Origin: Verrucomicrobiota bacterium
Lineage (GTDB): Bacteria; Verrucomicrobiota; Verrucomicrobiia; Chthoniobacterales; UBA10450
Direction: 5' to 3'
Assembly: GCA_003220155.1 (NCBI GenBank)
Contig: QHRO01000240.1
Location: 1-60,734, forward strand
Length of the DNA stretch: 60,734 nucleotides
The notes below the pieces were generated by a model. It did no database searches. It saw only the letters and a list, made by a program, of their open reading frames with translations, and was not told the origin of the DNA. A program made the translations under genes and the position numbers. Below are positions 1 through 60,734 of this stretch, in pieces (positions within the stretch are counted from its first letter, which is position 1; each line of letters starts with the position of its first letter).

Positions 1-2
1 TG

Positions 3-251
3 ATGAAGGCGCCCGGCTGCGATCATTGCCGCCATACTGGCTACCGGGGGCGAATGGGAATTTTCGAAATCTTCATCATCGACGACGAAGTGCGGCACAT
101 GATCAACAAACGGACTTCCACTTTTCTTTTGCGGCAACGCGCGCGCGAACTAGGCATGCGCACTTTGCGTGAGGACGGCGTGCGCAAAGTTCTTTCCGGT
201 CTGACCTCGGCCGACGAAGTAATCTCGGTAACGATTGCGGATGTGAGCTGA
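3..251 (+). CDS. GspE/PilB-type secretion ATPase, C-terminal fragment (cut by window start)
   Basis: This is the last 82 residues of a type II secretion/type IV pilus assembly ATPase whose body lies before the window. The fragment carries the second half of the C-terminal zinc module (CDHC, then HTGYRGRMGIFE) followed by the closing helical segment (ELGMRTLREDG...). The same elements occur at the end of the next gene, so the two are tandem paralogs of one family. Such hexameric cytoplasmic ATPases drive pseudopilus or pilus extension. The ATG at base 3 is only the first ATG in the window and is probably internal. The stop lies six bases before the start of the next gene, which implies a shared transcript. 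Family is confident; which machine it powers cannot be seen. Confidence 0.85.
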   Translation: MKAPGCDHCRHTGYRGRMGIFEIFIIDDEVRHMINKRTSTFLLRQRARELGMRTLREDGVRKVLSGLTSADEVISVTIADVS

Positions 252-257
252 TGAAGA

Positions 258-1943
258 ATGAATAACGAGCAGGTCCTCGATCTTTTCGTCGATCAAAACG
301 TTTTGCAAAAAACGCAGGCTGACGACGTCCTGACCGAAGCGCAACAGAACGGCAAGACCATCGTGCAGGCGATGGTCGACGGCGGCTTCATGGATGAAGC
401 CGGCTTTTATCGCACCGTTGCGGAGGGGATCGGGGCCGAGTTTATCGATCTGAATGATAAGGAAATCGGTCCCGAGGTTGTGAAGATCGTTCCGGCCGGT
501 CTCGCCCGTTTACATCGCGCGCTGCCGGTCGAACTTGTCGACGGTACTTTGCGGGTCGCTTTGGCCGATCCGCTGGAACCACGCACCGCGGAAGATCTGC
601 GTTTTGCGCTGGGTCGCGACATCGAGGTCGTGGTCGCGCCGGTCGAACAGATCGAGGACCGGATCAAGATTTTCTACGGCAGCGACACCTCCAGCATGGA
701 GGAAGTGCTCAAGCAACTCGGCGAAGTTGGCGAGTTGATGCAATTGCGGGAAGGCGATGGTGCGACCGGAGCGGAAGCAGAAGCCAATGCCACTCCGATC
801 ATTCGCTTTGTCGATCTGATTTTGTATCAAGCAATTCAGGACCGGGCCAGCGACATTCATTTCGAGCCATTCGAAAACGAATTCAAAATCCGTTATCGCG
901 TCGATGGCGCGCTGTATGAAATGGCCCCACCGCCGCGACATCTGGCACCACCGGTAATCTCGCGTGTGAAAGTGATGGCGAACATGAACATCGCCGAGCG
1001 CCGATTGCCCCAGGATGGTCGCATCCAAAAAAATATCGCCGGCCGTAGCGTGGATCTCCGCGTCTCGACTTTGCCCACGCAATTTGGCGAGAGCGTTGTT
1101 TTGCGTGTGCTCGATCGCAGCACCGTAAACCTCGATCTCGAGATGCTCGGTATGCCCAAGTATGTGGGCGATTACATTCTTGAGGTCATTGAGCGGCCGA
1201 ACGGAATTTTTATTGCCACCGGCCCGACTGGTTCGGGGAAAACGACGACGCTTTATTCTTGTTTGCGCAAGATCAACACACTCGATTCCAAATTGCTGAC
1301 CGCAGAGGAGCCGGTGGAATACGATCTGGAAGGCATCATGCAGGTGCCGGTGAATGAAAACATCGGGCTGACTTTCGCGCGCGTACTGCGAGCATTTTTG
1401 CGGCAGGACCCGGATCGAATCATGGTCGGCGAAACCCGCGATTTGGAGACGGCACAGATTGCAGTTCAGGCCTCACTCACCGGCCACCTCGTCTTCACCA
1501 CCCTCCATACCAACGATGCGCCAGGAGCGATCACGCGTTTGATCGACATGGGGGTCGAGCCATTCCTCATTTCTTCAACCCTCGAAGCGGTCCTCGGGCA
1601 ACGATTGTTGCGTAGCATTTGTCCGAATTGCCGGACGAGTTACGAGCCGAACACAAACACCCTGGATCAAGTTGGATTGGGTCGGCGTGATTTAGGCGAC
1701 AAGAAATTTTTTTACGGCAAAGGTTGCGACGCGTGTAATCAGACCGGTTACAAGGGCCGCAAAGGCATTTACGAATTGTTGCGAATCACCGATCCATTGC
1801 GCGAGTTGATCAATGAGCGCGCGCCAACGGTGACGCTAAAACAAAAAGCAATCGAGCTCGGAATGATCACGCTGCGCCAGGATGGATTACGCAGCGTTTT
1901 CGATGGCGACACTACGGTGGAGGAAGTGCTCAAGTACACCTAG
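258..1943 (+). CDS. gspE: Type II secretion/type IV pilus assembly ATPase (GspE/PilB family)
   Basis: This complete 561-residue ATPase has the family's usual length. An N-terminal MshEN-like domain covers about residues 1-140. The core has a Walker A motif (GPTGSGKTT, about 322-330), a Walker B region (DRIMVGETRD, about 386-395) and a His box (TLHTND, about 415). A four-cysteine zinc site is formed by CPNC (455/458) and CDAC (490/493). It should hydrolyse ATP at the inner membrane to drive pseudopilus assembly together with the GspF-like protein downstream. It is the second of two adjacent ATPases, and gspF and a pseudopilin gene follow on the same strand. PilB versus GspE cannot be decided from the sequence, so the symbol is by family. 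Confidence 0.93.
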   Translation: MNNEQVLDLFVDQNVLQKTQADDVLTEAQQNGKTIVQAMVDGGFMDEAGFYRTVAEGIGAEFIDLNDKEIGPEVVKIVPAGLARLHRALPVELVDGTLRVALADPLEPRTAEDLRFALGRDIEVVVAPVEQIEDRIKIFYGSDTSSMEEVLKQLGEVGELMQLREGDGATGAEAEANATPIIRFVDLILYQAIQDRASDIHFEPFENEFKIRYRVDGALYEMAPPPRHLAPPVISRVKVMANMNIAERRLPQDGRIQKNIAGRSVDLRVSTLPTQFGESVVLRVLDRSTVNLDLEMLGMPKYVGDYILEVIERPNGIFIATGPTGSGKTTTLYSCLRKINTLDSKLLTAEEPVEYDLEGIMQVPVNENIGLTFARVLRAFLRQDPDRIMVGETRDLETAQIAVQASLTGHLVFTTLHTNDAPGAITRLIDMGVEPFLISSTLEAVLGQRLLRSICPNCRTSYEPNTNTLDQVGLGRRDLGDKKFFYGKGCDACNQTGYKGRKGIYELLRITDPLRELINERAPTVTLKQKAIELGMITLRQDGLRSVFDGDTTVEEVLKYT

Positions 1944-2110
1944 AATTTCAAATTTCAGGTCTCAGATTTCAGACTTAATAGGTCGCGATCCACGATTTAA
2001 CGATCCACCATTCAACGATTTACGATTCCTCATGCCGGTTAACGAATGAGATCGACTTCTTCAGCGTTAAATCGTTAAATAGTTAAACCGTTAAATCGGT
2101 AATTTGCCCT
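1944..2110. repeat. ACGATTT/ACGATTC-type low-complexity heptamer tract between gspE and gspF
   Basis: The 167-base gap holds degenerate short units (CACGATTTAACGATCC, CAACGATTTACGATTCC) followed by partly complementary units (GTTAAATCGTTAAATAGTTAAACCGTTAAATCG). The two halves can pair as a long AT-rich hairpin. Similar tracts occur at 15035-15105 and 59093-59110. The gap has no convincing coding content. Confidence 0.6.
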
Positions 2111-3412
2111 ATGCCCCGCTTCCAATACGTCGCTCTCGATGCTCGCGGTCAGGAATCCACCGGCGCAGTCGAGGCAAATTCTGCCAATGAGGCTATCGGG
2201 CATTTGCGGCAGGCGGGATATTTCCCGACCGGCGTTTATGAAGAAGGGAAAGCGCCGGCGGCCCGCAATGGAAAGGTAAAACGACCTCGCACTGCTCGCA
2301 TCGCCGCTCCCGCCGTCGCGACCCCGAAGCGCAAGACCGGCATCACGCTTTTCCAGCGGCAGAAGGTGAAATCGAAAATCCTGATGATTTTCACGCGGCA
2401 GCTTGCCACCCTGATCGATTCCGGCCTCCCGCTGTTGCGCTCGCTCAACGTCCTGGCAAGACAAGAGCGCGATCCTGTTCTCAAACGCACTACTGAAGCG
2501 CTGGCCGATTCGGTACAGAGCGGTAACACCTTTTCTGATTCGCTCGCGCAGCATCCTAAAATTTTTAATGAACTTTACGTCAGCATGGTGAAAGCAGGCG
2601 AGCTCGGCGGTGTCCTCGAAGTCGTGCTGGGGCGATTGGCCGAGTTCCAGGAAAAGGCGCAAAAGATCAAAGGCAAAGTCCTTTCCGCGATGATTTACCC
2701 GGCGATCGTCATGACCATGGCGGTCGCAATCATGGGCTTTCTCCTCGTCTTTATCGTGCCCAGATTCGAGGCAATTTTTAAAGACATGCTCGGTGACAAA
2801 CCGCTGCCTGGGATCACGATCTTCGTTATTAGCATCAGCAGATTTGCACAGAACAACTGGGTGATGCTAATCGGTGGTGTTGTTGCGCTCATTTTCGGGA
2901 TCAAACTGCTGGCACGGACGCCGGGCGGTCGCAGCTTGGTCGATCAATTGAAATTGCGGGTCCCGCTTTTCGGCGATCTCATTCGCAAGACCTCGATTTC
3001 CCGTTTCGCGCGCACCCTCGGCACCCTCGTCACGAGCGGCGTTTCCATTTTGCAGGCGTTGAATATTACCCGCGATACCGCTGGCAATACCGTCATCGCC
3101 AATGCCATCTCGCAGGTGCACGATCGGGTGAAGGAAGGCGAATCGATCGTGCAACCGCTCGAAACCAGCGGCGCCTTTCCGCCGATGGTCGTGAGCATGA
3201 TCGATGTCGGCGAGGAAACCGGTCAGTTGCCCGATATGCTGTTGAAGATCGCAGATGTTTATGATGGCGAGGTGGACAATTCCGTTGCCGCGCTCACCTC
3301 CATTCTCGAGCCCCTCATGATTGTGTTTCTGGCGGTAGTGGTCGGAACAATCGTGATCGCCCTCTTTCTGCCACTCATCAGCATCATCACCACGTTGCAA
3401 CAGCAGACGTGA
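2111..3412 (+). CDS. gspF: Type II secretion inner-membrane platform protein (GspF/PilC family)
   Basis: A 433-residue polytopic membrane protein that forms the inner-membrane platform on which the GspE-type ATPase acts. It starts with the family signature MPRFQYVALDARG. An Ala/Pro/Lys-rich linker lies at about 45-80, and two T2SSF domains follow, each with the helical TRQLATLIDSGLPL or ARTLGTLVTSGVSI pattern. Hydrophobic segments lie at about 195-220, 250-275 and 400-425, as expected for three membrane spans. Length and layout match GspF/PilC. It lies 167 bases after the ATPase and 26 bases before the pseudopilin ORF. GspF and PilC are not separable without phylogeny. Confidence 0.93.
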   Translation: MPRFQYVALDARGQESTGAVEANSANEAIGHLRQAGYFPTGVYEEGKAPAARNGKVKRPRTARIAAPAVATPKRKTGITLFQRQKVKSKILMIFTRQLATLIDSGLPLLRSLNVLARQERDPVLKRTTEALADSVQSGNTFSDSLAQHPKIFNELYVSMVKAGELGGVLEVVLGRLAEFQEKAQKIKGKVLSAMIYPAIVMTMAVAIMGFLLVFIVPRFEAIFKDMLGDKPLPGITIFVISISRFAQNNWVMLIGGVVALIFGIKLLARTPGGRSLVDQLKLRVPLFGDLIRKTSISRFARTLGTLVTSGVSILQALNITRDTAGNTVIANAISQVHDRVKEGESIVQPLETSGAFPPMVVSMIDVGEETGQLPDMLLKIADVYDGEVDNSVAALTSILEPLMIVFLAVVVGTIVIALFLPLISIITTLQQQT

Positions 3413-3429
3413 CGACCAGCCGGCGGCTG

Positions 3430-3555
3430 GAATGACGAATGACAAATGTCGAAGCACGAAGGAATGATAAAATCCGCATAATCCGAAGTTGCCGGCGGTC
3501 TCGACTCCGTCATTCGGGCTTCATTTCGTCATTCGTCATTCGTCATTCCTCATTT
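3430..3555. repeat. Inverted repeat of GAATGAC/GTCATTC units overlapping the pseudopilin leader
   Basis: The left arm reads GAATGACGAATGACAAATG. The right arm reads TTCGTCATTCGTCATTCGTCATTCC, with the two arms complementary and tandemly reiterated. The element fills the gspF-gspG gap and runs into the 5' end of the pseudopilin ORF. Confidence 0.7.
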
Positions 3556-4137
3556 CACGTCGAAGGCGCGATGACCATCATCGAGCTGTTGGTGGTCATC
3601 ATCATCATTTTCATTCTGGCTGGTCTGGTTCTCTCGATTAGCAGTTATGTGCAGAACAAAGGCAAGCGTGCTCGCGCCGAAACCGAAATCGCCGCCATCT
3701 CCGCAGCCCTCGAAAGCTACAAAGCGGATAACGGGATTTATCCGGCGAATAATGCCACGAACTCGGTTGATCCTACGACAATGACAGATCCGTCGTCGTA
3801 CGTCTCAGCTTCAAGTTATCTGTATATCCAACTCGCCGGCGATTCAGATGGCAATCCGACTACGACAAGTAGTTCAGACACGCGCAACTACCTTGGTGGA
3901 TCGTTAAAGCAATCCATGCTTGGTCCTAATCCTCCTGGAGCAAACACTTATTTTCGCGATCCCTTCCGCAACAGCTATGGTTACTCGACATCGAAAAATC
4001 CGATAGCCAATCCGACCGGTTATAGCACGGCTGGTGGCTATAACCCTACATTTGACCTTTGGAGCACCGTTGGAAGCGGCACTAGCGGGACCCCATCGCC
4101 CAGCCCGATTCAAAACACTTGGATCAAGAATTGGTAA
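3439..4137 (+). CDS. Type II secretion pseudopilin (GspG-like)
   Basis: A prepilin-type protein with the hallmark N-terminal helix MTIIELLVVIIIIF and then a soluble domain with the GspG-like stretch ETEIAAISAALESYKADNGIYP. Prepilin peptidase would cut before MTIIE so that Glu sits at +5, which leaves Ala rather than the usual Gly at -1. A start at the ATG at 3571 would leave no leader. The ORF start at 3439 gives a 44-residue leader, but that leader is encoded almost wholly by a GAATGACGAATGAC/GTCATTCGTCATTC inverted repeat. The function as a major pseudopilin is well supported. The true start is uncertain. Codon use inside the helix is normal, so only the leader looks repeat-derived. Confidence 0.85.
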   Translation: MTNVEARRNDKIRIIRSCRRSRLRHSGFISSFVIRHSSFHVEGAMTIIELLVVIIIIFILAGLVLSISSYVQNKGKRARAETEIAAISAALESYKADNGIYPANNATNSVDPTTMTDPSSYVSASSYLYIQLAGDSDGNPTTTSSSDTRNYLGGSLKQSMLGPNPPGANTYFRDPFRNSYGYSTSKNPIANPTGYSTAGGYNPTFDLWSTVGSGTSGTPSPSPIQNTWIKNW

Positions 4138-4141
4138 CTCC

Positions 4142-4230
4142 GTCATCGTGAGCGAAGCGAAGTCGAAGGATCCCGCCGCGCTACCTTAAAGGTAATTTCA
4201 TCTGGATCCCTCGGCTACGCTCGGGATGAC
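4142..4230. repeat. Family A palindrome (GTCATC...GATGAC) between convergent genes
   Basis: The ends read GTCATCGTGAGCGAAGC and GCTCGGGATGAC with GGATCC half-sites inside. The element separates the convergent pseudopilin and OmpA-like genes and could fold as a bidirectional terminator. It has many relatives in this window (for example 9874, 15744, 36940, 51562). Confidence 0.75.
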
Positions 4231-4245
4231 AGAAAAAGGCTAAGA

Positions 4246-5310
4246 CTATTCGCCGCTCGTGTGAACAACGATCACCACTCTGCGATTCGGTTGCTGACGC
4301 GCAATCTCGGCTTGCTCCATCGCCGGATCCATCACCGGCCTTGGCGGCACCAAAAACTTCGTCGCACCGTAACCGCGCGTCTGAATTTGTTCGGAATTTA
4401 TCCCCATCGCTCCAACCAAATAATTCTTGACGCTGTCGGCACGGCGCTGACTCAGATCGAGATTGTATTCGTAGCTGCCAAACGCATCCGTGTAACCCTC
4501 GATTGAAAACGTCGCCCTCGGATTGCGCCGGATCAGCGTGCCAAGCTTTTGCAACTGCTCGACCGAACTCGCCTGCAGCTCCGCGCTATCATATTGAAAG
4601 AGCTGGTCGTCCGGCATTCGGATCGCCGTCCCCGATCCCAGCGGACCTTTTTGGGCCAGCAACGAATCGAGATCGCTAAAGCCAGCGACGCGATTTTTGT
4701 TGGGTCCGGCGCTGTCCGCCTGGACTTTGCTGGTAAACGTGTTCGGCCGCTTAATGTTCGTGCTTGTCGCCAGTTCGGTCCCGCTCAGGGCCGGTTGCGG
4801 ACGACCCGAGACGGCGGAGTCGTTCAACAACGATTGTTCGTGAGTCGCGTTCGGATTTTTTGAAAGCGTTTGCGCGGTACTTCGCTCGATCTCGTTTAAC
4901 ATCGACGTCGCCGGCGCGGGATCGACTCTTGGCTTGTCCGGCAAAACATCTTGGGTGTCGTCCGGCATCGCCGTCGTGGCCTGCACTTCCTGCAACAGCG
5001 CGTCGAAGGATTTCTTCTCATCCGGCAATTGCACGTTCGTCTTGTCCGGCTCCGGCTTCGCCGCCGGATTAGTCTGGTCCAGGCTCGCCTTGTCCAGCGC
5101 CGCCTGGGTATCAATCGGCTTCACTTTGAAGACGGGCGGCTCACTTCTTGGAGCGAGAGCCAGGTCCGCCGGTACTAAACGCGTTTGATAAAGATAAAGG
5201 CAGAGCAGCAGATGCAACGCAAGCGACAACACCAATCCCAAAAAGAGCCAGTTTCGCTGGCCCGTCGCGTTTAACAAGGCGTCGTTGTAGTCAGAATCCG
5301 GAAGAGCCAT
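4246..5310 (-). CDS. OmpA-family peptidoglycan-associated protein with N-terminal membrane anchor
   Basis: The start is set at an ATG (MALPDSDYND) because the upstream 24 codons of the ORF run through repeat-like intergenic sequence; this gives 354 residues. A single membrane helix (LFLGLVLSLALHLLLCLYLY) follows a short cytoplasmic tail. A long Asp/Pro/Lys-rich periplasmic linker comes next. The C-terminal OmpA-like domain (about residues 240-345) contains the peptidoglycan-binding pattern NLDLSQRRADSVKNYL and GYGATKF. The protein should sit in the inner membrane and reach the cell wall, in a TonB- or MotB-like manner. No MotB plug or TolR motif was recognised. It lies last in the minus-strand run after panB. 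The OmpA domain is confident; the precise role is unknown. Confidence 0.85.
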   Translation of the reverse strand: MALPDSDYNDALLNATGQRNWLFLGLVLSLALHLLLCLYLYQTRLVPADLALAPRSEPPVFKVKPIDTQAALDKASLDQTNPAAKPEPDKTNVQLPDEKKSFDALLQEVQATTAMPDDTQDVLPDKPRVDPAPATSMLNEIERSTAQTLSKNPNATHEQSLLNDSAVSGRPQPALSGTELATSTNIKRPNTFTSKVQADSAGPNKNRVAGFSDLDSLLAQKGPLGSGTAIRMPDDQLFQYDSAELQASSVEQLQKLGTLIRRNPRATFSIEGYTDAFGSYEYNLDLSQRRADSVKNYLVGAMGINSEQIQTRGYGATKFLVPPRPVMDPAMEQAEIARQQPNRRVVIVVHTSGE

Positions 5311-5421
5311 TTCTAGATAAACAAACCGGCAACGCCCGGGCCTTGTCAACCGTCTCGAGGCACAAGGAACGGCGGTTTCCAAATCGGTATCTGTCTAGCG
5401 TTGGCCGCAGAGTGCTTTGCC

Positions 5422-5560
5422 TCTCCCTTTGGCAAAGGGAGAGGATCAAGGTAAGGGATCTTCTTCTTCGAAGGTTGGCCCATTCCAACGAGAGCATGCG
5501 ATCTTTCGACTCCTCACCTTAATCCTCTCCTCGATCGAAGAGGAGAGGAGAGATCACAGC
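5422..5560. repeat. Inverted pair of CTCTCC...GGAGAGG palindromes
   Basis: One unit reads CCTCTCCCTTTGGCAAAGGGAGAGGATCAAGGTAAGG. A second, inverted unit reads CTCACCTTAATCCTCTCC...GGAGAGG. Each unit is itself a hairpin and the pair can form a larger fold. It occupies most of the panB downstream gap. Confidence 0.65.
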
Positions 5561-5597
5561 AAGCGACGCTAAACAAGCATATCCAAAAGATCGCCGA

Positions 5598-6389
5598 CTA
5601 GGACAACGCCGCTCCTTGATTGCTTCGCTGTCCGCGAACCTGTTCCACGAAGCGCCGCGCCGCCTGCCGAATCTGCTCGGCCACGTTTGCCTCGGGCGCG
5701 ACAAATTTCGGCGTGAACCACGGAAACAAACCAATCAAATCATGCGTGACTAAGATTTGCCCATCGCAATCCTTACCTGAACCAATTCCGATGGTTGGAA
5801 TTTGGATTGCCTGCGAAATAGTCTTCGCTGTTTCCGGCACTACAATTTCCAGCACCACCGAGAATGCTCCGGCTGCTTCGACCGCACGTGCATCCCGCAG
5901 TAGCGCTTCCGCCTGCTCATGCGTGCGACCTTTCACTTTGTAACCGCCTTCCTCGCGCACGCTTTGCGGCAGCATCCCAATGTGCCCCATGAACGGAATC
6001 CCGGCCGAGACGATCGCCTCAATTTGTGGAACGTGACTGACACCGCCCTCGAGTTTCACTGCCTGCGCCCCCGCTTTCATGAACAAGCGCGCGGTCTCAA
6101 CGGATTGCTCGGGAGTGTCGTAGCTGTGAATCGGCATGTCCGCGACAATCAGAGCGCGTTTCACCCCGCGGGCGACGGCGCGAGTGTGATGCAACATTTC
6201 GTCCAGCGTCACCTGGGTCGTGTCTTCGTATCCCAACACCACCATCCCAAGGGAATCGCCGATCAGGATAATATCGAGGCCGCTTTCATCGAGCAGACGC
6301 GCGGTCGGATAATCGTAGGCGGTCAGCGCGGTGATGCGTTGTCCGCGCCGCTTCATTTCGCGAAATTTTTCTGTCGCGTTCATTTGCAC
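5598..6389 (-). CDS. panB: 3-methyl-2-oxobutanoate hydroxymethyltransferase
   Basis: This enzyme transfers a hydroxymethyl group from 5,10-methylene-THF to 2-oxoisovalerate, the first committed step to pantoate. The 263-residue length is typical. Family signatures are clear: ALTAYDYPTARLLDESG at about 19-35, the metal-binding ILIGDSLGMVVLGY, GGVSHVP, and GFMGHIGMLPQS-like and GIGSGKDCDGQILV segments. panC, which consumes the pantoate product, lies 45 kb away at 50714. It follows folK on the same strand with a 48-base gap, so it may share its transcript. The assignment is secure. Confidence 0.96.
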   Translation of the reverse strand: MQMNATEKFREMKRRGQRITALTAYDYPTARLLDESGLDIILIGDSLGMVVLGYEDTTQVTLDEMLHHTRAVARGVKRALIVADMPIHSYDTPEQSVETARLFMKAGAQAVKLEGGVSHVPQIEAIVSAGIPFMGHIGMLPQSVREEGGYKVKGRTHEQAEALLRDARAVEAAGAFSVVLEIVVPETAKTISQAIQIPTIGIGSGKDCDGQILVTHDLIGLFPWFTPKFVAPEANVAEQIRQAARRFVEQVRGQRSNQGAALS

Positions 6390-6391
6390 AA

Positions 6392-6428
6392 ATGAATGGA
6401 GGGTCGAGCTCCGCGAGACCGCGGCCAG
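6392..6428. repeat. Family E half-palindrome (GGAGGGTCGAGCTCCGCGAGACC)
   Basis: The string ATGGAGGGTCGAGCTCCGCGAGACCG recurs at 17952 as the left arm of a complete palindrome. Here only the left arm is present, between panB and folK. Confidence 0.6.
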
Positions 6429-6437
6429 AGTTTCATA

Positions 6438-6938
6438 CTACCAGTTCTCGGTCAGGCGCGTAATTTTACCCTGATCCTGCAACTGCGCGAGTAGCTCGCC
6501 TACATTTTTTGTTTGTCCCGGCAAACGCAAATCCGGCGCGATATCGCACAATGGTTGCAGAACGAATTTCCGCTCCGTCATTCGCGGATGCGGCAATTGC
6601 AATTGTGCATCGGAGCGACGTTCACTACCGAAATACAACAAATCGAGATCGATCGCGCGCGAGACATTGCGCTCATGGTTGCGTTCTCTTCCGAGGTCGC
6701 GCTCAATTTTTTGCAGCGCTTCAAAAAGCGCGTCAGCCGATTTCTCGAACCCAATCTCAATAACCGCGTTGTAAAAATTTTGCGCGCCAGGTTCGCAATC
6801 GAACGGCGAGGTTTCATAAACCGCTGACTGCACCGTTGGCTCCGTGACGCCATCGAGTGCCCGAATTCGATCGCGCGCACTCTGAAGATTCGCGAGCCGA
6901 TCCCCCAGATTAGACCCAAGCGCAATCGCCGCTCTCAT
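6438..6938 (-). CDS. folK: 6-hydroxymethyl-7,8-dihydropterin pyrophosphokinase
   Basis: HPPK passes pyrophosphate from ATP to hydroxymethyl-dihydropterin in folate synthesis. The 166-residue protein opens with AIALGSNLGDR, has the mid-protein NFYNAVIEI and RDLGRERNHE-type segments, and carries the catalytic RAIDLDLLYFG and PHPRMTERKFVL blocks. All are HPPK diagnostics. It lies between dapB and panB, and panB uses a folate cofactor. The short length argues against a FolB-FolK or FolK-FolP fusion. Confidence 0.95.
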   Translation of the reverse strand: MRAAIALGSNLGDRLANLQSARDRIRALDGVTEPTVQSAVYETSPFDCEPGAQNFYNAVIEIGFEKSADALFEALQKIERDLGRERNHERNVSRAIDLDLLYFGSERRSDAQLQLPHPRMTERKFVLQPLCDIAPDLRLPGQTKNVGELLAQLQDQGKITRLTENW

Positions 6939-6984
6939 GCTGAGATTCCCTGTAGAGACAGGAGTGCCGCCTGCAAATCAAAAA

Positions 6985-7135
6985 AGCAGCCGACACGGCT
7001 GCCAGTACAGGGGAGAGCGGTGCACGAATCATCGATCGCGTGTACCGAGTCTATTTTTTCTGTGGTGGCACGCGTGTCGCGTGCAATTGGTTCAGGTTTG
7101 GTGCAGCGGACACGACTGCCACTACAGGCCCAGCA
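6985..7135. repeat. Cluster of three REP-like hairpins centred on GTGTC/GACAC
   Basis: Three related hairpins lie in the folK-dapB gap: GCAGCCGACACGGCTGC, GCACGCGTGTCGCGTGC and a TGCAGCGGACACGACTGCCA unit. Two are bordered by TACAGG, the complement of CCTGTA, which resembles the GTAG end of family B. The region has no credible ORF. Confidence 0.6.
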
Positions 7136-7841
7136 CATCGCGCATGTCATAAAGCCCCGCCGGTTTTCCGATGATCCACCGCGCCGCGCGCAAGGCACCA
7201 CGCGCGAATGTTTCGCGGTTGCTCGCGCGATGCGTCAGCTCGACCCGCTCACCTTGTCCGGCAAAAATCACGCTATGATCCCCCACCACATCGCCGCCGC
7301 GCACGGAATGAATGCCAATCTCCGATCGCTCGCGCTCGCCAATCATTCCTTCGCGCCCATGCCGCAATTTTTTTGTATTGCATGCGCGCTGCAAAATTTC
7401 TGCGAGCGTTTTCGCCGTTCCACTGGGCGCGTCTTTCTTCATTCGATGATGCGTTTCCACAATTTCGAGGTCGAAGTCGCCACCGAGGACTTTCGCGGCT
7501 TGCTCCGTCAGGGCAAAGAGCGCATTCACCCCGACACTAAAATTTGAGGCGAAGACCACGGCAATTTGTTTGGCGACCGCGGCAATTTCATCGCGCTGTT
7601 TCGTCGAATGCCCGGTGGTTCCGATCACCAATGGTATTTTCGATTTTATCGCCGCGTCGCAAATCGAACGGCTTGCATCTGGATGACTGAAATCAATCAG
7701 CACGTCCGCATCAGCCAGCGCGATTTTATCACCGAGATCAGTCCGGGCCACAACCTCAACGCCTTCGCTTTCGGCGACACCAAGGACCGCCTGCCCCATG
7801 CGGCCGGCCGCGCCGACAAGTGCGATGCGAAGTCTTGTCAT
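7122..7841 (-). CDS. dapB: 4-hydroxy-tetrahydrodipicolinate reductase
   Basis: This enzyme reduces the DapA product with NAD(P)H in the diaminopimelate/lysine pathway. The N-terminal Rossmann motif VGAAGRMGQAV is present, followed by the DFSHPDAS and GTTGHS segments. The catalytic and substrate-binding stretch ETHHRMKKDAPSGTAK lies at about 150-165. The 239-residue length is at the short end of normal. The gene follows dapA on the same strand, with dapF upstream, so three steps of DAP synthesis are clustered. The assignment is secure. Confidence 0.96.
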   Translation of the reverse strand: MTRLRIALVGAAGRMGQAVLGVAESEGVEVVARTDLGDKIALADADVLIDFSHPDASRSICDAAIKSKIPLVIGTTGHSTKQRDEIAAVAKQIAVVFASNFSVGVNALFALTEQAAKVLGGDFDLEIVETHHRMKKDAPSGTAKTLAEILQRACNTKKLRHGREGMIGERERSEIGIHSVRGGDVVGDHSVIFAGQGERVELTHRASNRETFARGALRAARWIIGKPAGLYDMRDVLGL

Positions 7842-7866
7842 TGGCTTCGTTTTTACCTATCGCTGT

Positions 7867-7931
7867 TGTAGCTGCCGCTGTCTCCAGCGGCAGAACCAGC
7901 AATTCTGCCACCTGTGACGGTGGCAGCTACA
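7867..7931. repeat. REPIN (family B, GTAG...CTAC) between dapA and dapB
   Basis: The element reads TGTAG, hairpin CTGCCGCTGTCTCCAGCGGCAG, a spacer, hairpin CTGCCACCTGTGACGGTGGCAG, and CTACA. This is the inverted-pair architecture known for REPINs. It is the same type as the copy inside the DNA ligase fusion at 35912. Confidence 0.8.
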
Positions 7932-7940
7932 AGTACAGCA

Positions 7941-8816
7941 TTATTTGCGTTCAAATTCCTCCAGGGTCTTGCGCAAACGCGCCTGATTTGCAGCACTCAT
8001 TTCGCAAAGCGGCAATCGCACTTCCGCCGAGATGGTCCCGCGCCACGACAACGCCGTTTTTATCGGCACCGGATTTGGCTCGATAAACAAGTCTTTGAAC
8101 AACCAATAAAGTTTGCGGTGCAATCGCTCCGCCCGCTTGCTGTCGCCGTTGGTGAATGCCTTTACCAGTTCGCACATTTCGCGCGGCAATAAATTCGACG
8201 CGACACTCACCACTCCGACCGCGCCAGCCGCCAAAAACGGAAGAGTCAATCCATCGTCGCCGCTCAAAACCGTGAATGCGTCCGGCAAACGTGTGCGTAA
8301 TTCACTCACCCGATCAACATTCCCCCCGGCTTCCTTGATCGACACAACATTCGGGCAATCGCTCTGGATTCGTGCCACCGTTTCCGCGACGATATCAACG
8401 CCGCAGCGTCCCGGAATATTGTAGAGCATCAGACGGAGCGGAGTGGATTTGGCAATCGCGGAAAAGTGACGAAACAATCCTTCCTGGCTCGGCTTGTTGT
8501 AATACGGCGCAACCAAGAGTGCGCCATCAACACCAAGTTTTTCTGCCTGTTCGGTAGCCGCAATTGCTTCGCGCGTGGAATAGGAGCCGGTTCCGGCAAG
8601 AACCAGGCAACGCCTGTTGGCAGTTTGAATGGCGAACCGAATCACCTCTTTTCGTTCGTCATGAGTGAGCGTGGGCGATTCGCCTGTAGTTCCAACGGCA
8701 ATAATTCCATCGATCCCAGCCGCGATCTGCGATTCGATTAAATTCTGCAGCGCAGTGAAATCAATCGCGCCGTCGCGAAAGGGCGTAACCAAGGCGGTGA
8801 AAGTGCCGCGAAACAT
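7941..8816 (-). CDS. dapA: 4-hydroxy-tetrahydrodipicolinate synthase
   Basis: This lyase condenses pyruvate with aspartate semialdehyde. The 291-residue TIM barrel shows the family blocks: FRGTFTALVTPF at the start, GTTGESPTL, the YYNKPSQEGLFRHF block with the catalytic Tyr region, YNIPGRCGVD, and VSIKEAGGN with the Schiff-base lysine. It lies just before dapB (about 100 bases, filled by a REPIN) and after dapF. The start is unambiguous at MFRGTFTALV. The assignment is secure. Confidence 0.97.
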   Translation of the reverse strand: MFRGTFTALVTPFRDGAIDFTALQNLIESQIAAGIDGIIAVGTTGESPTLTHDERKEVIRFAIQTANRRCLVLAGTGSYSTREAIAATEQAEKLGVDGALLVAPYYNKPSQEGLFRHFSAIAKSTPLRLMLYNIPGRCGVDIVAETVARIQSDCPNVVSIKEAGGNVDRVSELRTRLPDAFTVLSGDDGLTLPFLAAGAVGVVSVASNLLPREMCELVKAFTNGDSKRAERLHRKLYWLFKDLFIEPNPVPIKTALSWRGTISAEVRLPLCEMSAANQARLRKTLEEFERK

Positions 8817-8855
8817 TTACAAAATTACAAAGTTAAAATTGGGTGCGCCAAGTTC

Positions 8856-9010
8856 GGCCCGGCGGTCATAGACCGCCGCTACAGAACAACCGCTCACACT
8901 TCAACCGTGCCTCCGCAAAACATTTCTTTCCTGTAGCGGCGCTCTATGAGCGCCGATCATTTCCTTTTCGCCAGTTCGTTCGGCCCGGCGGTCATAGACC
9001 GCCGCTTACA
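8856..9010. repeat. GTAG-type REP cluster between dapF and dapA
   Basis: A single inverted REP (CGGCGGTCATAGACCGCCGCTACA, 8856-8883) is followed by a full REPIN (8932-9010). The REPIN starts TGTAGCGGCGCTCTATGAGCGCCG and ends CGGCGGTCATAGACCGCCGCTTACA. The last end carries an inserted T relative to CTACA. Confidence 0.8.
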
Positions 9011-9021
9011 GAAGAGCGCGA

Positions 9022-9825
9022 TTACAATTCGATTGTGCCCTCGAAGACAAACTCGGCCGGTCCGGTGAGTGTGACATCTGCGAAGCGCTCGCCGTCGCGG
9101 CGAAAATCTACACTCAATTCGCTGCCGCCACGCACCAGCACGCCAATGGGCCCGTCGGTTTTTTCCGTGGCCGCAAAAATGAGCGCGCTTGCCACGACGC
9201 CAGTACCACAGGCCAACGTTTCGCCCTCGACTCCACGCTCATAAGTGCGGATTGCGATTTTGTTTCCGCCGCGTCTTTTCAGGAAATTCACGTTTGCGCC
9301 TTTGGGCGAAAACATTTCGTGCCGACGAATGGCAGCGCCTTCGTGCAACACATCAATCTCTTCGATGTTAACGGCTGGAATAACAACATGCGGCACGCCG
9401 GTGTTAACAAAGTGAATGATTTTGTTCTCGGAGCCGACCGCGAGCGTCACATTTAGCTGCAAGTCGGTCGGCTCGCTCATGTGCAGAGTCACAAGCTCGC
9501 CCTGAAGTTGTGCGGCAATGATTCCAGCGGGCGTTTCAAACGAAACTTTTTTCGTCGCATCGGCGACTTTTTCTACGAAGCGGGCAAAACAACGGGCGCC
9601 ATTGCCGCACATTTCTGCTTCGCCGCCGTCGCTGTTATAGTAACGCATCCGAAAGTCAGCGCTATTGGTCGCGGGCTCGACCAACAAAACCCCATCCGCC
9701 CCAACGCCGCGATGACGATCGCAAATTTTCGCGATTTGCTGCGCGCTCAAGTGCACGTTGCCAGCGCGATTGTCGATCATGACAAAGTCGTTCCCCGCAC
9801 CATTCATCTTGGTGAATCGCAGCAT
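9022..9825 (-). CDS. dapF: Diaminopimelate epimerase
   Basis: This enzyme interconverts LL- and meso-diaminopimelate by a two-cysteine mechanism. The start is placed at MLRFTKMNGAGNDF, five codons inside the ORF, because the family begins there. Both catalytic cysteine contexts are present: MCGNGARCFARF at about 75-86 and ACGTGVVAS in the C-terminal half. Length is about 267 residues, as expected. It is followed by dapA and dapB on the same strand. Identity is secure; the exact start is uncertain by a few codons. Confidence 0.96.
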   Translation of the reverse strand: MLRFTKMNGAGNDFVMIDNRAGNVHLSAQQIAKICDRHRGVGADGVLLVEPATNSADFRMRYYNSDGGEAEMCGNGARCFARFVEKVADATKKVSFETPAGIIAAQLQGELVTLHMSEPTDLQLNVTLAVGSENKIIHFVNTGVPHVVIPAVNIEEIDVLHEGAAIRRHEMFSPKGANVNFLKRRGGNKIAIRTYERGVEGETLACGTGVVASALIFAATEKTDGPIGVLVRGGSELSVDFRRDGERFADVTLTGPAEFVFEGTIEL

Positions 9826-9873
9826 GTGTTTGTGTACCACATGGCTGCCTCGATGCCAACCGTTCGTCTACCG

Positions 9874-9966
9874 GTCATCCCGAGCGAAGTCGAGGGATCC
9901 CGTGGCGTTATCTTAAAGCTTCGCATCGGGATCCCTCGATCCGGCAACTGCCGGACTCGGGATGAC
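9874..9966. repeat. Family A palindrome between trpA and dapF
   Basis: The ends are GTCATCCCGAGCGAAGTCGA and CGGGATGAC with GGATCC half-sites inside. It fills the gap between two minus-strand genes. Confidence 0.8.
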
Positions 9967-9968
9967 CG

Positions 9969-10823
9969 TTATTGGCCTTTGCGCGCTTGACGGATCGCCG
10001 ACACAATCGGCGCAACGAACCTGCCGACGCGATTAGCCAGATCGTCGATGTCTCCAATTTTTCCAATCAAATCGACAATCGCGCTTCCGATCACGACCGC
10101 ATCAGCCATTCGCGCCACTTGCGCAGCCTGTTCCGGATTCGAAATACCAAAGCCAACTGCGATGGGCAGATCGGTGTATTGCCTGATCATCGTTAGCTTT
10201 TCTTCGAGCGACTGCGCGACCGAATCGCGTGCGCCGGTTACGCCTTCGCGCGAGACGTAATAAATAAATCCGCGGGCGGATTTCGCGATAAGGGCGATTC
10301 GCTCCGGCGGCGAAGTCGGCGCAATTAATCGCACCCAAACTATATCTTCCGCATTTCCGCCATTCCCAATTCTCGAACTTGACTGCTTTAAGCAGTCAAC
10401 CTGTTTGGTTTTCGTATCTTCTTCGGGCGGTAAATCGAGAATGAGGAAACCATCCACACCGGCGTCCGCCGCAGCCTGATGAAATTTATCAATGCCGAAT
10501 CGGAAAATCGGATTCAGATACGTGTAGAGCACAATCGGGATCTCGGAGGCACGCCGAATCTCGGGCACACAATCGAGCACGCCGCGCGCAGTTGCCCCGG
10601 CTTGCAGCGCGCGCTGCGCCGCCAGTTGGTTGACAATGCCATCTGCCAGCGGATCAGAAAATGGCAAGCCGAGCTCGAGCAAATCCGCGCCGTTTCTCTC
10701 CAACGCCAGTGCGATCTCAACGGTCCGGGCAAAATTTGGATCACCCGCGCAAATGTAGGGAATGAAGGCGGCACGATCTTCGTCGCGGCACCGGGCAAAA
10801 AGACGTTCGATTCGTTCGGACAT
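9969..10823 (-). CDS. trpA: Tryptophan synthase alpha chain
   Basis: TrpA cleaves indole-3-glycerol phosphate to indole for the beta subunit. The start is chosen at MSERIERLFARC, where the family begins; the ORF's first 43 codons run across the divergent promoter region. Signatures are FIPYICAGDPNF, the catalytic LLELGLPFSDPLADG, the VDGFLILDLPPEED region with the second acid, GFIYYVSREGVTGAR, and AVGFGISNPEQA. Length is about 284 residues. trpB is not nearby. A Gly/Asn-rich insert lies around residue 125. The assignment is secure. Confidence 0.95.
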   Translation of the reverse strand: MSERIERLFARCRDEDRAAFIPYICAGDPNFARTVEIALALERNGADLLELGLPFSDPLADGIVNQLAAQRALQAGATARGVLDCVPEIRRASEIPIVLYTYLNPIFRFGIDKFHQAAADAGVDGFLILDLPPEEDTKTKQVDCLKQSSSRIGNGGNAEDIVWVRLIAPTSPPERIALIAKSARGFIYYVSREGVTGARDSVAQSLEEKLTMIRQYTDLPIAVGFGISNPEQAAQVARMADAVVIGSAIVDLIGKIGDIDDLANRVGRFVAPIVSAIRQARKGQ

Positions 10824-10862
10824 CGCTGGCATTCTTAGCGCAGATTTAGTCCGCGTGAAACG

Positions 10863-11504
10863 ATGACCCTCAGCACCTTGGTTAACGGTTACATTCTCGG
10901 CTGGTCCGTTGCGTGGCCGCCAGGGCCAATTAATGCCGAAATGATCCGGCACGGTTTATTGCCAAAGGACCGGGGCGGTGGATTCTGGTCGGCCTGGCCA
11001 ATCGATCTTGGCGCGTGCACCGGCGATTTCATCTGGGCCTTTTGCGTTTCCGTCGGCGCAGGCGCCCTGCTCAACTCGGTCGAGATCCGGCGTGTGCTCG
11101 CGATCGTAAGTCTCGCATTGCTCTTATTTTTAGCGGCCCACTTCGCTATTGGAGCGTGGAAAATCTATCGCGCCCATCGCAGCCTTCAGTTTCAAGCGCC
11201 AAAAAACCAGAGGCGCGGCGGGTTTTTGCTCGGTCTCTTTATCGTATTGATGAGTCCGTGGAGCGTCACTTTCTGGCTGGCCGTTATCGGCAACCAGCCC
11301 GCACAAAACGCAAGAGTGCGACAGTCCCTCGGCATCGCGGTCGCGGTCGTTCTCGGTGCGCTGACCTGGGGCGTAGTTTTATGCACGGCGGTAAGATTGG
11401 GCGCGCATGTTTTTTCCCATCCGAGCTGGCAGGTCGGTACCGAAGCCATCACCGCTGCGGTTATGTTATGGTTCGCCATTCGGCTCCTCCTCCATTTCCA
11501 ATGA
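10863..11504 (+). CDS. LysE/RhtB-like amino acid exporter family membrane protein
   Basis: A 213-residue, six-helix protein of the LysE/RhtB type, which exports amino acids. The N terminus GWSVAWPPGPINAEMIRHGL matches the conserved PGP motif of the family's first helix. Further hydrophobic segments lie at about 68-90, 115-140, 150-172 and 185-210. It starts 40 bases from trpA on the opposite strand, so the two probably share a divergent promoter region. Its stop overlaps the queE start (ATGA), which indicates translational coupling. The substrate cannot be predicted. Confidence 0.8.
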   Translation: MTLSTLVNGYILGWSVAWPPGPINAEMIRHGLLPKDRGGGFWSAWPIDLGACTGDFIWAFCVSVGAGALLNSVEIRRVLAIVSLALLLFLAAHFAIGAWKIYRAHRSLQFQAPKNQRRGGFLLGLFIVLMSPWSVTFWLAVIGNQPAQNARVRQSLGIAVAVVLGALTWGVVLCTAVRLGAHVFSHPSWQVGTEAITAAVMLWFAIRLLLHFQ

Positions 11505-12172
11505 ACGCGATCACTGAACCGCGCACCACAACGCTGACTGTTAACGAGATCTATTACTCGATTCAGGGTGAAAGCACTTGGGCGGGACTTCCATGCGTGT
11601 TTGTGCGGCTGACCTTCTGCGACCTGCGCTGCACTTATTGCGACACCGCCTATGCCTTTTACGAAGGCGAAAAGAAAACGTTGCCCGAGATTACGACTGA
11701 AGTTTTGAAATTCGATTGTCCGTTGGTCGAAATCACCGGCGGCGAGCCGCTCCTGCAAAAAAATGTTCTTCCATTGATGAGTGCGCTGGCTGATGCCGGA
11801 AAAACAGTGCTACTGGAAACAAGCGGCGCACACGATATTTCGAAGGTCGATTTGCGGGTGCATCGCATCATGGACTTGAAAACTCCCGGCAGCGGCGAAT
11901 GCGAGAGGAATCTGTGGTCGAACATTCAGCATTTGACCAAGCGCGACGAAATGAAATTCGTTGTTGGCTCGCGCGAAGACTATGAATGGTCACGCGAAAA
12001 GATGCGCGAGCACAATCTCTCCGAGCGCTGTCACGCCGTTTTATTTTCACCGATATTTGGCCGGATTGAACCGCGCGAAATTGTAGAGTGGATGTTGGCC
12101 GACAATCTGAAAGCGCGTTTTCAATTGCAGATGCACAAATTCATCTGGTCGCCCACGACGCGCGGCGTATGA
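11501..12172 (+). CDS. queE: 7-carboxy-7-deazaguanine synthase (radical SAM)
   Basis: QueE makes 7-carboxy-7-deazaguanine in queuosine synthesis. The start MNAITEPRTT overlaps the previous stop; the ORF track's longer start at 11015 lies inside the LysE-like gene. The protein has 223 residues. The radical SAM cluster CDLRCTYC follows the QueE-specific EIYYSIQGESTWAGLPCVFVR. GGEPLLQ is the SAM-binding GGE motif, and DLKTPGSGE and MHKFIW complete the family pattern. Its stop overlaps the next start (ATGA). Other que genes are not in the window. Confidence 0.95.
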   Translation: MNAITEPRTTTLTVNEIYYSIQGESTWAGLPCVFVRLTFCDLRCTYCDTAYAFYEGEKKTLPEITTEVLKFDCPLVEITGGEPLLQKNVLPLMSALADAGKTVLLETSGAHDISKVDLRVHRIMDLKTPGSGECERNLWSNIQHLTKRDEMKFVVGSREDYEWSREKMREHNLSERCHAVLFSPIFGRIEPREIVEWMLADNLKARFQLQMHKFIWSPTTRGV

Positions 12173-13403
12173 ATGGCGAGAGCAGAGTCTGGATTGTAAT
12201 TTCCCGACCGGACCGGTTGCCGACAGCGATTGCGGTGGCGCAGGCGGTTCGCGCACAATTTCCAGGCGGTGTGCATTTGTTGCGCGAGCATTCGAAATGG
12301 TGGGACCACGCACAATGGCGGCCGTATGCGGACAATTTGACGAGATTCATGCTTTCCCACGCGTGAATACGTGCCGTGGTTTGCGTGATTTGTCGCGACT
12401 CTACCGTGAATCCGCCGCGCGGCGCGAAGCAATCGCGCAGCAACCGATCGGTAAAAAACGCGATCTCGTTGTTTGCGTGGGTGGAATTCTGACCATTTCC
12501 AATGCGACGATCTCGGCGCATCCGGAGGCGAAGAAGGTGCTTTGCGTCGCAGAAAAAGTTTATCGCGATCTTACCCGTGTCGGCGGGCGCACCCGCTATC
12601 GATTTACCACTTCGGGCTGGTTACAAAATCGGATTGTCGAACCGATGGCGGGTTTAAACCGAACCCTCCATTTCAAGCCGCGGATAAATCCAGGTGGCGA
12701 TGGCGTCCGGGTCGAGCGTCTGCAAAAAAATCCGGAGTTCCTCTACCATCGAATCGTGGTCATGAGTAATGGCGGGACCGATGTCTCGAACAATCCGAAA
12801 ATTATTGGGGCCAAATATCCCAGTGTGGCCGAGCTGCAGGATTTGCCGGAAGTCAGCGACAGAAATGGAGATGGTATCAGTCGCCGGGTGATCTTTTTCG
12901 GCACGCCTTTCCTGCTAATTCATAACGTGTCAGCCGATGTTTACGTCGAGCAACTCAATCGGTGTCTCGATTATTTGCGGCGGAATTTCAGCGGTCACGC
13001 TTTAATTTATCGTCCGCACCCGAACGAGACGAACGAAGCTGACCGAGCAGAACTCGACGGTTTTCGGATTGAAGATGGTCGCGAAGCCGCTGAGCTTTAT
13101 CTTTTGCGGAACTATCAAACGATCGCGGCCGTTTTCTCGGTCTCCTCAACGGTATCGCGAACGGCGCTGAACAATGGGATCAATGGCTACGCCATGTATC
13201 CCGTCTTTCCATTCACCACGCAGCAGGCCGAATTCTTTGCAGGCGTGATGGGTGACGTTCCGGTTGAGTTTACCATTCGCGATCTAAATTCGCCGCCGAT
13301 TCCGTATCAACCGATCGTGGCGGAAAGCGGACGCAGTTTTACGGAACCGATGCGAATGGCGGCAGAACACGTAGCAGCTTCGATCGCTGACCTAGGGGCT
13401 TAA
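12169..13403 (+). pseudogene. GT-B-like surface-polysaccharide transferase, interrupted by a -1 frameshift
   Basis: The reading frame starts at ATG 12169, overlapping the queE stop, as MNGESRVWIVISRPDRL, and ends at a stop at 12366. The rest continues in another frame to 13403. The joint lies at GGACAATTTGACG (12331-12338): adding one C there would read YADQFDEIHAFPRV without a break. The C-terminal part has YRPHPNE and FSVSSTVSRTAL, resembling the HP and SS motifs of bacterial sialyl/polysialyltransferases, so a GT-B fold transferase is likely. No slippery heptamer is visible, so programmed frameshifting is improbable. It is either a real mutation or a single-base sequencing error. The exact function is unknown. 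Confidence 0.65.
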
Positions 13404-13455
13404 CACATTTCGCGGAAGGAATTGGCTAGGAAATAGCGATTTTTCACGCCAAATC

Positions 13456-13482
13456 TGTAGCCGTCGCGCTCTGCGCGACGCG
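13456..13482 (+). repeat. GTAG-type REP downstream of the RAYT gene
   Basis: TGTAG is followed by the near-perfect hairpin CCGTCGCGCTCTGCGCGACGCGG. It is oriented outward relative to the RAYT gene and pairs with an inverted unit on the other side (14038-14063). Confidence 0.8.
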
Positions 13483-13534
13483 GTATGGGTTAACCTACCT
13501 TGGTGGGGTTGAGCGAAGTGCACTCACGGGAAAC

Positions 13535-14035
13535 CTAGTCACCATAAATCGTTATTAACTCGCCAGCGTACGGCCAATCCTCGACTCTCTCTACCAGCTG
13601 AGCGCGAACTGCATTTTCACGAACGTAATCCCACTTTTGCGCATAACTCTCTTCACTTCTCAAGAGGTGATCAAAGAAACCGCGCTGCCAGACTGGATCG
13701 TGCGACCTACCCGTGGCTATCGCGCCGCCGAGAACACGCTTTAACGTGCCGACCCATTTCCCAAGATTGAAGTCGTCTGGCCCCGCGACAAACAAATGGA
13801 TGTGATCTGGAAGGATTACATAACGACCGACCGCGATTCCAAATTCCCTATGCGCCCGATCGGCGAACTCGATGAACGCAGCGTGAACTTCAGCGCGTGC
13901 GAGAATTGATCGCCTACTATACGTGCAAAAGGTGACGAAAAACAAAGGACTTCGTGAGAAAACCCAATGGAGTCGCGGAGGGGTTCGCGCGAAGCTTTTC
14001 ATTTTTTTCTTTCGAGTTGAAACGTGATCGGGCAT
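13535..14035 (-). CDS. REP-associated tyrosine transposase (RAYT, Y1/HUH family)
   Basis: A 166-residue single-domain HUH nuclease of the IS200/Y1 superfamily in its REP-associated form. The metal-binding HUH motif is in VILPDHIHLFV (about 83-93). The C-terminal helix SYAQKWDYVRENAVRAQLV contains the likely nucleophilic tyrosine and the characteristic ENxVRA pattern of RAYTs. The start may be the first ATG or MKSFAR. Known RAYTs bind the GTAG tetranucleotide and hairpin of REPs and can cut them. Here the gene lies between outward-facing GTAG hairpins at 13456 and 14038, and GTAG elements are common in the window, so it is a good candidate for their mobiliser. No TnpB neighbour or IS ends are seen. 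Confidence 0.9.
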   Translation of the reverse strand: MPDHVSTRKKKMKSFARTPPRLHWVFSRSPLFFVTFCTYSRRSILARAEVHAAFIEFADRAHREFGIAVGRYVILPDHIHLFVAGPDDFNLGKWVGTLKRVLGGAIATGRSHDPVWQRGFFDHLLRSEESYAQKWDYVRENAVRAQLVERVEDWPYAGELITIYGD

Positions 14036-14037
14036 CC

Positions 14038-14063
14038 TGCGCTTCGCAGACCGAAGCGGCTAC
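14038..14063 (-). repeat. GTAG-type REP upstream of the RAYT gene
   Basis: On the minus strand it reads TGTAG then CCGCTTCGGTCTGCGAAGCG, a hairpin. It lies directly beside the RAYT start region and is inverted relative to the unit at 13456. Confidence 0.78.
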
Positions 14064-14083
14064 AGCTAGATTGGTGCACTCGC

Positions 14084-14971
14084 CTAATGTTTCGGCGCGC
14101 GCACGGTGCCTGTCTCAACGGCGAGCTTGCGCTGCTCCACGATCCGGTTCGCGGTTTCTTCCACCATTTGCTCGAGCAACATGCGCAGATGCGTGTTCCG
14201 CCGATAATCAGCCGGCGCGATGTGTTTCACCCGGTCGGCATGCGTGGAGAGCTGATAGCATTTTTTGAAACCAACACGCTGCGAATCATCAGGATTATAA
14301 ACCGCGATTGCTTGACCGGCGTTTTTCTTCATCACGGTGAAGCACGGCACGTCCGTCGGACCGTCGCCGACATAAATCATATTGGGGAATGGAATCGGCC
14401 GAATTTCAGGATCCATGTGATCATTCACGTCCTGCGCCATGTCGAGAAAGCCTTTATTAATACGAAAGAGAAACTGCGTTTTTTGAGTGTGACTGATCAC
14501 GCGCTTCGGGAAAGTGATGCGGCCTTCGTTGTCGGTCGCGAACTCGCAACCGAAAATGGCGCGCACATAAGGCGCGAGCCGGCTGCCATCGATCAATACC
14601 TTCATGCCCGATGAAATGATGTAATGCTCGACCGTGATGCCATAAGCGGCGTGTTCGGCGGTGAGTAAACCTTTGCCACCACAAAATTCCTCAAACATCT
14701 CCGGCAAACCTTTGTAGAAGTTAAGCTTCGCGCCGAGTTTTTTGAGTTCCTCATTGGTTGGCCGATCCATCCCGAGCTGATCGAGCAAGACTTTCATGTA
14801 AGCGAGCTCATTATCGTAGCCCTGCCCGCGCACTAGCTCGGAACAACGTCGCCAGAAAATCTCGCTGTTAATTCCAAATGCCGGGAATACCACTTCGTCC
14901 TGCATGTAGCTCGGACTCAGTGTTTGATCGTAGTCGTAAACGATGGCGATGGTGTTTTGCGGAGCGGACAT
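14084..14971 (-). CDS. HAD-superfamily hydrolase (phosphatase-like)
   Basis: A 295-residue HAD enzyme. Motif I is DYDQTLS (nucleophile Asp and acid Asp) at about 13-19. Motif II is IISSGM near 120. Motif III is probably the lysine in FPKRVISHTQK. Motif IV is YVGDGPTDVPCF at about 200. A helical C1-type cap lies between motifs I and II. The fold resembles phosphoserine phosphatase-like enzymes, but the substrate cannot be named. It starts opposite the ACGATT repeat tract and ends next to the RAYT REP. The HAD call is confident; the metabolic role is not known. Confidence 0.85.
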   Translation of the reverse strand: MSAPQNTIAIVYDYDQTLSPSYMQDEVVFPAFGINSEIFWRRCSELVRGQGYDNELAYMKVLLDQLGMDRPTNEELKKLGAKLNFYKGLPEMFEEFCGGKGLLTAEHAAYGITVEHYIISSGMKVLIDGSRLAPYVRAIFGCEFATDNEGRITFPKRVISHTQKTQFLFRINKGFLDMAQDVNDHMDPEIRPIPFPNMIYVGDGPTDVPCFTVMKKNAGQAIAVYNPDDSQRVGFKKCYQLSTHADRVKHIAPADYRRNTHLRMLLEQMVEETANRIVEQRKLAVETGTVRAPKH

Positions 14972-15027
14972 GCTGGAGACGTGATTCGTTACATCGTCAC
15001 ATCGTTACATCGGCGAGTAAGTTAACA

Positions 15028-15105
15028 ATTGATCTTCAATCTTCACGATTCACGATTCACGATTCACGATTTACGATTTACGATTCACGATTTAACGATT
15101 CAACG
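15028..15105. repeat. ACGATTC/ACGATTT heptamer array
   Basis: About eight tandem degenerate copies (CACGATTCACGATTCACGATTCACGATTTACGATTTACG...) lie between the HAD gene and the amidohydrolase. They run into the 3' end of the latter's coding region. Related tracts occur at 1979-2105 and 59093-59110. Confidence 0.75.
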
Positions 15106-15730
15106 TGTTTCCTATCCGCGAGAGGAAATCATCGAACAACTCATCATAAATCTTTCCACGCTCGGGATGGTATTGCACTCCAAGAGCGAAGGGATAGTCG
15201 CGCAGTCTTGCCTGTTCGATGATGTCATCGGTGGCGCACCACGACTCCACTTCGAGACCGGCGCCCAGTTTGTTAATCGCCTGATGATGCGAGCTATTCA
15301 CTTTTTCAAAGGGATGGCGCGTTTTGCGGTCGGATCGGAGCGGTTGGACATCGTGCGTCTTCTGATCGGGCAGGTTATGGCCTGCGATGTCGAGATGGAG
15401 AGTGCCGCCGAGGGCGACATTGAGGATTTGCAGTCCTTTGCAGATCGCGAAAATCGGAAGCCCGCGTTCGATCGCCTTCTTGATGGCGTCGAGTTCCCAG
15501 CGATCGCGATCGGGATTCACATCCTTTTCGATTACAGACGGATCGGGAACAGGTTGGTTTAAGAACTCGGGAGCAACGTCTGGTCCGCCGGTGAGCAATA
15601 AGCCGGTCATTTTTTCGAGCGGAACCTTGCGCCGCGCTGCATTCCAAACCTTGAGGTCGGGACATTTCGCGAAAAATGGCGCGAAATATTTCTCGTCCGA
15701 GCGGCGCATCCAGGTGCCGATATTACGCAT
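15092..15730 (-). CDS. Gamma-glutamyl-gamma-aminobutyrate hydrolase-like class I amidotransferase (peptidase C26)
   Basis: A glutamine-amidotransferase-fold hydrolase of the PuuD/C26 type. Motifs are TGGPDVAPEF (oxyanion region), FAICKGLQILN with the nucleophilic Cys, and GVQYHPE with the catalytic His-Glu pair. The start is set at MRNIGTWMRR (212 residues), because the first 29 codons of the ORF translate a family A palindrome (IPSEVEGSR...), which is intergenic DNA rather than protein. PuuD cleaves gamma-glutamyl-GABA in putrescine catabolism, but no other put genes are near. The N terminus looks slightly short for the family, so the repeat may have displaced the original start. Confidence 0.85.
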   Translation of the reverse strand: MRNIGTWMRRSDEKYFAPFFAKCPDLKVWNAARRKVPLEKMTGLLLTGGPDVAPEFLNQPVPDPSVIEKDVNPDRDRWELDAIKKAIERGLPIFAICKGLQILNVALGGTLHLDIAGHNLPDQKTHDVQPLRSDRKTRHPFEKVNSSHHQAINKLGAGLEVESWCATDDIIEQARLRDYPFALGVQYHPERGKIYDELFDDFLSRIGNTLNR

Positions 15731-15743
15731 GCCGCAAATTGCC

Positions 15744-15826
15744 GTCATTCCGAGCGAAGTCGAGGAATCCCGTGGCGCAGACTTGAAGGTAACGCGACGG
15801 GATCCCTCGACTTCGCTCGGGATGAC
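15744..15826. repeat. Family A palindrome at the 5' end of the C26 hydrolase gene
   Basis: The ends are GTCATTCCGAGCGAAGTCGA and CTTCGCTCGGGATGAC. It lies directly upstream of the preferred start and creates an artificial N-terminal ORF extension. Confidence 0.8.
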
Positions 15827-15832
15827 AGTCTC

Positions 15833-15928
15833 CAAGGAGCGGCGCCTTCCCAGTCGCCGAAGCCAGGATAGGCAGTCTTCAGACTGCCCGTTTAATTAAT
15901 CGGCGGCTTGGAAACCGCTGTTCCTTGG
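15833..15928. repeat. Family C palindrome (CAAGGAGCGGC...CCGCTGTTCCTTGG)
   Basis: The left arm is CAAGGAGCGGCGCCTTCCCAG and the right arm is CGGCGGCTTGGAAACCGCTGTTCCTTGG. Inside is a second small palindrome, GGCAGTCTTCAGACTGCC. A sister copy lies at 16143, and a half copy occurs near 5357. Confidence 0.75.
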
Positions 15929-15937
15929 GCTTGGCGT

Positions 15938-16084
15938 TTAACGCCCGAGAATAATGAAGATGCCGGCGAGAAGGGCGATGATTCCTGGAATAAAGCCGAA
16001 GTTGAATCCAAACACTGCAATCAAGCCAACGAGAATCAAATAGATCGCCAGCAAAAGCATTCCAATATTTTTGTTAAAGCTCAT
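15938..16084 (-). CDS. Small two-helix membrane protein, 48 residues (absent from the ORF track)
   Basis: Reading 16084 to 15938 gives MSFNKNIGMLLLAIYLILVGL followed by IAVFGFNFGFIPGIIALLAGIFIILGR and a stop. It has two strongly hydrophobic stretches joined by a Phe/Gly turn and a basic N-terminal tail, as in short hydrophobic membrane peptides. The ORF is framed by two family C palindromes (15833-15928 and 16143-16208). No function is known to me. The clean amphipathic layout and the lack of rare residues make it a credible gene despite its length. A YtpI- or DUF3096-like small membrane protein is a possible match. Confidence 0.65.
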   Translation of the reverse strand: MSFNKNIGMLLLAIYLILVGLIAVFGFNFGFIPGIIALLAGIFIILGR

Positions 16085-16142
16085 GGATTAAGCATGATTT
16101 GCCGATCGTGTCCGATGTCACGCACGAAAATCATGGAGCAAT

Positions 16143-16208
16143 CAAGGAGCGGCTGCTTCCCAGCTGCCGATTTATATAAACAGCGGCTCGGAGACCGCCG
16201 CTCCTTGG
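16143..16208. repeat. Family C palindrome, second copy
   Basis: It reads CAAGGAGCGGCTGCTTCCCAG...CTCGGAGACCGCCGCTCCTTGG. The arms are complementary to each other and match the copy at 15833. Confidence 0.75.
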
Positions 16209-16216
16209 TTTTCCAA

Positions 16217-17938
16217 CTACAGTCCCATTAATTCGCGAACGTATTTCACTGGCGGGCTGCCAAAGGAGATGACGGTGTTATTGTAGTTTTTGAGATTGAA
16301 GGCTGTGCCATCTCTCGCTTTGGCACGATCACGCAAGTCAAGGTGCTCGGCCACGCCTACGAAGTAGGTCGATAGTTGCGCCGAGCTAAGCCGGAGCGCG
16401 CTTCCATTTCGCAACCGCTTCGCCTTCCTGCTGGAAACCTTCTTTTATCATCAAATCCATCGCTTCTTTTTCGCTCATGTTTTTGGCGTGAATCTCCTGA
16501 TCGATGATGGCGTTGCAAATCGCGCGCAATCGCATTTTCAACTGTTGCATTTTCACTTCCGGCCCGCCGTAGCCTTGTTCTGCCATCATTTGTTCACAAT
16601 ATACGGCCCAGCCTTCGACGAACGTCCCACTCTGGAAAATTGCGCGGACCAAGGTTGGTGCGCGGAATTCGTTAGCGTGGGCCAGTTGCAAATAATGTCC
16701 GGGCATCGCTTCGTGCACGCGTCAGGTCGCGGCACATGTAATTGTTGTATTCCTTGAAGAACGATTCTTTACGCTGTGCGCTCCAATCTTTTGGCGTCGG
16801 TGCGACCGCGAAAAATCTTTTGCCATTTTGCTCGAGCGGTCCTGGTGGATCACAGTAGGCAATCGCCTGTCCGCGTTTGAACTCTGGCATGACGATGACC
16901 TCAAGCGGCTTTTCCGGCACCGCGACGAGGTCGCGCTGTTTGGCAAACTCGGTCGCTTCGCCCACGATTTTTTGCGCATAACCGACGACGGTATTGTCGT
17001 CCGGATGCTGCTCGGCCAGCTTGTCCAGAACCGCGCTCGTGACCTTCTTCTTGTCGGCCAGCGCTTTCTTGTCCGCGTTGGGGAAATATTTTTTGTAAAG
17101 TGGAAGCGCGGTTTCGTAGATTGCTTTTTGGGTTTGCGCCAGATCAGCCCGGGCGCGCTGCATGATCTCTTCCATCGAGAGATCGGAAGCGAGGGCAAAG
17201 CGCAATTTCTTGCAAAACTTGTCAGCACCCAGGCGGAAATCGCCATCTGACCGTGGGAGCAAATCTTTTTGCAACCACGTCTTGTAATCTTCGAGCGCCT
17301 TCGCCGTTTTTTCCTGAATGGGTCCCAGATCTTTTGCCACTTGCGGCCCTTGATTGAGCAAAGGTGAAAGGCCCTCGCGCACTAACGAAATTGCGCCCTG
17401 GGTCTGCTCGATCGCGGTCTCGGTATGGATCTTGGGCGAATGTTTCAAGTTGGTCTTGGCTTGAGCGATGACGGCGGGAATTCCCTCCAGGCGTTTGCGC
17501 AAATTCAGAATGCGCTGCTCCGCTGGCGCGAAATCGCGCGCCACCAGCAAATAGACGCTGTTGGCGAGACTTCGGTTGTAAACCAGCGGGTTCCATTCCC
17601 ATTCCTTTAGCTCTTCGATGTCGAAGATTTCGTTGTCGACATTGTCCTTAAGCAGGCGGAGATCGACGTTGTTCGCGCCGGTCAGTTGTGAAAGGTCAGT
17701 GAGTCCTTCGACTTGCTGCCGCGTTTGCTTCGCCCGCGCCAGTTCCTGGACACGTGCCTTCGCGGATTAATCCGTCAGCTTGTCGTCGAAGCGATGATCT
17801 CCCAGCTCCGGAGCATTCTCTGGATGAGTAACCAGGTAGCCTTCGACACTGTTCATCCTGGGGCGTAGCGCCAACGTTTGTTAGCGGCATAACTAACGAA
17901 ACTAATACAAAGAGAATTCGCAGTCGGACGCCAGGCAA
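16217..17938 (-). pseudogene. Decayed DUF885-family (putative metallopeptidase-like) secreted protein
   Basis: Pieces in three frames assemble into one DUF885 protein. A signal peptide (RILFVLVSLVMPLTNVGA) is followed in a new frame by NSVEGYLVTHPENAPELGDHRF. An in-frame TAA (17767-17769) interrupts LTD/SAKARVQEL. The long central part is intact in the ORF 16672..17550. An extra base near 16720 separates RDLT from VHEAMPGHYLQLAH, the conserved HExxxxH-like motif. A second extra base near 16395 precedes SSAQLSTYFVG. At least four lesions rule out a single sequencing slip. DUF885 members are often exported and linked to peptide degradation, which fits the adjacent POT transporter. The family call is from memory of the HEAMPGHY motif. 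Confidence 0.8.
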
Positions 17939-17949
17939 TCTGGATCGAC

Positions 17950-18010
17950 CAATGATGGAGGGTCGAGCTCCGCGAGACCGGCGTCGCAGAGCTCCGCCCT
18001 CCAGCGGGAC
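17950..18010. repeat. Family E palindrome (GGAGGGTCGAGCTC...GAGCTCCGCCCTCC)
   Basis: ATGGAGGGTCGAGCTCCGCGAGACC is followed by GGCGTCGCAGAGCTCCGCCCTCCAG, its near complement. It is located at the 5' end of the DUF885 pseudogene. Confidence 0.7.
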
Positions 18011-18124
18011 GAGAGCTTTAGTTTTATTCATAACCAGTTTTTGAGACCTCGCGCGCGCGCATCACGTGGGCGTGCCGTGGGCGAGAATCGGCTCGGTGTC
18101 AATCTCATCCAAACTCGGCCGCTG

Positions 18125-19621
18125 CTATGCCTCCGGCTGGACTACAAATCCAATCGCGGGTTCAGCCGCAGGGGGAGCCTCCGCTTGGTCCTGCAAGTAG
18201 GTGCGGCCTTTGTAAAACGGAGTGACGACGGCAAATAGCACTGCGGTACCCAGCATTACCCAAACGAAAAACATGAAGTAGCTAGTTCCCTGCAACTTCA
18301 CTGTGCCGTCAGGATTTTGGATGAAGAAATTGACCGCAGCGGTGAACACGTTGCCGAGCGAGACAGCGAACAAATACGTGCACATGACGAGCGATTTGAG
18401 TTTGATTGGCCCTTGGGTGTAGGAGAACTCGAGGTGCGTGGGCGAAACCAGCGTTTCGCCTGCGGTCAAAATCACGAACGCCCAGATCTGCCAAATTATG
18501 CCCGGTCGCTGGCCAGCGTCGATGCGCGTTTGAATCATGGCCACGAGAAAAAACGATGCCGCCGTGACAAATAATCCGGCACCGATTCTCCGCAGCGGCG
18601 TCAAACGAACAACCTTCTCAACCGCAGGATAAAGCCAGTAAGAGAAGAGCGGCAGCATGATCAGAATGAAAATCGGATTGACCGTCTGAATTTGGGACGA
18701 CAGCCACTCAATACCGAACAGATGTCGATCCATCGACTCCGCCTGAACGATCCAGGAAGAAAAATTTTGCTGCCACAAGGCCCAGAAGATCGCGATAAAA
18801 GGAACTGGAATTAAAATATTGAGCAGGATCTTCCCCGTCTCTTTGTTGAAGATTTCGCGGCCATATGTGCGCAGGCCGACCGGCGGGATGTGGACAAATT
18901 TTTTGCGACCAAGCCAAAAGATAAATGTGGCGATAGCCATGAACACACCCGGAAGTCCGAAGGCGATGTCCGGACTATGCAGGCGTGGACTCTCAAGAAA
19001 CCCGACAAGGGATGGCGACAGTTTAGCGATGAATCCATCCGGCGCAGCTTGGTATGGTTCGAGCAACCAAGGAATCAGGAGCGTCGACAGGGCCGAGCCG
19101 GCATTGATGGAAAAATAAAACCAGTTGAAGACGCGCGTCAGCAAATGCCTGTTCGATTCCCCGAATTGATCGCCGACGTTTGTTGAGACGCATGGTTTAA
19201 TTCCGCCGGCGCCGAGCGCGATCATCAGAAGACCGACAGCGAGTAAGTAGCGCGGCTCGATCGCATGCGCGACGGGCGATCCTATTAGTGCCAGCGTGAC
19301 GTGGCCGCCGCAGTAGACAATCGATAACCAGAAGACGACCCGAAACTTCCCGAAAACCGCATCGGCTAAGATCGCGCCGAAGATCGGCAGAAAATAAAGC
19401 GTCGAAACAAAGGTGTGGTACCACGCCTCGGCGTTCGCCGGCTGCATGACGCTCAAGTGCCCCATCTTGTCCAAAAGATATTTGGTCATGAAGATGGTCA
19501 GGATGGAGTTCATCCCGTAATAAGAGAAACGCTCGGCGGCCTCATTACCGACGATGTAAGGAACGCCCGGCGGCATGGTGGCGATTTTCGGCGGGGAGGT
19601 CAGGTATTTGTGGTCGGCCAT
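18125..19621 (-). CDS. Proton-dependent oligopeptide transporter (POT/PTR family)
   Basis: A 498-residue major facilitator protein that imports di- or tripeptides with protons. The family-diagnostic ExxERFxYYG motif appears as EAAERFSYYG near residue 28. About 12-14 hydrophobic helices run through the protein, and GAGGIKPCVSTNVGDQF corresponds to the second PTR signature. A FYFSINAGS segment follows, also typical. The gene is preceded by a small lipoprotein gene 11 bases upstream on the same strand and followed by the DUF885 pseudogene. This suggests a former peptide uptake/degradation unit. The transporter itself looks intact. Confidence 0.93.
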   Translation of the reverse strand: MADHKYLTSPPKIATMPPGVPYIVGNEAAERFSYYGMNSILTIFMTKYLLDKMGHLSVMQPANAEAWYHTFVSTLYFLPIFGAILADAVFGKFRVVFWLSIVYCGGHVTLALIGSPVAHAIEPRYLLAVGLLMIALGAGGIKPCVSTNVGDQFGESNRHLLTRVFNWFYFSINAGSALSTLLIPWLLEPYQAAPDGFIAKLSPSLVGFLESPRLHSPDIAFGLPGVFMAIATFIFWLGRKKFVHIPPVGLRTYGREIFNKETGKILLNILIPVPFIAIFWALWQQNFSSWIVQAESMDRHLFGIEWLSSQIQTVNPIFILIMLPLFSYWLYPAVEKVVRLTPLRRIGAGLFVTAASFFLVAMIQTRIDAGQRPGIIWQIWAFVILTAGETLVSPTHLEFSYTQGPIKLKSLVMCTYLFAVSLGNVFTAAVNFFIQNPDGTVKLQGTSYFMFFVWVMLGTAVLFAVVTPFYKGRTYLQDQAEAPPAAEPAIGFVVQPEA

Positions 19622-19632
19622 AATTCCTCCAG

Positions 19633-19836
19633 CTAGGGTCGTTTCTCAGGGAAAAATTTCACTGGCGTGGCTGTAGCTGAGCCACCCGGTGAAGGACCGG
19701 GCTCGGGGTTGTTCGCCAATGTCATCAGTTCTCTTTGCACTTCGGGATATTCGCCAACTTGGTGTTTTTCACAGGAAATGGAGAGGAGAAGAGCAGCGCC
19801 GGTAAAGAAAATGCCTATGCGTGATGCGAGCCCCAT
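19633..19836 (-). CDS. Small lipoprotein
   Basis: A 67-residue protein starting MGLASRIGIFFTGAALLLSISC, a classic lipoprotein signal with lipobox LSISC. The mature part is about 48 residues, polar and proline-rich (NNPEPGPSPGGSATATP). The preferred start is the second ATG of the ORF. It ends 11 bases before the POT transporter start, so the two are probably cotranscribed. No known family was recognised. A membrane-anchored accessory of the transporter is only a guess. Confidence 0.65.
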   Translation of the reverse strand: MGLASRIGIFFTGAALLLSISCEKHQVGEYPEVQRELMTLANNPEPGPSPGGSATATPVKFFPEKRP

Positions 19837-19854
19837 GACGTAAGGAGGCACACA

Positions 19855-20253
19855 CTAACGAGCAATGCAGCTGTTGCGCAACCAAAACGTACGTGTCCGG
19901 TGATCAGGCAATCGCTGGGAAAAGCGGCTCGTCTCGTTCGAATGCATCAACCCGAGCAGAAGGTCCTGCGCAATCTCTTCCCTCGCCTCCGGCGGCAGAA
20001 TATAGACTTCGACCAGAGCGTTACCGGTGGTGTTGTTTTTCCCGCGAACAATCGCAGTGGTGTTAGCAGCGGGACGAACAATGATGATGCCCGATTCATT
20101 GCTATTGGGCTCAAAGCGCCAAAAGGCTGGCGCACTCCACGGCGCTTCGCGAATTAGAGGCTGCTTCGATCTTGCGCCAGCTTTTGGGTACGGCGGTCTT
20201 CTGCCGCTTTCTGATGGGACGTGCAATGGGGGGTCGATCCTCACTATTTGCAT
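19855..20253 (-). CDS. Hypothetical protein divergent from ftsK
   Basis: An ORF of about 132 residues starting MQIVRIDPPLHVPSE (an earlier ATG at 20283 is possible). The middle part, including PAFWRFEPNSNESGIIIVRP and NALVEVYILPPEAREEIAQDL, has normal amino-acid composition with alternating hydrophobic residues, suggesting a beta-rich domain. It overlaps the 5' end of the annotated ftsK ORF on the other strand. That overlap favours a later ftsK start such as GTG 20344. No family was recognised. It may be spurious. Confidence 0.4.
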   Translation of the reverse strand: MQIVRIDPPLHVPSESGRRPPYPKAGARSKQPLIREAPWSAPAFWRFEPNSNESGIIIVRPAANTTAIVRGKNNTTGNALVEVYILPPEAREEIAQDLLLGLMHSNETSRFSQRLPDHRTRTFWLRNSCIAR

Positions 20254-22770
20254 TTTTTGATTAATCCGTACGAGCCTCGACAAAAGTTGGAATCAAGTAC
20301 GAAGGAAATTGAAACGTGCGCCCGTGGGTTTACTATCGGCACGGTGGCTCGCTCAGCAAAGAACAGCGCGTGGAATGAAGTCTTCGCCATCATTCTACTT
20401 TTCGCTGGGACCCTGCTCTTCTTCGCGCTGATTTCGTATAGCCCGCGCGATCTCCCCTCGTGGGTGCCGTGGAGTTATTTGTCACCGCCAAACCGGCCGC
20501 CGCAAAATTTCATCGGTCCGTTTGGCGCCATTTTCGCGAGCGTGTTCTATCTGCTCATCGGAGCGGCATCCTATTTCCTCGCCGCGGCGCTGCTCGGCTT
20601 CGGCGCCGCCAAACTCTTTTATCCACGTTTGCGGGTGATTGCGCGTCTGCCGTGGATCATTCTCTTCATTGTTTCCGGGGCCTGTCTGTTGCAACTACAA
20701 ACGCGCTACTTCTTTGATTGGAAAAAACTAAACATTCAGGGACCGGGCGGATCGATCGGTTATGTCTTCGGCAAGAAACTCTTGCTCACCGCTATGGGCG
20801 ACGTCGGTTCAATGATTCTTCTGGCCGGCATTTATCTGAGCGCGCTCATTCTCATGACCGGTCTGCGCCCGATCCATCTTGTGCGCGAAACCGTCGGTGG
20901 CATTCGTAATGGCGCCGCTCGTTTTCGCGACTGGCGTTTACGCCGTGAGATGCGTCACGCGGATATCAAGGAGCAGCTGGCGATCAGCGAACGTGAGCTG
21001 GCAAAGCAACGGCGGTCGCTTGAAAAACAGCTGAAGAAAAAGGGCGCAGCCGTTCCAGAGAGAATACTGATCCCGCCGGAAGAACTGGCCGGTCGCCCGA
21101 AACCGAAAGTAGTCGATACCACCGCGCTCCCGGAGGAGGCACTTACGGCGCCGCGCAAAAAACCTTCCCTGGCAGAATTGCGTCCGGCGAAGTCGAAACC
21201 ATCGATCGCGGTGGCCGAAGCGCGAAGATTCGATGCCGAAAATTATGTACTTCCAAGCATTGATTTGCTGGACGAACACGATCCCGAAGGCCGCGGTGGG
21301 GCGGATCCGGCCGAGCTCGAGCAGGTGCAGGCGGTTCTGATCGAAACACTGGGGCAATTTGGTATTGCCGTGGCTGCGGGCGACATTACCAAAGGACCGA
21401 CGATCACGCGTTACGAAGTTTATCCGGCCAAGGGTGTGCGGGTGGACAAAATCGTTTCGCTCGAACGCGATCTGGCGCGTGCGACCCGAGCGGAACGCAT
21501 CAACATTCTGGCCCCAATTCCGGGGAAAGACACGGTCGGGATCGAGATCGCCAACACGCGCAAAATCAAAGTGACCTTGCGCGAATTGATGCAGTCGGCC
21601 GAGTGGGAAGAAGGAAAGAGGCGTTGCAAACTTCCGCTGGCGCTGGGTAAGGACGTTTACGGCAACGTCATCATTGCGGATCTGGCGCAAATGCCGCACC
21701 TGCTCATTGCAGGTACGACCGGGAGCGGCAAGAGCGTTTGCATCAACGCCCTGATCGCGAGCATTCTCTTTCGTTTCACCCCCGAAGAGCTGCGTTTCAT
21801 CATGATCGATCCCAAGGTGGTGGAGATGCAGATCTACGAAAAACTGCCCCACCTCGCTTTCCCGGTGGTGACGGATCCGAAAAAGGTGTTGATCGCTCTG
21901 CGGTGGTTAAGCGACGAAATCGATCGGCGTTATAAGATTTTTGCGCGCGTCGGCGTACGGAACATTACCAGTTTCAACGCCCGGCCACCGAAGAAGACAC
22001 AAAAGGAGTTGGATGATGACATTGTAGCCGGCGTCGCTGACGCCGGCCCCTGGTCAGCGACCGCGGCTACAGAAATCCATGTTCCGCGCGAGGGCGAACT
22101 GGTCATTCCGGACAAGCTGCCATACATCGTACTCATCATCGATGAACTGGCCGATCTGATGCAGACCGCGCCAGCCGACGTGGAAAGCAGCATCGCACGA
22201 ATGGCTGCCATTGCCCGGGCCGCCGGAATTCACCTCATCCTGGCGACCCAAACGCCGCGGGCCGACGTCATCACCGGCGTGATCAAGGCGAACATCCCAA
22301 GCCGCATCGCCTTCCAAGTCGCAAGCAAGATCGATAGCCGCGTCATTCTTGATGAAAATGGCGCGGACCGTTTGCTTGGCCAGGGTGACATGCTTTATCT
22401 GCCTCCGAGCACGTCACGATTAATCCGCGCCCAAGGCGTGCTGGTGACAGACGATGAGATTCGAGAGCTGGTCGATTTTGTTTCCGGGCAAGGAGGTCCG
22501 GCCTTTGACAGCGCGATGCAGGACAGATTGCAATCGGGTGCAACTCCGGTTGAGGAGGTTACCGAGGAAGACGAAGAACTGGTGGAGAAATGTCTTGAGG
22601 TTATTCGCCAGGAAAAGCGAGCCTCAACTTCCCTGTTGCAGCGCCGGCTTCGACTTGGGTATACCAGGGCTGCGCGCATCGTTGATATTCTTGAGCAGCG
22701 CGGTATTTTAGGTCCCGGCGAAGGCGCGAAGCCGCGCGAGATTCTGGTCGATCTCGACGCCGCTGTTTAA
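20221..22770 (+). CDS. ftsK: DNA translocase FtsK/SpoIIIE
   Basis: A septal DNA pump that clears chromosomes during division. Four membrane helices lie at about residues 50-225. A charged coiled-coil linker follows (about 235-285), then the motor with Walker A AGTTGSGKS (about 497-505) and Walker B IVLIIDELADL (about 634). The C terminus is the winged-helix gamma domain (EDEELVEKCLEVIRQ...RILVDL-type end). The annotated ATG is doubtful, since the first 40 residues are unlike FtsK; GTG 20344 (VARSAKNSAWNE) is an alternative. Residues about 602-617 (VAGVADAGPWSATAAT) are encoded by an in-frame REPIN just before the Walker B strand. rodZ follows 15 bases after the stop. Confidence 0.94.
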   Translation: MQWGVDPHYLHFLINPYEPRQKLESSTKEIETCARGFTIGTVARSAKNSAWNEVFAIILLFAGTLLFFALISYSPRDLPSWVPWSYLSPPNRPPQNFIGPFGAIFASVFYLLIGAASYFLAAALLGFGAAKLFYPRLRVIARLPWIILFIVSGACLLQLQTRYFFDWKKLNIQGPGGSIGYVFGKKLLLTAMGDVGSMILLAGIYLSALILMTGLRPIHLVRETVGGIRNGAARFRDWRLRREMRHADIKEQLAISERELAKQRRSLEKQLKKKGAAVPERILIPPEELAGRPKPKVVDTTALPEEALTAPRKKPSLAELRPAKSKPSIAVAEARRFDAENYVLPSIDLLDEHDPEGRGGADPAELEQVQAVLIETLGQFGIAVAAGDITKGPTITRYEVYPAKGVRVDKIVSLERDLARATRAERINILAPIPGKDTVGIEIANTRKIKVTLRELMQSAEWEEGKRRCKLPLALGKDVYGNVIIADLAQMPHLLIAGTTGSGKSVCINALIASILFRFTPEELRFIMIDPKVVEMQIYEKLPHLAFPVVTDPKKVLIALRWLSDEIDRRYKIFARVGVRNITSFNARPPKKTQKELDDDIVAGVADAGPWSATAATEIHVPREGELVIPDKLPYIVLIIDELADLMQTAPADVESSIARMAAIARAAGIHLILATQTPRADVITGVIKANIPSRIAFQVASKIDSRVILDENGADRLLGQGDMLYLPPSTSRLIRAQGVLVTDDEIRELVDFVSGQGGPAFDSAMQDRLQSGATPVEEVTEEDEELVEKCLEVIRQEKRASTSLLQRRLRLGYTRAARIVDILEQRGILGPGEGAKPREILVDLDAAV
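22023..22071. repeat. REPIN (family B) inside the ftsK coding region, in frame
   Basis: TGTAG is followed by the perfect hairpin CCGGCGTCGCTGACGCCGG, then CCCC, an imperfect right half, and CTACA. It is 49 bases long with the ends typical of the intergenic copies. The reading frame stays open through it (T-GTA-GCC ... GCT-ACA). Confidence 0.8.
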
Positions 22771-22785
22771 CCGGCAAGAGATAAA

Positions 22786-23727
22786 ATGTCCATCGAAGGA
22801 CTAGGCAGAAAATTTCAGGAAGCGCGTAAGGCGCGCAATCTCTCGCTTGAGGAAGCGGCGAGGCTAACGAGAATTAGACAATCGCGCCTGGCGGAGATCG
22901 AAGCGGACGATTTTTCGAACTTTCCCAGTCTGGCTTACGCCAAGGGGTTCCTGCAAATCTACGGCAAATTTCTCGAAGTCGATGTTTCGCCTTATCTCGA
23001 CGCTTTTGAAACCTCCGGCCACCTTACGGTCGATGGCTATTCCTATTTGCAAGACGCGCTGGCGCCCAAGGCACCGCGCACAGCGGTGACACGCCGAACC
23101 GAAAATACTCGCCCCTCGTTGCTCCCTTTCCTGATTGGGATTGCGATTCTGGTCGCCGGTTTTTCGTTTCTGCGCTTTATCTCGAAGCTAAATCAAATCG
23201 CGCCCCATTCGCCCGAAGCAGCGGCCAGCGCTACCCCCAGCCCGACCGCGGCCGTGGCCACGATTGTTGCGCCGCACGCGCTACCGGTTGAATCGCCCGC
23301 TCGCGTGGCAGCGACTGCTCCACCCGTGAAAGGCGCCCCGACCATCGCGGCGCCGGCGGCAGCGCCCGTACCAACGGCTATTGCGGTCGAAACGCCTGCC
23401 CTGCCAGCTCCACGAGCCGTTGAGCCGGAAGTTCGCCGCGCCGTACCGGTACGGCCCGATGAAGTTGCTGCGGCTCAGGCCGACAACGAAGCGATTGATG
23501 CCGAAGGCCCCAATCGGATCGACATCAAGCCACTAAAAAGGACCTACATGCAGGTAACGATCGACGACGATCCAACCAAGCCGGCATTCGAACGGTGGGT
23601 TTCGCCGTCCGACGGAACAGTTGAATTCCGTGGTCATCGCTTCAGCGTGCGCGTGCTCGATCGCGAAGCCGTCCAGATTCGCAAGAACGGCAAAATCGTC
23701 TCCAACGGCGACACCGATTTGCAGTAA
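22786..23727 (+). CDS. rodZ: RodZ-like cell-shape protein (HTH, TM, DUF4115)
   Basis: RodZ links the MreB cytoskeleton to the envelope. The N-terminal Cro-type helix-turn-helix domain (LGRKFQEARKARNLSLEEAARLT...) covers about residues 5-70. A single membrane helix (LLPFLIGIAILVAGFSFL) lies at about 110-128. A long Pro/Ala/Val-rich periplasmic linker follows, ending in a DUF4115-like beta domain (YMQVTIDDDP...VQIRKNGKIVSNGD). The 313-residue length and order match RodZ. It sits between ftsK and rimO with short gaps, so the three probably form an operon. mreB is not in the window. Confidence 0.9.
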   Translation: MSIEGLGRKFQEARKARNLSLEEAARLTRIRQSRLAEIEADDFSNFPSLAYAKGFLQIYGKFLEVDVSPYLDAFETSGHLTVDGYSYLQDALAPKAPRTAVTRRTENTRPSLLPFLIGIAILVAGFSFLRFISKLNQIAPHSPEAAASATPSPTAAVATIVAPHALPVESPARVAATAPPVKGAPTIAAPAAAPVPTAIAVETPALPAPRAVEPEVRRAVPVRPDEVAAAQADNEAIDAEGPNRIDIKPLKRTYMQVTIDDDPTKPAFERWVSPSDGTVEFRGHRFSVRVLDREAVQIRKNGKIVSNGDTDLQ

Positions 23728-23789
23728 TTCCGCAGCCCGCGCAGGCAACACGCCTACCGCCACAGCGACTACAGCGGCCAAAGGTCGGA

Positions 23790-25169
23790 ATGATCAGCCT
23801 TGGCTGTGCGAAAAATCTGGTCGATGCCGAAATCATGCTCGGCAGCGTGTTGGAGCGCGGCATGGAAATCACCTCCAGCGCAGACGATGCCGACGTCCTC
23901 GTAATCAATACCTGTGCCTTCATCGATTCGGCGAAGGAAGAATCGATCGACGCCATTTTAGAAGCGCATCAACAACGCAGCCCGCACAAACGCACGAACC
24001 AAAGATTGATCGTGAGCGGTTGCATGTCGCAGAGGTTTTCGGAGGAATTGCGGGCGCAGCTGCCGGAAGTGGACGCCTTCATTGGTCTCGATCAGGTGCG
24101 CGAACTGGGCACGATTGTCGAACGCCTCGTGGCCGGGATCGGTGATCCTGGAAATTCCCGAGATAAGATCAATGCGGCCGGTGTCACCAATGCCGGCTAC
24201 AACTTCGTCACGCCACGGCCCACTTACATCCCGGATTACGACACGCCACGTTTTCGTTTAACCCCTCCGCACTCGGCGTATTTGAAGATCGCCGATGGGT
24301 GCAATCATCCGTGCAGTTTTTGCGTCATCCCGCAAATGCGCGGGCGTCACCGCAGCCGCACTCCGGAATCGGTCCTCACCGAGATTCGCGCGCTTGTGGC
24401 TGAAGGAGCGCGCGAAATCAATTTGATCAGCCAAGACACGACCTATTACGGGATGGATTTGTGGGCCGAAAAAGCCGGTCCGCGTCAACCGGTCGATTCC
24501 GCGCGGGGGCTGACACTGGCCTCGCTCCTGCGCGAGATTGAAACAATCGACGGCGAATTTTGGATCCGATTGCTTTACACTCATCCGGCACACTGGAGCG
24601 ACGAATTGATCGCAACCATCGCCGAGTGCCGCCACGTCGCGCGTTATATCGACATCCCGTTGCAGCACATCGATGAGTCGATGCTTCGGCGAATGCGACG
24701 CGAAACTAGTCGCGCGCATATTGAAACATTGATCGCGAAGTTGCGTCTGGGCATTCCCGGAGTCGCATTGCGCACAACTTTCATCGTCGGCTTCCCCGGC
24801 GAAACGGAAACGGAATTTGAGACGTTGCTGGACTTTATCGAGCGCGCGCGATTCGAGCGGCTTGGTATTTTCAAATACTCGCGCGAGGAAGGATCGCGCG
24901 CCGCGAAAATGCCAGGACAAATATCGGCGAAGGTAAAAAACGAACGCCATCGTCACGCCATGACTTTGCAGCAGAAAATCGCGCATGAAGTCGCGGCGGC
25001 CAAAATCGGAAGTGAGCTAAAATTATTGGTCGACCAACCACTGGTCGCCCGTACCGAAGCGGACGCACCCGACGTGGATGCGCGGGTCTTATTGTCCCAA
25101 CCAGCGCCCGTAGGCGAATTCATTACACGAAAGATTCAAGGGGCCCGGGGTTACGACCTCCTCGTGTAA
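23790..25169 (+). CDS. rimO: Ribosomal protein S12 methylthiotransferase
   Basis: RimO methylthiolates an Asp of ribosomal protein S12. The N-terminal UPF0004 domain has its three cysteines in SLGCAKNLVDAE, INTCAFID and VSGCMSQ. The radical SAM motif CNHPCSFC lies at about 171-178, and a C-terminal TRAM domain follows (about 390-459). LGCAKN with the following VDAE distinguishes RimO from MiaB. In-frame codons just before the ATG read PKVG, and the family often starts K-V-x-hydrophobic-SLGC, so translation may begin further upstream. No ATG/GTG/TTG is visible there. The assignment is secure; the start is tentative. Confidence 0.95.
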   Translation: MISLGCAKNLVDAEIMLGSVLERGMEITSSADDADVLVINTCAFIDSAKEESIDAILEAHQQRSPHKRTNQRLIVSGCMSQRFSEELRAQLPEVDAFIGLDQVRELGTIVERLVAGIGDPGNSRDKINAAGVTNAGYNFVTPRPTYIPDYDTPRFRLTPPHSAYLKIADGCNHPCSFCVIPQMRGRHRSRTPESVLTEIRALVAEGAREINLISQDTTYYGMDLWAEKAGPRQPVDSARGLTLASLLREIETIDGEFWIRLLYTHPAHWSDELIATIAECRHVARYIDIPLQHIDESMLRRMRRETSRAHIETLIAKLRLGIPGVALRTTFIVGFPGETETEFETLLDFIERARFERLGIFKYSREEGSRAAKMPGQISAKVKNERHRHAMTLQQKIAHEVAAAKIGSELKLLVDQPLVARTEADAPDVDARVLLSQPAPVGEFITRKIQGARGYDLLV

Positions 25170-25257
25170 GACGGGTTTTTATTGTCCGAGCGTCAATTGA
25201 GGGGTGACAAAGCGCGAAATTTTTGACAGACTCTTTGTTTCACCCGTCAAAATGACC

Positions 25258-25869
25258 ATGGCTGAAGCGAACGAACCAAAAAAAGAAACTGTCCGAATTA
25301 CTCTTCCCCCTGGCCGTGGAGACGCCGCCGCGCCCGAGGAGCACGATACCGTTCGAATCAATCTTCCGTCGCGGCCGCCTACCTCGGAACCTACGCCAAC
25401 CGCGGTGCCCCCCTTGGTATCAAGGCCAGGCACAGTTCCAATTCCCAGACCGCCGGTGGCGCAGAATCCATTGCCCACACCCCCGGTCGGAGGCGTCCCT
25501 GCACCGCGCACGGTACTGCCACCGCCTCCTCCTCCGCCAGTTACCAAAACACCTTTGCCTCGGCCGAGTGGAACAACCGCCGGAGCGTCAGCGCCAAGGC
25601 CAACTGCAGCCACAACTCCTCTGACCAAGGAAACGGCGCGCATTAGCATCCTACCCGATCCGCCGAAGCCAATGCCGGCGAAGATGTCAAAGACTCAGCC
25701 GCTCATTACCGCTACGGCCACACCAGTTGCGCCGCCGACCGCGCCTGTGACCATCGCCCCTGCAGCACCACAGCCGGTCCTCAATGTCATCCCAGTGCCG
25801 CTTTGCTGGGGATTGGTGGTGGTGTCAGCCGCCATTTTGATCATTGAGATTTGGAATTATATTTCGTGA
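25258..25869 (+). CDS. Proline-rich single-pass membrane protein with repeated ETVRI motifs
   Basis: About 203 residues from the ATG at MAEANEPKKETVRI; an earlier ATG at 25204 is possible. It has three spaced variants of one short motif (KKETVRITLPP, EHDTVRINLPS, KETARISILPD) set in a Pro/Thr/Ala-rich disordered chain. A C-terminal membrane helix follows (CWGLVVVSAAILIIEIW). The layout is that of a tail-anchored protein with a cytoplasmic disordered domain. The repeated T-V/A-R-I motif may be a binding or phosphorylation site, which is inference. It overlaps the trxA start by one base. I do not know a characterised homolog. Confidence 0.7.
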   Translation: MAEANEPKKETVRITLPPGRGDAAAPEEHDTVRINLPSRPPTSEPTPTAVPPLVSRPGTVPIPRPPVAQNPLPTPPVGGVPAPRTVLPPPPPPPVTKTPLPRPSGTTAGASAPRPTAATTPLTKETARISILPDPPKPMPAKMSKTQPLITATATPVAPPTAPVTIAPAAPQPVLNVIPVPLCWGLVVVSAAILIIEIWNYIS

Positions 25870-26192
25870 TGGAAAACACCGTCACGCTTACCGAATCGAA
25901 CTTTGATCGCGAAGTAAACAACAGCGAGAAGCCCGTCCTGGTTGATTTCTGGGCGGAATGGTGCGGCCCCTGCAAGCTAATCGCGCCGCTCATCGATGAA
26001 ATCGCGCGCGAAAAAGGCGACGCCATCAAAGTGGGTAAGGTGAATATCGACGAGAATCAGAATCTCTCCTTCAAATTCAACATCCGCGCGATTCCTACCC
26101 TCCTGATCTTCAAGAACGGGCAAGTGCGCGATCAGGTCACTGGCATGACGAGCAAGAAGGATTTAGTCGGCCGGATCGAAGCGCTGTCGTAA
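25869..26192 (+). CDS. trxA: Thioredoxin
   Basis: A 107-residue classical thioredoxin that reduces protein disulfides in the cytoplasm. The active site is WAEWCGPCK (Cys32, Cys35). FNIRAIPTLLIFKNG supplies the cis-Pro loop (IPT), and the length is exactly that of the family. The start ATG overlaps the stop of the upstream proline-rich gene (TGATG), so translation is probably coupled. The stop codon lies inside a strong hairpin. The assignment is secure; there may be further trx genes elsewhere. Confidence 0.95.
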   Translation: MENTVTLTESNFDREVNNSEKPVLVDFWAEWCGPCKLIAPLIDEIAREKGDAIKVGKVNIDENQNLSFKFNIRAIPTLLIFKNGQVRDQVTGMTSKKDLVGRIEALS

Positions 26193-26216
26193 AATTTCGC
26201 GCTGCGAAATTTTACG
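26188..26216 (+). terminator. Hairpin after trxA
   Basis: A perfect 12-bp stem, CGTAAAATTTCG/CGAAATTTTACG, with a 5-base loop contains the trxA stop codon. No long T run follows, so termination is likely but not certain. Confidence 0.55.
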
Positions 26217-26284
26217 GTGAGAGGTGGGGCGCGCAAATCTTTTACTTCTCACTAATGACTATTCACTTCTCACCTTTGAAGAAA

Positions 26285-26358
<74 letters not shown>

Positions 26359-26420
26359 TGGTGCGGGACGTGACTATAATTGGCGGCCGGGGCGATCACA
26401 ACATCGCAACGAATACCCCC

Positions 26421-26554
26421 TCATCCCGAGCGACAGTCGCTTGCCACGCCGTAGCCTTACGCGAAGGGTGGGAGGGATCCCGCCAAGTTACCTTAAAGGT
26501 TTCGCCTCGGGATCCCTCGGTCCGAGCCGGACTGGCGGTGTTGCTCGGGATGAC
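26421..26554. repeat. Family A palindrome, long form
   Basis: It runs from TCATCCCGAGCGACAGTCGC to GTTGCTCGGGATGAC and contains the internal segments CCGTAGCCTTACGCG and TCCGAGCCGGACTGG. It lies between the tRNA and rplS. Confidence 0.75.
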
Positions 26555-26560
26555 CGAAGA

Positions 26561-26902
26561 CTACTCCCGCACCGCGGTCGCTTCCTTGCCTTTGCGAGTG
26601 CGCAGATAGTTGAGCTTGGCCCGGCGGGCGCGGCCTTCTTTTTCCACTTCTACTTTGGCAATGCGCGGAGAATGGAGCGGAAATACACGCTCGACTCCTT
26701 CACCATAGGAAATACGGCGGACGGTAAAGGTTTCGTTCAGACCGCGACCCTTTCGACCAATGACAATGCCGGCAAAAATTTGAATGCGTTCCTTGTCGCC
26801 TTCCACCACTCGGGTATGGACGCGGACGGAGTCGCCCACTTGAAATGCCGGCAATTCCGTTTTGAACTGGTCTTTCTCGATGGCGTCAATGATGCGGTTC
26901 AT
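26561..26902 (-). CDS. rplS: 50S ribosomal protein L19
   Basis: L19 sits at the interface of the large and small ribosomal subunits. The 113-residue length is normal. The signatures [22 protein letters not shown] and [30 protein letters not shown] are unmistakable. In many bacteria rplS follows trmD and rimM and precedes rnhB; here rnhB is divergent nearby but trmD and rimM are absent. Family A palindromes flank it on both sides. Confidence 0.97.
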
Positions 26903-26958
26903 GGCAGCTCCTTTCGCGGGCGCTCAATCTCCGCAGATGCGCGCCAAACGCAAGTACC

Positions 26959-27135
26959 GTCATCCCGAGCTGTCCTGTAGCGGCGGTCTATGACCGCCGA
27001 AACCTTAGTAAACGGCGGTCATAGGCCGCCGCTACAGAAGATCCCGTGGGGTCGGCTTAAAGGTAATTTCATCAGGATCCCTCCCAGCCTCCGCGTAAGG
27101 CTACGGCGTCGCAAGCGACTGTCGCTCGGGATGAC
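26959..27135. repeat. Family A palindrome with a nested GTAG-type REPIN (26976-27036)
   Basis: The outer ends GTCATCCCGAGC and GCTCGGGATGAC belong to family A. Inside the left arm lies a complete REPIN: TGTAG-CGGCGGTCTATGACCGCCG, a spacer, CGGCGGTCATAGGCCGCCG-CTACA. The right arm carries GGCTACGGCGTCGCAAGCGACTGTC, matching the long-form element at 26421. Confidence 0.85.
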
Positions 27136-27177
27136 GAGTTACTGGCACAAAATAAATCTGTAGATAATCTTTGGCCG

Positions 27178-27876
27178 ATGTACCGGCGCTGCGGTTTTCG
27201 TTACGAAAAAAAACTGCGCACCCTCGGTATCCTTCGCATCGCGGGAATTGATGAAGCGGGCCGCGGCGCGCTAGCCGGTCCGGTGGTGGCCGCGGCCGTG
27301 ATTTTGCCAGAGAAATTCCGGCATCGAAAATTAAAAGACTCGAAACAACTCCTACCCGAGCTGCGCCAGGAAATCTACGACGAGCTGGTGTCGCGCGACG
27401 ACATTATTTGGAGCATCGGGGTAGTCGACTCCATCGAGATCGATCAAATTAATATTTTGCGCGCGACCCACAAAGCGATGCGCTTCGCCCTCGAGGGGCT
27501 GAGCGGGCCGCCCAATCATGTGCTAATCGACGGACTTCCGGTCTCGCCCTTCCCGCTCCCTCAAACGGCGATTATCGATGGTGATTGCATTAGTCTCTCC
27601 ATCGCCGCTGCCAGCGTGATCGCGAAAGTGACGCGCGACCGTTTAATGCGTGAGTTTTGCGCGCGATTCCCGGAGTATTGTTTCGGCCAGCACAAGGGCT
27701 ACGGCACCGAACTTCACCTCATCAAACTTCATGAACACGGGCCTTGTCCAATCCATCGCCGATCTTTCGAGCCGGTGGCGCAACCGCTTCTCGCGCTCGA
27801 GTTAGTGTCATGTCGAGCAACCATGCCAGTCCGGCTCGGACCCGAGACATCTCTAATTTCTCGCGAAGAAAACTAG
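27178..27876 (+). CDS. rnhB: Ribonuclease HII
   Basis: RNase HII removes ribonucleotides from DNA. Catalytic residues are visible in GIDEAGRGALAGP (Asp25, Glu26), the VLIDGLPV Asp and the DGDCISLSIAAASVIAKVTRDR block. The enzyme body ends around HRRSFEPV. The last 20 or so residues (SCRATMPVRLGPETSL...) are encoded by a palindromic element at 27807. The ancestral end is still readable downstream in a 45-bp duplicate (28019-28063), which would give EPVAQPLLTLEEII and a stop. The catalytic domain is intact, so the protein is probably active with a new tail. Confidence 0.95.
   Translation: MYRRCGFRYEKKLRTLGILRIAGIDEAGRGALAGPVVAAAVILPEKFRHRKLKDSKQLLPELRQEIYDELVSRDDIIWSIGVVDSIEIDQINILRATHKAMRFALEGLSGPPNHVLIDGLPVSPFPLPQTAIIDGDCISLSIAAASVIAKVTRDRLMREFCARFPEYCFGQHKGYGTELHLIKLHEHGPCPIHRRSFEPVAQPLLALELVSCRATMPVRLGPETSLISREEN
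27756..27800 (+). repeat. Left copy of the 45-bp rnhB/yraN direct repeat
   Basis: TCGCCGATCTTTCGAGCCGG... matches 28019-28063 at 43 of 45 positions by eye. It encodes the end of the RNase HII domain. Confidence 0.8.
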
Positions 27877-27942
27877 AGATTGAAAGCCTGGCCTCACCGA
27901 CTGCGTCGCCTGCGTTGCAGCCTCCACTTCGGTAGGAATGAC
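27807..27942. repeat. GTCAT...ATGAC-ended palindromic element between rnhB and yraN
   Basis: It begins GTCATGTCGAGC and ends CTTCGGTAGGAATGAC, as in a diverged family A element. It contains AGTCCGGCTCGGACC, also seen at 26519, 48169 and 60088. It supplies the present rnhB C terminus and stop. Confidence 0.65.
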
Positions 27943-27993
27943 AGATCGCTTGATACTGCACCGCAGGTTCGCTTGAATTGCCAATCGCATCCG

Positions 27994-28452
27994 ATGAATA
28001 CCCGCTTTAGCCGTTCTCTCGCCGATCTTTCGAGCCGGTGGCGCAGCCGCTTCTCACGCTCGAAGAAATTATCTGAGCATCTGCGGCTCGGTGCGCGCGG
28101 GGAAAAACTGGCCTGCGCCTTTCTCCGGCGGCAAGGCTACAGAATTCTTTATCGCAACTTCCGGGCGCGCCGTGGCGGCGAAGTTGATATCATTTGCCGC
28201 GATCGCGACACCCTTGTCTTCGTCGAAGTAAAAACGCGCACTCGCGAAGATTTTGGGCGACCGGTTGAGGCGGTCAACGCTGCGAAACGCAAATTGATTT
28301 CACGCGGGGCCCTGGCCTGGTTGCAGTTGCTGGACAACCCCGACATCCTCGTCCGGTTCGACGTCGTCGAAATTGTACTGGCCGAAGATGGGCAACCGCG
28401 CTTCGAACTAATCCGCGACGCCTTTCCCCTTTCCGCGCCTTACATTTACTAA
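27994..28452 (+). CDS. YraN/UPF0102 family endonuclease-like protein
   Basis: A 152-residue member of the UPF0102 family, which has a restriction-endonuclease-like fold and is often linked to rnhB. The conserved core starts LGARGEKLACAFLRRQGYRIL. It contains the nuclease motif GEVDIICRDRDTLVFVEVKTR (E-D...ExK) and KRKLISRGALAWL. The start MNTRFSRS is used because upstream sequence is repeat DNA. Residues about 9-23 are encoded by the second copy of the rnhB 3'-end repeat in a different frame. So the N-terminal tail is probably not ancestral. Confidence 0.9.
   Translation: MNTRFSRSLADLSSRWRSRFSRSKKLSEHLRLGARGEKLACAFLRRQGYRILYRNFRARRGGEVDIICRDRDTLVFVEVKTRTREDFGRPVEAVNAAKRKLISRGALAWLQLLDNPDILVRFDVVEIVLAEDGQPRFELIRDAFPLSAPYIY
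28019..28063 (+). repeat. Right copy of the 45-bp rnhB/yraN direct repeat
   Basis: It matches 27756-27800. In the rnhB frame it continues to GAAGAAATTATCTGA, which looks like the original rnhB stop. Confidence 0.8.
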
Positions 28453-28466
28453 CCGTTCAGTCGCTC

Positions 28467-28519
28467 GGAACAGAGGTCTGAAGACCTGTGCGCCACACAG
28501 GCTTTCAAACCTGTGTTCC
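28467..28519. repeat. Family D palindrome (GGAACAGAGG...CCTGTGTTCC)
   Basis: It reads GGAACAGAGGTCTGAAGACCTGTGCGCC then ACACAGGCTTTCAAACCTGTGTTCC. It lies between convergent yraN and rsmE and may terminate both. A larger relative is at 33876. Confidence 0.7.
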
Positions 28520-29272
28520 GCTGGGTTTAGCTAGCAATTCGTAGGAAAGCACACTCAAACAATAAATCGCCGCTGTTTCTACCCGCAGAATAATCGGGCC
28601 GAGGGTGATGGGGCGACAGCCGTTGCTCCGGGCCAGATTGAGCTCCGCCGGCGTAAAATCGCCTTCCGGACCGATGCACATCAGGACGCTGGCGGGCCGG
28701 GCGTGATGTTCGCGTTCGTAATCGGCCAACACCGCCTTCAAATGCATCGCGTCGGATTGAAGGGAGCCGATTAAACGAAGTCGTTGCAGTCCCGCGTTAG
28801 CGAAAAAATCGCTGAGCTTCCTTGGCGTTTGCACCGCCGGCAGCCAGTTTTGTCCAGATTGCTTGGCGGCTTCGATCGCGACCTGTTGCCATTTCGCTTG
28901 TTTTTGCGCCGCTTCCTTGGCCTCGAGATGCACGATGGTGCGCTCGGAAATAAGTGGCGCAATCTCGGCCGCTCCGATCTCGACCGCTTTCTGCACGATT
29001 AAATCCATGTTCTTCCCTTTCGGAATGGCCTGCGCCAGTGTGATCTGACAGGGCAGCGGCGGGACCCGCGCCTCGTGCATTTTGCGCAAGAGAATTTCCT
29101 CGCGTGTTACCTTCGCAATCTCGGCGGTGATTTCATGACCGCGACCGTTGAATACCACTACGCGTCCGCCGGGTTGTAGCCGCAGCACATCGCGCGCGTG
29201 ATGCGCTTCCGGTCCCCCTAAAACGAGCGAGTCAGGATTCCAATTTTCCGGGGCGATGTAAAAGCGATGCAT
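28505..29272 (-). CDS. rsmE: 16S rRNA (uracil1498-N3)-methyltransferase
   Basis: RsmE methylates U1498 of 16S rRNA in the decoding centre. The start MHRFYIAPENW is chosen 13 codons inside the ORF, where homologs begin; this gives 255 residues. The N-terminal PUA-like part contains HHARDVLRLQPGGRVVVFNGRG. The SPOUT knot shows QAIPKGKNMDLIVQKAVEIGA, the ERTIVHL segment, and CIGPEGDFTPAELNLA followed by LGPIILRVETAA. It lies downstream of dnaJ, a common neighbour pairing. The assignment is secure. Confidence 0.95.
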   Translation of the reverse strand: MHRFYIAPENWNPDSLVLGGPEAHHARDVLRLQPGGRVVVFNGRGHEITAEIAKVTREEILLRKMHEARVPPLPCQITLAQAIPKGKNMDLIVQKAVEIGAAEIAPLISERTIVHLEAKEAAQKQAKWQQVAIEAAKQSGQNWLPAVQTPRKLSDFFANAGLQRLRLIGSLQSDAMHLKAVLADYEREHHARPASVLMCIGPEGDFTPAELNLARSNGCRPITLGPIILRVETAAIYCLSVLSYELLAKPSGTQV

Positions 29273-29420
29273 GAGGGAAGTTTGATGGTGAGGATTGATG
29301 TAACCGAACAACCTCTCAACAAATCAAATCTTACTACCGCGGATTACGCGGATGACACGGATCGAACCAGAAAATCAGAATTCTTATCTGCGAAATCCGC
29401 GCAATCCGCGGCTGATTCAA

Positions 29421-30560
29421 TTAGCGAAAGAAATCTTTGGCACGATCGAAAAACCTTTTGTGCAAGGGGGTGTTGTCTTCGCCGACGAGGGCGGAGAACT
29501 CCTCCAGTTTGCGGCGTTGCTCCGAATTCAATCGCGTCGGCACTTCCACAATCACCCGCGCCAGCAAGTCACCGCGTCCGCGTCCTTCAACGTTCACAAC
29601 TCCTTTGCCGCGGAGTTTAAAAATCTGTCCGCTTTGGGTGCCAGCTGGAATCTTCACATTCGCCTTACCCTCGAGCGTCGGAACAGGAACCTCGCCGCCA
29701 AGCGCAGCTAACGGAAATGAGATTGGCACCTCGCAATAGAGATCATCTTCATCGCGCTGAAACACCGGGTGCTCCTTAATGTGAAGCACGACGTAGAGAT
29801 CGCCCGGCGGCCCGCCGCGGATGCCGGCTTCGCCATTTCGCGAAGACCGCAGGCGCGAGCCGTTGCCGATACCCGCTGGGATTTTTAATTTGATCCGGCT
29901 GGAATTTTCGACCCGCCCTTCGCCGCCGCATTTGTGACATGGCTTTTCAATAATTTGTCCGGCTCCCCGGCAGCGCGGACAGGTTTGCGACACCTGGAAA
30001 AAACCGCGAGAACTGATCACCTGCCCGCGTCCGCCGCAGGTTGGACAATTGATCGAGCGCGAGCCGGGCTCGGCGCCGTTGCCGTTGCATTGATCGCAGG
30101 TGTCCAGCTTGCGAATTTCGATTTCTTTCTCGGTGCCAAATGCGGCTTCCTCCAGCGTGATCTGCATATCGTAACGCAAATCGGAACCCCGCTGCCGCTC
30201 TTCCGCGCGACCGCCGCCGCCGCCACCACCAAAAAAACTCTCGAAAATTCCGCCGCCACCGCCGCCGAAGACCTCACGGAAAATATCGAACGGATCGTGG
30301 AACCCACCACCGAACCCGGCGGCGCCTTGCGAAAAAGCGGCGTGTCCATATCGATCATACGCGGCACGCTTATCGACGTCGATCAGGACATCGTAGGCCT
30401 CGCCTAGTTCCTTAAATTTTTCCTCGGCGTGCGGATCATTCGGATTCTTGTCCGGATGGAACTTGACCGCGAGCTTGCGATAGGAGCGCTTGATTTCGTC
30501 CTCATGCGCGCCTCGGGCGACACCGAGCACTTCATAATAATCGCGTTTGGTTGTAGGCAT
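29421..30560 (-). CDS. dnaJ: Chaperone protein DnaJ
   Basis: DnaJ delivers substrates to DnaK and stimulates its ATPase. The J domain opens the protein ([13 protein letters not shown]) with the essential HPD at [11 protein letters not shown] very Gly-rich G/F region follows ([20 protein letters not shown]). Four CxxCxGxG zinc repeats follow: [24 protein letters not shown] and CHKCGGEG. A standard C-terminal substrate-binding domain closes the 379-residue protein. It follows grpE on the same strand with a gap of about 140 bases. dnaK is not in the window. Confidence 0.97.
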
Positions 30561-30701
30561 TTAGAATAGTGAGCAACAGACAGATAGTGACATGAAAGCA
30601 AGGTTTCTGCCGACCGGTTCTAAGTTCGCACCTCTCTTTTCGCTTCTCTCTTGTTCAAGAAGCGCGCCACGCTATGCCCACAGGGTGCGCGCGCTACCCT
30701 C

Positions 30702-31268
30702 TCACTCATCATTGCTTCCAACGCGCCCGCTCGAAACCACTACCGCCGCTGGCCGCAGAAGCCGATCTTTCAAGCGATAGCCGCGGCGGGTTTGTCGGAT
30801 GACCCGACCTTCGGGAACTTCGTCACTTGGTTCATGGCCGATCGCCTCGTGCAGGTTGGGATCAAATTGTTTTCCAACCGCATCAATTGGTTGCAGTCCA
30901 TTGTCCGCTAGAAAATCGGTAAGTTGTTTAAGGACCATGCTCATGCCGGAATAAATCGGCGAGTGCTTGCCCTCCTCCCGAGCGGCGGACAGTCCGAGCT
31001 CGAAATTATCGACAATCGGGACCAGGCGTTCGAGCAACGAACGATTGGCATACTTAATCCCTTCATCGCGCTCGCGGGCGGCGCGCTTTTTGTAATTCTC
31101 AAAGTCAGCCTGAGTTCGCAATGCCAGATCGCGAAAGCGATCAAGATCGCTTTGCAAACTCGCAACCAGATCCTCCTCCGTAGCTTCTGCCTCATCGGAA
31201 CTGTTTTCTGTCGGTACTGGAGGGGGAATTTTGTCTTCTTCGCGCGGTTCAGGGCTGGTCTTTTTCAT
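30702..31268 (-). CDS. grpE: Nucleotide exchange factor GrpE
   Basis: GrpE releases ADP from DnaK. After a charged disordered N terminus, the long coiled coil contains RDLALRTQADFENYKKRAARER, and the beta-wing ends with FDPNLHEAIGHEPSDEVPEGRVIRQTRRGYRLKDRLLRPA, both diagnostic. Length is 188 residues. The start codon lies 20 bases inside the end of the upstream PP2C phosphatase gene, so the two are translationally coupled. dnaJ follows. Confidence 0.96.
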   Translation of the reverse strand: MKKTSPEPREEDKIPPPVPTENSSDEAEATEEDLVASLQSDLDRFRDLALRTQADFENYKKRAARERDEGIKYANRSLLERLVPIVDNFELGLSAAREEGKHSPIYSGMSMVLKQLTDFLADNGLQPIDAVGKQFDPNLHEAIGHEPSDEVPEGRVIRQTRRGYRLKDRLLRPAAVVVSSGRVGSNDE

Positions 31269-32715
31269 GTTTACGAATGGTAATTAGAGTAATGTCGTCG
31301 TTCTGTGGTTGCGCGCCCACGAAATTGCGCACGTCATCAATTAACCGCGCGATAATGGCCGAAGCGCCGTGAGCCGCGCTCGCCCGCACTGATTGAATCA
31401 TCCGGTCTACGCCGAATTCGAAACCCTCGGCATCCAAAGCTTCCGTCACGCCGTCGGTGTAAAGGACCAGACAATCATCCTGCTCGAGCGAGATGGCAAA
31501 ATCGTTCGTGATCCGATCGAACACACTCCCGCTGTCGATGCCGACGACCATTCCAGGTGGCTTAATTAGTTCGACTGTTTTCTGCGCGCGACGATAGAGC
31601 AATGGTGCATCATGGCCAGCTCGCGCGATCGTGACCGAACCGACGGAATGGTCCACCACCAAATATGCCATGCTAATGAACATGTCCTCTTTGATGTCGG
31701 GATAAAGCTGGCGATTGACTGCCTTTAAAACCTCCGCCGGCGATGGATTTTGCGGCGCCTGACTACGCAAAACGCTTCGGCAGATCGCCATGATCAAGGA
31801 CGCGGGCACGCCTTTGCCGGAAACATCCGCGATCGCCAGGCCGAGGCGATGTTCGTCCACCCGAATGTAGTCAAAGTAATCGCCGCTGACCTGCCGCGCC
31901 GGAATGTTGAGACCGGCAATTTCGAAACCGGGAATGGCCGGCGATTTTTCCGGAAGCAGAATTCGCTGAATGTCGCGCGCGATTTCGAGATCGTGATCGA
32001 GCCGCTTTTTTTCATTCGCTTCGGAGTAAATGATGGCGTTGTAGAGGGCGAAGGCGGATTGCTCGGCGATCGATTTGAAGACGACAAAATCACTCGGCGT
32101 GAATGGCGCGCCCATCGGGCCGTTGCCAACCGCGAGCACGCCCATGTTTTGTTTGCCATAAAGCAAGGCCGTTGCCATCAACGAAGCGGTTCCGAGAGGT
32201 GTCTCACGCAAGCGTGCCAATTCCGGCACGTCCCGCACATCGGCGAGCGAAACCGGTTGCGTCGTCTGCCAGACGGTGCCGATCAAACCTTCGCCAGGTG
32301 GAACAGTATGCATCCGCAAAAATCCTTCCAAGGCAGCGGGGGTAGTCGCGGCCTGGTGCAAAATGTGGCCCGGCACCGGCACGAGTGGCGGACAACCTTT
32401 GGAAAGAAACATCGGCACAAGCTTGTTCCCGCTGCGATCGGTGAGATAGAGCGCGCCCCCGTTAGCGTCGAGAATTCGGGTGGCTCCTTCCACGATCAGC
32501 CGATGCAAATCATGCGGCTTGATCGTTTCTCGAAACGCTTCACCCAGCCCGTGTAAAAAATCGAAGACAAGCGTTTCTTCGACCTGGATTTCCTCCTTCG
32601 AGCGCTCGAGCGCGTGCACCTTGCGCCGTTGGCGGAAGGTGGTAAAAACCCAACCGCAAATCGCAATAGCCAAGAGCGCGTAGAGAAGAGTCGGCCACAT
32701 GAAGTCGGCGGCCAA
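31249..32715 (-). CDS. Membrane-anchored GAF-PP2C (RsbU/SpoIIE-type) serine phosphatase
   Basis: A 488-residue protein with an N-terminal membrane helix (LLYALLAIAICGWVF), a GAF domain (about 70-225) and a C-terminal PPM/SpoIIE phosphatase domain (about 250-480). PP2C features include FDYIRVDEHRLGLAIADVSGKGVPASLIMA and DDCLVLYTDGVTEALD. Such enzymes dephosphorylate STAS anti-anti-sigma factors. The gene directly upstream (one base from this start) encodes a STAS protein, the probable substrate. The start may be TTG 32715 or ATG 32700. grpE overlaps its 3' end by 20 bases. The role is inferred from domains and context. Confidence 0.9.
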   Translation of the reverse strand: MAADFMWPTLLYALLAIAICGWVFTTFRQRRKVHALERSKEEIQVEETLVFDFLHGLGEAFRETIKPHDLHRLIVEGATRILDANGGALYLTDRSGNKLVPMFLSKGCPPLVPVPGHILHQAATTPAALEGFLRMHTVPPGEGLIGTVWQTTQPVSLADVRDVPELARLRETPLGTASLMATALLYGKQNMGVLAVGNGPMGAPFTPSDFVVFKSIAEQSAFALYNAIIYSEANEKKRLDHDLEIARDIQRILLPEKSPAIPGFEIAGLNIPARQVSGDYFDYIRVDEHRLGLAIADVSGKGVPASLIMAICRSVLRSQAPQNPSPAEVLKAVNRQLYPDIKEDMFISMAYLVVDHSVGSVTIARAGHDAPLLYRRAQKTVELIKPPGMVVGIDSGSVFDRITNDFAISLEQDDCLVLYTDGVTEALDAEGFEFGVDRMIQSVRASAAHGASAIIARLIDDVRNFVGAQPQNDDITLITIRKHEKDQP

Positions 32716-32716
32716 C

Positions 32717-33214
32717 TTACTTCTTTACCGGGTTGTCGTGAAGGTCTTGCTTGAGGTAATCGAGAACGTCTTTGAACCGCAAAAGATTTTCCGGCACCGC
32801 TTCACAGAGCGCTTCGTGAGCTGCCAGCATTTCCTTGGCCTGCTCCTTTTTTCCCGGGGTTTTGGGAGCAAGCGCGCCGCATTCCGGAGCGCGCGCGCCG
32901 TTGCTGGAGATTTGGAAAAGTTGATCGAGACCAAGGCCGGTAAGCAATTGGCGGCTGCGTTCGCCGCAATGCACCACCCGAAGATGTCCCTGTCCAAGTT
33001 CCTTTAACCGCAAAGCCAGTCCCGCCATTGTCCCCATGAAAGTGGAATCCATCATCGCGCAATCGAGCAGATCGACCACGAACTCGCGATAGCCGCGGTC
33101 CACCATTTCGCGGGCAAACTGCTTGAAATTGCCGCTGTTCAGAAAATTGCCTTTGCCCTCCACCCGGACCCAGACGGCAGGGCCGCTTACTCCAACCTGA
33201 ATCGACGATTCCAC
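32717..33214 (-). CDS. STAS-domain protein, probable anti-sigma factor antagonist
   Basis: A 165-residue protein. The N-terminal 110 residues form a STAS domain with the conserved phosphoacceptor neighbourhood MMDSTFMGTMAG (Ser57 probable). LGQGHLRVVHCGERSRQLLTGLGLDQLFQI supplies the typical C-terminal STAS strand and helix. An extra C-terminal stretch of about 55 residues is helical and charged, longer than usual. The upstream part of that tail (NGARAPECGALAPKTPG) is GC-rich and could be repeat-derived. It is immediately followed by the PP2C phosphatase. No RsbW-type kinase is in the window. Confidence 0.85.
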   Translation of the reverse strand: MESSIQVGVSGPAVWVRVEGKGNFLNSGNFKQFAREMVDRGYREFVVDLLDCAMMDSTFMGTMAGLALRLKELGQGHLRVVHCGERSRQLLTGLGLDQLFQISSNGARAPECGALAPKTPGKKEQAKEMLAAHEALCEAVPENLLRFKDVLDYLKQDLHDNPVKK

Positions 33215-33261
33215 AGTTAACTATAGAAAGTTATGAACTTTAATCCTGACAGTCAAACGGA

Positions 33262-33819
33262 CTAGTCCCATAGAAAAGAGCGTTTCTCGGCTACGATCCG
33301 GCCGTGTTCGATGAGTAAACAACGCCAGGCCAGCACTTGTCCATCATCAAAATACTCGTCGCCCACCACTCGAAATTCGCTGCGATTCGTCCCGTGCACG
33401 TTCTGGTAGGCTTGCTCTTTTGCCTGCACAAAAGCGCGAAGTTTCTCCTGCTTGTATTCAAACCGGACGGTCACATCCGATGGCCGCTTCGCCCGCCAGA
33501 AAAAATCAAAGTATTGCCCGAAGCGCTGCCGTTGATCCAGCGCAGTCACCGCGCCATACATGCGATAGGAGCGTTCAAAATTTAGCGAAGCTTCCTGAAT
33601 CGCACTACTCGATTTGAAACTGGCCTTGCTCGTCTGAGTCGCGGGATTGTTCCCTCGCTGTCCTTTGTTGCGGGGAAGATTTTGCGACAGCGTGTAAATC
33701 TTAGCTTTACGAAACTGGAAATCGGGATTGAGCGCCAGTGGTAATTTCCCTTGCTCGGGATCGGCTCGCGCGAGAGAGCTCACGCTAAGCAAAAGCGCGA
33801 CTGCGCAGGTAAATCGCAT
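33262..33819 (-). CDS. Secreted hypothetical protein
   Basis: About 185 residues from MRFTCAVALLLSVSSLARA, a clear signal peptide that argues for this internal ATG over the ORF's first one. The mature protein is basic and rich in aromatic residues (FERSYRMYGAV, FGQYFDFFWRAKRPSDV, YQNVHGTNRSEFRVVGDEYF) and lacks cysteines apart from one in CLLIEHG. It is probably periplasmic with a mixed alpha/beta fold. It lies 47 bases upstream of the STAS gene on the same strand and could share that operon. No family was recognised. Confidence 0.7.
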   Translation of the reverse strand: MRFTCAVALLLSVSSLARADPEQGKLPLALNPDFQFRKAKIYTLSQNLPRNKGQRGNNPATQTSKASFKSSSAIQEASLNFERSYRMYGAVTALDQRQRFGQYFDFFWRAKRPSDVTVRFEYKQEKLRAFVQAKEQAYQNVHGTNRSEFRVVGDEYFDDGQVLAWRCLLIEHGRIVAEKRSFLWD

Positions 33820-33875
33820 TAGCCATATCAAACCGGCTGCGTGCGACCCTGTCAATGCAGAGCGAATGCCGATAT

Positions 33876-34001
33876 GGAACACGGGCCGCTGGCCTGTGCG
33901 CCCAGCGGGTTTCTAAAGCCGCTGCTCTCAGCAACTCGCGCAAGGACCACGTCAGCGGAGTAAAACTCCGCCGGGCGCACAGACTGGAAAGTCTGTGTTC
34001 C
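33876..34001. repeat. Family D palindrome, long form, in the promoter gap before the nuclease-ligase gene
   Basis: GGAACACGGGCCGCTGGCCTGTGCGCCC is followed by an internal segment and then GGGCGCACAGACTGGAAAGTCTGTGTTCC. The full gap 33820-34142 also holds smaller palindromes (GGCAGGCGTCTCGCCTG). Nothing coding is seen in it. Confidence 0.7.
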
Positions 34002-34142
34002 TATTCTGCCGTTCAAAATCAGGACACTAAGCGAATCCCGGTTTCCTGCGGAAACAGGCGGCTAGCTGCGGAAGGCAGGCGTCTCGCCTGTTAGAGCCGT
34101 ACCGGCTGTTGAACAGACGGACCGACAGGCCAGAATTCCTGT

Positions 34143-36983
34143 GTGATCGATGTTCGATACGAGCGTGGCGTTTTTTTGCCGCAACAAAATCTCTGGCTCG
34201 ACCCGTGGGAAGCTAAGGAGTTCGCTTTCGTTTCTCACGCCCACATCGATCACATTGCACCGCATCGTGAGATTATCGTCTCGGAACGGACCGCGCGCTT
34301 GATGCGAGCGCGGCTGGCGGGAAAACGCAAGGAAATCATCCTGCCATTCGGCCAGGAAAAGGATGTCCGGGGAATGCAGGTGACCCTGTTTCCGGCCGGT
34401 CATATTTTTGGTTCGGCCCAACTCTTTTTGCGCACTGAGAATGATTCGCTGCTTTACACCGGCGATTTCAAATTGCGCCGGGGTCAATCGGCCGAGCCCG
34501 CGGAATGGACGGCGGCCAGCACCCTGATTATGGAAACAACCTATGGCATTCCGCGTTATCGCCTTCCGCCGACCGAGGAAGTGATCGCGCAAATTATCGC
34601 TTTTTGCCGCGATGCGATCGAGAACGATGAAGTTCCGGTGCTACTCGGCTATTCGTTGGGCAAAGCGCAGGAAATCCTTTGTGCCCTCGCCGGAGCCGAT
34701 CTCACACCGATGCTGCACGGTTCGGTTTATCAAATGACGCGTATCTACGAACAATACGACCAGGAATTTTGCCAATACCTTCGTTATCATCCGAATGATC
34801 TCGCCGGCAAAGTTCTGATTTGTCCGCCGAGTGCGAATCGCTCGCGCATGCTTGAGAAAATTCCGCGCAAACGCGTAGCCATGATCAGCGGCTGGGCGGT
34901 CGATCCGAACGCGATTTATCGTTATCAGGTCGACGCGGCATTCCCACTGTCCGATCACGCCGACTACGATGATCTGCTGCGCTACGTCGAGCTGGTGGGA
35001 CCGAAACGGGTTTTCACTTTGCACGGATTCGCCGCGCAATTTGCGCGCGATCTACGCGCGCGCGGGATCGAGGCGTGGGCGTTGACCGAAGAAAATCAGA
35101 TGGAGCTCACGCTTGGGACGTCTCCTGCGCAATTACCCGACATCGCCGTCACCGTCTCAATCGCAGAATCAAATGGTCTGCCGCCAGTGATGGCGGCAGC
35201 TACAACGGCAACTCCGTCGGAATTTCTCGGGTTCGCGAATGTTGGCCAGGCCATTGCAGCGACCCCGGCGAAGCTCGAGAAGGTCCGTCTGTTGGCAGAA
35301 TATTTCTCGTCGATCGATGACGAGCGACTCGCCATCGCCACGGTTTATTTTACCGGTCATGCCTTTCCGCAAACCGATCTGCGCACGTTGCAAGTGGGGG
35401 GCTCCGTCATTTACCGCGCCCTTGGCGGCGCGGCAAAAATCAGCGACGCAGAATTTCGACGCATTGCTCACAGTCATGGCGACGCCGGTAAAACTGCGTT
35501 TGATGTACTCGATGGTCGCACCGTTTCGGAGCCTTTCGGTATTACCGATTCCTACAAGTTTTTTGAACAACTCCAGAAACTGCGTGGACCTGTAGCGAAA
35601 AAGGAGGCACTGCAAAATCGCCTGGCGCAACTCTCTGCGCGGGAAGGTCAATATGTGGTCAAGATTCTCACCGGCGATCTACGCATCGGATTACGCGAAG
35701 GCCTGGTCGAGGAAGCAATTGCCAGGGCGTTCAATGTTCCGCTCGATGAGGTAAAGGAAGCGAACATGCTCCTCGGCGATATCGGACGCACCGCGGTTCT
35801 GGCAAAAAATAACGAGCTGGAGCGGGCGGAGCTTTCGCTCTTTCGCCCCATCAAATGCATGCTCGCCAGTCCTGAACCAACCGCCGAAGCAATCTGGAAA
35901 CGATTCGTCGATGTAGCTGTCGGTGTCTCTGCGGCAGAACCTAAAAACCTGCTGTCAGAGACGGTGGCAGCTACAACACCGGTAGCTAAAAGGTCGCCAC
36001 CTACTGTATACGTCGAAGACAAATTCGATGGCATTCGCGCGCAACTGCATGCCAGCCGGACACGTTCCGAAATCTTTTCACGCGATCTCAAGCGTATCAC
36101 CGGCCAATTTCCCGAAATTGCCGAGCAGGCGCGCCAATTTTCAGAGGAAGTAATTCTGGATGGCGAGATCATCGCCTTTGCCGAGGATCGGAAGCTGACA
36201 TTCTTCGATTTGCAGAAACGACTTGGGCGAAAAACCGACGCGCTCGAGTTATTTGAGACTTCCTCGGCCGACGTGCCGGTAATATTTGTTGCCTTCGATC
36301 TATTGTTTTTGGACGACCGTTCCTTGTTGAGAACTGCGCTGCGGGAGCGACGGGACCTTTTGCGCGGTTTAAAGCTGCCACCGAAATTTCAGATCGCGTC
36401 CGTGGTGGCAGCGCATTCCGCTAACGAGATCGAGAGCGAATTCAAGCGCGCGCGGCTGCGTTTGAACGAAGGGCTCATGGTCAAGAATCCGCAAAGTTTT
36501 TATTCGCCGGGACGGCGCGGGATGTTCTGGTTCAAGCTGAAGAAGGAGCTGGCGACGCTCGATGTCGTGGTCGTGGGAGCCGAGCTTGGCCACGGAAAAA
36601 GAAATCACGTGCTCAGCGATTACACCTTTGCCGTGCGCGATGAAAGCAGCGGCGAATTATTACCAATCGGCAAAGCTTATAGCGGACTGACCGATGCCGA
36701 AATCGCCGAGCTGACCGAGCATTTCAAAGACAACACCCTGGTTGAGCACGGGCGCTATCGCGAAGTGAAACCAGACATCGTCCTGGAAGTTGCCTTCAAT
36801 TCCATTCAACCAAGCACGCGCCACTCCAGCGGACTCGCCTTGCGTTTTCCCCGGATCAAAGCCATTCGGCGCGACAAAACGATCGAAAATATCGACACCC
36901 TAGCATACGCGCAGCAGTTAGCGGCGGAACAAAATCACCGTCATCCCGAGCGTAGTCGAGGGATCCCGCCGCGAAATCTTTAA
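34143..36983 (+). CDS. Metallo-beta-lactamase-fold exonuclease fused to ATP-dependent DNA ligase
   Basis: Residues 1-330 form a beta-CASP metallo-beta-lactamase nuclease (SHAHIDHIAPH metal motif; YTGDFKLRRG; DHADYDDL), the type annotated as ligase-associated exonuclease. Residues about 360-935 form an ATP-dependent DNA ligase. It has an all-alpha DNA-binding domain, the nucleotidyl lysine in EDKFDGIRAQ (K627), DGEIIAF, VAFDLLFLD, EGLMVKNP and WFKLKKE. The start is GTG. The two activities are usually separate adjacent genes, so this is a natural fusion for DNA repair. Residues about 346-355 and 590-611 are encoded by REP elements in interdomain linkers. The last 14 residues (RHPERSRGIPPRNL) come from a family A palindrome. 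Confidence 0.92.
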   Translation: MIDVRYERGVFLPQQNLWLDPWEAKEFAFVSHAHIDHIAPHREIIVSERTARLMRARLAGKRKEIILPFGQEKDVRGMQVTLFPAGHIFGSAQLFLRTENDSLLYTGDFKLRRGQSAEPAEWTAASTLIMETTYGIPRYRLPPTEEVIAQIIAFCRDAIENDEVPVLLGYSLGKAQEILCALAGADLTPMLHGSVYQMTRIYEQYDQEFCQYLRYHPNDLAGKVLICPPSANRSRMLEKIPRKRVAMISGWAVDPNAIYRYQVDAAFPLSDHADYDDLLRYVELVGPKRVFTLHGFAAQFARDLRARGIEAWALTEENQMELTLGTSPAQLPDIAVTVSIAESNGLPPVMAAATTATPSEFLGFANVGQAIAATPAKLEKVRLLAEYFSSIDDERLAIATVYFTGHAFPQTDLRTLQVGGSVIYRALGGAAKISDAEFRRIAHSHGDAGKTAFDVLDGRTVSEPFGITDSYKFFEQLQKLRGPVAKKEALQNRLAQLSAREGQYVVKILTGDLRIGLREGLVEEAIARAFNVPLDEVKEANMLLGDIGRTAVLAKNNELERAELSLFRPIKCMLASPEPTAEAIWKRFVDVAVGVSAAEPKNLLSETVAATTPVAKRSPPTVYVEDKFDGIRAQLHASRTRSEIFSRDLKRITGQFPEIAEQARQFSEEVILDGEIIAFAEDRKLTFFDLQKRLGRKTDALELFETSSADVPVIFVAFDLLFLDDRSLLRTALRERRDLLRGLKLPPKFQIASVVAAHSANEIESEFKRARLRLNEGLMVKNPQSFYSPGRRGMFWFKLKKELATLDVVVVGAELGHGKRNHVLSDYTFAVRDESSGELLPIGKAYSGLTDAEIAELTEHFKDNTLVEHGRYREVKPDIVLEVAFNSIQPSTRHSSGLALRFPRIKAIRRDKTIENIDTLAYAQQLAAEQNHRHPERSRGIPPRNL
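35177..35204 (-). repeat. Single GTAG-type REP inside the nuclease-ligase gene (in frame)
   Basis: CTGCCGCCAGTGATGGCGGCAG-CTACA is a hairpin with its GTAG end on the minus strand. It encodes LPPVMAAATT in the linker between nuclease and ligase. Confidence 0.7.
35912..35975. repeat. REPIN (family B) inside the nuclease-ligase gene (in frame)
   Basis: It reads TGTAG-CTGTCGGTGTCTCTGCGGCAG, then a spacer, then CTGTCAGAGACGGTGGCAG-CTACA. It encodes VAVGVSAAEPKNLLSETVAAT between the ligase DNA-binding and adenylation domains. Confidence 0.8.
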
Positions 36984-37023
36984 GGGTAGTTCAACGGGAT
37001 CCCTCGACTTCGCTCGGGATGAC
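36940..37023. repeat. Family A palindrome at the 3' end of the nuclease-ligase gene
   Basis: The ends are GTCATCCCGAGCGTAGTCGAGGGATCCC and GGGATCCCTCGACTTCGCTCGGGATGAC. It supplies the stop codon of the ligase and sits between convergent genes, where it could act as a bidirectional terminator. Confidence 0.85.
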
Positions 37024-37027
37024 GAAC

Positions 37028-37600
37028 TCAAGGCGACGAAGATGGCGAAACCGATGGCGTCGCTCGCTTTTTACCGCTGGCGCTGCGAATCCATGATGCG
37101 GTCGCGGACGTTGAAGCTTCGGGTTTTGCGGTTGTTTGAGCCCGCGACCCAGTCTCGGCTGGAACAGTCGGAGCAACCGATGAGGCAGGAGAATTGGATT
37201 CGGCCGACGCGCTCGCTTGCGGGAATGGCGTGCCGGTCGATAACGGGTTAAGGCGCAAGCGCGGCGTCGACGTGGCAACTGGTTTTTTGCCAGCCTCGGG
37301 CGTTTGCACGGTCGATTTCGGTGTGGATGAAATCGCAGGCGTCGGTGTCGGCGATAAAATCGGAGTCTCCGTCGCAGTAGGAGTCACGCTTGCCTCCGAT
37401 TGCGGTGTTATCGATTGAACCGGGCTCGGCGTTGCTGCCCTGTTTACTGGAGTCGGCGTGTTCCCGATTTCTTTCGGCGGTCTTTCCGCCGGCGGGGGCA
37501 CGTCGGGTTGAATCTGGGCAAGCAGCTCGTTATCGGCTTGCTGTTTCTGACACGCAAAAAAACACGCGCTCAGCGCCAGGAAGCAAAAAGCCTTTTTCAT
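37028..37600 (-). CDS. Ser/Thr/Pro-rich lipoprotein
   Basis: The start MKKAFCFLALSACFFACQKQ is a lipoprotein signal (lipobox LSAC or FFAC); it lies 28 codons inside the ORF. The mature chain of about 170 residues is a disordered Pro/Thr/Ser-rich stalk (PTPTPAISSTPKSTVQTPE) without visible domains. It ends close to the family A palindrome. Such stalks are common in surface-exposed lipoproteins of this phylum, but no function can be assigned. Confidence 0.65.
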   Translation of the reverse strand: MKKAFCFLALSACFFACQKQQADNELLAQIQPDVPPPAERPPKEIGNTPTPVNRAATPSPVQSITPQSEASVTPTATETPILSPTPTPAISSTPKSTVQTPEAGKKPVATSTPRLRLNPLSTGTPFPQASASAESNSPASSVAPTVPAETGSRAQTTAKPEASTSATASWIRSASGKKRATPSVSPSSSP

Positions 37601-37719
37601 CAACTTGTTTAGGTATTCAAGAAACAGCGATGCGCTTCGAAAAGGGATGTTACAAGCAATCTCACCGAGCACCTTTCCCGCCAAAGCCTTACTCTGAGAA
37701 AACCACTCCTAACTGGCGA

Positions 37720-37850
37720 GGGGCGACTTCTAAGTCGCCCACCTAGGTCAGCCCTACAGGAAGGCCGTACTAACAAAGCCTGTTTCTGCGAGACGCGGAA
37801 ACCAGCACGCGAGACGCGTGCGCTACCCAGCACCGCGCGGTCCATACTGC
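37720..37850. repeat. String of short palindromes
   Basis: Separate small hairpins follow one another: GGGCGACTTCTAAGTCGCCC, TTTCTGCGAGACGCGGAAA and GCACGCGAGACGCGTGC. They fill the gap between the lipoprotein and the small membrane protein. No ORF is supported. Confidence 0.55.
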
Positions 37851-37852
37851 GC

Positions 37853-38038
37853 TTAAGGTGTTGGTGAAGCCGAAGCTTCCGGGGTAAAGCGGGTGACGGT
37901 TGTCGTTTCAATAAGATCGCGATGCGCATTTTGCCAGTTGGCATAGCTCGCAACTACGATCAGACTAACAATAATCGCAATCATCGCGATCAATGCGCCT
38001 TTCGAAATACGCTCTTCCTTTTCCTTACCCGTTTCCAT
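37853..38038 (-). CDS. Small single-pass membrane protein
   Basis: A 61-residue protein with a charged N terminus (METGKEKEERISKG), one membrane helix (ALIAMIAIIVSLIVVASYA) and a Thr/Ser/Pro tail. It overlaps the 3' end of the Cmk-PlsC gene by 14 bases, which suggests coupling. No family was recognised. Normal composition and the overlap make it a credible gene. Confidence 0.65.
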   Translation of the reverse strand: METGKEKEERISKGALIAMIAIIVSLIVVASYANWQNAHRDLIETTTVTRFTPEASASPTP

Positions 38039-39326
38039 CGATCGTTAGTTTAGCGATTTCGTTCATCACCCGCTCACTCAAACGTTGATACACGTCTTTT
38101 CCTCGCTCGGCGATGTCTGCTTGCGTAAAGAAAATTGGATGCCCGACGACGATGGTTATGGGATGAAGACGAATCTTTTTGCTGCCACGTGCCCAGGCCT
38201 CATGCGCGCCGAAGATGCGCATCGGCACAACCGGCGCCAGCGTTTTGGCAACCACCAACCCAATACCGGGCTGGGCTGGTTGCAAGTTACCGTCGAGCGT
38301 GCGCCCGCCTTCCGGAAACACCAGCGTCGTTTCTCCCGCCCGTAAAATTCGAATCAATGCTTTAAGCGCGCTGCGATCACTGCCCTCCTGATCAACTGGA
38401 ATGACGTTCAGCTTAGGCAGAAGCCAGCCCCAAAACCAGTGATCGAGCAACGTTTTGCGGGCGAGAAAAAAAATCGCGCGATCAGAAGCGTTGCCCGCCA
38501 GCGGTGGATCGAAAAAGCTCTGATGATTCATCGCCAGAATCACTGGCCCACTTTGGATCATGCGTTCGCGATGCAGAATACGAAATCGAAAAAAGATTTG
38601 GGCGAGCAAACGGGAAAGCCAGTAGCCCAGCCAATAGTAGGGATTCATCCGTTGCCGACGCGGTGTCACTATCTGGGAGTGAAGCGGCAAACCTTTTGCC
38701 ACCAATCGCTGCATGATTTGATCGACCACGCCATCGATCGTCAGCGCAGAGGTATCGATGACCGCGGCATCTGGTGCGGTGACAAGCGGTGAAACGACGC
38801 GCGAGGAATCGGCGCAATCGCGCGCAGCGATTTCATCGCGTTGGCCTTCAGCCTGCCGCCGTTGCACCCGCACCTCCGGGGAAGCGTCGATATAAAACTT
38901 GAAGGGCGTTTCCGGAAAAACGACCGACCCGATGTCGCGACCTTCCATGACCAGGTTGTCTTTCTTTGCATATTCGCGCATGCGAGCGACGAGAATCTCG
39001 CGAACACGCGGCACACTGCTGACGAGAGAAACAGCGCGGTTGACATCGTCGTCGCGCAAATGCGGAGTCGGATCGTGATCATCAATTAAAATGCGCGATT
39101 GGTTATCGACGAGATCGCAAACGATTCTGGATTGCTCGATGGCGTTGGCAACAGCAGCTGGTTGGTGCACGTTCACGCCGCGTTGCAAAACGTGCCACGT
39201 CACCGCGCGATACATCGCCCCGGAGTTGACGTAGGAAAATCCAAGTCGCTGCGCCAAGGTGCGGGCAACGCTACTTTTGCCGGAAGCAGCCGGACCGTCG
39301 ATGGCGATGATGTGATGGGTGGGCAT
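38025..39326 (-). CDS. Fused cytidylate kinase / 1-acylglycerol-3-phosphate acyltransferase
   Basis: Residues 1-220 form a CMP kinase: P-loop IDGPAASGKSSVARTLA, LGFSYVNSGAMYRA, and MEGRDIGSVVFPE. Residues about 240-430 form a PlsC-type acyltransferase with the NHxxxxD motif in AMNHQSFFDP and FPEGGRTLDG as the glycerophosphate-binding block. The fusion joins CMP phosphorylation and phosphatidate synthesis, both needed for CDP-diacylglycerol. In the acyltransferase block a Gly replaces the usual Thr (FPEGTR to FPEGGRT). aroA lies just upstream on the same strand, as in many bacteria. Both domains look complete. Confidence 0.92.
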   Translation of the reverse strand: MPTHHIIAIDGPAASGKSSVARTLAQRLGFSYVNSGAMYRAVTWHVLQRGVNVHQPAAVANAIEQSRIVCDLVDNQSRILIDDHDPTPHLRDDDVNRAVSLVSSVPRVREILVARMREYAKKDNLVMEGRDIGSVVFPETPFKFYIDASPEVRVQRRQAEGQRDEIAARDCADSSRVVSPLVTAPDAAVIDTSALTIDGVVDQIMQRLVAKGLPLHSQIVTPRRQRMNPYYWLGYWLSRLLAQIFFRFRILHRERMIQSGPVILAMNHQSFFDPPLAGNASDRAIFFLARKTLLDHWFWGWLLPKLNVIPVDQEGSDRSALKALIRILRAGETTLVFPEGGRTLDGNLQPAQPGIGLVVAKTLAPVVPMRIFGAHEAWARGSKKIRLHPITIVVGHPIFFTQADIAERGKDVYQRLSERVMNEIAKLTIDGNG

Positions 39327-39382
39327 GGCGCTTGCGCAAGTTCTTCATTGGAAATGGCACTGAGGCAAGCGGCGCCTAACGA

Positions 39383-40732
39383 TTATTGGTCAACCGGGGC
39401 GAGCGAGCGCGATCCGATCACAGGCGTGCTTCCCGGCCCGCGCTTTGTCGTCATGAATTGTTCGAGCGCGTCTTTGAAACCGGGATAGGAAATTTCCACG
39501 CATTCAGCGTCCTCGACGATGGTTTCGCCGTCGGCGAAAAGTCCGGCAACGGCAAATGCCATGGCGATGCGATGGTCGCCGAAGCTGGCGACGCGTCCCC
39601 CGCGCAACGGCGCCGGACCATGAATCTCGAGCCCGTCGCTTAACTCGAGCACTTGCGCGCCCATCACTCGCAAGTTGTGCGCGATCGCAGCAATCCGGTC
39701 GGTTTCCTTTACCCGCAATTCCTGAGCTTGCCGGATAATGGTTGTGCCGTTGGCAAGGGCGCCGGCCACTGCCAGCACCGGAAGCTCGTCGATCAATTGC
39801 GCGACCTCTTTTCCTTGAATGACAGTTCCTTTCAACATTGCACCGGTTATTTCCACGATGCCGCGCGGCTCGAGTTGGTCCACATCTTCAATCGCTTCGC
39901 GAACCTGGGCTCCCATGCGAACCAGCACACCGAGCACGGGCGTGCGCGTCGTATTCAAACCGAGTTCGCGGACGAGTAAATGTCCTCCGGGTTGCGCGGC
40001 CGCCGCTGTCAGCCAATAAGTGGCTGAGGAGAGATCACCGGGAATGCGGAAGTCGCGCGACTCCGGAACCTGATCGCCGAAAATCGCGATCGTGCCGTTT
40101 TCGTCCCGCGTCGTGCGAACGAAGAAATAACGCAGCATTCGCTCAGTGTGATCGCGAGTCTGCGTCTCCTCGACAATTGCGGTTTTTCCTTTGGCAAAAA
40201 GACCGGCGAGCAAGATTGCGCTCTTTACCTGGGCGCTGGGGACCGGCATTTGATAGCGAATTCCGCGCAATGAGCCGCCGTGAATGCGTAGTGGCGGAGT
40301 TTCCTCCGGGCCCTCCGCGGTAATGTTTGCTCCCATTCGCTGCAATGGAGCGATTACGCGATCCATCGGCCGCTTGGAAAGGGAAGCATCCCCCACCAGG
40401 CGGCTCTCGAATGTCTGTCCAGCAAGAAGGCCCGCCATCAATCGCATGGTGGTAGCGGAATTGCCGCAATTAATTTCCGCGGCTGGCGGATTGAGCACGC
40501 GCTTTTTTCCATGGACGATAATGGCATTGGGCTCCGCCTCATCGATACGAATCCCCAGCGCGCGCAAGGCATTAACGGTACGCATGCAATCGTCACCGAT
40601 GAGGAATCCATCGAGACGGCAAACTCCATTGGAGAGCGCAGCGATAATGGCGGCCCGATGCGAAATGCTCTTGTCCCCCGGCACGGTGATTTCCGTGTCG
40701 ATGTGAGGTGCGCGTTTGACGCGAAGTTCCAT
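39383..40732 (-). CDS. aroA: 3-phosphoshikimate 1-carboxyvinyltransferase (EPSP synthase)
   Basis: AroA joins PEP to shikimate-3-phosphate in the chorismate pathway. The signatures VPGDKSISHRAAIIAALSNG, CGNSATTMRLMAGLLAG, RPMDRVIAPLQRMG and ELRVKETDRIAAIAHNLR are all present, and the 449-residue length is normal. It is followed by the Cmk-PlsC gene. The aroA-cmk adjacency is conserved in several phyla. The assignment is secure. Confidence 0.97.
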   Translation of the reverse strand: MELRVKRAPHIDTEITVPGDKSISHRAAIIAALSNGVCRLDGFLIGDDCMRTVNALRALGIRIDEAEPNAIIVHGKKRVLNPPAAEINCGNSATTMRLMAGLLAGQTFESRLVGDASLSKRPMDRVIAPLQRMGANITAEGPEETPPLRIHGGSLRGIRYQMPVPSAQVKSAILLAGLFAKGKTAIVEETQTRDHTERMLRYFFVRTTRDENGTIAIFGDQVPESRDFRIPGDLSSATYWLTAAAAQPGGHLLVRELGLNTTRTPVLGVLVRMGAQVREAIEDVDQLEPRGIVEITGAMLKGTVIQGKEVAQLIDELPVLAVAGALANGTTIIRQAQELRVKETDRIAAIAHNLRVMGAQVLELSDGLEIHGPAPLRGGRVASFGDHRIAMAFAVAGLFADGETIVEDAECVEISYPGFKDALEQFMTTKRGPGSTPVIGSRSLAPVDQ

Positions 40733-40839
40733 TTAACCTTTCGAATCCCCAGCCGCCCCAAAACTGGAAGGAGGAATCATCCGATATCCGGCGCGCTTGT
40801 CCAGCAACGCGACTATTTCACCCAAAAGAAGCGGGATGC

Positions 40840-41217
40840 CTACGGCACCAGAAAGATTTTGTTGGTGTAGGGATCTTTCACTTCGGTTCCTGGCGGGAAA
40901 CCGCGAACATCCACATAGCCCTGATTGGGCGCGTAAGGGCTGGTCACAAATCCAGCTTTTCCCGGGACCGGAATACCGTAAGGCAGATCGCCCTTGGTTG
41001 TCCTCGCTGCGGGTGACGCGGAGGCTTCCGCCGGAGGGTTTTGCTCTGTTGTCTCGGGCGGCGCCGGCGGCTGGTTGGGGTTATAAGGCTGCGTCATCGG
41101 TTGCTCTTCGGGCGCATTTGGATAACGCGCCACGCGATGACGCACCGGCGGCTCTTCCTCGGCGCAGGATACGAAAACAAAGCCGGCGAGAAAAACGAGC
41201 CACGGTGAACATTTCAT
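40840..41217 (-). CDS. Proline-rich lipoprotein
   Basis: A 125-residue protein starting [22 protein letters not shown], with lipobox FVSC. A disordered Pro/Gln-rich segment follows ([15 protein letters not shown]). The compact C-terminal motif [29 protein letters not shown]...YTNKIFLVP is dense in Gly, Pro and Tyr. That C-terminal motif looks like a conserved small domain, but I cannot name a characterised homolog. It sits 107 bases upstream of aroA on the same strand. Confidence 0.7.
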
Positions 41218-41365
41218 AAAATCGATTCGACGAAACCGTCCCTTTCTAATTCAACCCTAATATACTGACAATCGAAAAGCGCGCTCTTCGATAAATGAGC
41301 GGCCATGCTATATCGTCTCGCGGATACACGTCGCGCACGATTACTTTTCGATTCTATTTCAAAGG

Positions 41366-42538
41366 ATGACGTGCGCGGAGAATCCAATCCTTGTGGTTGA
41401 TGACGATCGGGCGAGTCGGCGGTTGCTGGCACGAACGTTGACCGCCGCCGGCTATGCCTGCGCCGAAGCTGAGAGCGGCGAAGAAGCGCTCGAACTTGTC
41501 CGCAAGCAGCCGCCCTGTCTTCTCCTCCTTGATTACGACATGCCCGGCCTCGACGGCGCTGATGTTTCAAAACAAATTCGGGCCGATCCTTCTCCGGCGG
41601 TGGCGCGGATACCGACGATCATGCTTACTGGTCACGGCGGAGAGGAAAGCGAGGTGCTATGTCTCCAAGCGGGAGCGGATGATTTCGTGACCAAGCCCAT
41701 TCATCCCGAGGTGCTGCGGGCACGCATCGAAACCCAATTGCGTTTGCGTTCGATGCGCGAACAACTGCTCAAGCAAAACGAAGAATTGGAAGCGTGGCGC
41801 GGAAATTTGGAACAGGACCTTGACGCGGCGCAACGAACGCAACGCTCTCTGATTCCAGCCACACCACCAGTGTTGCCCGGGTGGGAGATTGCGGGGTTTT
41901 ATCGGCCGGTCATTCAAGTGGGGGGCGATATTTACGGCTGGCTTCGCATGCGCGACGGCCGGATGCTTTTTTGGATTGCTGATGCCACCGGCCATGGCGC
42001 GGCCGCGGCGTTGCTGACCACGCTGGCGAAATTGCTTTTTCATCACGCGAACGCCGAAAACGAAACCCCGGCGGAAATCATGCGTGCAGTCGATCGCGAT
42101 TTTCGCAGTATTCTCGGCGCCCGCTCCTTCATGACGGCGATGTGCGTGGCGCTCGATCCGCAAAGCGGCGCGAGCAGGATCGTGGGCGCAGGCCATCCGC
42201 CGCTGCTGGTGGCACGACACGACGGACAAACAGAATCAATCGCTTCCACCTCGCCGCCGCTGGGGTTGGTCGCCGGCTCGAGCTTTACCGAGACGCCAAT
42301 GCGATTGAGCAGCGGGGATTTGTTTCTGCTTTACACTGACGGTTTGTACGGCGCGGGCGAGAGTGACCAACGCCGACTCGCGCCTGCGCTGGTGGCGAAA
42401 CAATTACTTGCCGCGCCAGGCGATGCCCAGTCGTTCCTGCAAAATTTGTTGCACGAACCCGCGTCTTCCCCGGCCGGTCCTGTCCCGCCGGATGACATCG
42501 CGGCATTGGTCGTCCGGCGTCTCAATGGAAAAAATTAA
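41366..42538 (+). CDS. Response regulator with PP2C (RsbU-type) phosphatase output
   Basis: A 390-residue protein. The N-terminal receiver (1-125) has paired acids DDDRASRR, the phosphoacceptor in LLLDYDMPGLDG and the lysine in DDFVTKPIHPE. A coiled-coil linker (LLKQNEELEAWRGNLEQDLDAA) follows. The PPM/SpoIIE phosphatase domain covers about 165-385, with QVGGDIYGWLRMRDGRMLFWIADATGHGAAAALLT and LFLLYTDGLYGAG. It should dephosphorylate a STAS antagonist in response to a histidine kinase. A hybrid kinase gene lies 1 kb downstream. Its own STAS partner is not adjacent. Confidence 0.92.
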   Translation: MTCAENPILVVDDDRASRRLLARTLTAAGYACAEAESGEEALELVRKQPPCLLLLDYDMPGLDGADVSKQIRADPSPAVARIPTIMLTGHGGEESEVLCLQAGADDFVTKPIHPEVLRARIETQLRLRSMREQLLKQNEELEAWRGNLEQDLDAAQRTQRSLIPATPPVLPGWEIAGFYRPVIQVGGDIYGWLRMRDGRMLFWIADATGHGAAAALLTTLAKLLFHHANAENETPAEIMRAVDRDFRSILGARSFMTAMCVALDPQSGASRIVGAGHPPLLVARHDGQTESIASTSPPLGLVAGSSFTETPMRLSSGDLFLLYTDGLYGAGESDQRRLAPALVAKQLLAAPGDAQSFLQNLLHEPASSPAGPVPPDDIAALVVRRLNGKN

Positions 42539-42596
42539 TTTCTCCGAGGCAAAAAATATATTGCCCTGCTCGTTGCTTCGGTTTTAATCAGCGGTC

Positions 42597-42878
42597 ATGC
42601 CGAAAACCAAAGCCAAAAAGTCTAAACGCAAGCCGAACGCCGCATTCATGCGCCCCGTCCAGCCTGATGAAAAACTCTCTGCCATCGTTGGCTCGAAACC
42701 ACTACCGCGTTCCGAGCTCACGAAAAAACTGTGGGACTACATCAAGAAACACGGTTGTCAGGATAAAAAGAAGCGAACCCAAATTAATGCCGATGATGCG
42801 CTTCGTCCCGTTTTCAACGGCAAAGGACAGGTTAGTATGTTCGAGATGACCAAGCTCGTCTCCGGACATATCAAATAA
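42597..42878 (+). CDS. SWIB/MDM2 domain protein
   Basis: A 93-residue protein consisting of a Lys-rich tail (MPKTKAKKSKRKPN) and a complete SWIB fold (LSAIVGSKPLPRSELTKKLWDYIKKHGCQDKKKRTQINADDALRPVFNGKGQVSMFEMTKLVSGHI by pattern). SWIB domains are best known from eukaryotic chromatin remodelling. In bacteria they are common in Chlamydiae and other PVC members, where they may act in nucleoid compaction. A strong terminator follows, so it is the end of a transcript. Confidence 0.93.
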   Translation: MPKTKAKKSKRKPNAAFMRPVQPDEKLSAIVGSKPLPRSELTKKLWDYIKKHGCQDKKKRTQINADDALRPVFNGKGQVSMFEMTKLVSGHIK

Positions 42879-42893
42879 GATCTTCTGGTGAAG

Positions 42894-42925
42894 GCCCGGC
42901 GTTTCCCGCGCCGGGCTCTCTCCTT
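42894..42925 (+). terminator. Intrinsic terminator after the SWIB gene
   Basis: The GC-rich stem GCCCGGCG/CGCCGGGC (8 bp) with a 7-base loop is followed by the pyrimidine run TCTCTCCTTTCC. It is 15 bases after the stop codon. Confidence 0.75.
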
Positions 42926-42985
42926 TCCTGCGGGGCAATTAGGGGCAAACTTGCGCAAGCCGCTTCGTTGGCGGAAACTTGTGAC

Positions 42986-43426
42986 GTGAAGAAACTGCTC
43001 TTCCTCTGTTCCATAATTTTAATTTCCGCCGGCTTCGCCTCGGCCGAAGTTAACTGGCTGACTGATTTCGATGCAGCCAAGGCAAAAGCGAAATCGGACC
43101 GCAAGCTTGTCTTGCTCGATTTTACCGGCTCGGATTGGTGCGGCTATTGCAAGCGCATGCAGGCGGAAATTTTTTCCAAACCGCAGTTCCAGGACTACGC
43201 CGCAAAGAATCTGGTTCTGGTCGAACTCGATTTTCCTCGTGCCAAACCGCAAAGCGACGCGGTCAGAAAACAAAATATGAAGTTGGCTAGCGAATACGAA
43301 ATCGAAGGCTTTCCGACCCTGATCGTATTGGACCCTGAAGGGAAGCGAGTGGCCAATTTCGTCGGCTACATGGAGGGCGGACCGGACGCCATCATTGCCG
43401 CGCTGGAAAAGTTGCGCAAGAGCTAG
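42986..43426 (+). CDS. Secreted thioredoxin-like protein
   Basis: About 146 residues from a GTG start (MKKLLFLCSIILISAGFASA), a clear signal peptide; the ATG at 42968 would add six residues. The mature part is a thioredoxin fold with the active site GSDWCGYCKRM. VELDFPRAKPQSDAVRKQN and YEIEGFPTLIVLDPEGKRVANF include the cis-Pro loop. It is of the thioredoxin_7 type and probably a periplasmic thiol reductase. It stands alone between the SWIB terminator and the convergent hybrid kinase. Confidence 0.88.
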   Translation: MKKLLFLCSIILISAGFASAEVNWLTDFDAAKAKAKSDRKLVLLDFTGSDWCGYCKRMQAEIFSKPQFQDYAAKNLVLVELDFPRAKPQSDAVRKQNMKLASEYEIEGFPTLIVLDPEGKRVANFVGYMEGGPDAIIAALEKLRKS

Positions 43427-45330
43427 CGGACGAACGCAGGCTCGGTTTTCGAACTCGTAACGGCGCGTTGCAATACATCCGCCAGATCGCGCCGCGTAAA
43501 CGGCTTCGGTAATGCCCCCCGGAATCCGTACTGCAAAAATTCCGCCAGCGCCGCTTCGTCGGAATAGCCGCTGCAAATAATGGCGACGACGCTTGGATCG
43601 ATATTGCGTAAGCGCGAGATCGTGGCCAATCCCCCCATACCGCCGCGAATCGTCGCATCCAAAATCACCGCCTGAAAATTTTCGCCGCGTCGCATGGCGC
43701 GCTCGTAGGTATTGACCGCTTCCACGCCGTCGGTCACGGCCGTGACTTCGTAACCGAGCGTATTGAGCAATTGCGAAGTGAGTTCCCGAATTCCCTCCTC
43801 ATCGTCCATCACCAGGATGCGTTGCAGAGTAGATGGCAATCCAGAGCCCGCGACCGTCCTTACCACTGCTGGTTCGGCCCTGGCTGCTGGAAGATAGAAG
43901 GCAAAGGCGGCGCCCGCAGGAGAGGATTGTTCGAGGTGCAACATCCCGCCGTGTTTCTTAACAATAGAAAAGCTAATCGAAAGGCCCAACCCGCTGCTGA
44001 CCGGTTTAGTGGTGAAATACGGATCGAAAATTTTCGTCTGCATGTCCACTGGAACGCCACCCCCGTGGTCCGCGATCGCAACCTTGATGTAGCGACCGCC
44101 CGGCAAGAGCGCACCCGGTTTGTCGTCCAGTTCTACATTGCGCGCCGAAATATCCACTGTGCCGCCGGAGGGCATCGCTTCGCGAGCATTGATCATGAGC
44201 GCGTTGATCACCTGCTCGATTTGGGTCGAGTCGACTTCGGTCGGCCAAAGATCCGGCGGAATAACCATTTCCGCGCGCAGATTCGAGCCGTGCAGCGAAA
44301 AATGGGCTGACTTCGCCAATAGCTCGGGCATTCTCACAACTTTCTTTACCGGTGAGCCCCCTTTGGAAAAGGTGAGCAACTGGCTCGACATGTGGGCGGC
44401 TTCCTGCGCGGCCTGTGAGGCTTTCGCCAGGCAACCAAGCAAACTCTTTTCCTCCACCGGCGCTTCGAGCTGGGCCAGGCCGATGTTGCCGGAAATGACG
44501 GTGAGAATGTTGTTCAAATCGTGGGCAATTCCGCCGGCCAGCGTTCCCAATGATTCGATCTTGCCTTTGGTCAGCCGATCATCTTCCGCGCGCTTACGTT
44601 CAGTGACGTCACGAAAGAAAGCCGAGACGCCTCCACCGCTGGGATAGGCGTGAACTTCGAACCACTTCGTTCCGCGCGGATCGCACGCTTCAAATTCGAC
44701 GGGCGTCTGCTCGGCCATAACCTGCCGATAATTCTGTTCGAAAGCCGTGCCGCGAAGTTCCGGAAACGCCTGCCACAGCTCGCCTCCCAGAAGCTCTTTG
44801 CGCGAGCGTCCGAATAAAGCCTCCGCTTCCCGATTCACATACGTAAAGCGCCAGGCGTAATCGAGGGCGAAGAAACCATCGGTCGTATTCTCGAGAATAT
44901 CCGTCAGCGTTCGGGCCGATTGCTGGAGTGCAATCCGAGCCTGGTTGCGTTCCGTGAGGTCGCGAATTTGCCGCTCCGCCACCGCCAGGCGGACGTTCAG
45001 CAACGACAGGTCGATTGGTTTGGTAAGGTAATCATTTGCGCCCACTTCCAGTGCCATCTCCAGATCTGCGCGATCGGTTTTACCGGTCACGAGCAGAATA
45101 AACATTTTGTCGCCGTCCTGGCGCGCCCGCAATTCGCGACACAAGTCGATGCCACTCTTTCCCGGCAGCATCCAATCAAGAATAAGGAAGGGGAAACTGT
45201 CCGTTGCTAGCGCGCGCTCGGCCTCTTCGGCGGTGGCGACTTGCGTCACTTTATGGCCGCGCATTCCGATCAGCCTGGAGAGCGTTTTCCGGCTGTCGTC
45301 CTGGTCTTCGACAAGAAGAATATTCATCAC
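43423..45330 (-). CDS. Hybrid sensor histidine kinase (REC-PAS-HisKA-HATPase-REC)
   Basis: A 635-residue cytoplasmic kinase. The N-terminal receiver has LVEDQDD and the phosphoacceptor [15 protein letters not shown] domain (about 145-265) contains [16 protein letters not shown] and ends in [11 protein letters not shown]. The dimerisation helix has its His in [12 protein letters not shown], and HATPase motifs follow ([27 protein letters not shown]). A C-terminal receiver ([25 protein letters not shown]) closes it. No membrane helix is visible. Its stop overlaps the convergent thioredoxin-like gene by 4 bases. A link to the RR-PP2C gene nearby is inference. Confidence 0.93.
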
Positions 45331-45536
45331 GCGATATCGGCGTCAGTGCGGCCTCTCGGCCTCGCGCCGAAGTTCGATGAGCCCCAACATCCCTCCATCC
45401 CAAAGCAGCAGATTAGTTGCCAAATTCGGCCCCGCGGCGGCTGTAGCCCGGCTTTCTCTCCTCCAATTTTCGGGGACGCGGTTGCGCCGCCGGTGCTGCC
45501 GCGTTAATAAGGCAATCTGTCGCGCTTCTGAGTCTC

Positions 45537-46331
45537 ATGCTGCGAAAATTCCGCGCCCTTTTTTTTCTCATTCCGGTCACGGTTGCTTTTGCCCAGCAAC
45601 CCTCGCCCGCGCCTGAAAAGCCAAAATCGCCGCTGGTCCCGGAACAAAAAATAACGGTCAGCTCGGTGCACGTCAATAGCCCCTACATCGCCCTCACTTT
45701 TGACGACGGCCCCAGCGAAAAACTCACGCCACGGCTGCTCGATTTACTCGCGCAATATCACATTCACGCCACTTTCTTTGTCATCGGCGAAAACGTGTCA
45801 CAGCATCCCGAAATCTTGCAGCGCGCCGCGCGCGAAGGCCACGAGATTGGCAACCACTCCTGGTCGCATCCTAATCTTGCGAAGATGTCCGACGACGGCG
45901 TCCGCAGCCAGATCAAGCGCACCGAAGAGGCGATAATCGGCGCGATTGGTTCGCGTCCGGTTTTACTTCGTCCGCCCTACGGTTCGCTCACGACGCGTCA
46001 AAAACATTTTATTCACGATGACCTCAGCTATGAAATTATTCTGTGGGACGTGGATCCGCTCGACTGGAAGGAACCCGGTCCAAATATCGTTAGTAGTCGT
46101 ATTCTGAAGGAGACGCGCCCGGGATCGATCGTGCTATCGCATGACATTCATGCGCAGACGATCCAAGCGATGCCGGCAACTTTGACCGAGCTCGAAGCTA
46201 AAGGATTCAAATTCGTCACCGTCTCCGAATTGTTGAAGCTACGGACGCCCGTCCCACCGCCGCCGCCGAACCCGGTAGGGACGCCAGCAACTACCCCGTC
46301 GCCCCCCGTCGCGCCGTCGCCGAACGGTTAA
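45537..46331 (+). CDS. Secreted polysaccharide deacetylase (NodB domain)
   Basis: A 264-residue protein with a signal peptide (MLRKFRALFFLIPVTVAFAQ), a short Pro-rich linker and a NodB-homology domain. Motif 1 is ALTFDDGPSE (catalytic Asp pair), motif 2 is GNHSWSHPNL (metal His residues), motif 3 is LLRPPYGSLT, and later motifs are LWDVDPLDW and IVLSHDIH. It probably removes N-acetyl groups from peptidoglycan or an exopolysaccharide. The C terminus is a Pro-rich tail (PPPPPNPVGTPATTPSPP). The dynamin-like gene begins 10 bases after the stop. Confidence 0.93.
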   Translation: MLRKFRALFFLIPVTVAFAQQPSPAPEKPKSPLVPEQKITVSSVHVNSPYIALTFDDGPSEKLTPRLLDLLAQYHIHATFFVIGENVSQHPEILQRAAREGHEIGNHSWSHPNLAKMSDDGVRSQIKRTEEAIIGAIGSRPVLLRPPYGSLTTRQKHFIHDDLSYEIILWDVDPLDWKEPGPNIVSSRILKETRPGSIVLSHDIHAQTIQAMPATLTELEAKGFKFVTVSELLKLRTPVPPPPPNPVGTPATTPSPPVAPSPNG

Positions 46332-46341
46332 CTCTCGCGGC

Positions 46342-48075
46342 ATGATCGCCGATCATTATTTGCAGCTTCGAACTGATCTCGAAACTGCGCTGATCCGATT
46401 GCTGCGACTCGGCGCGGATCTGCACCGCAGCCCAGGCTCATTGGAGACGCTGCATGCCCTTCTCATCGATATTCGCCAACCGCTTCTCTTCGTCGTCGTC
46501 GGCGAAGTGAAAGCGGGAAAATCCTCGCTCCTAAACGCGCTTTTCGGCCGCGAATTCGCCAAGACCGGCGTCCTGCCAGCGACAGATCGCGTCTGCATTT
46601 TTCGGTACGGCGAGGTAGAAAAAACGGTCGATGTATCTCCCCAATTGATCGAGCGCTTCCTTCCGATCGATTTCCTGCGCGACTTCAATGTCGTCGATAC
46701 ACCCGGGACGAATACGATGGTGGCAGAGCATCAACGCATCACCGAAGAATTCGTACCCCGGGCCGATCTCGTCCTCTTCGTTTTTTCCGTGGTCAATCCC
46801 TGGACGCAATCGGCGTGGGATCTTCTCGCTTTCGTGCAAAAGCGTTGGCTAAAAAACATCGTTTTCGTTTTGCAACAGGCCGACTTGCGCGACCCCGCCG
46901 AGATTGCTGTTATCCGCCGGCACCTTCAAGATACCGCTCTTCAGAAACTCGGTACCACTCCCCCAATTTTTGCTGTTTCCGCGCGTCAGGCGTTACTCGC
47001 GCGCACGGGGGCGCCCGGAGCGGCTAGCCTCGAAGAAAAGAGCCAGATTATTCCGTTACAAGAGCACATCGATTTGATCATGGCGGATGCGAGCGCGCAC
47101 GCGCTGAAATTGCGATCGGCCTGGCAAACGGCCCAGGTTGTTTTGAAAGAGATCGCCTCGGAAGTGCGCGAGGCGTTTCGCACCATTAGCCACGACGAAG
47201 AACGGTTCGATCGCCTGATGCACTTCCTGCAGGCGCGCAAGGAGCAAACGTTGCGGCAAGTGCACGGTTTTGTCCGGGGAATCGACCAAGCCTGCCGTGA
47301 CTGCGCTGTCGAGGGAACCCGATTTCTGGAGAGCAAACTGACTTTCTGGACCACGGTGAACATGATTTGGCGACGCGATTATTGGCAGCGCGATTTTCAG
47401 GAGGAAATGGAAACGAAACTTCGTCAGATCGTGCAGCCGCAAATCGAAAATGCAGTGCAATTACTTGAAACCGATCTGCGCGGAATCTGGCCGCAACTAC
47501 AGGACATGATCGAAACGCACTTTGGTGGCGAAGTGAAATCTCAGGCACCACGGACACTACCGGATTTCGCGCGCCAACGCCGTGAGTTGTTGCAATCCAT
47601 TCAACTGACGCTGGCGGAGCGAAGCGGCGGAAACGCCATTGAAGACCAAATGGGAGAGATATTTCGGGAAACGTCGGACCGCTTGCGAATTCCAGCGGGC
47701 GTGGCGGCGGCGGGTGGACTCGTGGCACTGGTCGCGGCCATGAGTAGCGCCGCCGTGGCCGATGTCACCGGTGTGCTGGCGGCTTCAGCCGCAATCATTG
47801 GAACCTTGCTAGCAAAACGGCAGCGCGGAAAAATTCTCCGCGTTTACGCCGAGCAAATGGAAGCAAAACGCAGCGAGCTCGTGCTTGCGATCGAGAATCA
47901 GATCTCGCACACCATCGATTTGTTCTACGGTGAGATCAATGCGGCAATACAACCGCTCACTGCCTTCTGCACCGCGCAACGAGCGCATTTTCAACTGCTG
48001 GTCGATCGGATCGGAGAACTCGACGCGACTTTTGAAAAACTGCGTCCGCGCGTGATGGGAAGCCGGTCGAACTAG
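46342..48075 (+). CDS. Dynamin-like GTPase
   Basis: A 577-residue bacterial dynamin family protein. The GTPase domain has G1 in VVGEVKAGKSSLLNAL, G2 Thr in LPATDRV, G3 in VVDTPGTN and G4 near LQQADLRD. A long helical stalk follows (about 250-430). A hydrophobic pair near 455-490 (GVAAAGGLVALVAAMSS and GVLAASAAIIGTLLA) could be the membrane paddle. The C-terminal helices complete the bundle. Such proteins remodel membranes or protect against membrane stress. G4 is QQAD instead of the usual T/NKxD, a variant seen in some bacterial dynamins. It follows the deacetylase closely. Confidence 0.88.
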   Translation: MIADHYLQLRTDLETALIRLLRLGADLHRSPGSLETLHALLIDIRQPLLFVVVGEVKAGKSSLLNALFGREFAKTGVLPATDRVCIFRYGEVEKTVDVSPQLIERFLPIDFLRDFNVVDTPGTNTMVAEHQRITEEFVPRADLVLFVFSVVNPWTQSAWDLLAFVQKRWLKNIVFVLQQADLRDPAEIAVIRRHLQDTALQKLGTTPPIFAVSARQALLARTGAPGAASLEEKSQIIPLQEHIDLIMADASAHALKLRSAWQTAQVVLKEIASEVREAFRTISHDEERFDRLMHFLQARKEQTLRQVHGFVRGIDQACRDCAVEGTRFLESKLTFWTTVNMIWRRDYWQRDFQEEMETKLRQIVQPQIENAVQLLETDLRGIWPQLQDMIETHFGGEVKSQAPRTLPDFARQRRELLQSIQLTLAERSGGNAIEDQMGEIFRETSDRLRIPAGVAAAGGLVALVAAMSSAAVADVTGVLAASAAIIGTLLAKRQRGKILRVYAEQMEAKRSELVLAIENQISHTIDLFYGEINAAIQPLTAFCTAQRAHFQLLVDRIGELDATFEKLRPRVMGSRSN

Positions 48076-48080
48076 TTCGG

Positions 48081-48154
48081 CGGCTCGACGGAGTCTCGCC
48101 CTAACCACGCGTCGTCGCCAAATTTCATTGGTAGGGCGACGCTCTGCGGAGCCG
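48081..48154. repeat. Palindrome CGGCTC...GAGCCG between convergent genes
   Basis: The left arm is CGGCTCGACGGAGTCTCGCCCTAACC and the right arm is GGTAGGGCGACGCTCTGCGGAGCCG. It separates the dynamin-like gene from the convergent secreted-protein gene and may terminate both. Confidence 0.65.
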
Positions 48155-48184
48155 GGTCGGAGCAAACGTCAGTCCGGCTCGGAC

Positions 48185-49009
48185 CTAGCGCGAGGCAGCG
48201 CCGTTCTGCTGGACAAGGCGCGCCTCAGCCTGGCGTTTGGCGATCACGAAATGGTTGTTGTCGCCATAACTGCGCCACGGTCCGGGCGGGACATCGCGCA
48301 CTTCCACAAATTGCCAGTCGGTCACATCGGTTGGGCCGAGCCCGAGGTAATCGCGCACTGCTGGCGAGACATCGAGACCGGCGCCGTGATTCAAGTTCGG
48401 TTTCGGTCGTTCATTCTGAAAAACATACTGGAAATGGTCGGTACGGAACGGTCCGCAATCTTCCCATTGGGCGTAGCAAACGCGACCGCCTTTGCGGATT
48501 GCCAGCCAGCGGTCTTTGCAAACGGAGCGGCCCGGTTCCGTATAGGCAGTCCTGAACCAGGGAATCACCAAGGGCGCTTCCGGCTTGAACTGTCCGTGCG
48601 TGACGTCGTTATAGGGGAGAGCGCAGTAAAACGGATTCTGCCGCGGAGTAAATGAAGCCGGAATGTAATTCCTGCGCGAGGACGGTTCGGGAGTATCAAA
48701 GCCACCGTAATTCGAGGTCCAGTTCGCGTCCCAGCAACTCTTGTAATTCGGGACCGGATTATTTCCGCCAGCTTGCTCGCCAACCCAAAAGACCGTTGTT
48801 ACGATATTCGCCTTCCATGGGTAACGGGTGGCCGTGCCAGTCCGGGAAGCGGTAGGGACAAAAACCTGCGGCTCGACTTTGAGCAAGGCCTGTTCGCGCA
48901 ATTTGCGAGCGTATTTGGCGAAATCGGCCGCGCTCTCGTAAGGCGATTGGGCCATCCCCACCCCCGCCCCAAGGACCACTAGAGCGACAGCGGGAAAACC
49001 TTTTCTCAT
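48185..49009 (-). CDS. Secreted hypothetical protein, cysteine-containing beta-rich
   Basis: A 274-residue protein with a signal peptide (MRKGFPAVALVVLGAGVGMAQ). The mature protein is rich in aromatic residues and Asn/Gly. It has four to five cysteines in contexts such as YKSCWDANW, FYCALPYND and GRVCYAQWEDCGPF, which could form disulfides in the periplasm. The C-terminal GLDVSPAVRDYLGL with TDWQFVEV is reminiscent of double-psi beta-barrel (RlpA-like) proteins, but this is only a weak resemblance. It stands alone. The function is unknown. Confidence 0.75.
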   Translation of the reverse strand: MRKGFPAVALVVLGAGVGMAQSPYESAADFAKYARKLREQALLKVEPQVFVPTASRTGTATRYPWKANIVTTVFWVGEQAGGNNPVPNYKSCWDANWTSNYGGFDTPEPSSRRNYIPASFTPRQNPFYCALPYNDVTHGQFKPEAPLVIPWFRTAYTEPGRSVCKDRWLAIRKGGRVCYAQWEDCGPFRTDHFQYVFQNERPKPNLNHGAGLDVSPAVRDYLGLGPTDVTDWQFVEVRDVPPGPWRSYGDNNHFVIAKRQAEARLVQQNGAASR

Positions 49010-49121
49010 TGGCGTGGCCTTGTTTTACCGAAAACTTGCCGACAGGCAAGGTTTTTCCTCTTTTCAAGGAATCCTGCCCGGCTGGCGATTTACCATTTGC
49101 AGCAGTATCCATTCCAACCAT

Positions 49122-50717
49122 TTAGCCACGTGAGACCACGGTATCGTGCCGAAAATTAGCTTCGTCGGTCTGCGGATAATCCAAGGTATAATGCAGTCCC
49201 CGGCTCTCTTTGCGGAGTAGGGCGCTATCCACAATCAGGGCCGCGACCGTGGCTAGATTCCGCAGTTCGAGGAGGTCGACCGAGACCTTGAAATTCCAAT
49301 AAAATTCGCGGATTTCCCGCTGGAGATTCCGTAAACGTGAGGCTGCGCGTTGCAGACGTTTGTCGGTCCGAACCACCCCGACGTAGTCCCACATCAAGCG
49401 CCGGATCTCGTCCCAGTTGTGATAAATCACCACCAGTTCGTCCACATTTTGGACGTTACCGGAGACCCATTCCGGCAACGCAATTTTGTGGTCCTGCTCC
49501 TTCGGAAACTCGCGCGCCAGCGCCGCACAAGCCCGCCCCGCCACCACCACCCCCTCGAGCAGCGAATTGCTGGCCAGTCGATTTGCCCCATGCAGACCGG
49601 TACAGCCCACTTCGCCGATGGCGTACAAACCGCGCAGACTGCTCGCGCCGTTGACGTCGGTCTTGATTCCACCGCATTGATAATGCGCCGCCGGCACCAC
49701 CGGAATCGGCTGCCGGCTCATGTCGATCCCAAGCTGCAAACAGGTTTCGAAAATGTGCGGAAAACGTTCACGCAAAAACGCCTCGGACTTATGCGTGATA
49801 TCCAGATAAACGCATTGCGCACCGCTGCGTTTGATCTCGGCATCGATCGCCCGCGCCACCACATCACGCGGAGCCAGCGAACCGCGCGGATGATATCGCG
49901 GCATAAAATCTTCGCCGCGCCCGTCGCGCAAGATTCCGCCTTCGCCCCGGACTGCTTCCGAAATCAGAAACGAACGCTGTTCGGCGTGGAAAAGACAGGT
50001 GGGATGGAATTGAACAAATTCCATGTTTGCGATGGCGACGCCAGCACGCCAAGCCATGGCCACGCCGTCGCCCGTCGCAACCGCAGGATTCGTCGTATAG
50101 AGATAAACCTTCCCGCAGCCCCCGGTCGCTAGCGCGACCCGATCGCTCCGAACCGTCTCAACTTCGCCCGTTTTCTCATCGAGCGAGTAAAGTCCAAGAC
50201 ATCGATCTTCCCTGGCGAATCCAAGTTTGGCCGCGGTGATCAAATCAATCGCGGTATGGTTTTCCAGCAATTGCACCTGTGGCGATCGACCGAGTGCTGC
50301 CAGTAGCTTGTTTTCGATCTCGCGCCCGGTCACATCCTGTACGTGCAACACTCGCCGCTTCGAATGCCCGCCCTCGCGCCCAAGATCGAGCTCGCGATGG
50401 CCCGAAACCTCGCGTTCGTCGAAATGAACGCCGACCTCCATCAACTCCCGGATCGCCTCCGGACCTTCCGTCACGATCGTACGCACAACTTTTTCGTCGC
50501 AAAGCCCGGCACCGGCTTCGAGCGTGTCGCGCACGTGCAACTCGAATGAATCTTCATCGCTCGTGACGCAGGCAATCCCGCCCTGCGCCCACGCCGTGTT
50601 GCTATCGGCCCCTTTGCGTTTCGTGATCACAGCGACGGAACCGTGCTCCGCTGCTTTCAAGGCAAAGCTCAAGCCCGCGATCCCGCTTCCCACCACAACG
50701 AAATCGAATTCCTTCAC
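49122..50717 (-). CDS. nadB: L-aspartate oxidase
   Basis: NadB oxidises aspartate to iminoaspartate, the first step of NAD synthesis. The 531-residue flavoprotein begins with the FAD motif VVGSGIAGLSFALKAAEHG and has the NadB stretch DSNTAWAQGGIACV. Further blocks are GGEGGHSKRRVLH-like sequence, MEFVQFHPTCL, and GLYAIGEVGCTGLHGANRLASNSLLEG. The start is GTG, and it overlaps the panC stop (GTGA). nadA and nadC are not in the window. The assignment is secure. Confidence 0.96.
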   Translation of the reverse strand: MKEFDFVVVGSGIAGLSFALKAAEHGSVAVITKRKGADSNTAWAQGGIACVTSDEDSFELHVRDTLEAGAGLCDEKVVRTIVTEGPEAIRELMEVGVHFDEREVSGHRELDLGREGGHSKRRVLHVQDVTGREIENKLLAALGRSPQVQLLENHTAIDLITAAKLGFAREDRCLGLYSLDEKTGEVETVRSDRVALATGGCGKVYLYTTNPAVATGDGVAMAWRAGVAIANMEFVQFHPTCLFHAEQRSFLISEAVRGEGGILRDGRGEDFMPRYHPRGSLAPRDVVARAIDAEIKRSGAQCVYLDITHKSEAFLRERFPHIFETCLQLGIDMSRQPIPVVPAAHYQCGGIKTDVNGASSLRGLYAIGEVGCTGLHGANRLASNSLLEGVVVAGRACAALAREFPKEQDHKIALPEWVSGNVQNVDELVVIYHNWDEIRRLMWDYVGVVRTDKRLQRAASRLRNLQREIREFYWNFKVSVDLLELRNLATVAALIVDSALLRKESRGLHYTLDYPQTDEANFRHDTVVSRG

Positions 50718-51550
50718 GTCAGTCGCAAGTTATCGATCAATCGCGTTTTGCCGATGAAAACCGCGAGCGCAATGAGCGCGTTCGGTCGCAATGTCTCCAG
50801 CGGCTGCAAGTTCTCCCGATCGACGATGCTGATGTAATCAATGCGCGCGTCTTTGGCTGACTCGATTACGCTCCTCGCGGCGTCAATCAATCTGGTGACG
50901 GAATTTTCTCCGTCGGCGGCCAGTTCTTTCACCCGCAGCATGGCCTGATACAGCACCGGCGCCGCAGCTCGCCCGTCTGTGTTCAGATATTGATTGCGTG
51001 AGCTTAGGGCCAGCCCGTCTGCCTCGCGCACCGTCGGCACGCCTATGACTTCGATCGGAAAATTCAGGTCGCGCACCATGCGCCGGATGATTGCCAGTTG
51101 CTGATAATCCTTCTCACCGAACACCGCGGCGTTCGGCGCGAGCAAATTAAAAAGCTTCGCCACCACCGTGCAGACACCGCGGAAATGTCCTGGCCGCGAG
51201 GCGCCGCACAGACCGGCGGACAATCGTGTTTCCTCAACGTAAACTGAGCGATCATCAAAATACATTTCGCGCGGGCGAAAAAGCAGATTGACTCCCGCAT
51301 CCTCGCAAAATTTTGCATCCGTAGATTCCGGCCGCGGATATTTCTTAAAATCCGATCCCGGCTCGAACTGCAACGGATTGACAAAAATACTGACCGCAAC
51401 TTCCCCATCTTCGCCAGCGTGCTCACGCGCGACACGAAGCAACTCTAGATGCCCACGATGCAACGCACCCATCGTCGGCACGAGTACGGATTTGGCCCTT
51501 CGCTCGCGCACGTGTGACTGGGCCGCGTCAGTCGATTCGATAATTTTCAT
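50714..51550 (-). CDS. panC: Pantothenate synthetase
   Basis: PanC ligates pantoate and beta-alanine with ATP. The 278-residue protein has the HIGH-like motif in VPTMGALHRGHLELLR. It also has SIFVNPLQFEPGSDF...YPR, FGEKDYQQLAIIRRMV and the KMSKS-like end SSRNQYL. It overlaps nadB by 4 bases and is coupled to it. panB is elsewhere in the window (5598). panD was not seen. The assignment is secure. Confidence 0.97.
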   Translation of the reverse strand: MKIIESTDAAQSHVRERRAKSVLVPTMGALHRGHLELLRVAREHAGEDGEVAVSIFVNPLQFEPGSDFKKYPRPESTDAKFCEDAGVNLLFRPREMYFDDRSVYVEETRLSAGLCGASRPGHFRGVCTVVAKLFNLLAPNAAVFGEKDYQQLAIIRRMVRDLNFPIEVIGVPTVREADGLALSSRNQYLNTDGRAAAPVLYQAMLRVKELAADGENSVTRLIDAARSVIESAKDARIDYISIVDRENLQPLETLRPNALIALAVFIGKTRLIDNLRLT

Positions 51551-51561
51551 TCAGAAAACTC

Positions 51562-51661
51562 GTCATCCCGCGCGCAATAGTTTACCCGTCGTGGCGGGGG
51601 GATCCCGTCATGGAATCTTTAAGGTAAGGCAGCGGGGTCCCTCGACTATGCTCGCGATGAC
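51562..51661. repeat. Family A palindrome between a methyltransferase gene and panC
   Basis: It begins GTCATCCCGCGCGCAATAG and ends CTCGACTATGCTCGCGATGAC, with GGATCC-like sites inside. Arms are diverged relative to other copies. Confidence 0.7.
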
Positions 51662-52350
51662 GATTCGATCCAAATCGCTTGGCGGCCAACGGCAAATTTT
51701 TGGTGCCCGAAATTTCTCCAGCCGGCGCACTCAGCCAGCTTGCGCATTTCACCGAAACTGAAGGCACGCACCGCTGATAGTCGTGCATCAGTTTTCGTCA
51801 TCGCATCGCGATAGATTGTCGCCGTCACAAAATAAACCGCGCACGTTAACAAGCGTGCCCTCCGCAAATCGGCAACTAAAATTCGCGCACGCGACAGTTC
51901 GCGACATTTTTGCAGCACGCGCACAGCGTCATCGTTGCTGAAATGGTGAAGGGTAAGTGAACAAAGCACAATGTCGTAAAGCTCAGGCGGATTCCATTCG
52001 AACAGGTCCACGCAACAAGAATCGATCTCCGGATAAGCAGCGCTCAGTCCTCGCGCAATTTCAATGGTCGACGCCTGTTGATCGATCGCGTCGATGTGAA
52101 CGGAAACATTTTGTCTGCGCGCATGATCAACGATCAGGCGTGGGATGTCGCCTGAGCCGGTGGCTACGTCCAAAATTCGCGCTTTGCCATTTGGCTTGAG
52201 CCAGCGTCGCAAAAAATGTCGCACCAAGCGATGGCTACCAAACCAGCGATTGAGGGAGCGTAGGTTGGCAAGGTCGCGTTTCAGCTCGCGCGTGACCGGC
52301 TGCGGCCGGTCCATCAATTCCGGCAACGCCGGATCGAACTGCCGCTTCAC
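51646..52350 (-). CDS. Class I SAM-dependent methyltransferase
   Basis: A 234-residue Rossmann methyltransferase. Motif I is ARILDVATGSGDIPRLIVD at about 58-76. The acidic end of strand 2 is IDAIDQQAS, and motif IV is YDIVLCSLTLHHFSNDDAVRVL. The C-terminal strand region is FSFGEMRKLAECAGW. The sequence resembles UbiE-like small-molecule methyltransferases, but no quinone or polyketide genes lie nearby. The last codons run into the family A palindrome region. It directly abuts the cupin gene. The substrate is unknown. Confidence 0.88.
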   Translation of the reverse strand: MKRQFDPALPELMDRPQPVTRELKRDLANLRSLNRWFGSHRLVRHFLRRWLKPNGKARILDVATGSGDIPRLIVDHARRQNVSVHIDAIDQQASTIEIARGLSAAYPEIDSCCVDLFEWNPPELYDIVLCSLTLHHFSNDDAVRVLQKCRELSRARILVADLRRARLLTCAVYFVTATIYRDAMTKTDARLSAVRAFSFGEMRKLAECAGWRNFGHQKFAVGRQAIWIESSSRA

Positions 52351-53079
52351 TTATTCCGCCAGAAAACTCCGCCAGCTTTCCGGCAAAAGCGCCGATTCCA
52401 CCTCGCTCGCAATCCGGCCTTCGAACGCCGGCTGAAAGTTCGTGCTGGTGCCGTAGACCATGATCGCCTCCTCGCTTCCCTCCACCCGCACCGCATGCGC
52501 CACCCCCGGCGGAATCACAACCGCGACATTGTTCGGGCCGCGATGATTGTCGCCATCAATAAAAAAATGCATGATGCGGCCACGAAAACCTTCGCGGACG
52601 TCGCGCAAAATCATTTCGACTCGGCCCTGCACGAAAAACATTACGTCCCACTGTTCCGCCTCGTAGTCGATAGTCGCTTTCCTGGTGAACCTGCGCCGTA
52701 ATGATTTCGTCGGGTCTTCGCCCTCGGGAATAAATGGAGGATGAACATGAAAGCCTTTGGCGGTGTTGGCGAACATGCGGGCAGTCGCCCATTGTCGTGG
52801 CCAGAATTTTAAACTCCCGAGCACGCCTTCATCCCGCCGGGCCAGTTCTCCGAACAATCCACGGTGCCGTTGCACATGGATGGTGCGCGCGAACATTTCG
52901 ACACCAGGGATCCAGACCGCCGCGAGGGAACGGCGGTTCGCCGACACGATCTGACCTGCTTCCACGCCCCCGCCCGCAAGCCGTTTTGCCAGCGCCGGGG
53001 CTCGATAGTCGCGCGTGCTCAACGCGGTCACCGCGGCTGGCTGTAAACCGCGCCAAATATTTTTCCCGGATTTTTTCAT
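52351..53079 (-). CDS. RmlC-like cupin, sugar epimerase-type
   Basis: A 242-residue cupin. The core covers about 95-225 with FHVHPPFIPEGEDP (first cupin motif), WDVMFFVQGRVEMILRDV and VAVVIPPGVAHAVRVEGSEEA (second cupin motif). The pattern of an HxH-like block and PPGxxHA resembles dTDP-4-dehydrorhamnose 3,5-epimerase relatives. The N-terminal 70 residues are less conserved. It is directly adjacent to the methyltransferase (no gap) and close to a GT2 glycosyltransferase. A role in surface sugar synthesis is therefore plausible. The exact reaction is not certain. Confidence 0.8.
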   Translation of the reverse strand: MKKSGKNIWRGLQPAAVTALSTRDYRAPALAKRLAGGGVEAGQIVSANRRSLAAVWIPGVEMFARTIHVQRHRGLFGELARRDEGVLGSLKFWPRQWATARMFANTAKGFHVHPPFIPEGEDPTKSLRRRFTRKATIDYEAEQWDVMFFVQGRVEMILRDVREGFRGRIMHFFIDGDNHRGPNNVAVVIPPGVAHAVRVEGSEEAIMVYGTSTNFQPAFEGRIASEVESALLPESWRSFLAE

Positions 53080-53080
53080 T

Positions 53081-53105
53081 TGTAGTGGCGGTTTATGACC
53101 GCCGA
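53081..53105 (+). repeat. Single GTAG-type REP
   Basis: TGTAG-TGGCGGTTTATGACCGCCG is a GTAG end followed by a hairpin. It lies between the cupin and GT2 genes. Confidence 0.7.
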
Positions 53106-53120
53106 TCTCACGTCGCCCAA

Positions 53121-54881
53121 CTACCTCCCTAGCGAGAAATCGGCCCGTTCGCTAGAAAGATTTGGATTATAATAAGGATCGCGTCGAAACATTTCCGGCC
53201 AGCGCTTCTGTAGATCTAGGCACATCCCGCTCGCATTTTCCTTCTTCGAAGTGCGACGCAGTTCCGCGTAGGGAACCGAAACCGTTCGCAATCCTAGTTC
53301 CTGGAGCCTTAAACAAAACTCTACCGCCGCGCACGCACCGTCATCCCGACCGAAGTGGAGGGATCCCGGGGTGTTACTGGAAGCAATCTTCTCGAACAGC
53401 TCCCGGCGCGTCAGCAAACACGACGCACTCACCGCACTGTAATTGCGCACCGCCTGCAATTGCCGATTCGCTCCCCGGAAATCACGCGCGTACCCTGCAA
53501 AAGCAAAACGGACACTCCCATCAGGCAACAAAATCAATCCGGCACTTTCAACCGTATCGTCCGACGAAACGATGCGCGCGCCAACCGCGCCAATCTTCGG
53601 ATTCGATAATTGTTCCGCCATCGCCGTCAGCCAATTCTCGTCGAGCGGCTCAAGATCGAAATCGAGCAATAGCACGTATTCTCCAGTCGCTTCCTTGAGA
53701 TCCGTTACGATTTCGAAATTCGGAGAATTTGTTTTCGCCCGAATCCGATCAGCCTGCCCGGCCTGAGCGGAGTCAATCGCCCTGCGATCGAGCTCGCCAT
53801 TGAAAATGATCGAAATTTTCTCCGGGCCGACCTCGCGGCGAACCCGGTAAAGATGCGTTCCCCAATCTATCGCCACCCGCGCATTTTCTTGTCGCCGCTC
53901 GAGATGCCCCTCAATCGCGCTTCGCCCCGCTTCCAGCGCGCCCGGTTTGCGTCGGATGTTATGCGCGGTTGATTCGGCCGTCCGCCGCCAATGATAAAGC
54001 ACCCGCGGAATATGCCGGATACGCTCAGTCTTTTCCGAAACCCGCAGGAGCAAATCGTAGTCTTGGGCACCGTCGAACTCGCTGCGAAACCCATCCCGCG
54101 CCAGATCGCGACGGATGATTACGAAATGTCCCAGGTAATCGTGCGTGCAAAAAAATTCGGGGGACCAATCGGGTTTCGGCATTGGCGCCGACAATTTCCC
54201 GTCCACGATTTTGTCTTCGTCCGAATAAATCACATCGGCTTCGCGGTCGTTTTGCAAAAGTTCGATTGCACGAAACAATGCATCTGGTTCGAGCAAATCA
54301 TCGTGGTCGAGCAGTGCGATCCAGCCACCGCGCGCCCGCGCAAGCGCTGTGTTTAAGGCCGAGGAGATTCCGCCGTGATCCTGAAAGCCGGTTTGAATGC
54401 GGGCATCACGTTGCCCCAAATTCTCCAGCAGCCCGCGCACGCGTGTGTCACTCGAGCCATCATCAATTAAAATCAGCTCCCAATTCTCGTAGGCCTGCGC
54501 AATCACCGATTCGACCGCGCCCATCAGAAATCGTTCATCAGCGTTAAACGTTGGGGTCAAAATCGAAATGAGCGGCCGATAGGAAAAGGTTCGCGATTGC
54601 TCGCGCAACTTCGCCGCTTCCTCCGCGGAAACGCGATGCCGCGCAAACCAGCGGCCATATTCATCTTGCTCGACGGCCTCAGTTGATTGCCGCCGCCGGA
54701 ATAACCGGAACGGCGCGGAAAGAATTTTCGCAACACGCCCTTCCGCGCTGCGGCGCAACCGTCGATGTTCCTCGCGCAGCGCCTGGAGGTCGCGCTTCAC
54801 ATCTTTCAGACGCAACAGCTCTTCCTCCAGCCGCGCGATGTGCGCTTCGGCTGCTCGCAATTCCTCGCCTTTCATCGGCAT
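53121..54881 (-). CDS. Family 2 glycosyltransferase with coiled-coil N terminus
   Basis: About 586 residues from MPMKGEELRAAEAH (the ORF's first ATG is ten codons earlier). A coiled coil at about 3-55 is followed by a GT-A domain at about 90-330. It has PLISILTPTFNADERFL, LILIDDGSSD, WIALLDHDDLLEPDAL (DxD) and YSDEDKIVDG. A second, partial GT domain runs at about 350-560 (LLLDFDLEPL and LTRRELFEKI). The segment after FEKI (SSNTPGSLHFGRDDGACAAVEF) is encoded by a family A palindrome. It replaces the usual GGFDE...DVDFCLR acceptor-loop sequence of GT2 enzymes. It probably builds cell-surface polysaccharide. Confidence 0.9.
   Translation of the reverse strand: MPMKGEELRAAEAHIARLEEELLRLKDVKRDLQALREEHRRLRRSAEGRVAKILSAPFRLFRRRQSTEAVEQDEYGRWFARHRVSAEEAAKLREQSRTFSYRPLISILTPTFNADERFLMGAVESVIAQAYENWELILIDDGSSDTRVRGLLENLGQRDARIQTGFQDHGGISSALNTALARARGGWIALLDHDDLLEPDALFRAIELLQNDREADVIYSDEDKIVDGKLSAPMPKPDWSPEFFCTHDYLGHFVIIRRDLARDGFRSEFDGAQDYDLLLRVSEKTERIRHIPRVLYHWRRTAESTAHNIRRKPGALEAGRSAIEGHLERRQENARVAIDWGTHLYRVRREVGPEKISIIFNGELDRRAIDSAQAGQADRIRAKTNSPNFEIVTDLKEATGEYVLLLDFDLEPLDENWLTAMAEQLSNPKIGAVGARIVSSDDTVESAGLILLPDGSVRFAFAGYARDFRGANRQLQAVRNYSAVSASCLLTRRELFEKIASSNTPGSLHFGRDDGACAAVEFCLRLQELGLRTVSVPYAELRRTSKKENASGMCLDLQKRWPEMFRRDPYYNPNLSSERADFSLGR
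53340..53383. repeat. Family A half-element inside the GT2 coding region (in frame)
   Basis: GTCATCCCGACCGAAGTGGAGGGATCCC is the left half of family A. It is read on the minus strand as GSLHFGRDDG without a stop. No right half follows. Confidence 0.75.
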
Positions 54882-54934
54882 AGTATATTGATTGATGCCG
54901 CGGGCGGGCAAACGTAGCGTGCCCGGCCGAATTC

Positions 54935-56881
54935 ATGTTCGATTATCCCGTTTATCTTTTTTACCGGGCGGGAACGGATTTGCTCACCTTGTTGCCGCTG
55001 CCGTTCTTATTCGCGATGGGGCAAATCAGCGGCGCCGTTGCCTGGCTAGTCCTGCCGCACTACCGAAAGCTGGCTTTGCGCAATGTCCATATCGCTTTCG
55101 GGGACGAACTTTCCGAGAAACAGATGCGCCGGATCGTGCGCCGACATTTTAAACAACTGGGAGCGAACTTGCTCTGTAGCGTGAAGTTCACTCGCATGCC
55201 GACGGAAAAAATTCTCGAGCGGGTGCGCCTGGAAAACTTTGAATACGTCGAACATTGTTTCCGGCAAAAGCAACCGTTCGTGCTGTTCTTGAGCCATATT
55301 GGTTCCTGGGAGTTTTGCACGCGACTGTTCCCGCATTTCTCGCACGGGCAGCGCACTGCGACCGTTTACCAGCGCATCCGTAATCCACACATCGATCGGC
55401 ACGTTCGGGAGGCGCGCAGCCAATTTGGTCTGGAAGTCTTTGAGCGCAGCGAAGGTTTCGGAAAAGCGATCGAGCTGCTGCGCAGTGGCGGCGGCATCGG
55501 CATTTTGATGGACCAACATGCCGGTGACGGCGGCCTCTGGACGCCGTTCTTTGGCAGACTCGCCTCGACCACCCCATTACCGGCGCTGCTGGCGCAGCGG
55601 ACCCACGCGAAGCTGATCGGATTTGCGGTTCACACCGAAGGATTCGCGCGCTGGCGCGCGGTGGCGGAAAGGCCAATTGAAAATTCTGGCGAATCGATTG
55701 AATCACTCACCGCGCGTGGCAACGAAATTTTGGAAAAACAAGTCCGACGCGCGCCGGAAGATTGGTTTTGGGTGCATAATCGCTGGAAAACGCCGCGGCC
55801 AAATTTCCTGCTCGCGAAATATAAGCGCGGTGTCTTTTTGCCGGAGAACACCCGGCTAAAGCCATTCCGCATCTTGATCCGAAGCAGCAATTGGCTGGGC
55901 GACGCAGTCATGAGCGTCCCGGCGGTACGCGCCATCAAGGGTGGACGCCCAGACGCACACCTGACGGTAGCTGTCCCGAGGAAACTTGCGGCCTTTTGGA
56001 AAATTGTTCCGGAGGCCGATGAGATTATCATTCTGCCATCGAAATCGGCTTTTGTGGCGGCGCGCTTGTTTCGTCGAAAACCGTCGTTCGATGTTGCGAT
56101 TCTGTTTCCGAATTCGCTACGCAGCGCGCTCGAAGTTTTTCTGGCGCGCATTCCCCGGCGCGTTGGTTTAACCGGGCATTGGCGCCGCTGGCTGCTGAAT
56201 CAACAACCGCGGGAGACCTTCTTCCGTGGCATCGTTCACCAGACCTACAAGCATCTGGAGCTAGCCGGCACGATGGGGGCCAACGTGCGGCCGCAATTTC
56301 CGTCGGCTAATTCGATTAAAGGCCGCCGCGATCAACTCAAATTCGCGCTTTGTCCCGGCGCGGAGTATGGCCCCGCGAAACGATGGCCACGTTTCGCGGA
56401 CGTGGCGCAGGAAATTGCAGCGCGATTTCCGGTGCAATGGATTCTATTCGGCACGACCGGCGATGCCGCAGTCGGCTTAGAAATTGCAGAAAAACTGGGC
56501 GAGAAGTGCGTGAATCGGATCGGGCAGACGACGCTCGAGGAATTGATCGATGAGCTACGCGATTGCGATTTGTTACTTACTAACGACACCGGGACAATGC
56601 ATCTCGCGGCCTTGTTGCGGATCCCTACGATCTCGATTTTCGGATCGACCGAACCGCTGCGCACCGGCCCGCTCGGCCGGGGCCATCGCATTTTTCGGCA
56701 TCATGTCGAGTGCAGCCCCTGTTTTCTGCGCGAATGTCCTCTCGATTTCCGCTGCATGCATGCGGTCACGAGTGCGGAGGTCATTGCCGCTATTCAACAA
56801 ATGATTTCCGGGCAGGCTGAAGCGGCGAAATCGGGTAGCGTTGCTTTCACGGCCGCATTCCGAAATCATAAGCCGGTATGA
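54935..56881 (+). CDS. Fused lipid A acyltransferase (LpxL/HtrB-like) and heptosyltransferase (WaaF-like)
   Basis: Residues 1-290 are a lysophospholipid-acyltransferase-fold protein of the LpxL/HtrB type. It has an N-terminal hydrophobic region, LALRNVHIAFGDELSE, the HxxxxE catalytic motif in LSHIGSWEF, and GILMDQHAGDGG. Residues about 307-640 are a GT9 heptosyltransferase. It has RILIRSSNWLGDAVMSVPAVRAIKG, LCPGAEYGPAKRWP, LLTNDTGTMHLAALLRIP and the Cys-rich end VECSPCFLRECPLDFRCM of WaaF. Joining lipid A acylation and core heptose addition in one protein is unusual. The thioesterase start overlaps its stop (ATGA). Confidence 0.92.
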   Translation: MFDYPVYLFYRAGTDLLTLLPLPFLFAMGQISGAVAWLVLPHYRKLALRNVHIAFGDELSEKQMRRIVRRHFKQLGANLLCSVKFTRMPTEKILERVRLENFEYVEHCFRQKQPFVLFLSHIGSWEFCTRLFPHFSHGQRTATVYQRIRNPHIDRHVREARSQFGLEVFERSEGFGKAIELLRSGGGIGILMDQHAGDGGLWTPFFGRLASTTPLPALLAQRTHAKLIGFAVHTEGFARWRAVAERPIENSGESIESLTARGNEILEKQVRRAPEDWFWVHNRWKTPRPNFLLAKYKRGVFLPENTRLKPFRILIRSSNWLGDAVMSVPAVRAIKGGRPDAHLTVAVPRKLAAFWKIVPEADEIIILPSKSAFVAARLFRRKPSFDVAILFPNSLRSALEVFLARIPRRVGLTGHWRRWLLNQQPRETFFRGIVHQTYKHLELAGTMGANVRPQFPSANSIKGRRDQLKFALCPGAEYGPAKRWPRFADVAQEIAARFPVQWILFGTTGDAAVGLEIAEKLGEKCVNRIGQTTLEELIDELRDCDLLLTNDTGTMHLAALLRIPTISIFGSTEPLRTGPLGRGHRIFRHHVECSPCFLRECPLDFRCMHAVTSAEVIAAIQQMISGQAEAAKSGSVAFTAAFRNHKPV

Positions 56882-57309
56882 CGGCAATCGGCGCGCCCCG
56901 CATTCGCACCGACGCGCAGGTGATGTTTTTCGATACCGACTGCGGTGGTGTCGTCCATAACATCGCTTATTTGCGCTTCATCGAGATCGCGCGCACTCTC
57001 CTGGTGGAGCAACTCGGACTCACCTTGCCGGAAATGGCGGCAACGCAAAAATATCCTGTCGTGGTCCGGACAGAGATCGACTACCGCCGCGCTGCAAAAC
57101 TTGGCGACCGCCTCACGATTGAAGGTTGGCTCGATCAACTCGAACGCGTGCGGTTTTGGTGCGCTTTTCGGATCATGCGGAACGTGGACGATGCCCTAAT
57201 CGCCGAATGCCGCCAGACGCTGGCGTTGATCCAAATGCCGTCGGCAAAATTGCTCCGCCTGCCCGACAGTTGGGACCGATATCGGGCTGCGGCGGTAGAC
57301 GCTCACTAA
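56878..57309 (+). CDS. Acyl-CoA thioesterase (YbgC/4HBT family)
   Basis: A 143-residue hotdog-fold thioesterase. The catalytic region MFFDTDCGGVVHNIAYLRFIE has the Asp and His of the YbgC type. VVRTEIDYRRAAKLGDRLTIEGW and IAECRQTLALI complete the pattern. It is translationally coupled to the LpxL-WaaF gene upstream (ATGA overlap) and starts a base before the ArnT-like gene ends its gap. A role in envelope lipid metabolism is likely from context. The substrate is unknown. Confidence 0.9.
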   Translation: MTAIGAPRIRTDAQVMFFDTDCGGVVHNIAYLRFIEIARTLLVEQLGLTLPEMAATQKYPVVVRTEIDYRRAAKLGDRLTIEGWLDQLERVRFWCAFRIMRNVDDALIAECRQTLALIQMPSAKLLRLPDSWDRYRAAAVDAH

Positions 57310-57310
57310 G

Positions 57311-59047
57311 ATGGTCACGGGCACCGGCGCGCTTAGCATTGAAGAAACGTTTCTCGGACCGCAGGCATTACCGCCGCCGCCGACCCGACACGCGCTGTTT
57401 GCCATTCTGATTGCGCTGGCCGCGCTGGTGCATTTCGGAACAATCGGCATAGGGGATCTTTACAGCGAGACCGAGGGCCAGTACGCCGCGGCCGCGCGCG
57501 AAATGATTCAGAGCGGTCAGTATTTGTTGCCGACGAATGACAGTATTCCGCGTCTGCAAAAACCGCCGCTGCTCTACTGGCTGATCGTCGCCAGCTATAA
57601 GCTTTTCGGGGTCAACACCGCGGCCACGCGCGTTCCGATCGCGTTTTCGGTTGTGGCAACGGTAGCATTCACGTTTCTGATCGGCGAACGGCTGGCCGAT
57701 TATTGGCGCGGATTCGCTGCCGGACTGATCTATCTCACACTCAGCGGCACGTTCATTTTCGGTCGCATCGTCATGCCGGAGCCCCTCTTTGCCGCGCTCT
57801 TTGCCGGGGCGATTTATTGCGGGTTGAGCGGGTTCCAGCAACGTCATCAGCGGCGCGCCTGGTTTGCCGGATTTTGGATTTGCGCCGCATTCGCGTGTCT
57901 GACGAAGGGTCCGCATGGATTGCTTTTTCCGGCGGCGACCCTTGCCGCGCTGGCGATCTTTTATCGTGAGGCGCGGATGCGGTTTCGCTCGCTTCTTTGG
58001 TGGCCCTATCTGTTACTTTTTTTGGCCATCATCGGACCCTGGTATCTCTGGATCGAAATCCATTTTGACGGTCCGTTCCATCGCCTCGTCGCTGACGAAT
58101 GGACCAAACACTTGCTGGGCCGGTATCCTAACGGGAATTGGTACGACGACGTTCCACGCTGGCAGTTTCTCGCCAGCCATCTCGCCTGGTTGTTTCCCTG
58201 GTCGCTGGCGATTTTGCCAGGGCTGATCTTTTCCTGGCGACGCGTGATGCGACCGCGCGAGATTAGTTTCCAGGATGCTCTTCCGATGGCCTGGGCCATC
58301 GTGGTTTTGGGACCGGTTTTGGCTATCGGGCAGCGACAGGATTACTACGCGCTGAGCATGTTCAGCGCATTCGCGCTCTGGGCCGCGATGATTTTCGAGC
58401 GCGCGCCAAATTCTATGCGCAATCTCGGCGCCGCTGCTGTTGCGCTCGCCGGAATCGCGATCGGTTTCATCGCCGTCGCGCTTCCGCGTCGTCTTCCCAA
58501 AAACGAGAGCGAGTGGGGCGAAACGGATCTTCGGTGGACGGCGTCCATCGCCGCAATCGGGCTCCTGACCGGTGCAATCACCACGGTTTATTTGCTTTGC
58601 CGCCGACGCGAAAAAATCGCAACGGTTGGTCTCGCCTTCGGAATGATTGCGGTCGGTCTTTGCATGATCAGCGGCGTGGCGCGAATTGCCCCATTTTTTT
58701 CCCTGGCGGATGCAGCCCGCTTCTTAAACAGCCGATTGGGCACGAACGGTCAGGTGCTCTTTGAAGGCCCCCCTGACATCGCCAGCAGCCTCGGGTTTTA
58801 TCTCGAACGCAAGTTCGTCATGGTTAACCAAGAGCCCGATCCGCGAATACCGCTTACTCCCGAACAGCGCAGCCTCTTTCTCGAAGAAAAGGCCGCGCTC
58901 GAGCAATGGCGCGCGCCCCGCCCGGTGTTTCTCATCATCGAAGAAAAGCGGGTGGTTTATTGGCGTGGACTACTGGTGCAGCACTTCCACGTTTATCATC
59001 AGGTCGCGAGTTTCGGCACCTACATCATTCTCTCGAATCAATTGTAG
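57311..59047 (+). CDS. ArnT-like polyprenol-phosphate glycosyltransferase (GT83/PMT-2 family)
   Basis: A 578-residue polytopic protein of the dolichyl/undecaprenyl-phosphate sugar transferase superfamily. The N terminus has the catalytic loop LYSETEGQYAAAAREMIQSG (ETEGQYA Glu-rich motif) followed by LLPTNDSIPRLQKPPLLYWL, as in ArnT. About 11 further membrane helices follow, then a soluble C-terminal domain (FLEEKAALEQWRAPRPVFLIIEEKR). ArnT moves aminoarabinose to lipid A. The substrate here is not proven, but the preceding LPS gene supports a lipid A or core modification. It lies one base after the thioesterase stop. Confidence 0.9.
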   Translation: MVTGTGALSIEETFLGPQALPPPPTRHALFAILIALAALVHFGTIGIGDLYSETEGQYAAAAREMIQSGQYLLPTNDSIPRLQKPPLLYWLIVASYKLFGVNTAATRVPIAFSVVATVAFTFLIGERLADYWRGFAAGLIYLTLSGTFIFGRIVMPEPLFAALFAGAIYCGLSGFQQRHQRRAWFAGFWICAAFACLTKGPHGLLFPAATLAALAIFYREARMRFRSLLWWPYLLLFLAIIGPWYLWIEIHFDGPFHRLVADEWTKHLLGRYPNGNWYDDVPRWQFLASHLAWLFPWSLAILPGLIFSWRRVMRPREISFQDALPMAWAIVVLGPVLAIGQRQDYYALSMFSAFALWAAMIFERAPNSMRNLGAAAVALAGIAIGFIAVALPRRLPKNESEWGETDLRWTASIAAIGLLTGAITTVYLLCRRREKIATVGLAFGMIAVGLCMISGVARIAPFFSLADAARFLNSRLGTNGQVLFEGPPDIASSLGFYLERKFVMVNQEPDPRIPLTPEQRSLFLEEKAALEQWRAPRPVFLIIEEKRVVYWRGLLVQHFHVYHQVASFGTYIILSNQL

Positions 59048-59146
59048 GGTTGTTTGAAAAAGAGGCGGAACACGCTACCGTGCGAACCTGTTTTCACGAT
59101 TCACGATTTAGCTATTTAACGTTTTACCTTTTCACCTTCACAATCC

Positions 59147-59302
59147 ATGTCGCAGCATCGCAGTCTTAAGGGAGCCAGCACCATCGCAGCCAAGCGCAAC
59201 GTCTTGAAACGCTTCGAGCGCGTCGATCTGCTCAAGAAACGCGGGCAATGGAAGGAAACAAGCAAGGTGATCGGGCTACCCAAGACGAAGCCTGATGTGT
59301 GA
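59147..59302 (+). CDS. Small basic protein of the Chlamydiae/Verrucomicrobia/Planctomycetes type (not in ORF track)
   Basis: A 51-residue protein, MSQHRSLKGASTIAAKRNVLKR followed by FERVDLLKKRGQWKETSKVIGLPKTKPDV. It is strongly basic and has the RNVLKRFER and KTKP hallmarks. This is the conserved small basic protein seen across the PVC superphylum (remembered as a TIGRFAM of that name). Its role is unknown; a ribosome- or RNA-binding function is often supposed from its charge. It lies alone, with an ACGATT tract upstream and a terminator 33 bases downstream. It is the best taxonomic marker in the window. Confidence 0.88.
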   Translation: MSQHRSLKGASTIAAKRNVLKRFERVDLLKKRGQWKETSKVIGLPKTKPDV

Positions 59303-59334
59303 TTGCGGAGGTGATTAGTTAAAAGAGTTACAAC

Positions 59335-59371
59335 GTTACAACGGAGGGCGCCGGTCCCGTTGTAACTTTTT
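59335..59371 (+). terminator. Intrinsic terminator after the small basic protein gene
   Basis: The perfect stem GTTACAACGG/CCGTTGTAAC (10 bp) with a GC-rich loop is followed by TTTTT. Further weak inverted copies of TTGTAACTTTTTTAACC follow. Confidence 0.7.
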
Positions 59372-59396
59372 AACCTTGTAACTTTTTTAACCTTCC

Positions 59397-60185
59397 TTGC
59401 GCCTCAATCGCTTTCTCGCTGCCGCCGGCGTGGCTTCGCGTCGCGGCGCGGACGAACTGATCGCTGGCGGTCGCGTCACCGTGAATGGAAAACCGTGCCG
59501 GGATTTTCATTTCCGGCCAACGATAAACGATCACGTCAAGATCGATGGCAAACTCGTTCATCAACCCGCGCCCATATACATTTTGCTCAACAAACCGGCT
59601 GGATTCGTCTGCACGCGACGCGATCCACACGTAACCGATACGATTTACGATCTGCTTCCGCTGAAATTTTCTTCGCTCGCCAACGTCGGCCGGCTCGACG
59701 CTCAGAGCGAAGGCTTATTGTTGCTGACGAATGATGGTGAATTCGCGCAGCGATTAACGCATCCCAGGTTCAAGGTCGAAAAGGAATACGAAGTGGTGCT
59801 CAATCGCGCCGCCACCTCGGATTTGGCGCAGAAACTTTTGCGCGGAGTTGTTCTCGATCGGAAGCGCGCTCGTGCTAAACGCGTGCAGCAAATTTCGCCA
59901 ACGCGACTGCGCATTGTGCTTGAACAAGGAATCAATCGCCAGATCCGGCGCATGCTCGAGTGTTTCGGATTTCACGCGAAAAAATTGACGCGAGTTCGAA
60001 TGGGCAATCTAAGACTGCATGATCTTCCGCGCGGGAAATGGCGACACTTGAGCGCCCAAGAAGTTCGCGTTATCCCGACCAAAACCGCCAGTCCGGCTCG
60101 CACCGACGGACCCCGTCGCGGCAGCTTTGAGGTTGCGCAACGGGATTCCTCGACTTTCGCTCGGAATGACTATGAATCTCGATAA
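59397..60185 (+). CDS. RsuA/RluB-family pseudouridine synthase
   Basis: The start is TTG, right at the S4 domain (LRLNRFLAAAGVASRRGADELIAGGRVTVNG). The catalytic domain has the Asp motif in NVGRLDAQSEGLLLLTNDGEFA and LEQGINRQIRRMLECFGF. It modifies uridines in 16S or 23S rRNA. Residues after about 225 (VIPTKTASPARTDGPRRGSFEV...) are encoded by a family A palindrome, which also provides the stop. The domain itself ends before that, so activity should be kept. It overlaps the SDR start by 14 bases. RsuA and RluB cannot be told apart with certainty. Confidence 0.93.
   Translation: MRLNRFLAAAGVASRRGADELIAGGRVTVNGKPCRDFHFRPTINDHVKIDGKLVHQPAPIYILLNKPAGFVCTRRDPHVTDTIYDLLPLKFSSLANVGRLDAQSEGLLLLTNDGEFAQRLTHPRFKVEKEYEVVLNRAATSDLAQKLLRGVVLDRKRARAKRVQQISPTRLRIVLEQGINRQIRRMLECFGFHAKKLTRVRMGNLRLHDLPRGKWRHLSAQEVRVIPTKTASPARTDGPRRGSFEVAQRDSSTFARNDYESR
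60069..60170. repeat. Family A palindrome overlapping the pseudouridine synthase 3' end
   Basis: It runs from GTTATCCCGACC to TCGGAATGAC with the internal AGTCCGGCTCGCACC segment. It extends the upstream reading frame by about 30 codons. Confidence 0.7.
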
Positions 60186-60734
60186 TTGCTCTGCCGTGGT
60201 CACCGGCGCGTCGGCCGGGATCGGTCGGGAATTGGCGCGGCAACTGGCTACGCGTGCGAAACTTCTCCTTCTTGTCGCCAGAAGGCGCGATCGACTCGAA
60301 CAGTTGCGTACCGAATTAGTCGCCAGGAATCCGGCGTTACGTGTCGAGATCCGCCCGACCGATCTTTCAAATCTCGAGCAGACGATGCAACTCGCTGCCT
60401 TGTTCACGAACGAGCCAATCGATTTCCTGATCAACAATGCCGGCGTCGGCGATCACGGTTCCTTTGCCACAGCCGACCCGATTCATGTCAATGAGCAGGT
60501 GCTGGTGAACGTGCTGGCGTTAACCGCGCTGACTCGCGCGTTACTGCCGCGGATGATCGCGCAAAAACGAGGCGCAATTTTGAACGTGAGTTCCTCTGCT
60601 GGATTCCTCCCGCTACCGGGCATTGCGGCTTACGCGGCCACGAAGGCCTACGTTACCAGTTTTTCCGAGGCGATCCGGGCCGAAACACGTGGTTGCGATA
60701 TTACTGTGACCGCGCTCTGCCCAGGGCCGGTCGA
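60172..60734 (+). CDS. Short-chain dehydrogenase/reductase (cut by window end)
   Basis: This ORF is absent from the track because it runs off the window. From ATG 60172 it reads MNLDNCSAVVTGASAGIGREL, the TGxxxGIG cofactor motif. It continues with FLINNAGVGDHG (NNAG), NVSSSAGFLPLPG (catalytic Ser region), YAATK (catalytic Tyr and Lys) and LCPGPV at the window edge. It is a classical SDR, probably NADP(H)-dependent given the ARRRDRL basic residues after strand 2. It overlaps the end of the pseudouridine synthase by 14 bases. The substrate is unknown. Confidence 0.9.
   Translation, partial: MNLDNCSAVVTGASAGIGRELARQLATRAKLLLLVARRRDRLEQLRTELVARNPALRVEIRPTDLSNLEQTMQLAALFTNEPIDFLINNAGVGDHGSFATADPIHVNEQVLVNVLALTALTRALLPRMIAQKRGAILNVSSSAGFLPLPGIAAYAATKAYVTSFSEAIRAETRGCDITVTALCPGPV

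Follow-up and report, generated by a model that had tools for sequence, protein, structure and literature searches.

The window, the whole stretch of 60,734 nucleotides analysed here (contig C203 of a 3.35-Mb Verrucomicrobiota assembly in 354 contigs), carries a RAYT gene enclosed by inverted GTAG hairpins and, elsewhere along its length, further elements with GTAG-hairpin ends. The question raised by this locus is whether the resident enzyme is responsible for these dispersed repeats. We conclude that the locus is very probably a vertically inherited REPtron, in which a domesticated single-copy RAYT is accompanied by its own asymmetric REP class (class C). This reading draws directly on the observed gene identity, arms, class membership, synteny, purifying selection and copy numbers. 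The dispersed repeats nearby appear, from sequence comparison, to stem from the activity of other RAYTs, above all of the class B enzyme encoded on contig C351.

The RAYT gene lies on the minus strand at 13535-14035 and is an open reading frame of 166 aa. Its product belongs to the NCBIfam family NF047646 (REP_Tyr_transpos), against which it scores 101 bits (cut-off 80), and it is also matched by Pfam Y1_Tnp. Its best solved relative is the E. coli TnpA-REP structure 4er8 (E = 2e-9). Both the HUH motif and the tyrosine are present: HIH occupies residues 78-80, and the candidate catalytic residue Tyr137 pairs in the alignment with the tyrosine in the DYI-NPV motif of 4er8, which we take to be the catalytic tyrosine of TnpA-REP. 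In the same alignment, residues 95, 100 and 104 of TnpA-REP correspond to Q117, D122 and R126 of the window protein; Q95, D100 and R104 are among the GTAG-contacting residues of TnpA-REP (PMC8266576). The original prediction of an HUH transposase (HIHLF, ENAVRA) between opposed TGTAG hairpins was borne out by these family and structure matches and by the location of both arms. The window protein reads ENAVRA where both close relatives (G002 and G008) read ENPVRA, so that the usual NPV motif is altered here alone, and judging by this replacement of proline by alanine the enzyme may be beginning to decay. The gene is present as a single copy in its genome and is under purifying selection (dN/dS of 0.117 and 0.123 in comparison with the orthologues in G002 and G008).

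The two arms of the RAYT are unlike. On the 3' side of the gene, a right-type REP arm at 13456-13480 on the plus strand (TGTAGCCGTCGCGCTCTGCGCGACG) has an 8-bp stem; on the 5' side, a left-type arm at 14040-14064 on the minus strand (TGTAGCCGCTTCGGTCTGCGAAGCG) has a 7-bp stem. GTAG stands at the outer end of each, and the gene is therefore flanked by GTAG palindromes in the layout of a giant REPIN, the inverted hairpins enclosing the RAYT like a REPIN with a gene in its middle. This layout had been predicted, and the span given for it (13456-14063) was accurate to one base. Class C follows the pattern TGTAGCCG-stem-TNT-stem, with a GCTTCGC-type stem in one arm and a GTCGCGC/GTCGCCC-type stem in the other. 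A C stands directly before TGTAG, which creates a CT, at 26 of the 36 arms of class C and at 37 of the 46 of class B, versus 185 of all 715 TGTAG sites in the genome sample, although these counts take in related sequences and are not independent.

Both arms are kept in G002 and G008. These two species have an orthologue of the RAYT (84% aa) in the same place and with the same arms, and their sequence is collinear with that of the window across the cassette, with a nucleotide identity of about 87%. A single copy at the same site in three species is the pattern of vertical inheritance, although strict vertical descent is qualified by the differing cassette of a sister species, G005. RAYTs have been described as single-copy and vertically inherited genes, with no evidence of significant species-level transfer (PMC8049555).

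A scan of one genome per species yielded 58 related loci, mostly from Verrucomicrobia and many from soil MAGs. Class C arms occur at thirteen RAYTs of the window RAYT's clade (about 58-84% identity), ten of which, beyond the G002 and G008 orthologues, have about 58-63% identity. The arms in this clade are typically of the GCTTCGC type on one side and of the GTCGCGC/GTCGCCC type on the other. On a tree of 59 RAYTs, the REP class changes 14 times, versus a mean of 33.6 changes when the labels were shuffled. This result indicates that enzyme and REP class travel together, as is known in other groups.

The class C population itself appears to be almost gone in the window's genome. Whole-genome pattern searches returned four left and two right class C arm matches, the window RAYT's own two arms counted, in a 354-contig MAG from which some cognate REPINs may have escaped assembly. 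Outside the locus, these matches amount to one REPIN and two single arms, and no large dispersed population of class C was found by the same searches. The REPIN (C126:11087-11139, 53 bp) is the sole complete cognate one found elsewhere in the genome. It consists of two inverted arms at short distance, and these are the same unlike pair in the order that matches the RAYT coding strand. Among the 58 related genomes, 25 contain the class C left arm, all of them in the same family, with a handful of matches in the window's genus and 92 and 120 in other genera. There are 3 left-arm matches in G002, 6 in G008, 92 in G019 and 44 in G033, the last two of which hold the same RAYT clade. Every genome with a clear class C RAYT has at least three class C arms, and some genomes without one also have many. 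In G015 and G027, 26 and 120 class C left arms were counted, respectively, and no close class C RAYT was found. These arms may be orphan repeats, or the enzyme may be unassembled; many arms without a RAYT are consistent with repeats that outlasted a lost enzyme.

It is also conceivable, though rather unlikely, that the RAYT is retained because it serves the host in a role requiring few REPINs or none, and that the arms are relics or terminators between convergent genes. This explanation is compatible in part with that of a REPtron. It agrees with a dN/dS of about 0.12 in a genome where one full REPIN is left, and with the low numbers of left-arm matches also in G002 and G008. However, both arms are kept in three species, which suggests their continued importance to the enzyme or the locus, and class C is abundant in some genomes of the same clade (G019 and G033).

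If the locus is a REPtron, as we prefer, its mechanism can be drawn by analogy with E. coli TnpA-REP. In the published model, GTAG plus a hairpin is recognised on single-stranded DNA, the DNA is cut at a CT beside the REP, and strand transfer follows (PMC8266576). By this analogy, the window RAYT most likely recognises GTAG plus the hairpin of its own class on single-stranded DNA. It would cleave at the CT immediately 5' to the REP, then join the ends or transfer the strand, so that a REPIN might occasionally be copied to a new place. The frequent C before TGTAG in the class C and class B arms is in keeping with cleavage at CT. The likeness to TnpA-REP and its REP/BIME elements lies in the sequence relation and in the aligned HUH, tyrosine and GTAG-contact positions. 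The E. coli REPs, however, are longer and bulged (PMC8266576), whereas the stems in the window are short and perfect. The system also resembles the group 3 type REPtrons of Pseudomonas and Stenotrophomonas: the RAYT is of similar size with HUH and tyrosine, GTAG is joined to a short perfect stem with a small loop, inverted REPs stand on both sides, and many classes and RAYTs occur in one genome (PMC8266576, PMC3686654). Unlike in group 3, the window arms differ in stem, an asymmetry that is conserved between species, and cognate REPINs are nearly absent. It is by the short perfect palindromes alone that the window RAYT itself is likened to this group. The REPtron is ordinary in kind; the parts worth following are the swap of a RAYT cassette at this locus and the swap of a REPIN in ftsK.

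The slot occupied by the cassette, the HAD-gene slot, lies between two convergent genes (13368-14083). In the window, G002 and G008 it is filled by the class C cassette; in G005 and G009 (locus L244 in the latter), a RAYT cassette of class F, unrelated to the first, takes its place. The flanks in G005 are about 96% identical to the window, and 97-100% identical in many stretches, whereas the sequence between 13367 and 14084 is unrelated. In its place, G005 (L243 2414-3034) has a different RAYT on the other strand, about 41% identical over the match, with a REPIN of another class on each side (arms GGTAGGGATGGCTCTCCGAGCCGTCCC and GGTAGGGACGCATCTCCGAGGCGTC). In G020, which belongs to another genus, the slot contains just a class F REPIN, and in G004 it contains a single class B REP. 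In 386 kb sampled from G005, class F REPs were confined to the RAYT slot, and none was found in the G000 sample, so class F is not a large family in these samples. Between the window and G005, identity is 0.94 in the upstream gene beside the slot and 0.99 in the gene further out, and it dips elsewhere too. The drop beside the slot, together with the unrelated cassette, would fit replacement by recombination. No clear donor of the swapped cassette was found among the sampled species. A change of REP type at a syntenic RAYT locus is reminiscent of the orthoswitch described in Pseudomonas and Stenotrophomonas, in which orthologous RAYTs have differing REP classes (PMC3686654). Here, in contrast, the RAYT itself has been replaced by a distant one.

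The same slot bears on whether the arms and the gene form an autonomous IS200-like transposon that moves as a giant REPIN, which we regard as improbable. The arms are inverted, CT precedes GTAG at both ends, and G005 and G009 hold a different cassette in the slot, as might be expected of such an element. However, each of the three species has a single copy, always at the same site, and the difference in G005 covers the whole intergenic region, 88 bp and 19 bp past the arms, and does not start from the GTAG ends. An autonomous IS200/IS605 element was set aside on these grounds of single copy, synteny and the limits of the slot difference.

The other repeats of the window belong to different classes from that of the REPtron. 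At least nine further GTAG-hairpin elements were located, where at least seven had been predicted, and these represent five sequence classes besides C (A, B, D, E and G); the class C arms are present in none of them. A pair of class G REP-like units lies at 7009-7126 on the minus strand. A class A REPIN at 7867-7931 is matched by a REPIN of its class at the corresponding site of G008 and G002. Class B is represented by REPs at 8860-9009 (8860-8883 and 8932-9009), with no copy at the equivalent site in G008 and G002, by a REPIN at 26976-27036, with no copy at the equivalent G008 site, and by a single REP at 53081-53104 on the plus strand. A class D REPIN lies within ftsK (22023-22071), where the reading frame is kept. 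A nuclease-ligase fusion gene holds both a class A REP (35178-35204, minus strand) and a class A REPIN (35912-35975), the latter also with the reading frame kept. A class E REP (GGTAGCGCACGCGTCTCGCGTGCTGG; 37802-37827, minus strand) has no counterpart in G008. The three sites without a G008 counterpart, two of class B and one of class E, reflect either insertion in the window or loss in G008 after the two lineages separated, and they hint at more recent movement of classes B and E.

Across the genome, sites of GTAG plus a hairpin are not due to chance: 93 were found in an 836-kb genome sample, versus 2-23 (mean about 11) when the tetramer was permuted in eleven ways. The genome has about a dozen RAYT-like loci, five of them above the family cut-off. 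Classes were counted by pattern searches over the whole genome and the 836-kb sample, and the counts depend on the mismatch cut-offs: at up to 3 mismatches, the genome has 97 matches to class B (TGTAGCGGCGGTCTATGACCGCCG), 66 to class D (TGTAGCCGCGGACGCTGTCCGCGG) and 22 to class A, of which B and D share several, and reversed control patterns for the three classes gave zero matches. One general hairpin-arm pattern matched nothing because the stems vary by class. Class B brackets the RAYT on C351, class D the RAYT at C182:3436, and class E (GGTAGCGCACGCG...) the RAYT on C261. In relatives, class A stands on either side of RAYTs of a separate clade; the window's genome yielded no recognisable class A RAYT. 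On another contig (L035 on C22, about 878-1308), a class G REP adjoins a RAYT that is broken across two frames and is probably a dying class G enzyme.

Since the elements of the window are of classes A, B, D, E and G, and class C has so few matches genome-wide, the window's dispersed elements are not those of the class C RAYT. The original prediction that the window RAYT mobilises them did not hold, because classes B, D and E bracket other RAYTs and class C is nearly absent; the genome-wide comparison with the flanking arms that it proposed shows that other RAYTs fit the dispersed copies. It is very improbable that the window RAYT mobilises every GTAG-hairpin element of window and genome through GTAG plus any hairpin, for although a GTAG end and an 8-9 bp stem are common to all classes, stem and loop vary by class, three or more of the other classes each flank a RAYT of their own in the genome, REP class follows the RAYT tree, and the published RAYTs discriminate between stems and loops (PMC8266576).

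An unusual invasion of coding sequences had also been proposed. The invasion itself is real, as REPs lie within ftsK and within the fusion gene, which joins a metallo-hydrolase (RMMBL) nuclease-like part to an ATP-dependent DNA ligase. However, these REPs are of classes A and D, and the phenomenon is known in Verrucomicrobia: REPs inside replication and repair genes, including a DNA ligase of Opitutus terrae, have been published (PMC3733652). The present genome further resembles Opitutus terrae in its coexisting GTAG families and family-specific REPtrons (PMC3733652). The species and the REP sequences differ, and here it is ftsK and the nuclease-ligase fusion that hold REPs. Our results add a well-resolved case of a REPtron from soil Verrucomicrobia, in which the REP classes follow the RAYT tree and the dispersed repeats are assigned to enzymes.

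Where the window's ftsK carries its class D REPIN, a class A-type REPIN (L245, about 17390-17452) lies at nearly the same point in G008; both are in frame. The exchange of a RAYT cassette between sister species and of a REPIN class at one point of ftsK is a useful surprise. We tentatively suggest, as a possibility short of an even chance, that REP sites in this genus are exchangeable slots, where a whole RAYT cassette or REPIN gives way to another of an unrelated class at the same position. Such swaps would be made possible by the GTAG ends that the classes share or by recombination via the flanking genes, and a RAYT could persist under selection with almost no REPINs. The slot and the ftsK locus together make REPtron swapping by recombination between species testable. 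In the ligase fusion gene, one REPIN arm in G008 has another stem (CCCGAAAGCTTTCGGG) than in the window.

Follow-up and report, generated by a model that had tools for sequence, protein, structure and literature searches.

Palindromes of the GTAG REP type have been found inside open reading frames, singly or as dimers, and read in frame (PMC3733652, BMC Genomics 2013;14:522). In the main text of that study, the verrucomicrobial species Opitutus terrae has the highest number of in-ORF GTAG REPs, including two in uvrA and a DNA ligase copy. The same account describes recB of two Xanthomonas species as struck at about the same site, and proposes that the peptides encoded by GTAG REPs in housekeeping and repair genes act as flexible linkers. 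The classic case of in-frame palindromes in many unrelated genes is that of the Rickettsia palindromic elements (RPE; PMC10969869). In Pseudomonas, inverted REP pairs (REPINs) are described as mobile units tied to RAYT (REP-associated tyrosine transposase) genes (PMC3116915).

Here, a DNA ligase gene with an in-frame REPIN is examined in a window of 60,734 nucleotides, which is the whole stretch of DNA analysed, from a genome (G000) closely related to soil Chthoniobacterales MAGs, of which some bear the label Candidatus Udaeobacter. As in the main text of the 2013 study (PMC3733652), housekeeping and repair genes carry the palindromes in frame and, as in the published description of Pseudomonas REPINs (PMC3116915), inverted REP pairs form units, presumably mobile, that are associated with RAYT genes. 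Compared by description, RPEs are about 150 bp long (PMC10969869), whereas the present elements are mostly 47–78 bp and consist of inverted GTAG pairs or single halves; unlike RPEs, they belong to a lineage from soil that has RAYT genes. They differ from the Pseudomonas system, as there described, in that about a fifth of strict half-sites are intragenic (33 of 155 in the stretches of G000), that three classes occur, and that no RAYT was found for class A. Beyond the main text of PMC3733652, the reading phase is counted here against the frames that are open, empty sites are given, and a single ligase linker is seen to be filled by differing classes. A term search of that main text gives no reading-phase analysis, although its supplementary residue table may show phase uniformity. 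In-frame GTAG REPs have been known since 2013, and what looks new relative to that text is the phase rule, together with the way in which one ligase linker has been filled again and again.

The gene encodes a ligase-associated exonuclease (MBL-like) fused to an ATP-dependent DNA ligase (Table 1). Pfam matches comprise RMMBL, DNA_ligase_A_N (residues 361–527), DNA_ligase_A_M (613–800) and DNA_ligase_A_C, and among NCBIfam models DNA_lig_bact, PRK09247 and Xnuc_lig_assoc match best, all below curated cut-offs. The first-pass annotation had placed a full GTAG...CTAC element directly upstream of the nucleotidyl lysine motif, and this holds. At 62 nt, the element comprises a full inverted pair of GTAG-tagged hairpins. 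It lies in the linker that joins the ligase N domain to the adenylation domain, and its in-frame translation, VAVGVSAAEPKNLLSETVAAT, stands about 15 codons N-terminal of the KFDG motif with its nucleotidyl lysine K627. Its RNA folds into a single long hairpin (-42 kcal/mol). Between residues 587 and 625, 25 aligned ligases share zero invariant columns. An AlphaFold model of moderate quality (mean pLDDT 66), used solely to mark low confidence in both linkers, falls below 50 at residues 590–618 and at 315–356, the latter being the exonuclease–ligase linker. This linker holds a second, decayed class A REPIN, absent from the earlier annotation and read in the same phase; its right half (35178–35203) is clear and its left half eroded, the left arm being better kept in G002 and G008.

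Table 1. Features of the window, with positions counted from its first nucleotide.
Feature	Position	Strand	Evidence or remark
Intergenic class A REPIN between dapB (7122–7841) and dapA (7941–8816)	7868..7930	+	
GTAG hairpin flanking the RAYT gene	13457..13480	+	
RAYT (REP-associated tyrosine transposase), 166 aa	13535..14035	-	NF047646, 101.4 bits against a cut-off of 80; Pfam Y1_Tnp
GTAG hairpin on the other side of the RAYT gene, inverted	14040..14063	-	
Class C REPIN in ftsK (ORF 20221–22770), VAGVADAGPWSATAAT, same entry phase as the ligase copy	22024..22070	+	FtsK domains
ORF, exonuclease–ligase fusion, 946 aa	34143..36983	+	Pfam; NCBIfam below cut-offs
Decayed class A REPIN (DIAVTVSIAESNGLPPVMAAATT), exonuclease–ligase linker (approximate ends)	35139..35205	+	Repeat family D6; pLDDT < 50
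Class A REPIN of the ligase, GTAG start to CTAC end, residues 591–611	35913..35974	+	Repeat match; low-pLDDT linker; empty in several relatives
Left half of the ligase REPIN, entry phase 0 (GTA-GCT)	35913..35937	+	Partly decayed relative to GTAGCTGCCGCCGTCTCCGGCGGCAG
Right half of the ligase REPIN, class A, exit phase R1 (GCT AC)	35949..35974	-	4 mismatches

GTAG half-sites were sorted into three classes, A (GTAGCTGCCGCCGTC), B (GTAGCGGCGGTCTATGACCGCCG) and C (GTAGCCGCGGTCGCTGACCGCGG). The right arm of the ligase REPIN, TTGTAGCTGCCACCGTC, matches the class A half-site, taken as a short pattern, at every position. This short pattern has 32 sites in its own genome at up to two mismatches, against 7 with a reversed control; classes B and C give 88 and 53 sites, with 0 for their controls, and controls for longer half-site patterns likewise give 0. 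The ligase element carries a GTAG-tagged hairpin, is repeated in the genome and has two inverted REPs per unit, as GTAG REPs and REPINs do. It had also been noted that the ftsK copy is read in the same frame, and the two copies do share the phase GTA-GCN, although the ftsK copy belongs to class C and the ligase copy to class A. Interdomain linkers vary anyway, and the segment might be ordinary ligase sequence that resembles a repeat by chance, but the inverted arms match intergenic copies, the longer controls return nothing and the site is empty in relatives, so that the probability of this reading is practically negligible.

The history of the linker can be followed in related ligases. Element-free linkers have 8–10 residues in the ligases of G001, G016, G019 and G036 and 6–7 in L314 and L364, and empty linkers range overall from 6 to 16 residues in several relatives, so the segment is not conserved in repeat-free ligases. 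Because several relatives have a short linker with no element, the ligase segment is, by comparison of sequences, an insertion rather than conserved ligase sequence. The class A insert is common to the ligases of G000, G002, G003, G005 and G008, with an additional class C element in G003. Class A elements occupy other points of the linker in G014/G032 and in G004 (L352), while the linker of G022 has class C and that of G009 class C together with a decayed class A. The exonuclease–ligase linker has been filled in a similar fashion, by class A in G000, G002, G003 and G008, class C in G005 and G009, a class A-like element in G010, and in G019 (L073) by a different palindrome, class D, which is in frame as SVIPSAVEGSR. 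The differing points, the differing classes and the empty congeners suggest that several of these insertions were independent.

Filled and empty sites among relatives, which reflect insertion or loss, are also found in UvrD and DnaE. According to the search summaries, UvrD aligns with G001 DNA at residues 22–480 and then 513–713 with only 27 nt between, the break falling at the REPIN, and DnaE aligns with G007 at 82–399 and then 421–746 on abutting DNA. In G007, class A half-sites were absent at three mismatches, as were the exact class C variants searched. This genome may have lost these REPs, and may serve as an empty-site reference.

The repeated filling of the ligase linker in several lineages, of the exonuclease–ligase linker likewise, and the presence of elements in E2 lipoyl/E3-binding proteins could indicate that REPINs are ready-made linker cassettes, and that the REPIN peptide was selected because its length or flexibility improves the ligase. 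The amino-acid sequence of the insert, however, changes fast: its pN/pS is 0.28–0.95 against 0.05–0.18 for flanking codons among four congeners, a ratio that is imprecise for some 22 codons. In addition, G008 has swapped part of its insert for another palindrome, and many relatives have no insert at all. Selection for the peptide is therefore very unlikely. The insert probably behaves as flexible, disordered filler that is tolerated in the linker, and the ligase would gain no benefit from it.

Mobility of the elements would be provided by RAYT transposases, whose genes are found next to REPs. At positions 13457–14063 of the window, inverted GTAG hairpins border a RAYT gene on either side, and the whole is a complete REPtron-like unit. 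Y1_Tnp has ten matches in G000; the RAYT gene on C351 is flanked by class B REPs, and on C182 class C halves lie at the 3' end of the gene and beyond it. A class A half was found near none of the ten matches in this MAG, which comprises 354 contigs; the gene concerned may be missing from it. For class A, this counts against the proposed mobilisation.

A frame census of intragenic copies, as proposed in the first-pass annotation, shows that such copies are common and that their phases are nonrandom. About 1.4 Mb of the 3.35 Mb genome was read, in stretches picked for containing elements, so that the counts do not give a genome-wide density. In this sample, 29 ORFs contain an element in frame, and 27 of them have Pfam matches. 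They include UvrD, UvrA, DnaE, DnaX, an MgsA-type AAA ATPase, FtsK, an ileS-like synthetase and MiaA, and further MnmA, a Sua5 protein, MetH, a PurL-like protein, E2 acyltransferases and acetyl-CoA synthetase.

For the phase comparison, 339 half-sites with up to three mismatches were collected from G000 and congeners. A half was called intragenic when its frame was open through the half for at least 60 codons, with a coding score on both sides; this score was computed from the flanks alone and so favours no phase of the element. Gene calls by codon score and open frame are weak for the antisense in-phase frame, which scores high, hence the Pfam backing. Intragenic halves were clustered by the similarity of their flanking protein into 39 gene-sites, although BLAST clustering of orthologues may merge or split sites. 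Half-sites with 5–6 mismatches were left out of the statistics, and some of the in-gene matches (IAAAADRS, REVCERGY) may be chance. Phase-1 GTAGC strings in the ligase linkers L318 and L355 were not counted; that of L318 looks as if a Phe codon next to AGC had turned into TGT by chance. Phases were weighted by the openness of each frame, in place of an unweighted first estimate.

An intact left half is present at 26 of the independent gene-sites within the genus, and at all 26 it is read in phase 0 (GTA-GCN). In other genera the same holds for 10 of 10 left-half sites, some of which may be orthologous to those of the genus, and relaxed thresholds at the level of halves give 49 in phase 0 and 3 in phase 1. 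Among copies that lie outside genes, 98–100% have an open phase 0 and, in all classes, 6–8% an open phase 2. Phase 1 is open there in 95% of class A, 10–12% of class B and 78–85% of class C copies, the last share being inflated in the congener sample, which was searched with phase-1-open variants (G000 alone 78%). At 18 of the 26 left-half gene-sites, phase 1 is open in the element's own sequence and is never used, which has a chance of 4e-6 if the two phases are taken 1:1. For whole REPINs outside genes, the open fractions in phases 0/1/2 are 0.74/0.58/0.03 for class A and 0.71/0.43/0.14 for class C (seven REPINs); with these weights, 10/10 and 13/13 in phase 0 give a joint p of about 1e-6. 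Right halves of class C leave in R1 at 6 gene-sites and in R2 at 8, and R0 is unused in these 14 genus site counts even though 98% open.

By consensus translation, the open frames that go unused are rich in Arg and Cys (SCRRLRRQ and CRRRRRQL in class A, SRGRxPR and RGQRPRL in class C), and those in use are bland and rich in Ala, Val, Gly and Pro (VAAAVSGG, LPPETAAA, AAGDGGSY, VAAVADR, PRSATAA). The avoidance of Arg-rich frames is strong, but not absolute: R0 is in use among the right halves of class B (GGHRPPLQ), and other genera have a single class C copy read in R0.

Stop codons contribute much of this pattern. The TAG of GTAG closes one phase, and class B and some class C copies have a second phase closed by a TGA, so that much of the phase agreement arises without selection. 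It could be argued that the TAG and the loop TGA by themselves leave one readable phase, with no peptide selection required. Phase 2 is rarely open in any class, phase 1 rarely in class B, and a GCTGAC loop shuts phase 1 in those class C copies that have one. Class B is fully accounted for by stops, as is part of class C; the ftsK copy falls in this part, its GTAG half having a GCTGAC loop. As a complete account this is nonetheless improbable, and for class A it is already contradicted: phase 1 is mostly open in classes A and C outside genes, 18 gene-sites are open but unused in their own sequence, and class C R0 goes unread in the genus. An open yet unused phase 1 in class A and most of class C points to selection against its peptide, and purifying selection against the Arg/Cys-rich peptide would be the cause of the disuse.

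RAYT-type enzymes recognise short sequences. The transposase target might accordingly have a biased codon position, so that the phase recurs before any selection, and the single phase of every left half across several genes and genera is what this would predict. It is quite improbable, given that class C right halves split their exits between R1 and R2 and that the host genes are unrelated.

The reading we prefer, and consider quite probable, is that the ligase segment is a mobile class A REPIN tolerated in frame as a linker, and that the shared phase reflects survivorship. A non-autonomous class A REPIN would have inserted into the exonuclease–ligase coding sequence in the ancestor of a few congeners, as part of widespread insertion of REPINs mobilised by RAYT transposases encoded beside REPs. 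The copies would then pass through a sieve. An element must keep the frame of its host unshifted; the TAG of GTAG would close entry phase 2, and in class B and some class C copies the loop TGA would shut phase 1. In class A and most of class C, where phase 1 is open, its Arg/Cys-rich peptide would almost never be retained. What would remain is phase 0 (VAAAV.GG, VAAVADRG) with exits R1 and R2 (LPPETAAAT, AAxGDRGY), all of them bland peptides. It is unlikely that the REPINs themselves evolved one open, bland, Ala/Val/Gly-rich entry frame per GTAG half, tolerable in essential genes. The earlier suggestion, that a phase shared by independent genes reflects selection or a design that leaves an open frame, is supported to the extent that stop-closed frames and, presumably, selection on the peptide both contribute.

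These observations provide a countable rule for the persistence of mobile palindromes in essential genes. Stops close at least one of the six frames, peptide chemistry appears to exclude others, and the same few remain. The 2013 account of REP-decorated repair genes becomes testable, with selection set against biased insertion. The ligase linker itself is a natural series, in which different elements have been inserted into one protein hinge.

In three E2-type acyltransferases (L082:7452-8222, L089:8886-10034 and L092:1-936), class C REPs lie in or near interdomain linkers; these join lipoyl, E3-binding and catalytic domains and are another recurrent linker site. A tRNA synthetase ORF with an IleRS-like zinc finger (L084:10599-12866) has two in-frame REPINs, of classes B and C. 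The palindrome that replaces part of the REPIN in linker 2 of the G008 ligase (L052) is short (CCCGAAAGCTTTCGGG) and encodes VPKAFG, a peptide also present in linker 1 of L331 and L334. Lastly, a class D palindrome (GTCATCCCGAGCG...) at positions 36940–37024 of the window encodes the C-terminal tail of the ligase, RHPERSRGIPPRNL, together with the stop codon, and is the third repeat-derived stretch of this ORF.
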